Shown: in pieces, positions 1-42,598 of the stretch
Layout of the letters: each line of letters starts with the position of its first letter
How positions within the stretch are numbered: the first letter of the stretch is position 1
Source of the DNA: a virus
Virus record (IMG/VR): IMGVR_UViG_3300025669_000074
Location: 1-42,598 of that record
Direction: 5' to 3' (one strand)
Length of the DNA stretch: 42,598 bases
Program-made: the position numbers and the translations under genes
Notes under the pieces: generated by a model
The model's database searches: none
What the model saw: only the letters and a program-made list of their open reading frames with translations
What the model was told of the DNA's origin: nothing

Positions 1-1028
1 GAATCTAATTTGTTAAATTTCTCATCTAATGCTAATGAAATACTTAATAAGTTAGTTCCATCGTCTTCAATGTTCCATTCCCACATTTCTGCTTCATCTA
101 AATAGTCACCAGATTCGATTGTCTGTTTAGCACTTTCACCTAAAATCAACATAGCTGAACTATCTGATTTAGTGTCTTTGTTAAATAAACTTTCGACGTA
201 AACTGTAAGACCATTAACTGTTTCAGTTTGACCCTCGCTTACTATTTCTGTTAAACCATCAACATCGATAACAACTGCTGAAGAACCAACATCAATTAAA
301 GTTAGTGTTTTTTCTTCTACTGTTACTGTATCATCGACAGTTACATAATTAGACTCTGTTCCAAGGTATGTTAACTCACCAGATTCTGCGTTTACTATTT
401 CCATATCAATTCCTAATACTGAGATTGATAACGGTGTTTCATCGCTAATATCTGTTAGAGCAACATCATCTTCAAATGTGTAAACATATGAAACGGTGTC
501 TCTTACTGAACCAACTAAATATGGATCAGCTCCAAATTCGTCTTCGAAATCTGCATTTCCTGAATAAGCAACGAATAAATCGTCACCTAATACCACAGAC
601 TCTTTTACTTCTATTTCTTCATCATCAAAGGTAATTTTTCCATCGTATAATACAGCTAACTCATTATCATCTAATGTTTTAGAAATACTATCACCAAGTG
701 AATACTCCTTTGTATATTCAACAACTTCATCGGTCTCTTCTGTTTCTGTCACTTCATCTGTTGTTGCATCGTCGGTCACCTCATCGGTTACCGGTTCTGT
801 TTCTTCGGAAGTTTCTTCTTCTTCTGAAACTTGATTTTCTACTAGTTGTGTATACTCATCAGAGTTTTTATATTCATCTATTGAGGATTCTGCTGCATTT
901 GCGATCGCGTCACTTAGCTGATCTTCTGTGTATGTAACTTCTTGTTCTGTACATCCACTGATCATAGCCATAGCCAAAAGCAAAACAACGATTCCAACAA
1001 TTGTGAATTTTGTTTTTTTTGTAGACAT
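1..1028 (-). CDS. S-layer-like lipoprotein, C-terminus cut by window edge
   Basis: Open for 342 codons from ATG at 1028 to the window edge. A good ribosome site (AGGAGG) lies just upstream. The N-terminus is a lipoprotein signal: Lys-rich start, hydrophobic stretch, then I-S-G-C at residues 24-27, so the mature protein should be lipid-anchored outside the cell. A Glu/Thr/Asp-rich linker (about residues 45-95) follows, then beta-rich acidic sequence starting L-G-D-S-I-S and containing repeated 'G-x-x-Y/V-V-x-V-D/E' patterns. From memory of the family, this resembles S-layer-like proteins of DPANN archaea; that match is inference. It is the last gene of the minus-strand arm, after the lysis-like genes. 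Possible roles are envelope remodelling, superinfection exclusion or receptor decoy. Confidence 0.72.
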   Translation of the reverse strand, partial: MSTKKTKFTIVGIVVLLLAMAMISGCTEQEVTYTEDQLSDAIANAAESSIDEYKNSDEYTQLVENQVSEEEETSEETEPVTDEVTDDATTDEVTETEETDEVVEYTKEYSLGDSISKTLDDNELAVLYDGKITFDDEEIEVKESVVLGDDLFVAYSGNADFEDEFGADPYLVGSVRDTVSYVYTFEDDVALTDISDETPLSISVLGIDMEIVNAESGELTYLGTESNYVTVDDTVTVEEKTLTLIDVGSSAVVIDVDGLTEIVSEGQTETVNGLTVYVESLFNKDTKSDSSAMLILGESAKQTIESGDYLDEAEMWEWNIEDDGTNLLSISLALDEKFNKLD

Positions 1029-1051
1029 TTTATAGCCTCCTGTGTATTTTT

Positions 1052-1069
1052 GTATAGTAATAACTATAC
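1052..1069. promoter_or_regulatory. Perfect 7-bp inverted repeat, possible operator
   Basis: GTATAGT and ACTATAC are separated by AATA. The repeat lies between the TATA-like boxes (1077-1100) and the ribosome site of the S-layer-like gene, about where its transcript should start. That is where an archaeal repressor would act. It could also be an RNA hairpin in the leader. Confidence 0.45.
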
Positions 1070-1076
1070 TTTGTTA

Positions 1077-1100
1077 TTTATAAACTTTATTATTTATAAA
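1077..1100 (-). promoter_or_regulatory. Two TATA-type boxes for the S-layer-like gene
   Basis: TTTATAAA occurs at 1077-1084 and again at 1093-1100, 49 and 65 bases upstream of the ATG at 1028. The sequence and spacing fit an archaeal promoter. It would give the lipoprotein its own transcript, separate from the lysis-like genes upstream of it. TTTATAAA is its own reverse complement, so direction is inferred from the gene. Confidence 0.5.
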
Positions 1101-1112
1101 AATTATATAATT

Positions 1113-1322
1113 TTAGTACAGTTTTATTGCACTACTTGTTTTCATTCTTAATAAGACATTTCCAACGATCATTACGATACTAAATATTTGTAATGCTACG
1201 CCTGAAAGTAATCCTGAATCGATTAATGCGGTTGCTACTGTTGCGATTGCAGCTAAAACATTAAACCAAAACGTCCAACTTTCCCATATCTTTTTAACTA
1301 TAACTTCTTCTTTTTTTGCCAT
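1113..1322 (-). CDS. Small two-TM membrane protein, holin-like
   Basis: A 69-residue protein with a short charged N-terminus (M-A-K-K-E-E) and two hydrophobic segments (about residues 17-35 and 40-58), ending in a basic tail. The W-x-S-x-T-F-W-F-N-V-L-A core is a pattern I associate with small phage membrane proteins next to lysins. It follows the XhlA-like and peptidase genes in one operon, so a role in membrane permeabilisation at lysis is likely but unproven. Ribosome site GGAGGAATAA precedes the ATG. Confidence 0.6.
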   Translation of the reverse strand: MAKKEEVIVKKIWESWTFWFNVLAAIATVATALIDSGLLSGVALQIFSIVMIVGNVLLRMKTSSAIKLY

Positions 1323-1335
1323 TATTATTCCTCCA

Positions 1336-1578
1336 TCATATTACTGATTGAATTATTACAACCACAACGGATGTGAACACTGCTGTTACGACACCAGTAG
1401 TGCCGATAATTTTAGCTAATTTTAAACTATTAGTTTTAATTTCCCGTTCGTGTTCTGCAACTTTACCGTTAAGTTGTTTTAGATGTTCACCAATGTTTTT
1501 CATTTCATTCTTAATAACTGCGACATCTGTCGTCAAGTTTATTAACATATCTTTGTTTGTCATTCCACTGTTTCTCAT
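1336..1578 (-). CDS. Coiled-coil protein with C-terminal TM, XhlA/holin-like
   Basis: An 80-residue protein. The first ~55 residues form an amphipathic, charged coiled-coil-like region (V-A-V-I-K-N-E-M-K-N-I-G-E-H-L repeats). A single hydrophobic segment at the C-terminus (about residues 58-79) is a membrane anchor. This layout matches hemolysin XhlA-type phage proteins that act with holins. Its position between a putative lysin and a two-TM protein supports a lysis-cassette role. Function in an archaeal envelope is untested. Confidence 0.55.
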   Translation of the reverse strand: MRNSGMTNKDMLINLTTDVAVIKNEMKNIGEHLKQLNGKVAEHEREIKTNSLKLAKIIGTTGVVTAVFTSVVVVIIQSVI

Positions 1579-1590
1579 TTTTTGCGTCTC

Positions 1591-2340
1591 CTATATTAAA
1601 GTACTTTTTTGTGCCCACGAATATTCGTTGTTAAACGTCCACCAGATATCTTTATATTTTTTCATATCATTGTGTGGGACTTTTTTAAATGATTTCACAC
1701 TTTCATTATACCAATAACACCAATCTAATACATACCATTGATCGTCATCGGCTAAATAAATTACATATGCGTGACCGACTTGTTTCTTTTTGTTACTTGG
1801 ATTCTCAACGAAACCACAACATACCTTTACCCGGTAACTCGGTACACCAGCAATCAACATCATACTAGCTAACAATAATGCACCATCTTCACAATCGCCC
1901 TTTTTAGTTTGATAAGTTTCTTCTGGTGTTTGCCAATATTCTGCCTGTTTATGAGTAACGAAATCGCCAACATATGTTAAACGTTTTTTAACGTATTTTA
2001 ACATACCTAACGCGGTATCGTCGTGTGTTTGTTTTTGTTTACTTTTAGACAATTTGTCTAATATATGTGATTTGTTAAATATTAAATTTCTTACATCTGC
2101 AGTTAACTTGCTTGAAACACTGTATGTAATACTATTCTTTTTCCATTTATTATTCCAATCATTAGCAATTTTTTCTAGTTGTGTTTTACTAGTTAAAACC
2201 AGTAATTCACTGACAAGTTTACTATTTTCGCTAGACAACTTTTCAACTTCTAATAATGAATCATCATATAACTGTTGTTCTTCATCGAACACCAAATCGT
2301 AAATCGTTTGTTTTATTTTATGTATTAAGAGTTGTTTCAT
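1591..2340 (-). CDS. Transglutaminase-like cysteine peptidase, candidate lysin
   Basis: A 249-residue protein. The C-terminal half carries a transglutaminase-fold triad: Cys150 in K-K-G-D-C-E-D-G, His190 in V-G-H-A-Y-V, and Asp206 in Y-V-L-D-W. Known members include bacterial transglutaminase-like cysteine peptidases and envelope-degrading enzymes. The N-terminal ~120 residues are helical and charged. The two small membrane genes follow immediately downstream, giving a lysin-plus-holin-like cassette. If the host lacks peptidoglycan, the substrate would be an S-layer or other envelope protein or a pseudomurein-type bond. Alternative: a virion-associated protease. Confidence 0.65.
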   Translation of the reverse strand: MKQLLIHKIKQTIYDLVFDEEQQLYDDSLLEVEKLSSENSKLVSELLVLTSKTQLEKIANDWNNKWKKNSITYSVSSKLTADVRNLIFNKSHILDKLSKSKQKQTHDDTALGMLKYVKKRLTYVGDFVTHKQAEYWQTPEETYQTKKGDCEDGALLLASMMLIAGVPSYRVKVCCGFVENPSNKKKQVGHAYVIYLADDDQWYVLDWCYWYNESVKSFKKVPHNDMKKYKDIWWTFNNEYSWAQKSTLI

Positions 2341-2341
2341 T

Positions 2342-3403
2342 TTATTTGTTACTCGTGTCTATGTTGTACACGTACCCCATGCACGAAAAACCTTCGTCTG
2401 CTGGCGTTGTCACGACTATTTTCCATGATGCACTTGTGCCAGTCGTCGAAAAATAATGTGGTCGTTCTAGTACAGAAGTCTCGAAGTCACTATCGTTCGC
2501 GCTAAGGCTAAGAGTCATGTTAGTGTATGCTGAATTAGTATACCCAGTCGTAATGTTTGGAAAAAACAATGCTGAGTATGCTGTGTCAGTGTTAACCAAC
2601 GTTTGTCCAGTTACTTGTATTGTACCAGTTACTCCGCCACCTTGAACATACCGTACTTCTAACACCTGCATTGAAGCCGTTTGTGCTGCACCAACATTAG
2701 TTTGTACTCCAATAAAATATGTTGCACCAAGTCCCGACAAGTCTACTGCGCCAGACCAAGCTGACCATTCTGTTCCTGCAGTCGAAAATGAACGATAGTA
2801 TGCGTTCTCTGTTGCTGCATCATAATAAATTTCGTATAATGTGTTAGAAGTTACACTTGAGAATATTGTGCTATAAGACGACGGTCCATCTGCTGCGATA
2901 ATTCTTCCAGTACCGCCAGATGTTGTTACTGTCCCAACATGAATGAATACTGTACAATCTCCGTCAGTTAACTTGAAATCTGTTACTGAACCATCAGAAA
3001 ATACTGTATTGTTTGCACTACCAACTGCCGGCAAAGCTTCAGAAGATATCGTTAATATTCCACCACTTACAGTAGTAGTGTTTGATCCATCTGATACAGC
3101 AGCTTGTGAATTTGTCCACAACGTTGTATCTAATGCAACGCCAGGGAATGTGTCATACAAGTTTGCAATGTATGTTACACCATAATCTGAACCGGCATTG
3201 ACAGAATCTCCACTATCATAATCTTCTGAACCGTTTCTTACTAAAATTGAATATTGTCCACTTTCTTCTCTATCAGACTCTGCGTCAATTAACCATTTTA
3301 AAGCAACACCTCTAAAGTTAGATCCTATAGTATCTAAAATCCTGTCTATGTCCGCGGCATAAAATATTTCGCCGTCAGTTTTTGGTAAATCTCCAGCAGC
3401 CAT
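2342..3403 (-). CDS. Tail fibre / receptor-binding protein
   Basis: A 353-residue protein rich in Gly, Ser and Thr with beta-rich, jelly-roll-like sequence (W-S-A-W-S, Y-E-I-Y-Y-D patterns). The N-terminus (A-G-D-L-P-K-T-D-G-E-I-F) resembles the attachment start of phage fibre proteins. It ends one base before the candidate lysin starts and follows the baseplate/fibre genes, the usual place for distal tail fibres. I infer a host-binding role; no catalytic motif was seen. Confidence 0.6.
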   Translation of the reverse strand: MAAGDLPKTDGEIFYAADIDRILDTIGSNFRGVALKWLIDAESDREESGQYSILVRNGSEDYDSGDSVNAGSDYGVTYIANLYDTFPGVALDTTLWTNSQAAVSDGSNTTTVSGGILTISSEALPAVGSANNTVFSDGSVTDFKLTDGDCTVFIHVGTVTTSGGTGRIIAADGPSSYSTIFSSVTSNTLYEIYYDAATENAYYRSFSTAGTEWSAWSGAVDLSGLGATYFIGVQTNVGAAQTASMQVLEVRYVQGGGVTGTIQVTGQTLVNTDTAYSALFFPNITTGYTNSAYTNMTLSLSANDSDFETSVLERPHYFSTTGTSASWKIVVTTPADEGFSCMGYVYNIDTSNK

Positions 3404-3446
3404 TTTAAATCGTATCTCCTGTTGTATAATTATTTTTTATCATTAT

Positions 3447-3701
3447 TTATTCTCCTATTTCGAAGTGTGGTCTTAATTCACCATTTACTTCTTTTGTCAT
3501 CAAATCGTTTCTTAAATTTAATATTGAACATAATTCCCTAACCCTTCCAGCCATTTCTTGTTGATTCATTACTATAATGTGTCCAATACCATACATACTT
3601 GCAGACCATGGATAGTCTTTAGCTTCTAATTCGTTGAATACGCCAATATAACTACCAAGCTTGCAATGTAATATTTTTTTATTTTTTTCGTCGATTTCCA
3701 T
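3447..3701 (-). CDS. Small hypothetical protein in tail fibre region
   Basis: An 84-residue protein when started at ATG 3701, two bases after the stop of the upstream fibre gene. An in-frame upstream ATG (3752) would overlap that gene by 50 bases and is less likely. The sequence is mixed alpha/beta (M-E-I-D-E-K-N-K-K start) with no motif I recognise. Its place between two fibre genes suggests a fibre chaperone or minor tail component. Confidence 0.55.
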   Translation of the reverse strand: MEIDEKNKKILHCKLGSYIGVFNELEAKDYPWSASMYGIGHIIVMNQQEMAGRVRELCSILNLRNDLMTKEVNGELRPHFEIGE

Positions 3702-3702
3702 T

Positions 3703-4065
3703 TTAATATATTTGAAATGTGATTTGTACTTGTAATTCGTTAGTGCCGTCAAAATTTATTCCAACAAAACCTTCGTAATTCCACAACGTTCCACTTAACG
3801 ATGCTCCGCTGCTAAATATTCCTATTTCTGATATTGATGTTCCGCTTAGATCGATAGCTGCAAAGTCTGTCGTGTAAGTAACATTTTTTTGTATTGATGA
3901 ATCTGTCGATGCGAATGCATTTCTCTGATATTCGTTGTCTAATAAAACTGTAGATGGCGAAAACGCAACGCTACCACTACCCAACGCACAATACGCCGGT
4001 CTATTAACCACTGAACCAGATAACAATAAAGCTAACCCGCTTAGTCCTGAATCTACTATTCCCAT
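3703..4065 (-). CDS. Tail fibre-associated structural protein
   Basis: A 120-residue beta-rich protein with the pattern G-S-G-S-V-A-F-S-P-S ... E-I-G-I-F ... L-W, common in short fibre-linked phage proteins. It overlaps the stop of the tail hub gene by one base, so translation is probably coupled. Probably part of the tail tip or fibre base. Confidence 0.55.
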   Translation of the reverse strand: MGIVDSGLSGLALLLSGSVVNRPAYCALGSGSVAFSPSTVLLDNEYQRNAFASTDSSIQKNVTYTTDFAAIDLSGTSISEIGIFSSGASLSGTLWNYEGFVGINFDGTNELQVQITFQIY

Positions 4066-5597
4066 TATGTTTCTCCTCCACTTACTTGAAAAGCATAACT
4101 TTTAGCAAAGCTTCCCGCCAAGTATGGTTGTGTCCCAGTAACGACTCCAAGTCGGCCGTTGTCTGGGTGTGCTAATATAAACTTACTACCGATATCCCAC
4201 GTTTGTGCTGTCCATGAGCTAACGATAAAACCAAAACTACCAGTTCCCGTTTTTAATCTAGTGATGACATCAGCCGAGTTTACATCAGCTGCTTGTAATT
4301 TTTTAACATCTAAAATCAACTGTTTTAAAGTATCGACAACATCTTTCAACGTGTTGCTAACTGTTACTTTTATAACTGATTCCGAAAATACTGTAGTTGA
4401 ATTGAATTGATATTTAACTGATGTCATTGTTAACACTTCGTTAGAAACATTGTGGTATGGTAAATTTACAACCGCTGTCTCTCCCGGTGTTAATAATGAA
4501 ACACCTTTTAATTGCAAAGTCCCTTCCTTCTTCGGATCTTTGTTTAATGATAACTGACTTTGTACTATATCGATCGCTGTGTTAGGATCTTCTATATTAT
4601 TATCTTGAATTACTTTACTACGTTTGCCATACTGTGAAATACTGGATTCATCCTGACCTTGTTTAATTATTGGTGAATTTCTATAATAGTCCATTGTTAT
4701 CGTATCACCAGAAGGTGGCATGTTATCGCTAGCAACTGTTCCAGACGTAAATATAATCAATTTATCATTAAAACTTACCAAATATTGTTCAGTTGAACCA
4801 GGTACTGATACCATTTCGAAAACACCACCAGTAAAGATACTACCAGCAACATCGATTGTTGTATTGTATGGACTATATTTTAAAGTGTATTCTGAACCAG
4901 CTCCATCTGAAGTAAATATTTCTCGTATCGCCGTTAAAGTCGAACCGCCGAAAACCCAAACATCGTTATATATTTCGTTTCCAGATGTTTTGAATTTAGC
5001 ATTCAACGTGTTAGTATTATTAAAAGTTAATCCGCTAGATGTCGTTTCATTTTCTTCGAAGTGTAAATCATTATCGTCATCTACATAAAATTTGAAATTA
5101 GATAATTCAGCTAATTGTTCCAAAGCATCATAGACGCTTATGTTTGAAAATGTAATTCGTTCTAATGTAGTAGTAGTTGTGTTGACATTAACTCTAGTCA
5201 AACCACCTGTAACGTATTTATCGAAAATATCTATAACAGTCAAACTAACTTCTTGAGTATTATAAACTTCGGGTTCGACTAAATTATCCATCAATCTTGA
5301 CGTTCCATAATCCAAACCGCTAATAGTTAATATTTCAGTGTTTGGTTTCCCAGTATATTTAATATCTCTAATGATTGCCGTGATGATCGTCTGTGTTGGT
5401 GGAGTAACATCTTCTTCTGCTTTGATTGTTAGTTGTTCTCCAACTGTAAACTCATCATCATATATACCATCGAAATTATCGAAATCTATTGACCATGTTG
5501 ATGCTGCACTAAAGTCCGATGTTTTTTTAGTTACCTTAATGTTTTTAGCATCCGGGTATTCTGTACCACCTTTATCAATTAGAGTATATATAACCAT
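4065..5597 (-). CDS. Tail hub / tail-tip protein
   Basis: A 510-residue protein directly downstream of the tape measure, the standard location of the distal tail/hub protein. The N-terminal half has hub-type beta-barrel patterns (I-D-F-D-N-F-D-G-I-Y-D-D, L-T-I-S-G-L-D-Y). A D-A-L-E-Q-L-A-E-L-S-N-F segment at about 155-170 is followed by F-Y-V-D-D-D-N-D-L, typical of gp27/gpD-like hub domains. The C-terminal ~80 residues look like a separate beta domain. Assigned from location and sequence feel; the exact family is not certain. Confidence 0.65.
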   Translation of the reverse strand: MVIYTLIDKGGTEYPDAKNIKVTKKTSDFSAASTWSIDFDNFDGIYDDEFTVGEQLTIKAEEDVTPPTQTIITAIIRDIKYTGKPNTEILTISGLDYGTSRLMDNLVEPEVYNTQEVSLTVIDIFDKYVTGGLTRVNVNTTTTTLERITFSNISVYDALEQLAELSNFKFYVDDDNDLHFEENETTSSGLTFNNTNTLNAKFKTSGNEIYNDVWVFGGSTLTAIREIFTSDGAGSEYTLKYSPYNTTIDVAGSIFTGGVFEMVSVPGSTEQYLVSFNDKLIIFTSGTVASDNMPPSGDTITMDYYRNSPIIKQGQDESSISQYGKRSKVIQDNNIEDPNTAIDIVQSQLSLNKDPKKEGTLQLKGVSLLTPGETAVVNLPYHNVSNEVLTMTSVKYQFNSTTVFSESVIKVTVSNTLKDVVDTLKQLILDVKKLQAADVNSADVITRLKTGTGSFGFIVSSWTAQTWDIGSKFILAHPDNGRLGVVTGTQPYLAGSFAKSYAFQVSGGET

Positions 5598-5598
5598 T

Positions 5599-7494
5599 TT
5601 AGTATGAAATCATCGTGCTAAGTTTTGATTGTAATGCTTCTGCCACTACGTCTGCGTCTAACCCGTTGACATTTTCAATTTGTACCATCACACTCATACC
5701 ACTTAAATCACTCTGGTTTGGTTCTGATAATTGAAAATTGTCTGGAGATGTTTGTAAAAGTTGTTCAGTATCGCCACCTTGTAATAAATTGCCCGCTTGT
5801 TGTACCATCACACTCATACCACTTAAATCACTCTGGTTTGGTTCTAATAATTGAAAATTGTCTGGAGTTGTTTGTAAAAGTTGTTCAGTATCGCCACCTT
5901 GTAATAAATTGCCCGCTTGTTGACCAAGACCACTCATGCCGAGTGTCGCCACATTAAGACTTGTTGCTGGTATTGATTCTGAAAAAGTACCAAGAAAACT
6001 GTCAGATAACATATCGTTTATGTCTTTAATAATATCATAAACGTCTGTTAAAGCATCGGAAACGATTGCTAATGCATCTGCTAATAAAACAAATAAAGAT
6101 AAAATATCTTCTAAATATCCACTTTCTATTAAAATGTTCACCATTCCCACAAAACTTTCTAGTATATTTCCAGTAAATGTTGCCATGTTAGAAAACAATG
6201 ATGTAATATCGTCCTTATTATCAATCAAAAAATTAAACATTTTTTCAGTAGTTTCTTTTAATAACTCCCAATCCAACTCTTCAACAAATGTTGTAGCAGT
6301 ATCAGTCACTGTTTGTAATGCCCCTGCAAATGTATCCATTAATCCAGTGAATACTTCACTTTCAGTTATTGTATTTATAAGAGTTTGAAATTTTTCAGTC
6401 AATGGGGTAATTACTGGTAATAACTCAGTAAGAATAGAATCACCAATGTCAGTCATTGCGCTTCCAATTGTATTCTTCATTTGGTTAAACAAATTTTCCG
6501 ATGTCCCAGACATAATTTCGAATTGTGATTGTGCCATACCAGTCGAATCTGAAACACTTTCTATAGATGCCGCAACGTCGTCGGACGCCGCTCCTAAAAG
6601 TGGTAATACAGCTCTTAATGCTTCTTCAGAATTAAACAATTTAGCCAATGATTCTGTGTCGTCACCAACAACATCGGCCAATGATTCTAATGTTCCAACA
6701 AGACCCAATTCTTCAATTGCTGCTTGTCCAGATTCAAAGCCTAGAAATTCTAACGCCTCTTGCATTTCTTTAGTCGGCTTAATTAATTTAGTAAGTGTAG
6801 AATTTAATGCAGTTGCTGCTTGTTCGGGACTTGCCATTACTTTAGTCAATCCAGCGAAAATTCCCGCTGTTTCTTCTAATGAAACTCCCATCTCACCAGC
6901 ACTAGCAGAAACTCTTGGGAATGCACTAGCCAGTTGATCCATCGTAGTTTGACCCGCAGCTACTGTTGCTGCGAATACATCAAATACTCTACCAGAATCT
7001 TCAGCCTCTATACCGAACGCAGCCATAGTTTTTGTACTTGCTTCGATAACAGAAGATAATTCAGCTGAACCACCTATAGATGCTTTAGTCGCTTCTTCTA
7101 AAAATGCAGTAGCTGTTGCAGTATCTGTAATACCAGCGGAAACAGTTTGATACAAACCAGCAGCCGCTTCTAACTCTCCACCGGCTAATCCAAATTCAGA
7201 TGCTAAACTCTGTGTCGAGTTAGCTAATGCTTCCATGTCTTCATCAGTTCCGACTAGCAATGTTTCTACATTAGACATCGATGTTTCAAAACTAGCAGCA
7301 CTTTTCACTGCTTCGACTCCGAATATGGTTGCTGCAACACCGACAGCGGCAAATGCAGTTCCAACAGATAATGCAGCGGTTGAAAAACTTTTCATACTCG
7401 ATTCTGCTGAATTAAAAGTAGAACTAAAGTTATCGACAGCGTTGATTAAAATATTAACACTAGCAGCTCCACCAAATGCACCTAAACTTACCAT
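5599..7494 (-). CDS. Tail tape measure protein
   Basis: A 631-residue protein, Ala/Ser/Thr-rich and helical. It has the TP901-type core (A-E-F-G-L-A-G-G-E-L-E-A-A, G-E-M-G-V-S-L-E-E-T-A-G-I-F-A-G-L), hydrophobic helices at about 430-490, and a tail-tip end. Its start codon overlaps the stop of the frameshift extension (TAATG), as in classical tail operons. Family knowledge says tape length sets tail length; at about 1.5 A per residue the tail would be near 90-100 nm. The C-terminus carries a recent 40-residue tandem duplication. Confidence 0.9.
   Translation of the reverse strand: MVSLGAFGGAASVNILINAVDNFSSTFNSAESSMKSFSTAALSVGTAFAAVGVAATIFGVEAVKSAASFETSMSNVETLLVGTDEDMEALANSTQSLASEFGLAGGELEAAAGLYQTVSAGITDTATATAFLEEATKASIGGSAELSSVIEASTKTMAAFGIEAEDSGRVFDVFAATVAAGQTTMDQLASAFPRVSASAGEMGVSLEETAGIFAGLTKVMASPEQAATALNSTLTKLIKPTKEMQEALEFLGFESGQAAIEELGLVGTLESLADVVGDDTESLAKLFNSEEALRAVLPLLGAASDDVAASIESVSDSTGMAQSQFEIMSGTSENLFNQMKNTIGSAMTDIGDSILTELLPVITPLTEKFQTLINTITESEVFTGLMDTFAGALQTVTDTATTFVEELDWELLKETTEKMFNFLIDNKDDITSLFSNMATFTGNILESFVGMVNILIESGYLEDILSLFVLLADALAIVSDALTDVYDIIKDINDMLSDSFLGTFSESIPATSLNVATLGMSGLGQQAGNLLQGGDTEQLLQTTPDNFQLLEPNQSDLSGMSVMVQQAGNLLQGGDTEQLLQTSPDNFQLSEPNQSDLSGMSVMVQIENVNGLDADVVAEALQSKLSTMISY
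5681..5920. repeat. 120-bp tandem duplication inside tape measure gene
   Basis: Two adjacent 120-base copies (5681-5800 and 5801-5920) are nearly identical apart from a few substitutions and a divergent end to the second copy. They encode a 40-residue unit containing Q-Q-A-G-N-L-L-Q-G-G-D and E-P-N-Q-S-D-L-S-G-M. The reading frame is kept, so the protein is lengthened, not broken. Confidence 0.93.
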
Positions 7495-7679
7495 TATCTT
7501 CTTCGTCCTCTTTTTCTTTTAGCTTTGTTTTTCTGTGCTGCTTTTTTCTTTTGTCTAATGTCATCGTTATGTTGTTTTATTAACACTTCGATTTCCATCA
7601 TAGTTAACTGCGGTATATTAAAAAAATTATATCCTCGGACATGTAACATAGTTATTAAGTCCGACTCATTTTTTATTCT
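7494..7679 (-). CDS. Tail chaperone frameshift extension (gpT-like)
   Basis: This is the -1 frame entered from the tail chaperone gene at the A-run 7685-7679, open for 61 codons to TAA at 7496-7494. The part after an internal ATG (7649) is 51 residues. It is helical, strongly basic and ends in K-R-K-R-G-R-R-R. It has no ribosome site of its own that I can see. It fills the gap between chaperone and tape measure exactly as lambda gpT does, and its stop overlaps the tape measure start. The predicted fusion is about 191 residues. The -1 frame is open, ends precisely at the next gene, and sits next to a perfect heptamer. Confidence 0.82.
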   Translation of the reverse strand, partial: RIKNESDLITMLHVRGYNFFNIPQLTMMEIEVLIKQHNDDIRQKKKAAQKNKAKRKRGRRR

Positions 7680-8068
7680 TTTTTTGATTGCACTTCTTTC
7701 ATCGCTTTATTCAAAACTTCTTTTTTATTACTGTTAAATTTAGATTGTTCCCAACCAGTACTGATTGCAAAAATCGCTTTAACTATCGCATCGGCAAATT
7801 TTGGTTGCATTGATTCAATCTCTGACTCTGTATACTTTGGAGTATGACAGTGTTTTAAAATTAATTCGTCGTCTTGCGATTTAGACGTGTCTTTTGATTT
7901 ACTTTCAGCTACAACTCTTTGTAACTCACCCTTTTTTAATGGTATAACCATTATGGTAGGTTTATTGCCATCGTCGACTTTTAAAGTCTCTAATACTACC
8001 TCTTGTGGTAGTAAATTATTGTTTTCGTCTCTTAAAAATAACGTGTCTGTTTTTTCTAATAATGCCAT
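7673..8068 (-). CDS. Tail assembly chaperone (gpG-like)
   Basis: A 131-residue acidic/Lys-rich helical protein located between the tail tube and the tape measure, where phage tail chaperones always sit. It ends K-K-E-stop right after an A_AAA_AAA heptamer. The unshifted product is gpG-like; a fraction of ribosomes should shift -1 and make the longer gpGT-like form that binds the tape measure. Ribosome site AGGAGGGTAAAGAC precedes the ATG. Sequence similarity alone would not name it; the assignment rests on position and frameshift. Confidence 0.8.
   Translation of the reverse strand: MALLEKTDTLFLRDENNNLLPQEVVLETLKVDDGNKPTIMVIPLKKGELQRVVAESKSKDTSKSQDDELILKHCHTPKYTESEIESMQPKFADAIVKAIFAISTGWEQSKFNSNKKEVLNKAMKEVQSKKE
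7679..7685 (-). other. Programmed -1 frameshift heptamer A_AAA_AAA
   Basis: On the minus strand the zero frame reads TCA AAA AAA GAA TAA, giving X-XXY-YYZ as A-AAA-AAA with the zero-frame stop two codons later. The -1 frame stays open to the base that overlaps the tape measure start. A stimulatory structure downstream is not obvious; the following sequence is AT-rich. Confidence 0.82.
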
Positions 8069-8086
8069 GTCTTTACCCTCCTAAAG

Positions 8087-8110
8087 ATAAAAAAATAAAA
8101 AATAAAAAAT
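8087..8110 (-). terminator. T-tract terminator after tail tube gene
   Basis: On the minus strand the tail tube stop is followed by three T runs (T6, T6, T7) separated by single A residues. T-rich tracts without hairpins are typical archaeal transcription terminators. Partial termination here would lower chaperone and tape measure expression relative to the tube protein. Confidence 0.5.
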
Positions 8111-9111
8111 TACCAAGCGTTGTATTGCTCAGTAGTATCTGCAACAACCACGCTCGCAGTTTGCGGAATGATTGTTATTGTTTGTTCGTTTACACCTTCA
8201 ATCGGTGTTGGTGAACTCATATCGTCTAATACACAACCGCTTAAACTCATAAGCATGCTAGCACTTCCAGCTCTTGCTGTGTCGTTAACTTCGAATAATA
8301 CGTTGAACTTGCTACCAGTTAAGAAATATGTGTTATACAATGTTTGTGTCCATTCAGTGGACTCATCTAATGTTAAAGACAACTCGTAATCTCGTGTTGT
8401 TGGTATTGGTAACTCGATAACTTGACTTCCATTTAGATAATGTCTAGCAACTAAGTTGTTGTTAACTGTAAGACTAACATCTTTAAGTCCATCAATTGTA
8501 TTTCCTGATTCTAAGTGAACTTTGAAATCTTGCCATTTATACGGTCTACTAGTATCTTGTGTGATTGCGGTTCTTTCTCCTGATCCAGCTGTTACATTTT
8601 GTGCGATGTAATTAACTTCAACAGTAGCCATTTCTCCTTCTGCAGAACTCACAGAAAAACTGTCTACCATACAACCTACCACTGTTCTTACAAAATTATT
8701 ACTACCGGGTTGTGGTCCCATGTGAGAATCTTCGATTGTAAAACTCGTAAAAGGATTCTTTGTTCCACTTGTTGCATAATTTCCGTTATCTGAATTAACT
8801 TCGCTAATCACGTGTGAATAGGGTGAAGGTGATCCAGCATCAACATTACTTCCTAAAGCAAATGCTAAAAATTTCCAATCTTGTGGATATATCGATAACG
8901 TTCCCGTTACGTCTTTTGTACTATTTTCGAATTGCGAGACATTCCTATCCCCAGTTCCTGTATATCTAATTCTTTCTTTAGTTACAGTTTCGTCAACCTC
9001 GTGGTTTTGTACCAAACCAGGCCAATGCAATGTAGTCCCTAAGGTACTTGCGTATGTTCCAGATTCATAAAAGAATCCTACATAATTTTGATCACTAATC
9101 ATATATGCCAT
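8110..9111 (-). CDS. Major tail tube protein
   Basis: A 333-residue beta-rich protein directly upstream of the tail chaperone. The N-terminus (Y-V-G-F-F-Y-E-S-G-T-Y, G-T-G-D-R-N-V) and the central motif F-T-I-E-D-S-H fit tail tube proteins of long-tailed viruses. The region V-D-S-F-S-V-S-S-A-E-G-E-M-A-T-V-E-V-N-Y matches the typical tube beta-strand block. It is larger than many siphovirus tubes (about 150-250), so an extra surface domain at the C-terminal half is likely. Confidence 0.8.
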   Translation of the reverse strand: MAYMISDQNYVGFFYESGTYASTLGTTLHWPGLVQNHEVDETVTKERIRYTGTGDRNVSQFENSTKDVTGTLSIYPQDWKFLAFALGSNVDAGSPSPYSHVISEVNSDNGNYATSGTKNPFTSFTIEDSHMGPQPGSNNFVRTVVGCMVDSFSVSSAEGEMATVEVNYIAQNVTAGSGERTAITQDTSRPYKWQDFKVHLESGNTIDGLKDVSLTVNNNLVARHYLNGSQVIELPIPTTRDYELSLTLDESTEWTQTLYNTYFLTGSKFNVLFEVNDTARAGSASMLMSLSGCVLDDMSSPTPIEGVNEQTITIIPQTASVVVADTTEQYNAW

Positions 9112-9126
9112 TTTTATTTTCTCCTA

Positions 9127-9576
9127 TTATGTTATAACTTGATAATTTATATCAAAAACTTTACTTTTTATACCGTTTGCGCCGTCTTCATCAACGTTTA
9201 CTGCCGAATTTATATTAAATCCCCATAGATTTTGTTCGACAGTACCTTCGCCACTATCAAATTGTTTAGTCCTCAGAGTGGTATATAACTCTTGAGCCAA
9301 TTTGTCTTTTTCTTTTTCGTTTCGCCCCCAAACTCGTACCTCGACTTTCATGTTAACAAGACTTTGTTCGCTTGCTAAACCTAATCTCCTAGTCGAGAAA
9401 TTGTTTTGTTTGACGGTGATATGTGGATAGTTTACATACCTAGATGGATAACCAGTTACCACAAAGCTACTATTACCACTTCTGGTCGAAGTAATCGGAT
9501 CTGTTACTCCAGATGCTATTACGCTCCTTAATAATAAAATAGAGTCTTGTATAAAAGTTGCTTCGTTTACTGTCAT
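9127..9576 (-). CDS. Tail terminator / completion protein
   Basis: A 149-residue protein between the gp10-like protein and the tail tube. It starts with a helix (F-I-Q-D-S-I-L-L-L-R) and then has beta strands (P-H-I-T-V-K, V-K-V-E-V-R-V-W-G), as expected for tail terminators (lambda gpU/HK97 gp17-like). It is the first gene downstream of the conserved promoter element at 9641-9674, so it probably opens the tail transcript. Confidence 0.65.
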   Translation of the reverse strand: MTVNEATFIQDSILLLRSVIASGVTDPITSTRSGNSSFVVTGYPSRYVNYPHITVKQNNFSTRRLGLASEQSLVNMKVEVRVWGRNEKEKDKLAQELYTTLRTKQFDSGEGTVEQNLWGFNINSAVNVDEDGANGIKSKVFDINYQVIT

Positions 9577-9640
9577 TTTCCACCTGGAATATAAAATCGC
9601 ACATGCGATAGATTGTTACATATATTAATATGATTATTAC

Positions 9641-9674
9641 ATTTATAAACCTAATTTCTAGATATATATTTATA
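9641..9674 (-). promoter_or_regulatory. Conserved promoter element, copy 1 (tail block)
   Basis: On the minus strand this reads ATATATATCTAGAAATTA, then a short spacer and TTTATAAA at 9649-9642. It starts inside the stop region of the upstream gene and sits 66 bases before the tail terminator gene. The same layout recurs at 20147-20178 and 24232-24267. Confidence 0.68.
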
Positions 9675-10050
9675 ACGCAGATTTAATCTCGTCTTCGATA
9701 AATTCTTTAACTTTAGATTCTTCTCGATTCGCGGTGTTACCAAAATGACTTCTTGCTGTAATCTTAGACGTACCAAACTCTAAATATACGGCATAATCTA
9801 ATGGAGAAAAAACTTGAGCACTTAAATCATCAGATTCACTTCGTATAGAATTTTGGAACCGACCAGTGTCGACCGATTTTGGTTCTGCTCGACGACCAGC
9901 AATACTTTCGACAACTTCGCTTTCGATAAATAATGCAGCTTTAGTTATAGCAGTTTGAGTCGCCTTTAACGCTTCAGAACTAGATTTTGCTAATTTAGAA
10001 ATCGCTTGACTTTCGCCCTCGATTTCAATGCTAAAAGAATTTTTAGCCAT
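9670..10050 (-). CDS. HK97 gp10-like tail completion protein
   Basis: A 126-residue protein with the HK97-gp10 family layout: an N-terminal helix (A-L-K-A-T-Q-T-A-I-T-K-A-A), V-D-T-G-R-F-Q-N-S-I-R at about 60-70, and Y-A-V-Y-L-E-F-G-T-S at about 85-95. The D-T-G and Y-x-x-Y-L-E-F-G-T motifs are the family signature. It acts in head-tail joining or tail completion. Its start is adjacent to the stop of the preceding gene (1-base overlap). Confidence 0.85.
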   Translation of the reverse strand: MAKNSFSIEIEGESQAISKLAKSSSEALKATQTAITKAALFIESEVVESIAGRRAEPKSVDTGRFQNSIRSESDDLSAQVFSPLDYAVYLEFGTSKITARSHFGNTANREESKVKEFIEDEIKSAL

Positions 10051-10478
10051 TATACTTCACCAATAAATGAACCAGCGTTTAATACTCGAATAAAACATTT
10101 GTAATATACGTCGTCTGGTCCAACACTATAAACCAAGTTACCATTATCGATAATAGAATAGTTAACAAAATTCGGTGAACCTACTCCAATCTTTGTATAT
10201 CTGTCTAAATCTGTTGCTAAACTACCAGCTATATACAACTTAGAATCGTCAAATTGAATTTGACCTTGTGTTAATAACTTAAAATCTTCGCCACCAGTTG
10301 AAGACGTGACAGGGAATCGTAACCCGCTAATATAAATATCAGCGCCACTTTTAGTTAAAAATGCATCGTCATAATCTGCTCCAGAATAAGATTCTACATA
10401 GTACTTTAATCTAAGTACTTCTCCATAGTCATTAAAAATTCCAATGACATCATCTCGTAAATCTGTTCCAAAGCTCAT
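10050..10478 (-). CDS. Head closure / stopper-like connector protein
   Basis: A 142-residue beta-rich protein located between the adaptor-like and gp10-like genes. It starts L-R-D-D-V-I-G-I-F-N-D-Y-G and contains strands such as Q-I-Q-F-D-D-S-K-L-Y-I-A, consistent with head completion (SPP1 gp16-like stopper) proteins. Assigned from gene order plus a beta-barrel-like pattern; sequence evidence alone is weak. Confidence 0.55.
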   Translation of the reverse strand: MSFGTDLRDDVIGIFNDYGEVLRLKYYVESYSGADYDDAFLTKSGADIYISGLRFPVTSSTGGEDFKLLTQGQIQFDDSKLYIAGSLATDLDRYTKIGVGSPNFVNYSIIDNGNLVYSVGPDDVYYKCFIRVLNAGSFIGEV

Positions 10479-10487
10479 TTTTTATTT

Positions 10488-10874
10488 TTAAGAATTTGCT
10501 TTAAATAGTTTTATTCTTCTACCTAAAATTCTTAATTCTTCTGACAACATTTTGTCTGCACTTATACGTGAATTAGAAATATTAGAATTTCCACCTTTAG
10601 AAATCGATAGGTCTCCTAATTTGACATTACTAACATCTGTTCCAATAACTTCTAACACGCCATAAACGTCGTACATTGTCTTGTATAAAATTGAGTTGTG
10701 ATATTTTTGGTCGATACTAACACTTCCGATAGTATAACCAGTTCGTTGTTCAATATGAGAAATGGCTCTTTCTATAATACCATACATATCAGTTCCACTT
10801 ATCGATATCGGTACATTGTCTATTAACTTCTGTACTTCCGCTTGAGCGCTTCCTAGATTCCATAATGTTGCCAT
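10488..10874 (-). CDS. Head-tail adaptor protein (gp6-like)
   Basis: A 128-residue mostly helical protein. It has an N-terminal helix, then G-I-I-E-R-A-I-S-H-I-E-Q-R-T-G and a C-terminal helix (A-D-K-M-L-S-E-E-L-R-I-L-G-R-R-I-K-L). The helical composition and the place before the stopper-like gene fit the adaptor that docks on the portal ring. Confidence 0.55.
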   Translation of the reverse strand: MATLWNLGSAQAEVQKLIDNVPISISGTDMYGIIERAISHIEQRTGYTIGSVSIDQKYHNSILYKTMYDVYGVLEVIGTDVSNVKLGDLSISKGGNSNISNSRISADKMLSEELRILGRRIKLFKANS

Positions 10875-10883
10875 TTTAAATTA

Positions 10884-11183
10884 TTAAATATATTTAGCCG
10901 AAGATAGACGACCCAATATTTCCTTTTTAGTATCTCTCTCGATATTGTACTCGATGTCGATATTATTATCTACCATCCAAGCTTTGATTTCTTTTTCTTT
11001 CCAACTTAGCTCTGGTATAATAGAAAATTTTGTTTTACTTTTAACTTGTGGTTTTGTTTCTTCGATATTATCTAAATATCTACCCAGTCCAGATTCAACT
11101 AACTTTTTAGCATCATGTTCATTCAGATATTCGATTCGATGAGGTCCATGTGACCCAGTGTATTCAATTCTAACTTTTTTCAT
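10884..11183 (-). CDS. Small connector-region protein with SAP/HeH-like C-terminus
   Basis: A 99-residue basic protein. The N-terminal half has a short beta motif with H-R-I-E-Y-L. The C-terminal ~40 residues (W-K-E-K-E-I-K-A-W-M ... T-K-K-E-I-L-G-R-L) match the helix-extended-loop-helix (HeH/LEM, SAP-like) pattern found in small phage head proteins. A role in DNA contact at the head vertex is possible; not certain. Confidence 0.5.
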   Translation of the reverse strand: MKKVRIEYTGSHGPHRIEYLNEHDAKKLVESGLGRYLDNIEETKPQVKSKTKFSIIPELSWKEKEIKAWMVDNNIDIEYNIERDTKKEILGRLSSAKYI

Positions 11184-11184
11184 T

Positions 11185-14082
11185 TTATCTTCTCCTATTT
11201 TGTATGGTTTCTGCCCATGTATATGACCGACTGCTATCGTATAGCCAACCAGTTGATGTGTTTAATTCTGACGTTAAAGATTTAGCTGGATAAGCAGGAT
11301 CTCTTTTTGAACTAGAGTTAGTATCAAAGTATATTACAAACCATTTTGTCGAGTTAACTACTAAATCAGTTACTGTCTTCCACACGTATTGTACAGAATC
11401 AGTTGTTGTCTCTTTATAGTATCCAAATTCTATTAAGTTTACTACTGGCGTTTCGATTGCAGTATCACTCATTAACAAACACTGTGCCTGTACATATCTA
11501 GATTCGTTTAAATTAGTTAACGTTGTGTTTTGATAATAATATGATGACCAGTTGTAAAATGATGTAACCTCGTTTTGTGATAACGATCTATTGTATATAG
11601 CAACTTCGTCGATAGTACCATTAAACTGATCGATAATGTGATCACCAGTATTAAAGTGTCTAGCTCCAATAAAAAATCCAGTGGTTGATGAAACAAATCC
11701 AGCGTGCCAAGTTTCACTATCTTCTAAATTACCATTCACATACATAAGAACATCAGTTCCATTATATGTCGCCAACACGTTATACCAACTAGTGTTGAGT
11801 ATTTCAGTACGACCATTCAAAAATGTAGATCGATCTGTACCATTTCCTATTCTAAAATCTAAAAGATTATTATCCCTAATTCTAAAATAAAATCCATCGT
11901 AAGTAACATCTGGAATACCAACTGCGATGATTGATTGATACGAGTCAGACTCGGATTTTTTAATCCATGCTGATACTGTAAAATCTCCTGATATATTTAA
12001 TGCAGGGTCTGTAATATTTATCATTCCATTATCTAAATCGAATGCTGACGCATTTTCGCCACTAAATACTCCGTATGTCGAATTAGGACATATCACACAA
12101 GTTCCATTAAAATTTCCTTGTTCATCTACAAATATATTGTAAGTTTCTCCAAGAGTAGCATTATTATTTAATTTATAATATGATACTAATGATGTATCTG
12201 TAATATTAGGTCTTAACAAATCCGCGTTTCGTATTCTACAACTAAAATTACTCGGTTTATATATTGTTGACGTAAATATTCTTCGATATTCTACGAAATT
12301 TACACTAGGTCCAGCATCTATGATAGACGTTGTAAAATTACCGACTGTCGCGAACAGACCAAAATCAAATATTTCTTTTACGTTTGTTGGTGATAATGTA
12401 CGATTCCATAAAGCGACTTCGTCGATTGACCCGTTAATTGATACGGTCGGTGACGAAACATAAAAAACATTAGATGATTTTAATACTGTAGAACTATTTA
12501 ATAACGAAGTACCAACCAATGAGCCATCGTAATAAGCCGACAAATATGTGTCATTCGTACTAACACATACATGATGCCACTTGTAATCAAAATTTGATCT
12601 GCTAGGAACACTAAATGAATATGTAGAATCTGCAGTCCCATATAAATCGTAGTCTTCATATCTAACTATATAATTTATATCTTCTGTATCATAATTATAA
12701 TCAATATGTCTAAATCCATAAGCACCAGACGTGATAACTCTTGGATACATTAAGGTTGAATTACCAACGATATAAAACCATGCACAAGTTGTAACATTAT
12801 AACCACCGGTTTTGTTTATTTCACTAGCCCCGACAACAGTTAAAGAATCATCATCATTATCAAAATCATATCTTTCGTGTACATGTATTATATTAGCAGA
12901 TGGAGTTAAATCATAACCATTACCGCTAGTGTCTTTTGCATCCTTAGTAAATGGATAATTTGCAACTAGTCCAAAATTTAAAATATTAGTAGTGTTAAAA
13001 TGTACATTTACGAACTCGATAGTGTCATCTGGTGATATGTTATATGATTCGTACAACGAATTTAAATCCGCAGTAATTGTAAATACAGTAGAATGAAATC
13101 CAGTCTTATATTGACCAGTGTTAATATCGAATTCAATTACAGATTCTGTTGATGGATCATAATATTTTATGTCGTCAACAGAGCCGATGTCATTATAATT
13201 ATATATCGGTACACCACGTTGTGATAAGACAGATTGTTCTGCTGTTGATAATGATAGTTTTTCAATAGATTCTGTTGTCAATGGTTCACAAATTAACTGT
13301 ACTTTATCGTTAAAAACAAATTCGCAATTATCTTCTTTTTCGTATACGTTTATAACGTAATATCCTAAAATACCCCCAGTTGGTATGATATATGTGTCTA
13401 AAATTGATTGTTCGGAAATAGAAGTTTTTTCTATATCTACCCCATCATCTAATTCGATGACAGGATCGATGTCTATATTACCATATTGTGGTTTGTAAGT
13501 ATAATAAATTTTTCCGTTATATTGAGTAACGTAATTTAATTTTTCGATGTCAGTAGAGTAATCGAAAATTAACCAACCATCTTGTATTGATGTGATGTTA
13601 GTTTTCTCTTGATTGACAGAATATATAGTTCCTTCATTCGTTACATCTAACTCTGTGTTTTTGTTACGTAAATAACATTTAGAGTCTTGATCTTCGGGTG
13701 TCCAAGTAACACTGTCTTTAATACCAGACGATGTAATTACTAAACTACGTGTTAAATTTCCCTTTGAATAATAAATGTCTTGTGAGATAATATATTTGTT
13801 ATCTTCTTCTTCGTAGTGTATCTCACTATATTTTGTACCACGTTGTTTATACACAGTTTTATAACGACTGTCTGACAAACAATATGGTTGCCATACACTT
13901 TCGCCGAGGTTTGAATAACCTTGTTTTATTTTTAACATTCCGTCATTAAAATATAAATCATAATCTTTACTTAATTCGTTTGGTATAGTAATTAATGCAG
14001 TGTCCTGTGTTATATATATTCCCATACCGCCAAACACGATAAGCGCAATTAATGCGTAATTAATAATATCTTCTTTTTTCAT
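11185..14082 (-). CDS. Large membrane-anchored surface protein with two LamG domains
   Basis: A 965-residue protein, the longest in the window. Residues 9-26 form an N-terminal hydrophobic segment (signal or anchor). About 330 residues of unassigned beta-rich sequence follow, then LamG/concanavalin-like domains at roughly 370-560 and 640-850. Each LamG domain has W-H-H-V / W-Y-N-V and G-x-I-D-E-V-A-x-x-N-R-x-L-S signatures. There are many N-x-S/T sequons. LamG domains bind sugars or glycoproteins. It sits between capsid and connector genes, so it may be a head- or neck-attached fibre, or be displayed on the host surface. It pairs with the similar gene upstream. Confidence 0.8.
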   Translation of the reverse strand: MKKEDIINYALIALIVFGGMGIYITQDTALITIPNELSKDYDLYFNDGMLKIKQGYSNLGESVWQPYCLSDSRYKTVYKQRGTKYSEIHYEEEDNKYIISQDIYYSKGNLTRSLVITSSGIKDSVTWTPEDQDSKCYLRNKNTELDVTNEGTIYSVNQEKTNITSIQDGWLIFDYSTDIEKLNYVTQYNGKIYYTYKPQYGNIDIDPVIELDDGVDIEKTSISEQSILDTYIIPTGGILGYYVINVYEKEDNCEFVFNDKVQLICEPLTTESIEKLSLSTAEQSVLSQRGVPIYNYNDIGSVDDIKYYDPSTESVIEFDINTGQYKTGFHSTVFTITADLNSLYESYNISPDDTIEFVNVHFNTTNILNFGLVANYPFTKDAKDTSGNGYDLTPSANIIHVHERYDFDNDDDSLTVVGASEINKTGGYNVTTCAWFYIVGNSTLMYPRVITSGAYGFRHIDYNYDTEDINYIVRYEDYDLYGTADSTYSFSVPSRSNFDYKWHHVCVSTNDTYLSAYYDGSLVGTSLLNSSTVLKSSNVFYVSSPTVSINGSIDEVALWNRTLSPTNVKEIFDFGLFATVGNFTTSIIDAGPSVNFVEYRRIFTSTIYKPSNFSCRIRNADLLRPNITDTSLVSYYKLNNNATLGETYNIFVDEQGNFNGTCVICPNSTYGVFSGENASAFDLDNGMINITDPALNISGDFTVSAWIKKSESDSYQSIIAVGIPDVTYDGFYFRIRDNNLLDFRIGNGTDRSTFLNGRTEILNTSWYNVLATYNGTDVLMYVNGNLEDSETWHAGFVSSTTGFFIGARHFNTGDHIIDQFNGTIDEVAIYNRSLSQNEVTSFYNWSSYYYQNTTLTNLNESRYVQAQCLLMSDTAIETPVVNLIEFGYYKETTTDSVQYVWKTVTDLVVNSTKWFVIYFDTNSSSKRDPAYPAKSLTSELNTSTGWLYDSSRSYTWAETIQNRRR

Positions 14083-14083
14083 T

Positions 14084-15862
14084 TTATATACCTATCAACT
14101 CTGTAATATCTGCAGATTCATATGGCAATGCGTAACATTGATTGTTTACATAATCTACAACGCCTGACGCGTTTAAACATTGTCCGTATTGGTTTACTTC
14201 ATAAACTCTAATCGAATTTTGGTCGACATAGACCTTATCTGATTTACTAGAGTCGTATAATTGTAGTACATCATCAGCCGACAATGTTTTATTAAGTATA
14301 ATTAAACTATCAACTGTTCCGTTCATTGAATTATAAGCAGTAATATATATTTGAGTTTTGCCTAAATTTATTGCACCGTCAACAAAACCTGATGCGACTT
14401 CGTCTACACCATCATAATATATCGTTGCATTTTTGTCTGTTTTATTATAAGTTAAACAAGTAAAATGCCAATCCCTGTCTGTATAATTTCCTAAACCATA
14501 GTTACCTATCACTATATTAGAATTATTTTCTGTATCAATTCTAGCGTATATTTGATTAGTGTCGTGAATACCAGTAAAATGTAATCTAAATCGTCCTAAA
14601 GACCCGTTTCCAAGAGTAGATAATGATTCGTAATCTGTATATTCGTCTTCTTCTAATTTAGACCAAATACACATCGAGATGTTATCATTCGACAAATCTA
14701 AATCTGATACAGCAGAATGCAAATACGAGTTATACCCGTCACAATAAACACCTTTTAAAATCTTCCCATCATATACCCAATCAGTGTTAAAATCTGTCAG
14801 TGTATTATCGCCAACGATATCGTCAGTTTGACTTTCTTCGAATGGGTAATACGAAATAATATTATCTTCCATCCCAGATAAATCGTAATTTTGTGGACCA
14901 AGACCCAACTCTAAAAACTCTGTATCCCAATCGATAGTGTGATTAAATACTGGGATCGTCCAATTTCTTGGTCTATATGAATTATAAACATAAGTAATTT
15001 CTTCATCTGTCAATGATCTATTCCATATCATAAATTCGTCAACTGACCCGTTAAAATCGTTAACTTGATTACCGTTAGCTAATAAACCGCCAATTAATAT
15101 TTTAGCGTTTGAATCAAAAACCTGAGTTACTGTTTGGTTTAACACTGTTGTCACATCTTCCTGTTCACCGTCTATATACATTTTAAAACTGCCATTATTA
15201 AACACGAAACCGATATGATGCCACTCGTCGTCTCCAACATCTGTTGTCGATCTAAATAGTTTTTGAGCTCCGATTGTTCCAGTTTGTTGAACTCTCATGT
15301 CTAATTTTGAAGGGACATTCCTAGAATATACCATATGCCATGAACGTTGATTGTTACCGAAATCGAAATGTGAAACTGGACTACCGCCAGACTGAGACGG
15401 TCCTTTTGTCCATGCAAATACACTTAATTGTGTTCTGTTGTAACCAGTCTCTGGATAATCGGGAATAGTAATATAATCATTTTTTCCATCCACGAGATAA
15501 CAGTCTTGTATTTTACAAGCCTCATACGAACCAGAAAACTCTGTTCCGTCGTGAGTAGAAATACTATCTTCAGCGTTATTTTCTAAACGATACCATGCTG
15601 TTAAGCCATCGTAAACACTAGAAGTAGAAATAATTGGTGCTCTTTCATAATTTTCAATGCTAAATATTGTGGCGAATGTCCACGTTTCGTTTTCTAATGC
15701 ATCATGAACTATTGACCACGAGGGTATAGTCGACAATCCAATGTTTCTAATCGAATCAGAAATTGGAAAGCCAGAAATTATACTAATAACTAATAAAAGC
15801 AAAATAAGTATGCTTAATAAAATACAAAAAATTTTTTTGTTAACTTGTTTCATTTTATGCAA
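14084..15862 (-). CDS. Membrane-anchored surface protein with two LamG domains
   Basis: A 592-residue protein. It has a basic start and a hydrophobic helix at about 10-29 (I-L-L-L-L-V-I-S-I-I), then LamG domains at roughly 85-300 and 340-545. Both carry the W-H-H/W-H-F and G-S-V-D-E-F-M-I-W-N-R-S-L or G-T-V-D-S-L-I-I-L-N signatures. Rich in N-x-S/T sequons. It is related to the next gene downstream, probably by duplication. The N-terminal anchor is unusual for a virion fibre and recalls archaeal surface adhesins. Confidence 0.8.
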   Translation of the reverse strand: MHKMKQVNKKIFCILLSILILLLLVISIISGFPISDSIRNIGLSTIPSWSIVHDALENETWTFATIFSIENYERAPIISTSSVYDGLTAWYRLENNAEDSISTHDGTEFSGSYEACKIQDCYLVDGKNDYITIPDYPETGYNRTQLSVFAWTKGPSQSGGSPVSHFDFGNNQRSWHMVYSRNVPSKLDMRVQQTGTIGAQKLFRSTTDVGDDEWHHIGFVFNNGSFKMYIDGEQEDVTTVLNQTVTQVFDSNAKILIGGLLANGNQVNDFNGSVDEFMIWNRSLTDEEITYVYNSYRPRNWTIPVFNHTIDWDTEFLELGLGPQNYDLSGMEDNIISYYPFEESQTDDIVGDNTLTDFNTDWVYDGKILKGVYCDGYNSYLHSAVSDLDLSNDNISMCIWSKLEEDEYTDYESLSTLGNGSLGRFRLHFTGIHDTNQIYARIDTENNSNIVIGNYGLGNYTDRDWHFTCLTYNKTDKNATIYYDGVDEVASGFVDGAINLGKTQIYITAYNSMNGTVDSLIILNKTLSADDVLQLYDSSKSDKVYVDQNSIRVYEVNQYGQCLNASGVVDYVNNQCYALPYESADITELIGI

Positions 15863-16247
15863 TTGTATGCTTGTAAACGACTGTCACATAAATCGTATGT
15901 GTAGTAATCCCAGCTGCACAATGCAGTCTAATAGGAACAGTGCTTAAATCTGAAAAGTTGTCAAACTCGATTCGTTTAGTACTACCTAAATTAGCATAAT
16001 AAAATTGTGCTTGTAATACCCCATCACTATCCTCGTGTGCGGGATCTCTCTCGTTTGCTGTACTCGCCGTAGCTTTTCGTAGTAAAGTGAATTTTGCGTC
16101 AGCGTCTGCTGCTACTGAATATACGTATAATGCCTGAACACTCCATTTAGTATCACGGTTTAGTGTTAGTGCTTGTTCATAGTCATCTGAACCGTTATAA
16201 GCTAATGAATATGTTTCTGTAAAAAGTTGATAATCTGATTGTCCCAT
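15855..16247 (-). CDS. Small beta-rich virion-like protein
   Basis: A 130-residue protein overlapping the start of the LamG gene by 8 bases. It has alternating beta strands (T-E-T-Y-S-L-A-Y-N-G, K-W-S-V-Q-A-L-Y-V-Y, T-I-Y-V-T-V-V-Y). It resembles a small fibre-tip or decoration protein; no family is recognised. The translational overlap suggests it works with the LamG proteins. Confidence 0.5.
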   Translation of the reverse strand: MGQSDYQLFTETYSLAYNGSDDYEQALTLNRDTKWSVQALYVYSVAADADAKFTLLRKATASTANERDPAHEDSDGVLQAQFYYANLGSTKRIEFDNFSDLSTVPIRLHCAAGITTHTIYVTVVYKHTIA

Positions 16248-16282
16248 TGTTTGTTAATCTCCGAAATGTTTTTTGTTTAAAT

Positions 16283-16330
16283 ATATATAAAAAAATAAAA
16301 AAAAGAAAAACCCAGCTATATTTATACTGG
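16283..16330 (-). terminator. Hairpin plus T-tract terminator after fibre-like gene
   Basis: On the minus strand CCAGTATA pairs with TATAGCTGG (one bulged base, 2-base loop). GTTTTTC and an 8-T run follow. The hairpin overlaps the stop codon of the gene at 16322-17080. It has the form of an intrinsic terminator. Confidence 0.65.
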
Positions 16331-17080
16331 ATTTCCGTCTGCTTTCCATGCAAACAGTTTTGATGGATCTGAACTTTCTACTCCGAATGATCCAGCTTGT
16401 GTGTAAATCAAACCAAATGATGTTCCTAAAGCCCCTGATCCAGCGTTAACCGATACTATTGGTGCGTCGAAAAATGGTGTTCCGAATACTACATCTAGTT
16501 TACTTCCAGCTCCTGTTTCTCCGGTAGCTCTGAGGGTTGTAGTTTGTGTCCATGCTGTTGGACTTCCGTTGAGTGCAGTCCGTGGCATTCTGTGAACACC
16601 TGCTTCAGAAATGTTAGATCCTTGTATATCACCTGTTGAATAAACTTGAGCTCCTGAGATCATTACGTCTCCAAACACTCTACCTGCTTCTACACTTCCT
16701 GTTGCGAATACATTCAATCCTGATACATGTGTTGCTCCAATTACTGTGTCACCAGTCACGCTTGCGTTTGCGTAAACGTTGTTTCCTGATACATGTGTTG
16801 CTCCAATTACTGTGTCACCAGTCACGCTTGCGTTTGCGTAAACGTTGTTTCCTGAAACCATTACGTCTGCTACAACTTTGTCTGCTTGTACACTGCCTGC
16901 TGCGAATACATTAGTTCCGCTTATGGTTGGTGTCGTGAATGATGTTGTTGCATATATAGTTGTACCACTAATTGTTGCTGATTGCACACTAGTTGCACCA
17001 TAAACATTAGTTCCGCTAATAACCGCTGTTGAGGTTACTGCTTGATTTACTTCTTCAAATCCTAATCCGTCTGTTGTCAT
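16322..17080 (-). CDS. Repeat-rich fibre-like protein
   Basis: A 252-residue protein. Residues ~15-160 are a series of short degenerate repeats of the type I-S-G-T-N-V-Y-A-x-x-S-V, as in phage tail/neck fibres that form trimeric beta-helices. The C-terminal ~90 residues form a non-repetitive head (T-T-T-L-R-A-T-G-E-T-G-A). It follows the capsid gene and its terminator and is itself followed by a terminator. Probably a head or neck fibre. Confidence 0.65.
   Translation of the reverse strand: MTTDGLGFEEVNQAVTSTAVISGTNVYGATSVQSATISGTTIYATTSFTTPTISGTNVFAAGSVQADKVVADVMVSGNNVYANASVTGDTVIGATHVSGNNVYANASVTGDTVIGATHVSGLNVFATGSVEAGRVFGDVMISGAQVYSTGDIQGSNISEAGVHRMPRTALNGSPTAWTQTTTLRATGETGAGSKLDVVFGTPFFDAPIVSVNAGSGALGTSFGLIYTQAGSFGVESSDPSKLFAWKADGNPV
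16721..16852. repeat. Exact 66-bp tandem duplication in fibre-like gene
   Basis: Two adjacent 66-base copies (16721-16786 and 16787-16852) appear identical. They encode a 22-residue block containing T-G-D-T-V-I-G-A-T-H-V-S-G. Identity at synonymous sites indicates a very recent duplication. Confidence 0.93.
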
Positions 17081-17087
17081 ATTGTTT

Positions 17088-17134
17088 TACCTCCTAAAAT
17101 AAAAACTAAAAATCAAAACCCCAATTAAGAGGTT
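17088..17134 (-). terminator. Hairpin plus T-rich terminator after major capsid gene
   Basis: On the minus strand AACCTC pairs with GGGGTT (one G-U) around TTAATT. TTGATTTTTAGTTTTTATTTT-like T tracts follow. The capsid stop codon is in the loop. This isolates the capsid gene from the fibre genes downstream and fits high-level capsid expression. Confidence 0.6.
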
Positions 17135-17976
17135 GTGATTTTTGCAATTGCATTTGTTCTTACTGCTTTTGCAGTAATTCTTTGTGTAATTGCTGCGCCT
17201 TTACTATCTAATAAAGGTAAATCGAAATTCTCAACAGTTAAAGGTCTTTTTTCTCCAATTACGTATGCAAATTCTCTGTCAAATACGTATGATGATGTTG
17301 TTGTCATACCAGCATTTGTTGAAACTTTATATACTTTCATACCGTAAATGTTTCCAATAAAACCTCTTGATAACATGTCGTTACTTCCAGATTTATCCAC
17401 TTCTGTAAATGTGTCAATGTTTCTAATATCGTTAGCAACTTCCATTCCTAAAGCAAATGTTGTAGGATTAAAGTCGTTATCTTCTAAATATTGCATTGCT
17501 CTTGTGATGTTTGCAATAGTAATTGCAGCTCCACCACCAATTGTATTTGCAGCTGTGTCTAATTGTGTAACAATTAGTGAGTTTTCGTTTTCAGCTAATC
17601 TTTTTCCAGCAACTCTAATGTTGTGCTGTAATAAATTAAATTGTGCGTCTTCTAATAAATCTTTAGTGATTCTAATTGAAACACCGTATTTTGCAGGTCT
17701 AATATTTATATTGGTGTAATCAACTTCATCCATTTCGATTTCGTTGTACTCTCCAAGTTGTCTAACCTGTAAACTATCTGGTGTTGCCAAGTTTAAATCC
17801 AAACTTGAAGCTGTAATCTGTGATGGACCTAAATACATCATTGCTTCACTTCGTGGAATTAAAGCTTTCTCGGTTTCCTCGATCAACATTGCGTGGATCT
17901 TCTTAGGAATCAACAGTGAACCCTCTGTACCTTTTGCAGTACTTAAAAATTCTTTAACATATTGAAATTCTGTCAT
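17125..17976 (-). CDS. Major capsid protein, HK97 fold
   Basis: A 283-residue protein. The N-arm (E-F-L-S-T-A-K-G-T-E-G-S-L-L-I-P) and spine/E-loop region, the P-domain helix (I-T-K-D-L-L-E-D-A ... L-A-E-N-E-N) and the A-domain block (G-F-I-G-N-I-Y-G-M-K-V-Y-K-V-S) are typical of HK97-type capsid proteins. The final beta block (I-T-Q-R-I-T-A-K-A-V-R-T-N-A) also fits. Gene order protease-scaffold, decoration, capsid supports it. The downstream terminator suggests a dedicated high-abundance transcript end. Confidence 0.88.
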   Translation of the reverse strand: MTEFQYVKEFLSTAKGTEGSLLIPKKIHAMLIEETEKALIPRSEAMMYLGPSQITASSLDLNLATPDSLQVRQLGEYNEIEMDEVDYTNINIRPAKYGVSIRITKDLLEDAQFNLLQHNIRVAGKRLAENENSLIVTQLDTAANTIGGGAAITIANITRAMQYLEDNDFNPTTFALGMEVANDIRNIDTFTEVDKSGSNDMLSRGFIGNIYGMKVYKVSTNAGMTTTSSYVFDREFAYVIGEKRPLTVENFDLPLLDSKGAAITQRITAKAVRTNAIAKITTS

Positions 17977-17993
17977 TTTTTTCTATTCTCCTT

Positions 17994-18431
17994 TTAATAA
18001 GCCCCGATAGTTACTACTGTGTAACCTTCAGAACCTGCACTTGTTACAGCTCTTCCGATCGGTACGTTTCCGCCTGACCATGCTGCTGCGTCAATGTCTG
18101 CAACCCCATCAGTTCCGTTTGTAACTACTGGTTGCCCTGCTGTTGTGTCTCCGTATGCTCCTACGATACAATCTCCAGCCCTATGTACTACTACTAATGC
18201 TCCGCTTGCTGCGTTATGCATTGCGATTCCAGTGAATGCTCCACCGCTTGCACTTACTGCAAATTCGATGTCTGATCTTACTAAACTAGTAGCTCCTGAA
18301 ATGTTTACTTTACCTGTTGCGCCTGAGCAATATACGAATTGTCCGCCTGAAATTACTTCTCTTGCAATTCCACCTAGGGTTCGTGGTACTCCGCCGTCTA
18401 ATACAGGTTCATATTGTGTTGTGAATGCCAT
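17994..18431 (-). CDS. Capsid decoration protein
   Basis: A 145-residue Gly/Ala-rich beta protein between the protease-scaffold and capsid genes. The pattern (A-R-E-V-I-S-G-G-Q-F-V, G-I-A-M-H-N-A-A-S-G, G-D-C-I-V-G-A-Y-G) matches the DUF2190-like decoration family, which trimerises on the outside of HK97-type shells. Function assigned by family resemblance and position. Confidence 0.75.
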   Translation of the reverse strand: MAFTTQYEPVLDGGVPRTLGGIAREVISGGQFVYCSGATGKVNISGATSLVRSDIEFAVSASGGAFTGIAMHNAASGALVVVHRAGDCIVGAYGDTTAGQPVVTNGTDGVADIDAAAWSGGNVPIGRAVTSAGSEGYTVVTIGAY

Positions 18432-18445
18432 TTTTTAATCCTCCA

Positions 18446-19894
18446 TTAATAGCTACCGCTCTGGTTTGGCATTTTCCAAAATGAGTATTTCCCATTTGCC
18501 ATTTTTTCCATACAGTAACCGTTAAAATCTTCACCAACTTCTGCTGTTTCAACTACACTCTTAGTGACTGTTTCTTCAGCTTTCTCGTCTTCTTTTGTTT
18601 CTTTTTCTGCTTCCTTCTCTTCAGCTTCTTCTTTAACAGCTTTTAATTCTGCTAATTCAGCTTTCAGTGGAGCAATTTTGTCTTCTAAAACTTGAGCAAT
18701 TGATTCTGTTAACTTACTCATGTCAAAAGCTTCTTGCTTAGTTTCTACAACTGTTTCAGTTTCAGTATTTTCTGCAACTGTTTCAGTTTTTACTACTTTT
18801 TCTTCTGTCATTTTACTCTCCTCCGAATAATTTTCGTTTAATTCTAATTCAACGTTTTCTGCACCGGATTTTAACGCTTTCGCGTGTGCTTCTAGGTGTG
18901 TTCGTGATGCAGTTTTTTGTGTTGATGTCAAATCAGTTTGGTCTAATCTAGCCAAAGCAATTTTCAACTGTGGTAAGTCCACTGTTGTATGCTCCATACC
19001 AGATTTTACACCAGTTCCATGATGTGGTAATTTTCTCAAACTTATGAGAACTGTTTTCCCGTCGTCATCCTTTTTACCACTAGGTAATATAATTGCAAAT
19101 GCCTCGTCTGGCAATTCACTAATAAACTTTGTATCCCAAAGTGCTTCTGTGTTTGAAGTTTCTTCGGTTTCAACAGTTTCTTCCTTTTCTTCTTTTGTTT
19201 CTTTTTCAGTTTCTTCTTCAGATTCAGTTTCTTTCTCCGGAGTTTCTTCGGTTTCTTCTGCGTCTGCAATTTCTTCCTCAGTACCCTTTGATTCTTCTTC
19301 TGTATCTTCAGTTTTTGTTTCTGATTCTTTTTTAGGTTCTTCTGTTTTAACTTCTGATTCTTCTTTAGGATCTTCTTCTTTTTCTTTAACTTTAAAATCT
19401 CCAACACTTTCTAATATTGGTTGAATTCGTCGTTTATCGCTTTCAGTTTTAAATTTGTCCATCTGTTTCAATGTTTGTTTCATAGATGTTCCATTTACCC
19501 CTGGTGTTGGTGTTGTGCTAAGTTCCATGTAATGAATCCCCTTCGCTATAACGAAATCAGAATCCTCACTCTCCTTTACTAACTTATCCACCATAGCACC
19601 GATACTAACTTCTTTGATCCGACCGTCAGATATTCGTTCAGTAATCTGACTTCCGTCCTCTTTTACCCAGCCACTATACGATAAACCAACACCGTTTTCG
19701 TCAACGACGAAAGAAGCTTCTAAAGTTCTGCCAATAACATTATCGGTCTTTGAAATATGATCTTTTAAAATTGGTTTGTCTGACAACTCAGCTGCCGTCA
19801 ATTTAATTTCTTCTTCGGAATACATTATTCCGTTTTTACTAAGACCTGGTCTTAGTGCAATACCTTCAACATGAATAACTCTTTCTTCTATCAT
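18446..19894 (-). CDS. Prohead protease-scaffold fusion
   Basis: A 482-residue protein. The N-terminal ~150 residues have prohead protease (U35/XkdF-like) features: G-I-A-L-R-P-G-L-S start, catalytic-type His in I-L-K-D-H-I-S and Ser in E-V-S-I-G-A-M. A ~110-residue Glu/Thr/Lys-rich acidic stretch follows. Next is a small domain with D-E-A-F-A-I-I-L-P, S-L-R-K-L-P-H-H and H-L-E-A-H-A-K, seen in phage head proteins. The C-terminal coiled coil with an acidic tail is scaffold-like. One protein thus likely supplies scaffold and its own maturation protease. Confidence 0.75.
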   Translation of the reverse strand: MIEERVIHVEGIALRPGLSKNGIMYSEEEIKLTAAELSDKPILKDHISKTDNVIGRTLEASFVVDENGVGLSYSGWVKEDGSQITERISDGRIKEVSIGAMVDKLVKESEDSDFVIAKGIHYMELSTTPTPGVNGTSMKQTLKQMDKFKTESDKRRIQPILESVGDFKVKEKEEDPKEESEVKTEEPKKESETKTEDTEEESKGTEEEIADAEETEETPEKETESEEETEKETKEEKEETVETEETSNTEALWDTKFISELPDEAFAIILPSGKKDDDGKTVLISLRKLPHHGTGVKSGMEHTTVDLPQLKIALARLDQTDLTSTQKTASRTHLEAHAKALKSGAENVELELNENYSEESKMTEEKVVKTETVAENTETETVVETKQEAFDMSKLTESIAQVLEDKIAPLKAELAELKAVKEEAEEKEAEKETKEDEKAEETVTKSVVETAEVGEDFNGYCMEKMANGKYSFWKMPNQSGSY

Positions 19895-19895
19895 T

Positions 19896-20063
19896 TTAGT
19901 TATCCTCTGTTACCTGTATATACGTTGTAAAAATTACTGGAACGTGTTCTGCTACTATTATCATTCCATCTTCATCAAGCTTAACTTCTTTCTTTTTTTC
20001 GAGTTGTAAGTCTTCGTTGATAATATCAGTTGTTTTGTCTGCTTCTTGTTTTAAATCTGTCAT
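19896..20063 (-). CDS. 55-residue hypothetical head-region protein
   Basis: ATG at 20063 follows a strong GGAGGATT site. The product (starts M-T-D-L-K-Q-E, ends V-T-E-D-N) is charged at the N-terminus and beta-like at the C-terminus. The stop lies one base before the start of the protease-scaffold gene, so translation is probably coupled. It is the first gene after promoter copy 2. Possibly a short scaffold or assembly factor. Confidence 0.65.
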   Translation of the reverse strand: MTDLKQEADKTTDIINEDLQLEKKKEVKLDEDGMIIVAEHVPVIFTTYIQVTEDN

Positions 20064-20146
20064 TTTAGAATCCTCCGAGTTGCCTTTTTAATATTATTTA
20101 TTTTTTAGACGTTATAAAAATTATATATATAATATAGTTAAATATG

Positions 20147-20178
20147 ATTTATAAATGTAATTTCTAGATATATATTTA
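20147..20178 (-). promoter_or_regulatory. Conserved promoter element, copy 2 (capsid block)
   Basis: On the minus strand ATATATATCTAGAAATTAC is followed by TTTATAAA at 20155-20148. It begins at the stop of the upstream gene and lies about 85 bases before the 55-residue gene that opens the protease-capsid block. Nearly base-identical to the copy at 24232-24267. Confidence 0.72.
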
Positions 20179-20523
20179 ATCCTCAGATTCTATATACCTT
20201 AAAGTTATTTTAACTAAATTATGTGGTGATGTTCTTACTTCAATTAGTAAGATGTCGAACAAACACATTTCTGCGACACTATGTAAATACACTTCTTCGT
20301 CATTCCCAGTAAACGCTTTTTTCCTAATATTATATTCCCTAGTTCCTAAAATTGATTTGTGATCGAAAACTCGAATTCCTTTCGTGGTCTCTATTAATAT
20401 ATTAGCAGACTTGTCTGTTTCCACGATTACACTTTTTAATATTCCACGAATAAGTGGTGTGTCTATGAATACTTCGCCAATGTCTCCGCCGTTTGCTCTT
20501 ACTTCTAATTGTTGTATTTTCAT
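20176..20523 (-). CDS. Hypothetical structural protein
   Basis: A 115-residue beta-rich protein (K-I-Q-Q-L-E-V-R-A-N-G-G-D-I-G-E-V-F-I-D). It starts three bases after the stop of the repeat protein upstream and ends at promoter copy 2. The pattern looks like a small virion accessory domain. No family recognised. Confidence 0.5.
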   Translation of the reverse strand: MKIQQLEVRANGGDIGEVFIDTPLIRGILKSVIVETDKSANILIETTKGIRVFDHKSILGTREYNIRKKAFTGNDEEVYLHSVAEMCLFDILLIEVRTSPHNLVKITLRYIESED

Positions 20524-20526
20524 TTT

Positions 20527-21879
20527 TTAATTTTTATTAGTATGTTCATACCACTCTCCACAGTATGTTACAATATTATCATCATCTGCTGATGCGATCT
20601 CAAATCTATATGTCGTTCCAGATTTCAAAATGATCTCACGGTTTCTGTTCACAATTCCTTGACTGGATGCCTTTGAAGGCGTTGCTCCAGCTAGTCCATT
20701 ACTCTGAGAATAAATTATTGTTCCAGGTACTGTTACAGATGGATTCATAGCTAAAGTTGCAGCACTTGTATTAGAACTATTACGATTATTATTAAAAGGA
20801 GATACAGTTACACCACCACTAACGGTAGCATCTTCATATATTATCATTTCAGTTTGTGACGTACCTTCTATTTCAAACGTCATATGTAACCATTTTGCTG
20901 TATTTGGAGTTGACACCGAAAAATCGGCCGATACTCCACTGTCTAATGTTTCGAAACTACATACATAATAATGATCACCACTATGAATTTCTTTATGCTC
21001 ATATTCAATTGTTGTTAATGCATGTGTAACACCATCCATGCTTACGGGTCTAACAGTAGAATCATTAATTCGCGAATATAAAGTACTCGCTGTTATTAAA
21101 CCGTATTTTTCATCTATATTATCAGTTGTACCTGAAATGAATTGTGCATCTATAATATTCCCTACAGCGTCAACTACTTGGGTTTTTTGCGAGCCATCTG
21201 TTTGATTCGTATCAGTTGATAATCCACTTTTGTTTATATCTACAGTATTAGTAACCGCGACTGAACCTAACATATCTACTGTATTAGTAACAACCACTGA
21301 GCCTGTCATATCAACAATATTAGTGACAGATACTGAGCCTATCATGTCGACGACGTTGGTCACGGCAACAGAGCCCAAAATGTCTACTGTATTAGTAATA
21401 ACCGCAGAACCTAAAACATCCACTGTATTAGTAACTGCAACAGAACCTAAAATATCTACAGTGTTAGTAACCGCAACTGAGCCAACAACGTGAACCGAAC
21501 CTAAAATAGGAACCCCGCCACTGGCAATGTTTACAAATCCAGCATTTATCGCGTTGTCGAATATTTCGTTACCAGCACCGTTATAATTTACAATACCAAA
21601 ATAACTTCCGGCTGTTAATTTTAATCTATCCCAGCTGACACCGTTGTAACCCATCAATCTAGAATTTGTATATAAACCAGTAATAGAATTAACTCGAGAA
21701 TCTTGACCACCATCAGTAACGCCGGTATCTTCGCTGCCATTGGTAAGAATAACTCGTCCGATTATAGCACTACCGGCGTGAAGACCACTAACATTAACAA
21801 CTCCGACCGCGGTTAAACCAGACTCGTACTCGATGAACTTGTTCATCTCTCGATCTTTCTCTGCTGGACTAAATACCAT
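20527..21879 (-). CDS. Repeat-rich virion protein (beta-helix-like)
   Basis: A 450-residue protein with three parts. An N-terminal ~125-residue region is followed by seven 12-residue repeats of G-S-V-A-V-T-N-T-V-D-I-L type (about residues 130-215). The C-terminal ~230-residue beta-rich domain (T-A-K-W-L-H-M-T-F-E-I-E) could bind a ligand or another virion part. Such G-S-V-x-V-x-N repeats are common in phage proteins near the portal/head region. It overlaps the upstream gene by one base. Confidence 0.65.
   Translation of the reverse strand: MVFSPAEKDREMNKFIEYESGLTAVGVVNVSGLHAGSAIIGRVILTNGSEDTGVTDGGQDSRVNSITGLYTNSRLMGYNGVSWDRLKLTAGSYFGIVNYNGAGNEIFDNAINAGFVNIASGGVPILGSVHVVGSVAVTNTVDILGSVAVTNTVDVLGSAVITNTVDILGSVAVTNVVDMIGSVSVTNIVDMTGSVVVTNTVDMLGSVAVTNTVDINKSGLSTDTNQTDGSQKTQVVDAVGNIIDAQFISGTTDNIDEKYGLITASTLYSRINDSTVRPVSMDGVTHALTTIEYEHKEIHSGDHYYVCSFETLDSGVSADFSVSTPNTAKWLHMTFEIEGTSQTEMIIYEDATVSGGVTVSPFNNNRNSSNTSAATLAMNPSVTVPGTIIYSQSNGLAGATPSKASSQGIVNRNREIILKSGTTYRFEIASADDDNIVTYCGEWYEHTNKN
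21235..21490. repeat. Seven degenerate 36-bp tandem repeats in a coding region
   Basis: Seven head-to-tail units of 36 bases encode the 12-residue G-S-V-x-V-T-N-x-V-D repeat. Copies differ mostly at synonymous or conservative positions, so the array is under protein-level constraint and older than the 66-bp and 120-bp duplications. It is not a CRISPR array: there are no spacers. Confidence 0.9.
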
Positions 21880-22211
21880 TAATCACAACCCCCGTTTACA
21901 TCTTCGATAAATTCTAAATGTTGTCGTTGTCTGTGAGTTCCTTTTCTTGCACCACGTGGACTTCGATCTTCTTCAGTCTCACCATCACAAATATAAGCCT
22001 CAGAATACATTAAATCGTTTTGAATACCAGCAACTTTTAGCTGAGAAGGTCCCACTGTTCCAGAACCCGTATAATCTGTCCAATCTCCGATAGCGACCAC
22101 ATCTTCTTGGTCTAATGTTGGGTTTCCGCTGTGACATTGGTGACTAACATCTGAAACACCGATAGGCACTGCATATTTTTTTCGACACCTGGGGCAAATT
22201 CTAATCGTCAT
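21879..22211 (-). CDS. Zinc-ribbon protein next to portal
   Basis: A 110-residue protein. The N-terminus has C-P-R-C-R-K-K-Y ... H-Q-C-H, a zinc-ribbon-like motif. The rest is acidic then basic (R-S-P-R-G-A-R-K-G-T-H-R-Q-R-Q-H). It overlaps the portal stop (4 bases) and touches the repeat protein start. Probably a head-assembly accessory protein; exact role unknown. Confidence 0.55.
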   Translation of the reverse strand: MTIRICPRCRKKYAVPIGVSDVSHQCHSGNPTLDQEDVVAIGDWTDYTGSGTVGPSQLKVAGIQNDLMYSEAYICDGETEEDRSPRGARKGTHRQRQHLEFIEDVNGGCD

Positions 22212-24187
22212 TTTTTGCTAAGACCTTCGATAATCGGGACGAATCTACATCGACACTGTGGGTGAATTGGAAGTACACCACTAGCATCTTTAATCTCGTA
22301 AACCATTCCATTCATTGGCCCGCAAATATCACACGTTCTTTCAGACAATGCTGACACCCATCGAACTTTTTCTACGTCTCTTTTTTCATAAACTTTTAAA
22401 GCACCGTTGTTGCTCAATCGAACAACTTCAGTCCTTGCAATCATAATTGGTCTAAACTTTTTAGACAACTGTGTTTTAGGGTTTCCATCTGCATCTAAAT
22501 CTAAATCGCCTTCTTTATTCATCTTTAACAAATCTGCCGGTTTAACTTCTCGTTCGATTTGTTTAGCAATTTCGTTCATTGACCAGTTGTTAGTAATACC
22601 ATCATTTAAAACTACTCTCAATGAATCAATTTGTACAGTTGATAATTTTCCAGCACTTGCTTCGATTAAATTTTTCGCCCTAACCAAATCAAACCCGTCC
22701 TTTTTAATTGAATCTAAAATTTCTTCAGTATAATCTAAATAATTGAAATTTACAAACTCGGAAATCGTGAAATCTTTTGCATCATCAAACTGGTCAAAAG
22801 CTCCACCCTCGTGAACATGACATCCACATAATTGTTCTTGTCGAACCTGTGTCGGTACGATAGGTTGTCGTTCTTCTTGTTCTCTGGCCCTTTCTTCTTC
22901 TGGAGCTTCTTCAAAACTTACACCTATTAACTCACCCACAACTTTTTCAATCTCGATTCTTAATCTAAGATCTAAATCAGTTATTTTTAAAATTTCTACT
23001 AACCTAGTTAATCTAGCATTCTTTTCTGACGTTGATGGTAATCCCCAAACAAACTCTGCGTCTGCATCAGCAAAACCGTTAACTTCTAATATTTGTTTAA
23101 ATATTTGTTCTTCGATAACTTTTTCTAATTCTTCTTGTAAACTTGAAACTCGTCTTTCGAATGCATCTAATTGTACATCGGCTAAACCTTCCGATACGTT
23201 ACCATCACCCAATAAAACTTCGGGTACTTGCACTGTAGTGAAAAACATTCTCCAGTTGTCTGCTAACACCGGTTCAAACTTTTCTGATATTTTACCGTAA
23301 TCGATAACGCTTAACTCAACAAATGGACCAGTTGCGAACTCGGTCTTGTTGTTCATATATTCTAATTCTTGGCCAAACGTGTTAACATCGTCTTCAGTCG
23401 GCTCAATAGGGTCTCCATCTGCTCCCTTTCCACCCAACTTCGCCCATAATGGAGAATTTGCTTTTCGTTTTATCAACGTAAACATATCTTTTCTTGTACT
23501 GAGAATGTTATCAACGATAGGAAGTGTACAATTTACAATACCTTGTCCGTATGGACTAGTACCAACCCTGTTAATATCAAATACAGCGACTTCAGCAACA
23601 TCAAATTTAATTGGATCTTCTTGTTTAGTTCCGATCACCTGACAATATCCAACTACCTTACCTTTATTATCTTGTCTAATAAAAAACGTAGTCGGTTCAA
23701 TAATCTTATATTCTTTTACGTCGCCCTCTTTATTTTTACCAATTTCTAAACCCACTGTGCCCGTAATTAAGGCTGTTGTGATAACGTTGTCTAACACAGA
23801 ATGAAATTGTGTGTCTTTCATATGTTTGTTAAGAAGGGCTGAAACACGTTCGTCTTTTGAGGTGACATGAAAACCTGGACCCAGAATAAAATCTGTGTAT
23901 TTATCAACAACAGCCTTAATAGGACCGAAAGATTTGTATAAAGCGAGAACTTGATCGTAATCAAACGGATGTTCACGAAGATCTTTACATTTTTTTGATG
24001 CTTGAGTAAAAGGAGTTTCGACTTCGTTTAATTGAGATTTAAACTCTTCTTCAACAATCTGTTTGTCTCGTTCTTTTTTGTTATAAATTATTTTGTATCT
24101 GCTTTTGTTTGTAACCGGAATTGCAGTTTTCCGCGTTTTAGAATCTCTAGATATTATATTAGAGAGAAATGATTTGTTTTTAGCCAT
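22208..24187 (-). CDS. Portal protein fused to MuF-like head morphogenesis domain
   Basis: A 659-residue protein. Residues ~60-440 have portal features (L-Y-K-S-F-G-P-I-K-A-V-V-D-K, I-I-E-P-T-T-F-F-I-R-Q-D, V-P-E-V-L-L-G-D-G-N). Residues ~490-655 match the Mu gpF/SPP1 gp7 domain, with A-R-T-E-V-V-R-L-S-N-N-G and a zinc-like C-D-I-C-G-P-M-N-G ... H-P-Q-C-R-C-R. Portals normally form the dodecameric DNA gate at the head vertex; MuF domains are minor head proteins. Fusions of the two are known. It follows promoter copy 3. Confidence 0.88.
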   Translation of the reverse strand: MAKNKSFLSNIISRDSKTRKTAIPVTNKSRYKIIYNKKERDKQIVEEEFKSQLNEVETPFTQASKKCKDLREHPFDYDQVLALYKSFGPIKAVVDKYTDFILGPGFHVTSKDERVSALLNKHMKDTQFHSVLDNVITTALITGTVGLEIGKNKEGDVKEYKIIEPTTFFIRQDNKGKVVGYCQVIGTKQEDPIKFDVAEVAVFDINRVGTSPYGQGIVNCTLPIVDNILSTRKDMFTLIKRKANSPLWAKLGGKGADGDPIEPTEDDVNTFGQELEYMNNKTEFATGPFVELSVIDYGKISEKFEPVLADNWRMFFTTVQVPEVLLGDGNVSEGLADVQLDAFERRVSSLQEELEKVIEEQIFKQILEVNGFADADAEFVWGLPSTSEKNARLTRLVEILKITDLDLRLRIEIEKVVGELIGVSFEEAPEEERAREQEERQPIVPTQVRQEQLCGCHVHEGGAFDQFDDAKDFTISEFVNFNYLDYTEEILDSIKKDGFDLVRAKNLIEASAGKLSTVQIDSLRVVLNDGITNNWSMNEIAKQIEREVKPADLLKMNKEGDLDLDADGNPKTQLSKKFRPIMIARTEVVRLSNNGALKVYEKRDVEKVRWVSALSERTCDICGPMNGMVYEIKDASGVLPIHPQCRCRFVPIIEGLSKK

Positions 24188-24231
24188 CGTAAGAACCTCA
24201 AAATTCAGTATATATTATATTAGTAAAAACA

Positions 24232-24267
24232 ATTTATAAATGTAATTTCTAGATATATATTTATAAT
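24232..24267 (-). promoter_or_regulatory. Conserved promoter element, copy 3 (portal block)
   Basis: On the minus strand ATATATATCTAGAAATTAC plus TTTATAAA at 24240-24233, 46 bases before the portal start. It lies in the gap between the terminase stop and portal. The rest of that gap (24188-24324) holds no convincing gene. Confidence 0.72.
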
Positions 24268-24324
24268 TGCACAAATAGCATAAAATCACACTTTTTCATA
24301 GAATAATACAATCGACGACCGAAT

Positions 24325-25836
24325 TTACCTTATTGCAAATCTACCAGAACTAGACTTTCGCCGTTCTTTCATTTTGGTAATACCCAAACAAGCTAATGCT
24401 AATGAATCACAAAAATCGTCGTGATAACCAGCACCTTCAGGGTGGTGACATTTCCATATGTCTCCCTTGACCTCAACCTGGAAATCCATCATCTGTCTAA
24501 TGAACCTTTCTTTTTCGGGACTTTGTTTTTTTGGTATTTTTAATTTTGGTTCTTCGATAACTTCACCTTTAAAAATCACTGGGTGTAATAACGAGTGTAA
24601 ACTTTTAAACATAAAATCTTTACCTTGTGAACTCATATTATATCCGATAATCTGAACCGGTAATCCCTTGCATCGTTGTCTAAGCATACTAACTCCCATG
24701 TCTTGGTTTCCAGTACTATCACACCAGATTTTACGCAATGAACCGTTGTATTTATTGTTGATAATATCATAAATCTCTTCTACCTGAGACGCATAATCAA
24801 CACCGCTGATTTCTTTCCACATGATTATTCGACCATCTGCGTCAATAACCGTGAACACTGTTGAATCGTATTGTTTACCCCAATCAATCCCGCCATATAG
24901 TTCATAAGCTCTACCATAAGTATCGAACACTTCATACTCAGTCTCTAAATCTATCAATTTCTTATATTCGATAAACTGTCCCTTACCCAATACCCAGATT
25001 AGCTTGTATTGAACCTTGTACGCATCCGAATCTTCACTAAGGTTAAGCTCTCGCAATTCCTTATCGATAGACTTTTGATAATTCTGATAAATAGTATCAC
25101 CAGTTTTTTTGAACATTTCATCTCGTTCTTTGATTGTAACATCTACTGGAGAAACAACTTTAAAATCTTCGGGCAATGTTTCTAACATCTCCCAGAATCT
25201 ACAACGCTTATAACCAGCAGTCCCGATATACAATTTGGTCGCACGTGTGTGCATACCCATGGGTGCGATAGTGTTATCAATAACATCGTCTAACAACTTT
25301 TGTGCTTCTTCTAAAATTATTAAATTCAGCGTTTTAGATTCTGTATTAGAAGTTGATGATGCTGAGAAGCAATAAATCTGTATTGGAATATGCCCAGGTG
25401 TTTCTAATAACAATGAATTACCGTTTGCTTCGGATACTTTAAACCCATAACCTTGTTCCATTAAATCTTTCAAGTAACGTTTAATTCTATCGAAATCTGT
25501 TTTACTCTGTTGATACTGTGGAGCAAAAATTCCAATATTAAAAAATCCGGTGTTGGGTAAATTAAACTTCTTAACTATCACCGAATAAAACATCGCAATA
25601 TAAAGTACAGATATGACAAGAGATTCTGTCTTGCCACTCTGTCGGCTGAACTCTGCCGCTAGTGTCCAACCCTCGTTATTTACTACACTCTCGATTAGCT
25701 TATTTGAAAATCGCTGCTGTGATCTAAACAAACGTTTACCGAAATGTGTAAAACTGAATGCGTCTCTTGTCTTAAAAATCTTTTTTAATTGTTCTTCGTC
25801 TAATTTTGTGTTCTTATCTATTACTATTTCTGTCAT
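24325..25836 (-). CDS. terL: Large terminase subunit
   Basis: A 503-residue protein with both terminase domains. ATPase: Walker A S-R-Q-S-G-K-T at 64-70 and Walker B N-L-I-I-L-E-E-A at 171-178. RNase H-like nuclease: G-G-I-D-W-G at 315-320 (catalytic-type Asp318), further Asp in W-C-D-S-T-G and H-D-D-F-C-D-S-L-A-L-A near the end. It cuts and packages the DNA concatemer into the head through the portal encoded next. Family length is typical. Confidence 0.95.
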   Translation of the reverse strand: MTEIVIDKNTKLDEEQLKKIFKTRDAFSFTHFGKRLFRSQQRFSNKLIESVVNNEGWTLAAEFSRQSGKTESLVISVLYIAMFYSVIVKKFNLPNTGFFNIGIFAPQYQQSKTDFDRIKRYLKDLMEQGYGFKVSEANGNSLLLETPGHIPIQIYCFSASSTSNTESKTLNLIILEEAQKLLDDVIDNTIAPMGMHTRATKLYIGTAGYKRCRFWEMLETLPEDFKVVSPVDVTIKERDEMFKKTGDTIYQNYQKSIDKELRELNLSEDSDAYKVQYKLIWVLGKGQFIEYKKLIDLETEYEVFDTYGRAYELYGGIDWGKQYDSTVFTVIDADGRIIMWKEISGVDYASQVEEIYDIINNKYNGSLRKIWCDSTGNQDMGVSMLRQRCKGLPVQIIGYNMSSQGKDFMFKSLHSLLHPVIFKGEVIEEPKLKIPKKQSPEKERFIRQMMDFQVEVKGDIWKCHHPEGAGYHDDFCDSLALACLGITKMKERRKSSSGRFAIR

Positions 25837-25881
25837 CTTCTACATACCAACCTTTCCAAATTGCCGATATAGATGTAATCT

Positions 25882-26037
25882 CTATTTTTTACTCTCTAAA
25901 CTTAACGTTTCATCAAAAACAATCCTGTCTTTAAACTCCGCTCGTTTACCCACATTCCAGTTTTGTATCGGTCTAATATAACCCACCACTCGACTAAATA
26001 TTTCGCATTTAGTTCGTTTTAATTTTACTTCTTCCAT
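25882..26037 (-). CDS. Stand-alone glycyl-radical domain of anaerobic ribonucleotide reductase (NrdD C-terminus-like)
   Basis: A complete 51-residue reading frame (ATG 26037, stop TAG). The core K-C-E-I-F-S-R-V-V-G-Y-I-R-P, then W-N-V-G-K-R-A-E-F-K-D-R matches the C-terminal glycyl-radical loop of archaeal/bacterial class III reductases (R-V-x-G-Y is the radical-glycine motif). The four zinc cysteines normally before it are absent, as is the whole catalytic barrel. It is therefore like a YfiD/GrcA-type spare radical domain, but for NrdD. It starts 1 base after the nuclease stop and precedes terminase. It could repair a cleaved host NrdD or be a remnant; the intact frame and start favour function. 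Confidence 0.7.
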   Translation of the reverse strand: MEEVKLKRTKCEIFSRVVGYIRPIQNWNVGKRAEFKDRIVFDETLSLESKK

Positions 26038-26038
26038 T

Positions 26039-26401
26039 TTATCTTTGCCTCCCGATATATTTCCAATCGTAACTTAATCCATTATAAATTACGAGCTTTC
26101 TAACAATCCTGTGTGGTTCAACGTCGAACATCTGTTCTAAGAATCGTCGACCTTGCATAAGTTGTCGTTTTGCTTTACTTGAATCATGGCCATTAGCCTT
26201 CAGCTCGACCACTAAATATTTATCAGTGTAAAAGTATGCTATCAAATCCGGCATACTGTATTGTTGAATTTTACCATCAGGGTGCCATATCGGCTCTTTA
26301 ATCACCCACGCCAAGTCTTCTCGACTTTCCCCTATCAGATGTACATGATGACACAGATAGTCCAACGATCGTTCGTGTGATGCTCTTCCTCGTTTAGTCA
26401 T
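26039..26401 (-). CDS. PD-(D/E)XK-type nuclease
   Basis: A 120-residue protein. The motif M-P-D-L-I-A-Y-F ... Y-L-V-V-E-L-K-A-N fits the D-x(n)-E-x-K active site of small endonucleases (VRR-NUC/resolvase type). An upstream Glu/His-rich helix and the following Q-L-M-Q-G-R-R-F-L helix also fit. It may process replication or packaging intermediates. Its start overlaps the stop of the preceding small frame (ATGACTAA). Confidence 0.68.
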   Translation of the reverse strand: MTKRGRASHERSLDYLCHHVHLIGESREDLAWVIKEPIWHPDGKIQQYSMPDLIAYFYTDKYLVVELKANGHDSSKAKRQLMQGRRFLEQMFDVEPHRIVRKLVIYNGLSYDWKYIGRQR

Positions 26402-26627
26402 ACGGTTTCACCATTCTTAACACATACTGCTCAGCCATGCAATAAGGCATCATACGTCCCAATCCAGCCACCCGTTGTAATGGACAATATAGTTTACCTC
26501 CACACATAACTCCAACTGAATCAACCCGAAATGAACCCCGAGCGTTGCATATACATCGTCTTACCTTATCATCAAGGTTGCTGAACTCGTTATCTGTTAA
26601 TCCTAATTGTCTATGCTTGATTTTTAA
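26394..26627 (-). CDS. Small Cys-rich protein with unresolved start
   Basis: The frame is open for 77 codons between an upstream in-frame TGA and TAA at 26396-26394. It has no ATG, GTG or TTG near the ribosome site AAGGAG of the upstream gene's end. The product contains C-I-C-N-A-R-G ... C-G-G-K-L-Y-C-P-L-Q ... P-Y-C-M, a metal-binding-like layout. The first internal ATG would remove the first two Cys. Either a rare start (for example ATC) is used, or one base is wrong in the A5 run at 26621-26625: deleting one A would give a TTG-started protein. Confidence 0.5.
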   Translation of the reverse strand, partial: LKIKHRQLGLTDNEFSNLDDKVRRCICNARGSFRVDSVGVMCGGKLYCPLQRVAGLGRMMPYCMAEQYVLRMVKPYD

Positions 26628-27046
26628 TCAATCTCCTTCTCAACTAAGAAGTCTAAATAAGCTTCCTGTTGCATTACCTCTCGTTCGATAGCTCTACTCG
26701 ATACAGTAATGATTGGAACTTGACTAATTGTGTTGGTAATATCTGGGTCTAACTCCATCCTCATACTAAAATATGGTGTTAAAACTGGGTCGCCTTCAAC
26801 ATCTTTGTGATCTTGTCGATAAGCTAAACACTTAACGACTGCACGTTCGTAACGTTGTCCCGTTGGGTCGGTTTTTGGTAACATTTCGTAACCAACGATG
26901 TGTAACTGATACTCTAAGGTTCCCAGACCGTGTTGTCTCGCTAAATATAACCCGTTCTCTCCCTCTGTCTCTAAAAATTGATTCGCCTCTTCGTGTGTTA
27001 AAGCTTTCCATTCTCTAAACACCATTAATGCTAAATTACTCGTCAT
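26624..27046 (-). CDS. Hypothetical protein
   Basis: A 140-residue protein using the ATG at 27046, which overlaps the last codons of the metallopeptidase gene. An in-frame ATG at 27073 would overlap more. The sequence (F-R-E-W-K-A-L-T-H-E-E-A-N-Q-F-L, Y-F-S-M-R-M-E-L-D-P-D) is mixed alpha/beta with conserved-looking aromatic residues. No known family recognised. Confidence 0.55.
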   Translation of the reverse strand: MTSNLALMVFREWKALTHEEANQFLETEGENGLYLARQHGLGTLEYQLHIVGYEMLPKTDPTGQRYERAVVKCLAYRQDHKDVEGDPVLTPYFSMRMELDPDITNTISQVPIITVSSRAIEREVMQQEAYLDFLVEKEID

Positions 27047-27353
27047 GTGACCAATACCTCCCGATTTCGTCATAAAAATACATGTGTAAATATGCGCGTA
27101 AGTCTGGATCTTCGACAGTCTCCAACGCGATTTCTTCGATCGTCAACTCTGATAACCTGTCCGAATCGTAATGGTGAGCTAATTCGTGAAATATTGTTAT
27201 CATAAACTCACGACCTGAAGCTATCTCATACGGATTGTAAAAAATCGTTGATTGACTCGGCTCATAAAGTCCGCTTAGCCCGACTTTATAAAATCTTTTA
27301 ACTTCTAATTCGGCCAAACCGTCAACGATATCATCTAAAGATAATACAAACAA
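27036..27353 (-). CDS. HExxH zinc metallopeptidase-like protein
   Basis: A 105-residue protein with H-E-L-A-H-H-Y-D at about 55-62, the HExxH zinc-binding motif in a helix, and a downstream acidic helix (E-I-A-L-E-T-V-E-D-P) as in small gluzincin-type peptidases. The start is TTG at 27353 with a strong GGAGGTCAAA site. It could cleave a host or viral protein; the target is unknown. It is transcribed behind a TATA-type box at 27414-27427. Confidence 0.65.
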   Translation of the reverse strand: MFVLSLDDIVDGLAELEVKRFYKVGLSGLYEPSQSTIFYNPYEIASGREFMITIFHELAHHYDSDRLSELTIEEIALETVEDPDLRAYLHMYFYDEIGRYWSHDE

Positions 27354-27413
27354 TTTGACCTCCGATAATATTAAAAAAAGTTTTAGAATTATATTGTGTT
27401 TGGATAGCGCACA

Positions 27414-27427
27414 TTTTATATTTATAG
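27414..27427 (-). promoter_or_regulatory. TATA-type box before metallopeptidase gene
   Basis: On the minus strand CTATAAATATAAAA, about 60-70 bases before the TTG start at 27353. The AT-rich stretch and distance fit an archaeal promoter. A degenerate copy of the conserved promoter upstream element sits just before it (27443-27472), overlapping a small gene. Confidence 0.45.
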
Positions 27428-27440
27428 TTAACCTCTTGAT

Positions 27441-27542
27441 TTATTTAAATGTTATTTCTAAATATATATCTGAACGGTCGAATGTGTCTACACCGACTAC
27501 TCTAAATTTTCCACTGGGTGCTTTTAATTCTAAGCGCGTCAT
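27441..27542 (-). CDS. 33-residue small protein overlapping a promoter-like element
   Basis: ATG at 27542 overlaps the stop of the preceding gene (ATGA). The product (M-T-R-L-E-L-K-A-P-S-G-K start, I-T-F-K end) is beta-like and polar. Its last ten codons contain a degenerate form of the conserved promoter upstream element, ATATATATTTAGAAATAAC. The coding assignment rests on the start-stop overlap and clean frame; it could be spurious. Confidence 0.5.
   Translation of the reverse strand: MTRLELKAPSGKFRVVGVDTFDRSDIYLEITFK
27443..27472 (-). promoter_or_regulatory. Degenerate copy of conserved promoter element (copy 4)
   Basis: On the minus strand ATATATATTTAGAAATAAC then TTTAAATAA in place of TTTATAAA. 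Spacing matches copies 1-3. It is followed 20 bases later by a better TATA-like box. It would start the block metallopeptidase-nuclease-glycyl radical-terminase. Confidence 0.5.
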
Positions 27543-28003
27543 TGTTCGTCCTCACTTTTTTCCGCGATCGGAACCAACGACACACTCTGCAACTCATCGC
27601 CTTCAAACGTCGGAACAATCTTAGCAGTACCATCGTCTAATTTGTGTATAGTTTCGCTAAGATGTTCAGTTGTCTGTCTAAAAGTCGCATCATATTCATG
27701 CGCATAATCAACCCCCATAACAACATCTGATTTGTCGAACTTCACCTTAAAACCGATATCTTCCGATAACTCACTCTTAATAACCCCATACAACTTCTTA
27801 CAGTCCCAAAGCGCCTGTTGTATAATATTCCTAATAACTCTTTCACGAATCTCGACACCTTTATATTGGTTATTACCACCACGTCTGTTAAGTTGATTAA
27901 TCGCCTTTTCCACGATATCGTCTGAGTTGCTAATAGAGTACATCGGCACTAACTTCTTTTTTACTTCTTCATCTACTAATTCTTTCTCTTTTGTTTCTTT
28001 CAA
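27539..28003 (-). CDS. Hypothetical charged protein
   Basis: A 154-residue protein. The TTG start at 28003 has a perfect GAGGTGAT site five bases upstream. The central region (I-R-E-R-V-I-R-N-I-I-Q-Q-A-L-W-D-C-K-K-L) is helical, and the end is acidic. No domain recognised. The stop overlaps the 33-residue gene. Confidence 0.6.
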   Translation of the reverse strand: MKETKEKELVDEEVKKKLVPMYSISNSDDIVEKAINQLNRRGGNNQYKGVEIRERVIRNIIQQALWDCKKLYGVIKSELSEDIGFKVKFDKSDVVMGVDYAHEYDATFRQTTEHLSETIHKLDDGTAKIVPTFEGDELQSVSLVPIAEKSEDEQ

Positions 28004-28028
28004 ATTATATCACCTCTTTTAACTATGA

Positions 28029-28241
28029 TTAATGACGCGGACACTTGCGGTATTGACGTGTTGATGTTTGTGATTCTTGAGCTGGTAATTCGCGATATTT
28101 GACGCACCGGCCACTTTGTTCTTTGTATGCGCAACTACCGTCTAATGAACAAATGTAAACGTTAATTCCTTCGCCGGTTATTTGGTGCAACGGGTCTTCA
28201 GATGTTCTACATGCTTCGATTCGGTCTTCGATTGTTGTCAT
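28029..28241 (-). CDS. Small Cys-containing protein
   Basis: A 70-residue protein if started at ATG 28241, which overlaps the preceding stop (ATGA). It has A-C-R-T-S-E-D, V-Y-I-C-S-L-D-G-S-C-A-Y, G-R-C-V-K-Y-R and a C-terminal C-P-R-H, giving five Cys that could bind zinc. Function unknown. Confidence 0.6.
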   Translation of the reverse strand: MTTIEDRIEACRTSEDPLHQITGEGINVYICSLDGSCAYKEQSGRCVKYRELPAQESQTSTRQYRKCPRH

Positions 28242-28426
28242 TGTATTCTGTACCACGCAGCTTCTCCAGAGCGTTGATGATATAAGTTAGTCGATTGTTT
28301 TTGATTACATCGATGACACGTTCTCACGCTTGGTTGATATATTTCGTTATCGTTACTATTAGTAAATTTAATAACACTCGAATACACCCACTCGTGAAAC
28401 CCTAACCAACATCTAACTGAACTCAT
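28238..28426 (-). CDS. Small zinc-finger protein, DUF1660-like
   Basis: A 62-residue protein. It has C-W-L-G-F-H-E-W near the start and R-T-C-H-R-C-N-Q-K-Q about 25 residues later. The C-x2-G-x-H-x-W ... R-x-C-x-R-C layout resembles the DUF1660 prophage family. A related layout recurs at 35896. It overlaps its neighbours on both sides by ATGA junctions. Confidence 0.6.
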   Translation of the reverse strand: MSSVRCWLGFHEWVYSSVIKFTNSNDNEIYQPSVRTCHRCNQKQSTNLYHQRSGEAAWYRIQ

Positions 28427-28722
28427 CTAAACAGCTTCTCCCAAAACGTTTTCTTTCGCCGCTTCTTCGGCTTAACTTCCTCGGCATCTTCAGTTAATAT
28501 AACCTCAATCAGCTCGTCTAAATTCAACATCAGCGGGTTGTGGCCGTTGTATGTCATCGCGCCTAAATTCAAAACAGCCATGTACGATTTTGGACTTGCT
28601 AAATACCTTACAACATATACACAGTTTAATAAAAAGTCGGGCCGAACGGTCACAAAATAATCGTTGGTCTCTAATGCGTTTAATCGCAATTCGTCTAAAA
28701 TTTGTTCTTTTGTTAATTCCAT
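28423..28722 (-). CDS. Hypothetical protein with basic tail
   Basis: A 99-residue protein from ATG 28722, chosen because GAGGTGAT sits six bases upstream. An in-frame extension to 28794 would run through a structured leader. Helical N-terminus (E-L-T-K-E-Q-I-L-D-E-L), beta middle, and a basic tail (K-P-K-K-R-R-K-K-T-F-W-E-K-L-F-R) that could bind nucleic acid or membrane. No family. Confidence 0.55.
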   Translation of the reverse strand: MELTKEQILDELRLNALETNDYFVTVRPDFLLNCVYVVRYLASPKSYMAVLNLGAMTYNGHNPLMLNLDELIEVILTEDAEEVKPKKRRKKTFWEKLFR

Positions 28723-28881
28723 AGTATCACCTCGGGGAAATAGCGGGACGATTATAGTCGCGCCCACGACTTTGCATGAAAATGGACCCACCAACCAGGT
28801 GAGACTATTAAAACGTAGTGAGTATGATTTGTTAGCAACTTCACTTGTTTATAAATATATACAACCATACTAGTTTATAAA
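28723..28881 (-). promoter_or_regulatory. Promoter and structured leader
   Basis: TTTATAAA occurs at 28848-28855 and 28874-28881. About 100 bases of relatively GC-rich leader follow, with two hairpins: CACC-TGGTT-GGTG and GTCG-TGGGCG-CGAC. The leader ends in the GAGGTGAT ribosome site. This could be a regulated 5' leader. The remaining stretch 28882-28951 shows nothing else. Confidence 0.45.
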
Positions 28882-28951
28882 TATTATTATTCTATAGAAT
28901 ATACTTCGCTAAAATAGCTCAGATAACAATTGTTAACGGAATCCAAATGTA

Positions 28952-29095
28952 CTAAGAAGTTAATACGACTTGTAATGCAGACAAATCCTGGTGTCTATAT
29001 CTAAATGATAAAAGACCCGAAACAAAAATTATTGTGAATAAGCTGACTAAATATTTTGCGAATAACTTTTTGATGAATTTAATCATGAGGATCAT
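28952..29095 (-). CDS. Small membrane or secreted protein
   Basis: A 47-residue frame with ATG at 29095 (alternative ATG at 29086). Basic start (M-I-L-M-I-K-F-I-K-K), one hydrophobic segment (about residues 14-31), then R-Y-R-H. It begins seven bases after the stop of the upstream gene. Typical single-TM phage small protein; function unknown. Confidence 0.5.
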   Translation of the reverse strand: MILMIKFIKKLFAKYLVSLFTIIFVSGLLSFRYRHQDLSALQVVLTS

Positions 29096-29101
29096 CGTTT
29101 G

Positions 29102-29584
29102 TCATCTCTCACCCTCGCTCTTAACATCGTCCAAACACTCATCACATAGGTAACTCTTAGTCACCAAGCTGCTAACTTCCCAGTCGCAATTCTCTGCCCG
29201 GAACACGTTAACATATTGGTCAGGAGTGTGGACTGCTGCCCTTGCCCCACACACCTGACACGTTCCGTAACACTCTTTTGAAATTTTAGTAGAGTCTCCA
29301 CCCAACAAATGAATAAATGCGAGTCTGTCGAAATAAGTAATCGGTACTAAGTTGCTAAGTAAAGTCGCCTCAACGAATTTCCCAGCATCTTCAAGCTCGT
29401 GTACCTTTCTAAGAATAATAAACTTAACCGCGAACATAAAGTCGCCACGGTCGCACTCTAACTGAGTTAACAATTGTTTATTGTCAACGTTTTTCATGTT
29501 AGAATGTTTAAAATCTTTGTGCAACTTACCGATAGTGTCGATGTCTTTGAAATTGATTCCTTTGATTGTTTTGTTGTCTTTCAT
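29102..29584 (-). CDS. Hypothetical protein with C-terminal zinc motif
   Basis: A 160-residue protein. The N-terminal ~110 residues are helical (R-G-D-F-M-F-A-V-K-F-I-I-L-R-K). The C-terminus has C-Y-G-T-C-Q-V-C-G and L-C-D-E-C-L-D-D, a four-Cys zinc-binding layout. The start ATG overlaps the stop of the next upstream gene. Regulatory or RNA-binding roles are possible. Confidence 0.55.
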   Translation of the reverse strand: MKDNKTIKGINFKDIDTIGKLHKDFKHSNMKNVDNKQLLTQLECDRGDFMFAVKFIILRKVHELEDAGKFVEATLLSNLVPITYFDRLAFIHLLGGDSTKISKECYGTCQVCGARAAVHTPDQYVNVFRAENCDWEVSSLVTKSYLCDECLDDVKSEGER

Positions 29585-29832
29585 TTTATAATTTTAATAT
29601 TTTCTTTTGGTATATTGCCCCAACATAACACTTCCGAACCATCGAGGTTCTCTTCGAAGCATGTTAGTTTGCTATCGCCAGTTTCGACTTCTAGTAACAC
29701 TCCACCTTCATGTAGTGTATCCCATCTATCTGGAAACTTTGTTAAGTACGAAAAACCAATACTATTAACTTTCAAACAGTCATTTAGTATTTTATTCACG
29801 TTCTCTTTAGTAGTCCAGTGGTATAACTTCAT
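29581..29832 (-). CDS. Small ART-fold-like protein
   Basis: An 83-residue protein with L-Y-H-W-T-T-K-E-N-V-N-K-I-L at the start, V-L-L-E-V-E-T near 45, and W-G-N-I-P-K-E-N-I-K-I-I at the end. The Y-H-x-T ... I-P-x-E-N-I layout recalls ADP-ribosyltransferase-fold proteins (KptA/RES-like). It is short for an active enzyme, so it may be inactive or act on one small substrate. Confidence 0.42.
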   Translation of the reverse strand: MKLYHWTTKENVNKILNDCLKVNSIGFSYLTKFPDRWDTLHEGGVLLEVETGDSKLTCFEENLDGSEVLCWGNIPKENIKIIK

Positions 29833-29834
29833 CT

Positions 29835-30191
29835 TTAACTCGCCATACTCTGTTGTTTTATCTTTGTTCTAACAGCGAATAACAATTCATTCACCGAACA
29901 ATCTTCAACATTCTTTTTACTAATTTGTTTATTAGTTGCTCCGCCACCAAACACATCAGACCAACACTCTAAGTCAGTTGTTACTAACTCTAATGATATT
30001 CTACATGTTCGTTGTGTTGGTATTAATACCGATTTTCTTGAATCCAAATATTGACATTCTTGTATTCCATTATCCACACTCACGCTCATACTTTCGACTA
30101 AACATTTATCAGAAGTGATCTTCATATCACCAATGCTAACAACTACTGGATTATTATCACTAGTTGTAAACACATCAGTAATCATATTCAT
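29835..30191 (-). CDS. Hypothetical protein
   Basis: A 118-residue protein, beta-rich at the N-terminus (V-V-V-S-I-G-D-M-K-I-T-S-D-K) and helical at the C-terminus (V-N-E-L-L-F-A-V-R-T-K-I-K). It overlaps the upstream coiled-coil gene by 17 bases. No family recognised. Confidence 0.5.
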   Translation of the reverse strand: MNMITDVFTTSDNNPVVVSIGDMKITSDKCLVESMSVSVDNGIQECQYLDSRKSVLIPTQRTCRISLELVTTDLECWSDVFGGGATNKQISKKNVEDCSVNELLFAVRTKIKQQSMAS

Positions 30192-30372
30192 CTAGTTCTA
30201 AATTGTCAACGTCTGATTCTAGCAGCTCTTCGTGTGTCTTCTTAATAAGTCTCAATGTCTTCTCTGCATCTTTAACTCTCTTTAATGAAGTCTTGATTAA
30301 ATCTACTATTAACTCTTGTGTTTCGTCTTTTAACTCATCTTGAGCTTTTCCTACTAATTCTTTTACTTTCAT
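30175..30372 (-). CDS. Small coiled-coil protein
   Basis: A 65-residue, highly charged, helical protein (K-V-K-E-L-V-G-K-A-Q-D-E-L-K-D) with heptad-like spacing of Leu/Ile and an acidic end. Ribosome site AGGTGAAAT precedes the ATG. Probably an oligomeric adaptor; function unknown. Confidence 0.55.
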   Translation of the reverse strand: MKVKELVGKAQDELKDETQELIVDLIKTSLKRVKDAEKTLRLIKKTHEELLESDVDNLELDEYDY

Positions 30373-30395
30373 TTCATTTCACCTCATAAATATAA

Positions 30396-30569
30396 TTAAT
30401 TCGCAACTCTTAAATCTCTCTTCAACATATCGTTAAACATCATCGTATCATAGTGTTTATCATGACACTTTTTCGAACAAAAACCTCTAAATCCTAACCA
30501 ACAGTCACATGCTAAGCAATAGTGCATCGCATTCAGTCTACCTATCCGCCGTTTAATCTTTCTTATCAT
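30396..30569 (-). CDS. Small MYM-like zinc-finger protein
   Basis: A 57-residue frame whose ATG at 30569 overlaps the stop of the upstream gene (ATGA). It contains Y-C-L-A-C-D-C-W-L-G-F-R-G-F-C-S-K-K-C-H-D-K-H-Y, similar to MYM/FCS zinc fingers (F-C-S-x-x-C at the end of the finger). Strongly basic N-terminus. Likely nucleic acid or protein binding. Confidence 0.62.
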   Translation of the reverse strand: MIRKIKRRIGRLNAMHYCLACDCWLGFRGFCSKKCHDKHYDTMMFNDMLKRDLRVAN

Positions 30570-30853
30570 ATCTTCACTCCAAACAATTTCTCTAATCGTT
30601 CTAAATCATAACCATCAGCAATCAACTGATCTTTAATCCGTGGTCCGAACCTTTCCGCAAAACATTTGTCACAAACATCTAACTTCGCAGTACACGAGTC
30701 GAACTGACTTCCCCAACCGAACCCGAATAATACATGGCCAACGCCATTACATCTTATTTCTTTTGCAGTAAACGGCCTATGACAGTAATCACAAGTCGCG
30801 GAGTCTAGTGTTCTAACCATCTCAGTGTGTTTTACTTCTTTGTATGTTCTCAT
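30566..30853 (-). CDS. Zinc-binding small protein
   Basis: A 95-residue protein from ATG 30853, which has AGGTAA just upstream. An ATG at 30874 would overlap the preceding small membrane frame. Contains C-D-Y-C-H-R-P-F and, about 32 residues later, V-C-D-K-C-F-A-E-R, a treble-clef-like pair, with G-F-G-W-G-S between. Helical C-terminus. Unknown role. Confidence 0.58.
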   Translation of the reverse strand: MRTYKEVKHTEMVRTLDSATCDYCHRPFTAKEIRCNGVGHVLFGFGWGSQFDSCTAKLDVCDKCFAERFGPRIKDQLIADGYDLERLEKLFGVKI

Positions 30854-30855
30854 CT

Positions 30856-31009
30856 TTACCTGTTCTGCCACCATTCAATAATAGCACAAATCACGAGCGC
30901 TATTAAAGCATATACGAACGAAAATATCGCTAATACTATCACGCCCCAAATCGGCGATGTTAATACTACAGTTGATGCAAGTATTACTATTAGCCATATG
31001 TCTATCATT
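30856..31009 (-). pseudogene. Frame-disrupted small two-TM protein
   Basis: From ATG 31009 (overlapping the upstream stop) the frame gives one hydrophobic segment, M-I-D-I-W-L-I-V-I-L-A-S-T-V-V-L, then polar residues and an early TGA. One base over, the remaining sequence to TAA at 30858-30856 encodes a second, clearly hydrophobic segment ending I-I-E-W-W-Q-N-R. Removing one T from the TTT at 30960-30962 would join both into a ~50-residue two-TM protein. Either a real frameshift, a sequencing indel, or two unrelated frames. Confidence 0.45.
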
Positions 31010-31217
31010 TCATCAACCTGCCTACTAATAATACTATTCCATATACCGCAAGTGATATCACAAGTATCGCTAATCCAACGCCAATGCTAATCCAGAACGG
31101 GCTCAACACCCACCACCAACTCCAGCCGATGTGTCCTGTTAGTTTAAGTCCAATAAATAGTACGGTTAACATGCTTGTAAAGCTTATCCCGCCCGATGTG
31201 TATGTTTCTTTAGTCAT
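31005..31217 (-). CDS. Two-TM small membrane protein (phage FXF-like)
   Basis: A 70-residue protein with G-G-I-S-F-T-S-M-L-T-V-L-F-I-G-L-K-L-T-G then W-S-W-W-W-V-L-S-P-F-W-I, and a second hydrophobic helix at 48-66. The K-L-T-G-x-I-x-W-S-W-W-W-V-L-x-P pattern is that of the widespread small phage/plasmid transmembrane family named fragile-X-F-like. Function unknown. Confidence 0.72.
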   Translation of the reverse strand: MTKETYTSGGISFTSMLTVLFIGLKLTGHIGWSWWWVLSPFWISIGVGLAILVISLAVYGIVLLVGRLMK

Positions 31218-31419
31218 TTTGATTTTGCCTCGCGTCCGATTCTAAGTATAATAAATTATACAACGAATTAAATATTTGAGTGATATTTTGTCTTAGAATA
31301 ATGCATTCGTCTACCTCTTCAGTCATTTCAATTATCTTATTACCCTTCACTGGTGTCGCGTTTGTGAATTCAACCAAATTATCAACAGCATCATATGATA
31401 TCTCTGAGTATAAACCATT
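31210..31419 (-). CDS. Small protein with unresolved start, in frame after TGA-ACA-TGA
   Basis: The frame is open for 69 codons and ends overlapping the next start (ATGACTAA). Upstream it meets TGA ACA TGA in frame with the end of the gene at 31426. No start codon lies near the beginning; the first ATG (31326) leaves 38 residues (M-T-E-E-V-D-E-C-I-I-L). One extra base removed after the ATG at 31423 would give a full-length protein starting M-K-G-L-Y-S. This suggests either a rare start, the short form, or a single-base assembly error. Confidence 0.45.
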   Translation of the reverse strand, partial: NGLYSEISYDAVDNLVEFTNATPVKGNKIIEMTEEVDECIILRQNITQIFNSLYNLLYLESDARQNQND

Positions 31420-31425
31420 TCATGT

Positions 31426-31953
31426 TCATTCACCTACCTCAACATCAACCACACCATCATCATCGCCAAACTCTTTAAACAAATTGTCTAACACCTTCGA
31501 ACTAGTCGTCTCGACCGCAACGTTCAAATTCACGCTCTTTTGAACATTCGGATAAAACTCTTTCTTGTGGTTCAACATCATGTCATGCAACATCTTCTTC
31601 TCACGCGGATCCTTAGACATCTTAGCCATGTCGTCTAACACGCTATACGACATCTTTTCTAAAACATTCCCGTTCATGACCGGCATCTTGTAAATAACTG
31701 CCTTGGCACGAGCTTCCGGGATTGTGCAAAACATATCAATGTCTTCTAACATATTTGGTTTTTTGAATGGACACTGAACACGACAATTCTTACACTTGGC
31801 TCGGCCAGACTGTACTATCATGTTTGAATCATATCGTTTTTTGGTATATGTTTTACCACCCATTGAACCGATTCGACTCTTTTCCTCTGAACTACGTTGA
31901 TTCAGTGGAATAAGATTTTTAAGGCTGTTGGGATGCATTGGACTTTTGTTCAT
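31426..31953 (-). CDS. Candidate small terminase subunit / DNA-binding protein
   Basis: A 175-residue protein. The N-terminus (M-H-P-N-S-L-K-N-L-I-P-L-N-Q-R-S-S-E-E) is the 'N-S-L-K-N-L' type start found in small terminase and related phage DNA-binding proteins. It contains C-K-N-C-R-V-Q-C-P-F-K-K (Cys cluster) and a helical region, then an acidic tail (G-D-D-D-G-V-V-D-V-E-V-G-E). It lies 5.6 kb upstream of the large subunit, so the assignment is tentative. No clear ribosome site; leaderless translation possible. Confidence 0.45.
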   Translation of the reverse strand: MNKSPMHPNSLKNLIPLNQRSSEEKSRIGSMGGKTYTKKRYDSNMIVQSGRAKCKNCRVQCPFKKPNMLEDIDMFCTIPEARAKAVIYKMPVMNGNVLEKMSYSVLDDMAKMSKDPREKKMLHDMMLNHKKEFYPNVQKSVNLNVAVETTSSKVLDNLFKEFGDDDGVVDVEVGE

Positions 31954-31966
31954 ATTAATTATAAAA

Positions 31967-31993
31967 GCGGTGATCGCAACTAAACGTCACCGC
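31967..31993 (-). terminator. Strong hairpin, likely terminator
   Basis: GCGGTGA (31967-31973) pairs perfectly with TCACCGC (31987-31993) around a 13-base loop. On the minus strand TTTTAT follows directly. It lies between two minus-strand genes in the gap 31954-32030. A smaller CCTT-GAG-AAGG hairpin sits beside it. Confidence 0.5.
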
Positions 31994-32030
31994 CAACCCT
32001 TCTCAAGGAAGGAGGACAAAATGGAAAGCT

Positions 32031-32513
32031 TTATTCTTTCTTAACTTCGTCAGTCTTTTTGTTTTTACCTTTCAGTAATAACAAATAGTTTTCGTATTCT
32101 CCTCTAGGTACAAAAATTGTGTTCATATGTTGAACGGCGTTTCTTTCCGCGGAACTCTTACATTGGAAATTGAAATTGTGTCCAATCGGTACTACTGTCT
32201 TCTTGCCATCAACTACCATATAGTTGTTAGCTTCGGCTGTCTGCAATAAAGTAAACTTATGAAAACCGTAAAACTTTTCTAAATCAATACCTTTCGCAAT
32301 CTCCATATACTTAGGATCATCTAGCCTCAAGGAATAACCATCTAATCTTGCCTGTGTCTCGGCCATGCTAATCTGTTTATAAAATTCGCCCCATGAACAC
32401 GGTCTACAAAATGGAATCTTTTCCGCATTGGATTTTTGTTCTGATACTGCCACTCTCTTCTGAAACACCTTAATGTATGTTTCTTCTGTAGGATTTTGAA
32501 AATCTCTTTTCAT
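32031..32513 (-). CDS. Hypothetical early/late switch-side protein
   Basis: A 160-residue basic protein (K-V-F-Q-K-R-V-A-V-S-E-Q-K) with R-P-C-S-W-G-E-F-Y and a strongly charged Lys-rich end. The start has a perfect GGAGGTGA site inside the end of the upstream gene. No motif that names it. Confidence 0.5.
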   Translation of the reverse strand: MKRDFQNPTEETYIKVFQKRVAVSEQKSNAEKIPFCRPCSWGEFYKQISMAETQARLDGYSLRLDDPKYMEIAKGIDLEKFYGFHKFTLLQTAEANNYMVVDGKKTVVPIGHNFNFQCKSSAERNAVQHMNTIFVPRGEYENYLLLLKGKNKKTDEVKKE

Positions 32514-32914
32514 TATTCTTCACCTCCGTCTTTTTTACTAAAAAAATAATATGCTCGTTCTAAATCATGCTCTTTAAGAAATTCTTTCATTGTCTCTAAA
32601 TCGTACTCGATATTCGATACATCTACAACCTCTTTAATCGGAACACCTTTAGCTAAATGTGTTTTAAAAATAGCTAAACCAGTCTGCAACTCTTTCAACT
32701 CAACATCGTTCTGCTTCAATGCCTTCTCCAATAGTTGTCTCTTCTCTTTGATTTTTATATCTAAACCTTCATCTATAGCTAACTTATTCAGCTTCATGTC
32801 GTATTCGAGATTCTCGATCCTATCATGGTACAATGCGATAGCTTTATCGGTCATCAGTTTTTCGTCTTCGTTTAACTCTCTATATTGAGTTTTAGAATTA
32901 TCTATTTCTGTCAT
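32513..32914 (-). CDS. Coiled-coil protein
   Basis: A 133-residue protein from ATG 32914, with AGGTGAT five bases upstream. Long charged helices (K-A-I-A-L-Y-H-D-R-I-E-N-L-E-Y-D-M, K-E-K-R-Q-L-L-E-K-A-L-K-Q) indicate a coiled coil. Ends K-K-D-G-G-E-E, encoding the ribosome site of the next gene. Function unknown. Confidence 0.58.
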   Translation of the reverse strand: MTEIDNSKTQYRELNEDEKLMTDKAIALYHDRIENLEYDMKLNKLAIDEGLDIKIKEKRQLLEKALKQNDVELKELQTGLAIFKTHLAKGVPIKEVVDVSNIEYDLETMKEFLKEHDLERAYYFFSKKDGGEE

Positions 32915-32949
32915 CTTTATCACCTAATTTATTTTACTAAAAAATCTAA

Positions 32950-33183
32950 TTACTCTGTTTGTTTGTAATTAAAATGTTTAATCGTTACTGGTCCTTCTTC
33001 ATTATTTTCTAATGATTCGAACATAGCAGCTATCCTGTTGAATGCTTCGTCTCTGGAAATGTTGTATATTGTAAATGACCGAGTTTTTGCACCCTTGACC
33101 AAAGGATCTTTTATTTGAATTTGTATTCTTTTAACTTCTCTATTTCTGATTCTCAGGTTTACCTTAAATATATATAAAGTCAT
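32950..33183 (-). CDS. First minus-arm gene, small basic protein
   Basis: A 77-residue beta-alpha protein (I-F-K-V-N-L-R-I-R-N-R-E-V-K-R-I-Q) with a basic N-terminal half and acidic middle. A TTTATAAA box lies only ~10 bases before the ATG, so either the message is leaderless and starts further in, or the box belongs to the divergent direction. No family recognised. Confidence 0.55.
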   Translation of the reverse strand: MTLYIFKVNLRIRNREVKRIQIQIKDPLVKGAKTRSFTIYNISRDEAFNRIAAMFESLENNEEGPVTIKHFNYKQTE

Positions 33184-33630
33184 TCCCCTTTATAAACTTT
33201 ATTATTGGAAATTATATACGTCACTAATTTTTTTATTATTCTTCATTTTTGAGCACTGGAGAGAAAGAAAACATTAAAACATTTCTAAAAATATGTGAAA
33301 AACAGATTTAAATGTTTTACTCTCTCATGGTGGGTAAAAATCAATAATAATGAAATTCCTTTATAAAGAAACGATAAATAATAAAATCTTTTTTTTTAAT
33401 ATTATGAATATATGGTACTTTTTCCAAAAAACCTCCCAAAATCTTTTTTAGTTAAAAACGCAAATAATGAAAATAATGAAAAAATCGGACACTCCAAAAA
33501 TAGAAAAGTTTATATATGATGACAGCAGTTTAGTATATATTTAGAGTTTTTTCATTATTTCCTGAAATGGTGATGGAGTACCTAAATCTTTATAAACCTG
33601 GTGATTATGATATATCTTAAAGGTGATAAA
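33184..33630. promoter_or_regulatory. Divergent control region, possible origin
   Basis: No gene is seen in these 447 bases apart from the start of the plus arm. TATA-like boxes: TTTATAAA near 33190, near 33360 and at 33589-33596; TTTATATA at 33509-33516. The 9-mer AAATAATGA is repeated in tandem (33462-33479), and AAATAATGAAAAAA (33471-33484) has a perfect inverted partner at 33547-33560. This is where transcription diverges, a usual place for early promoters, repressor sites or an origin. Confidence 0.55.
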
Positions 33631-34167
33631 ATGAATAAATTTAAAATTGGCGATAAGGTAAAAATAACGAATCTGGGTGGTGTGTATTCTTCATACGAAG
33701 ACTGGGCTAAACAATATGGTTTGTTAAACTGGCAATACTACAAAAGCCCCAAAAAATTCGAGAGAGGTTATGTCGTCGCGATTGGAAAACATTTGAGTGA
33801 TTCGTGTATTATTTGCGCAGTGGAGACCCATACAGGTGTGTATATGTTTAAAGAAGATTGTTTAGAATTGTTAGACAACAAGAAATTAAAACGCGAAGAA
33901 ATATTAGCATTTGCGAGAGCAATGACTACAGATTATTTTGGATTAAATCCGACAATGATATCGTTAATTAATCTGGTTGAGTGTAAACAAAGAGGTTATT
34001 ATTTACAAATAAGATTACCAACATCCAACACTGATTGGACTTTGGGGGCTTTCGATGTCGTTAAAAAAATAGTCGAAAATTATCCTAAGGTGTACCCTGT
34101 GCACTATGATTCGCCAGCGTTCAATAATGACAGATATTTGTATTTATCTTTGACTGGAGTTGAATAA
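33631..34167 (+). CDS. First plus-arm gene, SH3-like N-terminal domain
   Basis: A 178-residue protein from ATG 33631 (AAAGGTGATAAA upstream). An ATG at 33601 would lie across the expected transcript start. F-K-I-G-D-K-V-K-I-T-N-L-G-G-V-Y-S-S-Y-E at 4-23 looks like an SH3/KOW-like beta barrel found in small phage proteins. The C-terminal half is unassigned. Being first after the control region it may be an early regulatory protein, but no DNA-binding motif is seen. Confidence 0.58.
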   Translation: MNKFKIGDKVKITNLGGVYSSYEDWAKQYGLLNWQYYKSPKKFERGYVVAIGKHLSDSCIICAVETHTGVYMFKEDCLELLDNKKLKREEILAFARAMTTDYFGLNPTMISLINLVECKQRGYYLQIRLPTSNTDWTLGAFDVVKKIVENYPKVYPVHYDSPAFNNDRYLYLSLTGVE

Positions 34168-34352
34168 TGAAAATAAAAATAACAATGGCTAACGACGAAA
34201 AGTTCTTTGTTGATAATGACAAATATACAGACATAGAAAAGTGGATATTTAACAACTTTAAAAACGGCGGAAAATGGTTTAGGATTCATGTTGGTTGTAG
34301 TTATGTATTGAACATAGATCAGATTGTGAAAATCGAAGGGGTAGTCGAATGA
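34167..34352 (+). CDS. Small hypothetical protein
   Basis: A 61-residue alpha/beta protein (K-I-K-I-T-M-A-N-D-E-K-F-F, I-E-K-W-I-F-N-N-F-K, I-D-Q-I-V-K-I-E). Start overlaps the previous stop (TAATG). The layout of two strands, helix and strands recalls small phage 'anti-' proteins, but nothing specific is recognised. Confidence 0.55.
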   Translation: MKIKITMANDEKFFVDNDKYTDIEKWIFNNFKNGGKWFRIHVGCSYVLNIDQIVKIEGVVE

Positions 34353-34594
34353 AAAAAATATTATATATTAGTCTCTTGTTAGTGTTATTATTAACTGTTA
34401 ATGGTTGTGTGTTACTTACCGGTGGTTCATATGATTATTCGAAAAGATACTGCCAACCGATAATTAATAACGAACAAATTGATACTCAGTGTTATAGCGA
34501 TTGGTCAACAGGTGGTGTGGTACACCTAGAAGATTGTACCGATGGTAAGAATTATTATGTAGCTGATGCCATTTGTTATGGAGATAGATATTGA
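34349..34594 (+). CDS. Small lipoprotein
   Basis: An 81-residue protein with a clear lipoprotein signal: M-K-K-I, hydrophobic L/V-rich stretch, then V-N-G-C at 17-20. The mature part has five further Cys, which could form disulphides outside the cell. A surface-displayed virus protein made early could block superinfection. ATGA overlap with its upstream neighbour. Confidence 0.68.
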   Translation: MKKILYISLLLVLLLTVNGCVLLTGGSYDYSKRYCQPIINNEQIDTQCYSDWSTGGVVHLEDCTDGKNYYVADAICYGDRY

Positions 34595-34752
34595 ACTCGA
34601 GAATCCTAATCCTATCCGACGAATTCATTCCTACCCGTGTCGAGTTATTCGATAACGGGTCGTTGTTGATACACCAGGGTAAAGATGCAGTGGCATTGGC
34701 GCCCGACGAGTTGATTGAGCTTGCTAAGTTTATTAAGGAGGAGTTAAAATGA
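34591..34752 (+). CDS. Small protein with TTG start
   Basis: A 53-residue frame: TTG at 34591 overlaps the lipoprotein stop, and GGAG lies 8 bases upstream. N-S-R-I-L-I-L-S-D-E-F-I, then beta strands and a helix (A-P-D-E-L-I-E-L-A-K-F-I). It has the same alpha/beta feel as its neighbours. The end K-E-E-L-K is encoded by the ribosome site of the next gene. Confidence 0.65.
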   Translation: MNSRILILSDEFIPTRVELFDNGSLLIHQGKDAVALAPDELIELAKFIKEELK

Positions 34753-34931
34753 ACATGTTTGACGTCGATTGGAACAGAATATCATTTTTATCAGCCGAGA
34801 TTAGAGACATCGAAGAAGAGTCGAACATCGATCTTAGCACTGAGACAATGGATTTATTAGAAAAAGTCGCGGTTCGAAAAATAATACAAATATTATCTTT
34901 GTCCAAGTTTTATAAGGAGGGATTGAAATGA
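34749..34931 (+). CDS. Small helical protein
   Basis: A 60-residue, mostly helical and acidic protein (A-E-I-R-D-I-E-E-E-S-N-I-D-L) with hydrophobic heptads. ATGA overlaps on both sides. Ends K-E-G-L-K, the code for the next gene's AAGGAGGGATTGAAATG. Function unknown. Confidence 0.55.
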   Translation: MNMFDVDWNRISFLSAEIRDIEEESNIDLSTETMDLLEKVAVRKIIQILSLSKFYKEGLK

Positions 34932-35128
34932 CACTATACACAGTAAGTTGCGATGACAAAATTTATTATTCAAAACAACAGATAAGGGACGCATATGTTG
35001 GGGTTGGTATTCGCGGCCGAGTTATAATCAGAGAATTAGAAGTAAGCCCTCACCCCCATTTCACGAAATCGTGGGAAGGATGGGGCTACATTTCAGACGC
35101 GGAATGGACTTTAATGGAGGAAGAATGA
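34928..35128 (+). CDS. Small hypothetical protein
   Basis: A 66-residue beta-rich protein with T-V-S-C-D-D-K-I-Y-Y-S-K-Q-Q-I-R and an aromatic end (W-E-G-W-G-Y-I-S-D-A-E-W). Strong ribosome site. No family recognised. Confidence 0.55.
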   Translation: MTLYTVSCDDKIYYSKQQIRDAYVGVGIRGRVIIRELEVSPHPHFTKSWEGWGYISDAEWTLMEEE

Positions 35129-35358
35129 GAACGATAACATTTGAAGAGAGAAAACAATCGTCTGTGACAACTGACGATTTTTATACATTAGACGAACGAG
35201 TGAGAGAATGTGTCTTAGCCGATGGCACGATTTTGAACGGGACGCACCGTATGAGTGCGTGTTATACTAGTAAATATTGTCCATTTAAGTTAGTAAGAAG
35301 ACCAAGAGATTATAACGCATGCGAACGTCAAGAGTACGTTTTTGAGGTGAAAGAATGA
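35125..35358 (+). CDS. Small hypothetical protein
   Basis: A 77-residue protein using ATG 35125, which overlaps the previous stop (ATGA). An upstream in-frame ATG (35071) would overlap that gene by over 50 bases. Contains four Cys (E-C-V, A-C-Y, Y-C-P, A-C-E) and beta strands; possible zinc site. Unknown function. Confidence 0.55.
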   Translation: MRTITFEERKQSSVTTDDFYTLDERVRECVLADGTILNGTHRMSACYTSKYCPFKLVRRPRDYNACERQEYVFEVKE

Positions 35359-35624
35359 CCGAGCTAAAAACACTCAACGACTTAAAACTAGCGTGTACGT
35401 GTAAATCGAAGTGTACTTGTAAAGAGCCTACAGTCGAGAGGATTCAATACGAGTTGGGCGTTAAATATATTAAAAGGTTGGAAAATGATATACATATAGA
35501 TATAAAATATGTGGGATGGAGTCACGAACTGATAGAAGATATGAAATTAAAAATAATTACGGCTAAAGCGCAAATTGAAATACTTAAACATGTTTTTAAT
35601 TTAACCGAGAAGGATTTAAAATGA
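35355..35624 (+). CDS. Paralogue A of 'E-L-K-T-L-x-D-L' small protein family
   Basis: An 89-residue protein starting M-T-E-L-K-T-L-N-D-L-K, followed by a Cys cluster (A-C-T-C-K-S-K-C-T-C). It ends I-L-K-H-V-F-N-L-T-E-K-D-L-K. The gene at 38845 has the same start and end with a different middle. Zinc binding by the CxCxxxCxC cluster is likely. Confidence 0.6.
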   Translation: MTELKTLNDLKLACTCKSKCTCKEPTVERIQYELGVKYIKRLENDIHIDIKYVGWSHELIEDMKLKIITAKAQIEILKHVFNLTEKDLK

Positions 35625-35899
35625 CTAACAACACAATATTAAAGATGGAGATAGATCTTTTAAAGTTAAAGATACTTGACGCATCTAAGAGAAAAGACGA
35701 AATCAAAGGGTGCGGAAAACGATGTGATGTCACCAGTACTACTATGTTTAATTGCGGGGAAGTTGTCGGCAGAAATTGTTATTGTTATTCTTGTGTTAGA
35801 AAAGTAGAACATATAGCAGACGAAATTTTTGAGTTTCAAAGACAACTTATCGATGTATTACAACAATTCAATGATTTATTAACGGAGGATTTGAAATGA
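35621..35899 (+). CDS. Small Cys-rich helical protein
   Basis: A 92-residue protein. The helical N-terminus is followed by G-C-G-K-R-C-D-V, N-C-G-E-V-V-G-R-N-C-Y-C-Y-S-C (zinc-ribbon-like), then a helix ending D-L-L-T-E-D-L-K. It overlaps both neighbours by ATGA. Unknown function. Confidence 0.58.
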   Translation: MTNNTILKMEIDLLKLKILDASKRKDEIKGCGKRCDVTSTTMFNCGEVVGRNCYCYSCVRKVEHIADEIFEFQRQLIDVLQQFNDLLTEDLK

Positions 35900-36048
35900 A
35901 AACTAACTTATTATGTTGGCTACTTGGTCATAAGTTTATTATCGAACGACAAGAGTATGACAAAAAAACCAAAATAATGTGGACGAGATCTTATTTAAGC
36001 AACCACTGTTCTCGTTGTGGATTAACAAAGAAGGAGTGTAAAAAATGA
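35896..36048 (+). CDS. Small zinc-finger protein, DUF1660-like
   Basis: A 50-residue frame: L-L-C-W-L-L-G-H-K-F at the start and N-H-C-S-R-C-G-L-T-K-K-E-C at the end. It has the same C-x2-x-G-H ... C-x-R-C-G layout as the gene at 28238. Start ATG 35896 overlaps the preceding stop. Confidence 0.62.
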   Translation: MKTNLLCWLLGHKFIIERQEYDKKTKIMWTRSYLSNHCSRCGLTKKECKK

Positions 36049-36392
36049 TATTAGAAGCGATTAAGAAATGGTGGGACAATCAACACGAACAGTGTAAATG
36101 GTGCGGTGTTAGACATAGTAATTATCATGATAAATGTAATGTTTGTTCTGATTTATATTTCTTAACAGAATCGTTGAGTTTTAAAGACGATAAACCACTT
36201 GTGAAACTTGTACAAGACGCGACAATAACTAAACAGTGTATTGCATGTGATATTATTTCGAAAAAAGATTTTGTCAAACTTCGTGATTTAATATTAGCCA
36301 GAGAATTAGCAATTAAACAATCTGACGAAATGAAAAAGAAATTGAAGTTGGCTAAGAATATTAAAGACGTGATGAAAAGGTACCAGAAATGA
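36045..36392 (+). CDS. Zinc-binding helical protein
   Basis: A 115-residue protein. The N-terminal finger C-K-W-C-G-V-R-H-S-N-Y-H-D-K-C-N-V-C is followed by charged helices (E-M-K-K-K-L-K-L-A-K-N-I-K-D-V). C-I-A-C near 75 may be a second half-site. It overlaps neighbours by ATGA. Confidence 0.58.
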   Translation: MILEAIKKWWDNQHEQCKWCGVRHSNYHDKCNVCSDLYFLTESLSFKDDKPLVKLVQDATITKQCIACDIISKKDFVKLRDLILARELAIKQSDEMKKKLKLAKNIKDVMKRYQK

Positions 36393-36523
36393 ATCAATTT
36401 AGGTGTCCAAATTGTGTGTGTAACATAGAAAGTTTAGATGAAGAATGTTTCCTTTTAAAACATATTTATGAATGTACTAACTGCAAAAAAAGATTTGAAA
36501 TACGTGAGAGTAACAAAGAATGA
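36389..36523 (+). CDS. 44-residue zinc ribbon
   Basis: Two metal half-sites: C-P-N-C-V-C at 6-11 and E-C-T-N-C-K-K-R near 30-36. A compact zinc ribbon of a type common in phage and archaeal regulatory proteins. ATG 36389 overlaps the previous stop; the end overlaps the next start. Confidence 0.62.
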   Translation: MNQFRCPNCVCNIESLDEECFLLKHIYECTNCKKRFEIRESNKE

Positions 36524-36786
36524 AACAATGCAAATGTAAAGATTGCGGAATCGAGTTCGAATACGAGTTCGAAATTTCGATTTGCGACAATTGTTTAGAC
36601 AAATACAAAAAGAAAGAGAGTGTTAAAAAGGGGAGACTGTATCAACTAAACGCGGTGTATCGACCATTGGTTGAGACAATGTCGGCGAAAGGTTATTCCC
36701 GGAGAGACATTGCGATAAAATGCAAATGTACGACCCAGCTCTTGACAGAAGCAATGTCAATGTGGGATATAAATGTTAAAAGATAA
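36520..36786 (+). CDS. Zinc ribbon plus HTH-like small protein
   Basis: An 88-residue protein. The N-terminal ribbon is C-K-C-K-D-C-G-I-E-F ... C-D-N-C. The C-terminal half (Y-S-R-R-D-I-A-I-K-C-K-C-T-T-Q-L-L-T-E-A-M) reads like a helix-turn-helix. It could be an early transcription factor, for example for the conserved promoter element. Untested. Confidence 0.6.
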   Translation: MKQCKCKDCGIEFEYEFEISICDNCLDKYKKKESVKKGRLYQLNAVYRPLVETMSAKGYSRRDIAIKCKCTTQLLTEAMSMWDINVKR

Positions 36787-36976
36787 AAATTGTGAACAGT
36801 GTGGTGTGCTGATTTCTTATAAGGAATGGAAAGAAATATCACTAACAGCAACTGATCGGTCGTGGAATCTTAAAAGGTTCTGTTCGCCGCTTTGTAACGG
36901 CCGACATAAACATGAAAAAAACAGACGACGAACTATCATGCCCAATCTGCGACTAATGTTGCCCGCATTAAGATGA
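36773..36976 (+). CDS. Small zinc-finger protein
   Basis: A 67-residue protein with N-C-E-Q-C-G-V-L and R-F-C-S-P-L-C-N-G-R-H-K, an HNH/treble-clef-like arrangement without the catalytic H-N-H that I can see. Basic, Arg-rich end. The start overlaps the previous gene. Possibly nucleic acid binding. Confidence 0.58.
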   Translation: MLKDKNCEQCGVLISYKEWKEISLTATDRSWNLKRFCSPLCNGRHKHEKNRRRTIMPNLRLMLPALR

Positions 36977-37527
36977 AAAAAAAGAATAAAACCGATGTCA
37001 ACGCTGATAATGATTATTGTAAAATCTTTTCTGATGCTGAACAAATAACCCGTTATCACTGCTATTTAAACACAGAGATTGAAGAAGTGCACCATTACCA
37101 TGAGTTGTTAGAAACATTGCGTAAAGCACTACCGACAGATTCCGTGACTATACACATCAACAACTTCGGCGGGTATATGTACACGACACAACAAATACTT
37201 AACCGTATGAACGAATGTAATGCCCCGATAACCACGATTTTAGAAGGTACTGCACGATCCGCGGCATCTATGATATTTTTATCCGGTGATGCTTTAGAAC
37301 TTCACGAAAATTCGACGTTAATGTGCCATTATTATTCCGGAGCTATTACTGGAAAGGGTAACGAAATTGAAACTCAATCTGCTTTTGACAAAAAATATAT
37401 TAAACAACTGTTTAGAGATGTTTACAAAGGATTTTTGTCCAAGAGTGAATTGACACGGTTGTTCAAGGGCGAAGATTTTTGGTTTGACTCGAAACAGATA
37501 AGAACTAGGTTGAAAAAGAAAAAATGA
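36973..37527 (+). CDS. ClpP-like serine protease
   Basis: A 184-residue protein with ClpP-fold motifs: I-N-N-F-G-G-Y (oxyanion-type Gly-Gly, 62-68), catalytic-type Ser96 in G-T-A-R-S-A-A-S, His119 in M-C-H-Y-Y-S-G, and a candidate Asp139. About the length of ClpP. It is in the plus arm, not next to the capsid genes, and the morphogenesis arm already has a prohead protease. So it may degrade host proteins or work with a host AAA+ ATPase. The N-terminal ~30 residues are Lys/Asp-rich. Confidence 0.85.
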   Translation: MKKKNKTDVNADNDYCKIFSDAEQITRYHCYLNTEIEEVHHYHELLETLRKALPTDSVTIHINNFGGYMYTTQQILNRMNECNAPITTILEGTARSAASMIFLSGDALELHENSTLMCHYYSGAITGKGNEIETQSAFDKKYIKQLFRDVYKGFLSKSELTRLFKGEDFWFDSKQIRTRLKKKK

Positions 37528-38321
37528 TATATTCCGACAAAACCGAAATTAAATGTGATCTGTCTAAAAAGAAAATTTTTATTTTTGACATTGACAAAAC
37601 ATTAGCTGAAAGTAAACAAACGATAGAATCCAAAATGTGTTTGATACTGGAAAAGTTAATGGACAAATATCCGGTAGCGTTAATTTCCGGCGGGAAAATC
37701 GAAACTTATAACGACACGTATTTGAAATTTTTAGATGTCAACGAAACGAATTTACATTTATTCCCGACTTCGGGTTCTGGTTATTATAGATACGAAGATG
37801 GAAAACAAGTTAAAGTTTATAGTAAAGAAATTCCAAGTGAAGAAAGAGAAAGAATATTAGACAGTTTCAAAAAGATGTTACAGATAGTTGACTATAAATT
37901 TCCCGAAGAATCATACGGAGAAGTTTTAGAAGATCGTGGAACACAAATAACATTTTCTGCGTTGGGACAGAAAGCGCCTTATTATTTGAAAAAGGTTTGG
38001 GACCCGAAACACGAAAAACGAATGCCTATGCAACGAATATTACAAAACATGTTGCCGAAGTATGATGTTAAGATTGGAGGGTCAACTTCTGTCGATGTGA
38101 CAATGAAGGGTATTAATAAAGGTTATGGTATTAATAAAATTACTGAATACTTAGGTTACGAGATAGACGAAATGTTTTTTGTCGGCGACGATTTATCACC
38201 TGTTGGTAATGATTATCCCGTTCACTTAGAAGGTGTGGATTGTTTACATGTTAGTGATCATTTACAAACATACGACTTTTTACATTGGTTATTATATCCT
38301 ACAGAATATAAAAGTTTATAA
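37524..38321 (+). CDS. HAD-family phosphatase, phosphomannomutase-like
   Basis: A 265-residue protein with HAD motifs: I D-I-D-K-T-L-A (Asp22/Asp24), II L-I-S-G-G-K, and III F-F-V-G-D-D-L-S-P-V-G-N-D. The cap region and length resemble eukaryotic-type phosphomannomutase/HAD IIB enzymes. It acts on a sugar phosphate in the cytoplasm, perhaps for surface glycans; substrate not known. Overlaps the ClpP stop by 4 bases. Confidence 0.85.
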   Translation: MIYSDKTEIKCDLSKKKIFIFDIDKTLAESKQTIESKMCLILEKLMDKYPVALISGGKIETYNDTYLKFLDVNETNLHLFPTSGSGYYRYEDGKQVKVYSKEIPSEERERILDSFKKMLQIVDYKFPEESYGEVLEDRGTQITFSALGQKAPYYLKKVWDPKHEKRMPMQRILQNMLPKYDVKIGGSTSVDVTMKGINKGYGINKITEYLGYEIDEMFFVGDDLSPVGNDYPVHLEGVDCLHVSDHLQTYDFLHWLLYPTEYKSL

Positions 38322-38384
38322 ACATTAAAGAATTAAATATATTTAATTGCATGGTTTTGGAGTGGTTTTCAATTTCCACTCTAA
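38315..38384 (+). promoter_or_regulatory. TATA-type box and leader hairpin before ERCC4 nuclease
   Basis: TTTATAAA at 38315-38322 overlaps the stop of the HAD gene. Expected start is near 38345. A 9-bp hairpin (one G-U) TTGGAGTGG / CCACTCTAA at 38357-38384 would be in the leader. It could end upstream transcripts or control the nuclease message. Confidence 0.5.
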
Positions 38385-38402
38385 ACACTTCCTAATTAAA
38401 AG

Positions 38403-38855
38403 ATGGTGATGATGAATATAATAGTGGACTCGCGAGAGCAAAAGCCGCTTTGGGACGAGAATTGTACAGTTGCTAAGTTAGACGCTGGCGACTATAGTAT
38501 CGAAGGGTACGAGGATTGTTTTTCTATTGAACGTAAAAGCTTGGGCGATTTGTACGGAACTTTCGGTAAGGGTCATAAACGGTTTAGGCGAGAGTTAGAA
38601 AGAGCTGAGAAGTTAGAATATTTTGGGATTGTAATAGAGGGGAGTTACACCGATTGTTTACATAAGAATTTTGTAGGAGCACAATATTCCCGAATGAAGG
38701 GTAAGGTTATCACGGCTATTCTGTTTACTTTACATGTTAAGTATCGAGTACCGTTTTTCTTTGCTAAAGATAGAGAAGAGTCTCGGAAAATTATCAAAGA
38801 GTTAATGAAGGCGTTTATTAAAATGAAAGAAGAGGAAGCTAAAGATGCTGAATGA
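38403..38855 (+). CDS. ERCC4-type endonuclease
   Basis: A 150-residue stand-alone nuclease domain of the XPF/Mus81/Hef type: I-I-V-D-S-R-E-Q-K near the start, G-D-Y-S-I-E, and the active-site S-I-E-R-K-S-L-G-D-L. Cuts branched or forked DNA; likely in virus recombination or replication. No helix-hairpin-helix follows, as in other viral versions. Three in-frame ATGs (38403, 38409, 38412) are possible; GGTGAT at 38405-38410 may be the ribosome site, so the true start is uncertain. Confidence 0.88.
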   Translation: MVMMNIIVDSREQKPLWDENCTVAKLDAGDYSIEGYEDCFSIERKSLGDLYGTFGKGHKRFRRELERAEKLEYFGIVIEGSYTDCLHKNFVGAQYSRMKGKVITAILFTLHVKYRVPFFFAKDREESRKIIKELMKAFIKMKEEEAKDAE

Positions 38856-39177
38856 ATTAAAAACATTGGAAGATTTAGAGCACGGAGAAAAATGTATGAA
38901 TTGTGAAAAGATATTTAGAGTAGGTTTAATAGATGTAGAAGAATTAAGACAAAACATAATCAAGTGGATTAAAACAATCCAAGAAAAGTCTGACACACAT
39001 TGGGCGAGATTAGACAAACATCATTATACTGGGTATGAAAAGATATACGGCGGGAGTCCATTTAGTTGGGAATTAGAAGGAATGAGTTTTGATGATTGGC
39101 ACGAAGCTTCTGACCCACCTGCAGCAATAATGATTTTAAAACACATTTTCAATATAACTGACGAGGAACTAAAATGA
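38845..39177 (+). CDS. Paralogue B of 'E-L-K-T-L-x-D-L' small protein family
   Basis: A 110-residue protein starting M-L-N-E-L-K-T-L-E-D-L, then C-M-N-C, a middle region with Y-E-K-I-Y-G-G-S-P-F-S-W-E-L, and the end I-L-K-H-I-F-N-I-T-D-E-E-L-K. It shares start and end, not middle, with the gene at 35355. The start overlaps the nuclease by 11 bases. Confidence 0.6.
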   Translation: MLNELKTLEDLEHGEKCMNCEKIFRVGLIDVEELRQNIIKWIKTIQEKSDTHWARLDKHHYTGYEKIYGGSPFSWELEGMSFDDWHEASDPPAAIMILKHIFNITDEELK

Positions 39178-40034
39178 CTAACGAACAAAAAGTAATTTGC
39201 TACTACCACAACGACTTAGACGGGATTTGTAGCGCAGCTATTGTGCTAAAGAAATACCCAGAAGCTGAATGTATATCTTGTATGCACGATGTCACGAGAT
39301 GGGACCCAGCTGAGGTTAAAGGCAGTAAGGTTTTCGTGGTCGATTTTGCATTCAAAGATATGGAAATGTTAAACAACCATTGTGATTTAACGTGGATAGA
39401 TCATCATGTAAGCAACATCAGAAATAATAATAAAGACAGTTGGGAAAACAAAGATATTCCCGGTATTAGAAATTTCACAGAAGCAGGTTGTGTGTTAACT
39501 TGGTTGACATTATTCCCGGGTATAACAATTCCAAAACCAGCTTTATTAATAGGCGACCAAGATGTATGGACGCTGAAGTTTGGCGACGAAACTAAACGTT
39601 TTGTAGAAGCAGCTAATTTGTATATAAAGTCGCCAGAAGATATTAGATGGAAGAAATTGTTAGGCGGTTCGAAAGATCACAATTTAATGTTGTTTGATTG
39701 GTATATGTCTGGAAAAGTGTTAGTAAATGCCAGAGAGAACCGGATAAAAAAATTGTTTAAATGTGGCGTCGAAGGAGAATTAAATGGACATAAAACCATG
39801 TTTATAAATTCAGTGGTCGACTTTAGTTATTTAGGTGAATACTGTTATAAAACAAAATCGTACCAGATTGCGTTTATTTGGCAACATGTTAGAGATAAGA
39901 TAGTGGTACATTTACGTAGTAACACTGTTGATGTTGAAAGTATTGCTAAACAGTTAGGTGGTGGTGGACATGAATCTGCGTCTGGGTTTAGTTGTACTTT
40001 AGAAAAATTACTGGAGTTGTTACCACAAAAATGA
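39174..40034 (+). CDS. DHH-family phosphoesterase
   Basis: A 286-residue protein with DHH domain motifs: H-N-D-L-D-G near 12, V-V-D-F-A near 55, and I-D-H-H-V-S near 76. The DHHA1 C-terminal motif G-G-G-G-H-E-S-A-S-G-F lies near 265. Family enzymes hydrolyse short oligoribonucleotides, pAp or cyclic dinucleotides (NrnA-type). In a virus it could clear nano-RNA, or a cyclic nucleotide defence signal; substrate not decidable from sequence. ATGA overlaps with both neighbours. Confidence 0.88.
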   Translation: MTNEQKVICYYHNDLDGICSAAIVLKKYPEAECISCMHDVTRWDPAEVKGSKVFVVDFAFKDMEMLNNHCDLTWIDHHVSNIRNNNKDSWENKDIPGIRNFTEAGCVLTWLTLFPGITIPKPALLIGDQDVWTLKFGDETKRFVEAANLYIKSPEDIRWKKLLGGSKDHNLMLFDWYMSGKVLVNARENRIKKLFKCGVEGELNGHKTMFINSVVDFSYLGEYCYKTKSYQIAFIWQHVRDKIVVHLRSNTVDVESIAKQLGGGGHESASGFSCTLEKLLELLPQK

Positions 40035-40168
40035 AATGTCCTCATTGTAAAAAGAAAATCAAAGAGTTAGAAAATTTAGAAGAAGAGTTAGAAATCGTGT
40101 TAGATGGTTATGACAAAATTCGACAAAACGTCGATAAAATGTTTAAGTTAATGATAGACGATTTATAA
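40031..40168 (+). CDS. Small C-x2-C coiled-coil protein
   Basis: A 45-residue frame starting M-K-C-P-H-C-K-K-K-I, then one long charged helix. The ATG at 40031 overlaps the DHH stop. One Cys pair only, so zinc binding would need a dimer. Ends in a TATA-type box. Confidence 0.58.
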   Translation: MKCPHCKKKIKELENLEEELEIVLDGYDKIRQNVDKMFKLMIDDL

Positions 40169-40169
40169 A
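40162..40169 (+). promoter_or_regulatory. TATA-type box for nucleotidyltransferase-radical SAM block
   Basis: TTTATAAA overlaps the stop codon of the preceding gene, as at 38315. The expected start is near 40192, at the beginning of the structured leader. It should drive the nucleotidyltransferase, radical SAM and Ser-rich-tag genes. Confidence 0.5.
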
Positions 40170-40186
40170 AATTAATAATTACATTC

Positions 40187-40266
40187 GGCTAGAGGTCGCA
40201 AACTTAGTTTGCTTTATATACCGAGGCAAAAGGGTCACCGTCTGATCTACGGGGTTGCAACCGGCC
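40187..40266 (+). ncRNA. Candidate structured leader RNA, switch-like
   Basis: Two mutually exclusive folds are visible. A long-range stem pairs GGTCGCAA (40194-40201) with TTGCAACC (40255-40262), one mismatch, plus GGCT/GGCC (40187-40190/40263-40266). The local hairpin GCAAAC-TTA-GTTTGC (40198-40212) uses the same 5' strand. A CCGT-ACGG hairpin with a 7-base loop (40238-40252) sits inside. The long stem ends nine bases before the ribosome site at 40275-40279. The stretch is GC-richer than its surroundings. I recognise no known riboswitch class. Confidence 0.5.
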
Positions 40267-40289
40267 AAAATAATGGAGGAAAACAAAAA

Positions 40290-40736
40290 ATGAGTACAAT
40301 AATATTAGTATCTGGTGGATTTGATCCTGTACACAAGGGTCATGTTAGAATGTTCAAAGGAGCTAAAAAGTTAGGCAGTATGCTTTTCGTGGCAGTCAAC
40401 AGCAATGAATGGGTAAAAAAGAAAAAGGGTTATGTTTTCATGGATTGGTTAGAAAGAACCGAAATCATAGAAGAATTCGAATGTGTTGATGGAGTGTTTC
40501 ATTTTCAGGACGACGATGAAGGAACCGCCAACAATGCAATTAGAAGAATTAGACAGATATACCCAGACGATGGTATTATTTTTGCAAATGGTGGAGACCG
40601 TGGTGAAGGCAACGTGCCAGAAATTGGTGTTTGTGAAGAGTTGGAAGTAGAAATGAGATGGAACGTCGGTGGACATAAAATTCAAAGCTCTTCAGAGTTA
40701 GTAAAGAAAGGTAAGGAGAACAAAAAGAAAAAATGA
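40290..40736 (+). CDS. Cytidylyltransferase-like nucleotidyltransferase
   Basis: A 148-residue protein with nucleotidyltransferase motifs: G-G-F-D-P-V-H-K-G-H near 9-18 (HxGH), E-R-T-E-I-I near 54, and K-I-Q-S-S-S-E-L near 131. It transfers CMP or AMP to a phosphate-bearing substrate (glycerol-3-P, sugar-P, NMN or FMN in known relatives); substrate unknown. Start ATG 40290 has GGAGG ten bases upstream; an in-frame extension to 40209 would run through the structured leader. Overlaps the next start. Confidence 0.82.
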   Translation: MSTIILVSGGFDPVHKGHVRMFKGAKKLGSMLFVAVNSNEWVKKKKGYVFMDWLERTEIIEEFECVDGVFHFQDDDEGTANNAIRRIRQIYPDDGIIFANGGDRGEGNVPEIGVCEELEVEMRWNVGGHKIQSSSELVKKGKENKKKK

Positions 40737-41770
40737 AATGGATTAAAAAATTTAAATCTCCAGGGTATAATTACCACTTCAATAGCAAAGATGGTTTATT
40801 CCTGAGATGGGGGAAGGATGTTAAAGACGACCCAGACTATTCACCGTTCGGACCAGAGATATTAGACATAGAAATTAGTTCTGTGTGTTCTAATGGTTGT
40901 AAGTTTTGTTATAAGTCTAATACTGCGAAAGGTAAAAACATGTCTTTGGATAAATATAAAAAGATATTTAGCAAATTCCCAGATCATGTCACTCAGATAG
41001 CGTTCGGGATAGGAGACATTGATTCTAACAAGGATTTGTGGAAGATAATGGAATATACAAGGGAAAATAAAGTTGTCCCGAATGTAACGATAAATGGGTC
41101 CAGAATGACACCGGAGTATTATGATAAGTTAGCCAATGTGTGTGGCGCAGTTGCGGTTAGTTTATACGACCATGATGTTTGTTATGACGCGGTTAAAGAA
41201 CTGACTGACAGAGGAATGGACCAGATTAATATTCATTGTTTGTTGTCTAACGAAACTTACGATAAATGTATGAAAGTTTTGAAAGATAAGTTAGAAGATG
41301 GTAGGTTGGAAAAGTTAAACGCCGTTGTGTTTTTATGGTTGAAACCTAAAGGTAAGAGGAATACTCTAACACAGCTAAAGGATATGGACAAATTTAAAAA
41401 GTTGATAGATTTTGCGTTTGAAAACGAAATCGGGATTGGTTTCGACAGTTGTTCGTCGGGAAACTTTTTAGAAGCGATTAAAGACAAAGAAAATTATGAA
41501 ACGATTTCTAATTATGTAGAGCCATGTGAATCGTGCTGTTTCTCATACTATTTAAATGTTGATGGAATAGGATTTCCCTGTAGTTTTAGTGAAGAAGTTG
41601 ACGATTATGAAGGTATTGACATTGAAAATTGTGACAACTTTCTGGGAGACGTTTGGTTTGGGAAAGAGTCCCGGCGGTTCAGGAAAGATTTGTTAGAGAC
41701 GAAATGTAATGGAAGCTGTAGAAGTTGTCCATTATACGATTTACATATTGGAGGAAAAGATGAAGATTAG
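40733..41770 (+). CDS. Radical SAM protein with SPASM-like C-terminus
   Basis: A 345-residue protein. The radical SAM cluster motif C-S-N-G-C-K-F-C is at 52-59. A G-I-G-D segment and a barrel follow, then a Cys-rich end: C-E-S-C-C near 266-270, G-F-P-C-S-F and C-N-G-S-C-R-S-C-P-L-Y near 325-335. This matches SPASM/twitch auxiliary cluster domains that modify peptides or proteins. The stop overlaps the start of the first tagged protein by 11 bases, so the products are co-translated. It is the likely modifier of the Ser-rich-tag proteins, but that is inference. Confidence 0.87.
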   Translation: MKWIKKFKSPGYNYHFNSKDGLFLRWGKDVKDDPDYSPFGPEILDIEISSVCSNGCKFCYKSNTAKGKNMSLDKYKKIFSKFPDHVTQIAFGIGDIDSNKDLWKIMEYTRENKVVPNVTINGSRMTPEYYDKLANVCGAVAVSLYDHDVCYDAVKELTDRGMDQINIHCLLSNETYDKCMKVLKDKLEDGRLEKLNAVVFLWLKPKGKRNTLTQLKDMDKFKKLIDFAFENEIGIGFDSCSSGNFLEAIKDKENYETISNYVEPCESCCFSYYLNVDGIGFPCSFSEEVDDYEGIDIENCDNFLGDVWFGKESRRFRKDLLETKCNGSCRSCPLYDLHIGGKDED

Positions 41771-42035
41771 ACAAGGATTTGTAAGCAACTCAAGCTCAAG
41801 CAGTTTTATAATTGGTAAATGTAATCTAACAGATGACCAAATAAGTATGATATTGAACTACGAACAACATGCTGAAAAATTGGGATGCAACATCGCATGG
41901 ATTGACAGCCCAAAATGGATAATTACTAATGATGGATCTATTATCGAAGGTTCAACTAGTATGGATAATTTTGACATGAATGATTTTTTAGAAAAAATAG
42001 ACGTAGATTTAACGAAAATTAAATGGGGTTATTAA
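41760..42035 (+). CDS. Ser-rich-tag protein 1
   Basis: A 91-residue protein from ATG 41760, preceded by ATTGGAGGAAAAG and overlapping the radical SAM stop. It starts M-K-I-R-Q-G-F-V-S-N-S-S-S-S-S-F-I-I, then an acidic, variable region with Trp (I-A-W-I-D-S-P-K-W-I). The same tag starts the next two genes. I recall this tag from hypothetical proteins of other phages and bacteria, with no known function to me. Candidate substrate of the radical SAM enzyme. Confidence 0.72.
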   Translation: MKIRQGFVSNSSSSSFIIGKCNLTDDQISMILNYEQHAEKLGCNIAWIDSPKWIITNDGSIIEGSTSMDNFDMNDFLEKIDVDLTKIKWGY

Positions 42036-42037
42036 TA

Positions 42038-42403
42038 ATGAAAATAAGAAAAGGATTTGTAAGCAACTCAAGCTCAAGCAGTTTTATACTAAGTATGCCA
42101 AAAGACAAAAATAAAATAATATACACGATAAAGGAAGATTTATTATCTAAGGACGTAGGAACATGTGATACCGTTGATGAATTGAAAGATTGTTATACTG
42201 AAAGATATTGTATTACTGAAGAAGAAGAATGTGATAGTGACGAAGAATATTTAAAAGCTAAAAAAGAAATCGAAAATGGTAATAAGATAGTTATTGTATC
42301 TGTTTCAAATGAAGACTGTGACAGTATAAGTCAACACATTCACGAACAAGGGTTAGACAAAGAACAATTACCAAAAGATGTAAAATTTATTGGAGGAGAT
42401 TAA
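42038..42403 (+). CDS. Ser-rich-tag protein 2
   Basis: A 121-residue protein from ATG 42038, chosen because the tag M-K-I-R-K-G-F-V-S-N-S-S-S-S-S-F starts there; an ATG at 42023 overlaps the previous stop. The body is acidic, with C-D-T-V-D-E-L, C-Y-T-E-R-Y-C, E-E-E-C-D-S-D and E-D-C-D-S. Tag DNA is almost identical to that of protein 1, while the body differs. The stop is followed by one base and the next start. Confidence 0.7.
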   Translation: MKIRKGFVSNSSSSSFILSMPKDKNKIIYTIKEDLLSKDVGTCDTVDELKDCYTERYCITEEEECDSDEEYLKAKKEIENGNKIVIVSVSNEDCDSISQHIHEQGLDKEQLPKDVKFIGGD

Positions 42404-42404
42404 A

Positions 42405-42598
42405 ATGAAAATAAGAAAAGGATTTGTAAGTAACTCGAGCAGTTCGAGTTTTGTTGTTATCGGTGCATTATTTGATTCATGCGAAGTTGATGAATTATGT
42501 GAAAAAATCAGGAAAGAACATGAGGATTTAGAGATTCCGCCTTGCAGGCTCCATCCAAATTTTTGCTTCGCAAAAACTTCTCTAAATCCTTGTTATAC
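42405..42598 (+). CDS. Ser-rich-tag protein 3, cut by window edge
   Basis: Open for 64 codons from ATG 42405 to the edge. Starts M-K-I-R-K-G-F-V-S-N-S-S-S-S-S-F-V-V, then C-E-V-D-E-L-C and P-P-C-R-L. The first 26 bases equal those of protein 2; the Ser codons then differ synonymously. The last ~60 bases are in a dense inverted-repeat structure and may not belong to the gene; the contig end could be a join artefact. Confidence 0.6.
   Translation, partial: MKIRKGFVSNSSSSSFVVIGALFDSCEVDELCEKIRKEHEDLEIPPCRLHPNFCFAKTSLNPCY
42523..42590. repeat. Nested inverted repeats at window end
   Basis: Outer arms AGGATTTAGAGA (42523-42534) and TCTCTAAATCCT (42579-42590) are a perfect 12-bp inverted repeat. 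Inside are two small hairpins: GCCT-TGC-AGGC (42539-42549) and TTTTTGC-TTC-GCAAAAA (42560-42576). This T- or clover-shaped fold is unlike the rest of the window. Confidence 0.7.

What the first reader, a model, noticed from the sequence alone, without database searches (positions are those of the whole stretch)
40733..42598. Radical SAM/SPASM gene fused by overlap to a tandem family of Ser-rich-tagged proteins
The radical SAM gene overlaps the first of three tandem genes whose products all start M-K-I-R-(Q/K)-G-F-V-S-N-S-S-S-S-S-F. The tag is almost identical at DNA level (37 identical bases between copies 1 and 2 after three early mismatches; the first 26 bases identical between copies 2 and 3), while bodies are unrelated in sequence but all acidic and Cys-containing. 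Conserved leader plus variable body next to a SPASM-type radical SAM enzyme is the layout of modified-peptide systems. It could be a virus-encoded protein-modification system using a Ser/Asn/Phe tag as recognition or as target. Alternatively the tag is a self-standing module that spreads by recombination.
Basis: partly seen in the sequence, partly recalled or inferred. Interest (0 to 1): 0.78.

Follow-up and report, generated by a model that had tools for sequence, protein, structure and literature searches.

The report
Phage radical enzyme with tagged substrates
Many viruses of bacteria and archaea, and some bacterial defence-like operons, carry one radical-SAM enzyme gene together with sets of otherwise unrelated acidic proteins that all begin with the same 18-residue peptide, which looks like an undescribed system for chemically modifying a common protein tag.

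Summary
In detail: a radical SAM gene (40733-41770) overlaps by 11 nt the first of three tandem genes that all begin MKIR(Q/K)GFVSNSSSSSF. It is neither chance nor local. The tag recurs at protein N-termini in more than 100 viral contigs and in 32 cellular loci, on about 90 unrelated body families, 96% of them acidic. Association with this radical SAM subfamily (phrog_7293) is strong both ways. It is in 35 of 50 tag-bearing viral records against 0 of 40 random viral records. Of 80 viral loci found by the enzyme alone, 74 carry tags within 10 kb; all 312 tags lie on the enzyme's strand, and no other neighbour family exceeds 12 of 72 groups. A sister enzyme clade in bacteria sits beside a tagged gene inside MBL-STAND (Avs-like) operons. 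The enzyme model matches SuiB, CteB, SkfB and anSME; in the tagged-protein model the tag is a disordered tail. Best reading: one enzyme modifies the tag of many folded proteins in trans. This is not a classical leader/core RiPP, because the conserved part is the likely target. Chemistry and role are unknown, and no prior description was found in the libraries searched. New variant of radical SAM/SPASM maturation, testable in E. coli phages RB16 and Lw1.

The parts
40733..41770 (+). radical SAM enzyme with reduced SPASM/Twitch C-terminus (phrog_7293 family): C52-x3-C56-x2-C59 core; auxiliary-cluster candidates C240, C265, C283, C332
   Evidence: PF04055, phrog_7293; invariant columns of 30 relatives; AF2 model pLDDT 93.8; Foldseek to SuiB, CteB, SkfB, anSME
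41760..42035 (+). tagged protein 1 (91 aa), body family 'cluster 1' (29 of 284 bodies, including cellular ones)
   Evidence: AF2 model: residues 1-13 disordered, strand from S14, folded body
41760..41807 (+). tag 1: MKIRQGFVSNSSSSSF
42038..42403 (+). tagged protein 2 (121 aa), singleton body, acidic
42038..42085 (+). tag 2: MKIRKGFVSNSSSSSF
42405..42598 (+). tagged protein 3, incomplete at the contig end (64 codons seen)
42405..42452 (+). tag 3: MKIRKGFVSNSSSSSF

Best explanation
The window holds one unit of a widespread two-part system. A radical SAM enzyme with a SPASM/Twitch-type auxiliary cluster recognises the N-terminal peptide M-K-x-R-x-(G/D)-F-V-(S/T)-N-S-S-S-x-S-F and, in trans, installs a radical-chemistry modification on it (most likely an intramolecular crosslink within F7-F16, or oxidation or epimerisation of one of its residues). 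The tag is a flexible tail in front of many different folded, acidic proteins, so one enzyme serves a whole set of substrates. Shown: tag conservation at protein level, specific two-way genetic linkage, enzyme fold (model), disordered tag in one model. Inferred: that the tag is bound and modified. Speculative: the purpose; the presence of the same pair in bacterial MBL-STAND operons and the acidic bodies point to virus-host or virus-virus conflict.
For: Tag to enzyme: phrog_7293 in 35/50 tag-bearing viral records (E < 1e-68) against 0/40 random viral records of at least 30 kb, Fisher p 3e-13. Enzyme to tag: 74/80 loci, 312/312 tags on the enzyme's strand, 22 nearest tags within 100 bp, 0 tags in 32 control loci; 64/72 non-redundant groups have the tag while the next neighbour family reaches 12/72. 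Records with the enzyme carry more tags (mean 5.2 against 2.1, p 3e-5), so one enzyme goes with many tags. In T4-like phages the enzyme (194 records, 171 at 80% coverage or more) and two tagged bodies (175, 174 records) recur in the same genera in near-equal numbers. Cellular: 26/29 tag genomes have a relative, usually next to the tag gene; of five further Lachnospiraceae loci found by enzyme alone, the three with a full-length enzyme have an adjacent tag (variant D6, T9). Serine codons mix AGY and TCN. Enzyme model resembles peptide-modifying SuiB, CteB, SkfB, anSME. Tag residues 1-13 disordered in the tagged-protein model.
Against: No modification has been observed; no mass spectrometry was available. 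15/50 tag-bearing viral records lack the enzyme, including contigs of 114-214 kb, although contig completeness is unknown. In T4-like phages and some others enzyme and tags are about 20 kb apart. Tag residue 9 tracks enzyme clade (374 S/0 T against 4 S/13 T), but the tree needs only two changes, so this is about one event, not repeated co-evolution. No peptidase or other processing gene is conserved nearby.
Confidence: 0.7

Rival explanations
1. The tag is only a docking handle: the enzyme binds the tag and modifies the attached body, or uses the tagged protein as partner or activator, leaving the tag chemically unchanged.
For: One enzyme is linked to many tags; most bodies contain Cys, a common radical SAM target.
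Against: About 90 unrelated body clusters share no residue pattern beyond the tag; Cys is no more common than in background ORFs. Nearly every position from F7 to F16 is conserved, more than a docking segment usually needs.
Confidence: 0.15
2. The tag is a virion-targeting or pre-head protease leader, like the capsid-targeting sequences of T4 internal proteins, and the enzyme linkage is incidental.
For: A short conserved N-terminus on unrelated small phage proteins is the T4 internal-protein layout (background knowledge); RB16 and RB43 are T4-like.
Against: The tag occurs in bacterial operons beside STAND and MBL genes; linkage with the enzyme is specific.
Confidence: 0.07
3. The enzyme is a viperin-like antiviral or nucleotide-modifying radical SAM protein, unrelated to the tags.
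For: Weak pVip matches (E 2e-8); NF038283 27.8 bits.
Against: NF038283 score is far below its cut-off of 180; best structural matches are RiPP maturases; four extra invariant Cys in the C-terminal part; linkage to tags.
Confidence: 0.03
4. The tag is a recombination cassette or selfish N-terminal module whose conservation reflects DNA exchange, with no common biochemistry.
For: Tags 1 and 2 of the window share 38 identical bases while bodies differ; arrays are tandem.
Against: Across genomes synonymous sites vary freely and serines switch between AGY and TCN codons; tight linkage to one enzyme family is unexplained.
Confidence: 0.05

Closest known systems
Radical SAM/SPASM RiPP maturases (SuiB, CteB, SkfB, TigE)
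   Same: Radical SAM core plus C-terminal SPASM/Twitch domain; gene next to a small protein with a conserved motif; closest solved structures.
   Different: No separate leader/core layout: substrates are mostly 70-250 aa proteins sharing one invariant N-terminal tag; one enzyme goes with up to 11 tags in a record; no exporter or peptidase conserved nearby; 11-19% identity.
FxsA/FxsB (FxSxx-COOH) peptide systems of VMAP ternary conflict systems (PMC7159879)
   Same: Radical SAM/SPASM gene in an NTPase-centred conflict operon with a substrate carrying an F-x-S motif; the tag has F7-V8-S/T9.
   Different: FxSxx is C-terminal and released by a metallopeptidase; here the motif is N-terminal, no metallopeptidase is seen, and no Fxs model is matched.
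anSME sulfatase-maturating enzymes
   Same: SPASM radical SAM acting on Ser/Cys of a protein in trans; structural match 4k37.
   Different: No C/S-x-P-x-R motif in the tag; substrates do not look like sulfatases.
AVAST (Avs1/Avs2) and Lamassu MBL (LmuA) defence proteins
   Same: Cellular operons carry an LmuA/Avs1a-like MBL protein (E to 1e-62) and a STAND protein related to Avs2 (E 1e-15 to 1e-29), some with an N-terminal trypsin-like domain.
   Different: Extra genes (about 140-aa protein, tagged protein, radical SAM, M1E1E6-like) matched by no PADLOC system model; no defence activity shown.
T4 capsid-targeting leaders of internal proteins
   Same: One N-terminal peptide on several unrelated small phage proteins (background knowledge).
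   Different: The tag is also in bacterial operons and is linked to a radical SAM enzyme.

Membership tests
Radical SAM/SPASM peptide maturase | CxxxCxxC SAM-cluster motif in a Radical_SAM domain | tested here: met
   PF04055 43.4 bits against 29.5; C52, C56, C59 invariant in 30 relatives
Radical SAM/SPASM peptide maturase | C-terminal SPASM/Twitch auxiliary-cluster domain | tested here: inconclusive
   TIGR04085 is above its cut-off in the bacterial clade (28-39 bits against 27), just below in RB16 (25.1) and not listed for the window protein; four invariant C-terminal Cys; fold matches SPASM enzymes
Radical SAM/SPASM peptide maturase | Genomic pairing with a motif-bearing substrate | tested here: met
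Radical SAM/SPASM peptide maturase | SAM-dependent modification of the substrate | not testable with these tools
   needs in vitro or in vivo mass spectrometry
Leader/core RiPP | Short precursor with a conserved leader and a modified, later released core | tested here: not met
   Substrates have median length 135 aa with about 90 body families; the modelled body is folded; no peptidase or exporter family is conserved
FxsA/FxsB (FxSxx-COOH) | C-terminal FxSxx peptide plus metallopeptidase | tested here: not met
   Motif is N-terminal in all tagged proteins; no Fxs NCBIfam match listed for enzymes or tagged proteins
Viperin (pVip) | Score above the prokaryotic viperin cut-off | tested here: not met
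   NF038283 27.8 bits against 180
AVAST type I/II (for the cellular operon) | MBL, trypsin-like protease and STAND NTPase genes | tested here: inconclusive
   LmuA/Avs1a-like MBL and trypsin-NACHT fusion found, but the STAND proteins are 845-984 aa and extra genes are present; not a full match to any Avs system
T4-type capsid targeting sequence | Leader directs packaging and is cleaved by the pre-head protease | not testable with these tools
   no virion proteomics found

The most novel reading that the evidence does not exclude
One viral enzyme installs the same radical-made structure on the N-termini of a whole arsenal of unrelated acidic proteins, and the same enzyme-tag pair is a working part of a bacterial STAND/MBL immune operon; the phage arrays (some of whose bodies are homologous to the operon's own tagged protein) act as decoys or effectors in that conflict.
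Probability: 0.2. Interest if true: 0.95.

Novelty: new variant of a known kind. Interest (0 to 1): 0.82.

Why it matters
It would be a virus-encoded radical SAM modification of a common protein tag, found in very large and T4-like phages, viral and archaeal metagenome contigs, and bacterial operons that look like immune systems. It gives a candidate substrate, and so a testable function, to a radical SAM family annotated as 'unknown function' in PHROGs, and groups dozens of orphan phage protein families by one feature. RB16 and Lw1 infect E. coli and Veillonella parvula SKV38 carries the bacterial form, so the question is directly testable. The tag could also become a portable modification handle.

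Tried and rejected
tblastn with the tag alone or with tagged protein 1 in the phage collection gave nothing, probably because of low-complexity masking, so degenerate DNA patterns were used. A single-sequence enzyme search in viral contigs found no relatives; the 30-row alignment found 116. My first tag counter lost tags behind upstream TTG/GTG codons (68/80); corrected to 74/80, and two of the remaining six records carry tag-pattern matches outside the stretch (G080 two; G083 one dubious). Enzyme-lacking tag records were checked for other radical SAM genes: 6 of 15 have one, none scoring as this family, only two within about 7 kb of a tag (G020, G036). Glycyl-radical site considered (R-x-G-F) and dropped: spacing differs from R-V-x-G-Y (from memory) and the bodies are too small for such an enzyme. 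'Head-tail adaptor' label for RB16p106-like tagged proteins: weak phrog_132 match (E 3e-10), not pursued. Body 1 fold search gave no significant match (best E 0.05). PhoH as a source of large-phage controls found only the T4-likes, so random 14-mer and 15-base patterns were used; these controls are on average smaller than the tag-bearing records. Nine full-text searches turned up no description of the tag or the pair. AF2 docking of tag to enzyme was not possible with natural single chains.

Full report
CHECK OF THE OBSERVATION. The enzyme starts at 40733 (its ATG overlaps the stop of an upstream nucleotidyltransferase gene) and ends at 41770, overlapping tagged gene 1 by 11 nt. All three products begin MKIR(Q/K)GFVSNSSSSSF. 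The tag pattern is expected 0 times in the window and is found 3 times. The window is a whole IMG/VR record, linear, 42,598 bp, so the array is cut at the right end.

THE TAG IS WIDESPREAD. In 286 complete unique proteins the consensus is M-K-(I/V/T)-R-x-G-F-V-(S/T)-N-S-S-(S/T)-(S/T/C/A)-S-(F/Y)-hydrophobic-hydrophobic. MK and GFV were imposed by the scan, but R4 (283/286) was not, and proteins later found through the enzyme alone show the same letters. The bodies fall into 90 clusters by BLAST, 67 of them singletons; 99 representatives have almost no Pfam match. They are acidic: median pI 4.5 and 96% below 6, against 6.5 and 44% for same-strand ORFs of similar size. Serine positions use both AGY and TCN codons, and four-fold sites vary freely, so selection is on the peptide. 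The near-identical DNA in the window is best read as recent local duplication or exchange.

LINKAGE TO THE ENZYME. PHROG 7293 (annotated 'unknown function'), which matches the window's enzyme, is present in 35 of 50 tag-bearing viral records and in none of 40 random viral records of at least 30 kb, which also have no tag. The control records are smaller on average, but seven exceed 120 kb. In the other direction, 80 viral loci were fetched with the enzyme alignment only: 74 have tags within 10 kb, 312 tags in all, every one on the enzyme's strand, 22 nearest tags within 100 bp. After merging near-identical enzymes, 64 of 72 groups had a tag (by a stricter tag call); no other neighbour family exceeds 12, and the commonest look like ordinary phage genes (my reading of their N-termini: RNA ligase, metallophosphatase, dUTPase). 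Records with the enzyme hold more tags (mean 5.2) than those without (2.1). In the annotated phage collection the enzyme occurs in 194 of 50,697 records (171 with at least 80% coverage), mostly T4-like phages of Klebsiella, Enterobacter, Cronobacter, Citrobacter and E. coli; two tagged RB16 bodies occur in 175 and 174 records of the same genera. In RB16 enzyme and tags are about 20 kb apart, so the pairing does not need adjacency.

CELLULAR FORMS. 26 of 29 tag-bearing cellular genomes have a relative of the enzyme, usually adjacent to the tag gene. One group (Spirochaetes, Izimaplasma, Bacilli, some archaeal contigs) has the viral-type enzyme; some of these may be proviruses. A sister clade with a fuller SPASM domain (TIGR04085 above cut-off) occurs in Veillonella parvula SKV38, Lachnobacterium bovis, Acetatifactor muris, Sulfuricurvum, Verrucomicrobia and others. 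In eight of these loci the order is [MBL]-STAND-[about 140-aa protein]-tagged protein-enzyme-[M1E1E6-like] (bracketed genes not in all; in the Verrucomicrobia locus L339 the tagged gene was seen). The STAND proteins match Avs2 models, two of three with an N-terminal trypsin-like domain, and the MBL proteins match LmuA/Avs1a models. The clade is patchy: 6 of 299 genomes of the Lachnobacterium family match at E <= 1e-40, as expected of a mobile defence-like element. The three of these, other than L. bovis, that carry a full-length enzyme have an adjacent tag variant with D6 and T9; the two partial matches do not. Body cluster 0 contains both the STAND-linked tagged protein and phage proteins (weak but body-wide similarity, best E 3e-6).

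HOW IT MOST LIKELY WORKS. The enzyme model (pLDDT 93.8) is closest to SuiB, CteB, SkfB, TigE, BlsE, anSME and PqqE, mostly enzymes that act on peptides. Invariant residues include C52, C56, C59 for the SAM cluster and C240, C265, C283, C332, enough for one auxiliary cluster (assignment inferred). The tagged-protein model has a disordered N-terminus up to residue 13 (pLDDT under 50 at 8-11) and then a strand that starts the body: the tag is an exposed tail. Since the tag is the only feature shared by the substrates, it must carry the recognition, and its near-invariance through F16 makes it also the likely site of modification. I cannot name the chemistry. An F-x-S crosslink, as I recall for FxsB-type enzymes, is one option because F7-V8-S/T9 is conserved, but ether formation, Ser oxidation and epimerisation are equally open. 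The residue-9 switch (S with viral-type enzymes, T with the sister clade) fits enzyme-tag matching but needs only two changes on the tree, so it is weak evidence.

ROLE. Function is inferred only from context. Tandem arrays of varied small acidic proteins in phages, homologous bodies in STAND/MBL operons, and patchy distribution point to conflict. Decoy, counter-defence, and defence against competing phages are all possible. A virion-targeting role is disfavoured by the bacterial operons.

KNOWN OR NEW. No NCBIfam, Pfam or PADLOC model returned describes the pair; PHROG 7293 and PHROG 7397 (an RB16p111-type tagged family) are 'unknown function'. The held literature has no hit for the tag and none of the other searches turned up the pair; most subscription papers are missing from that library, so prior description cannot be excluded. 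It works like a radical SAM/SPASM maturase, but it is not a leader/core RiPP and not an FxsA/FxsB system by the features tested.

Noticed in passing
window 42522-42598: The last 75 bases hold a 12-bp inverted repeat (AGGATTTAGAGA at 42523-42534, TCTCTAAATCCT at 42579-42590) and a TTTTTGC-TTC-GCAAAAA hairpin; the end of tagged protein 3 may be an assembly artefact.
   Followed up: no
window 37524-40736: Same-strand genes upstream: HAD/PMM-like phosphatase, ERCC4 nuclease, DHH phosphoesterase (phrog_4771), HldE-like nucleotidyltransferase (phrog_7878). An ERCC4 nuclease hints at an archaeal host, untested.
   Followed up: partly
L338, L342, L343, L344, L345, L357, L340, L339: Candidate defence operon: [MBL]-STAND-[about 140-aa protein]-tagged protein-radical SAM/SPASM-[M1E1E6-like], patchy across Firmicutes, Sulfuricurvum and Verrucomicrobia; bracketed genes not in all, and L339 differs in spacing.
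   Followed up: partly
L341, L488, L489, L490: Tag variant MKxRx(D)FVTNSSSSSF (Asp for Gly at position 6), once with several tagged genes in tandem, next to the sister-clade enzyme.
   Followed up: partly
L346:7380-9491: Tagged protein of about 690 aa in a Dehalococcoidia contig: the tag is followed at once by a hydrophobic, membrane-like stretch.
   Followed up: no
G044 (RB43, 92715-93864), G029, G030, G033: Enzyme gene appears interrupted or split in these phages (two partial matches, in-frame stops; RB43 is annotated as two hypothetical proteins), while tags remain.
   Followed up: no
L198:3921-6140 (RB16p109): A 739-aa protein noted as VWFA-like lies between the two tagged genes of RB16.
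   Followed up: no
L014, L108, L278: A few apparent homologues of tagged bodies without a tag, possibly tag-loss paralogues.
   Followed up: no
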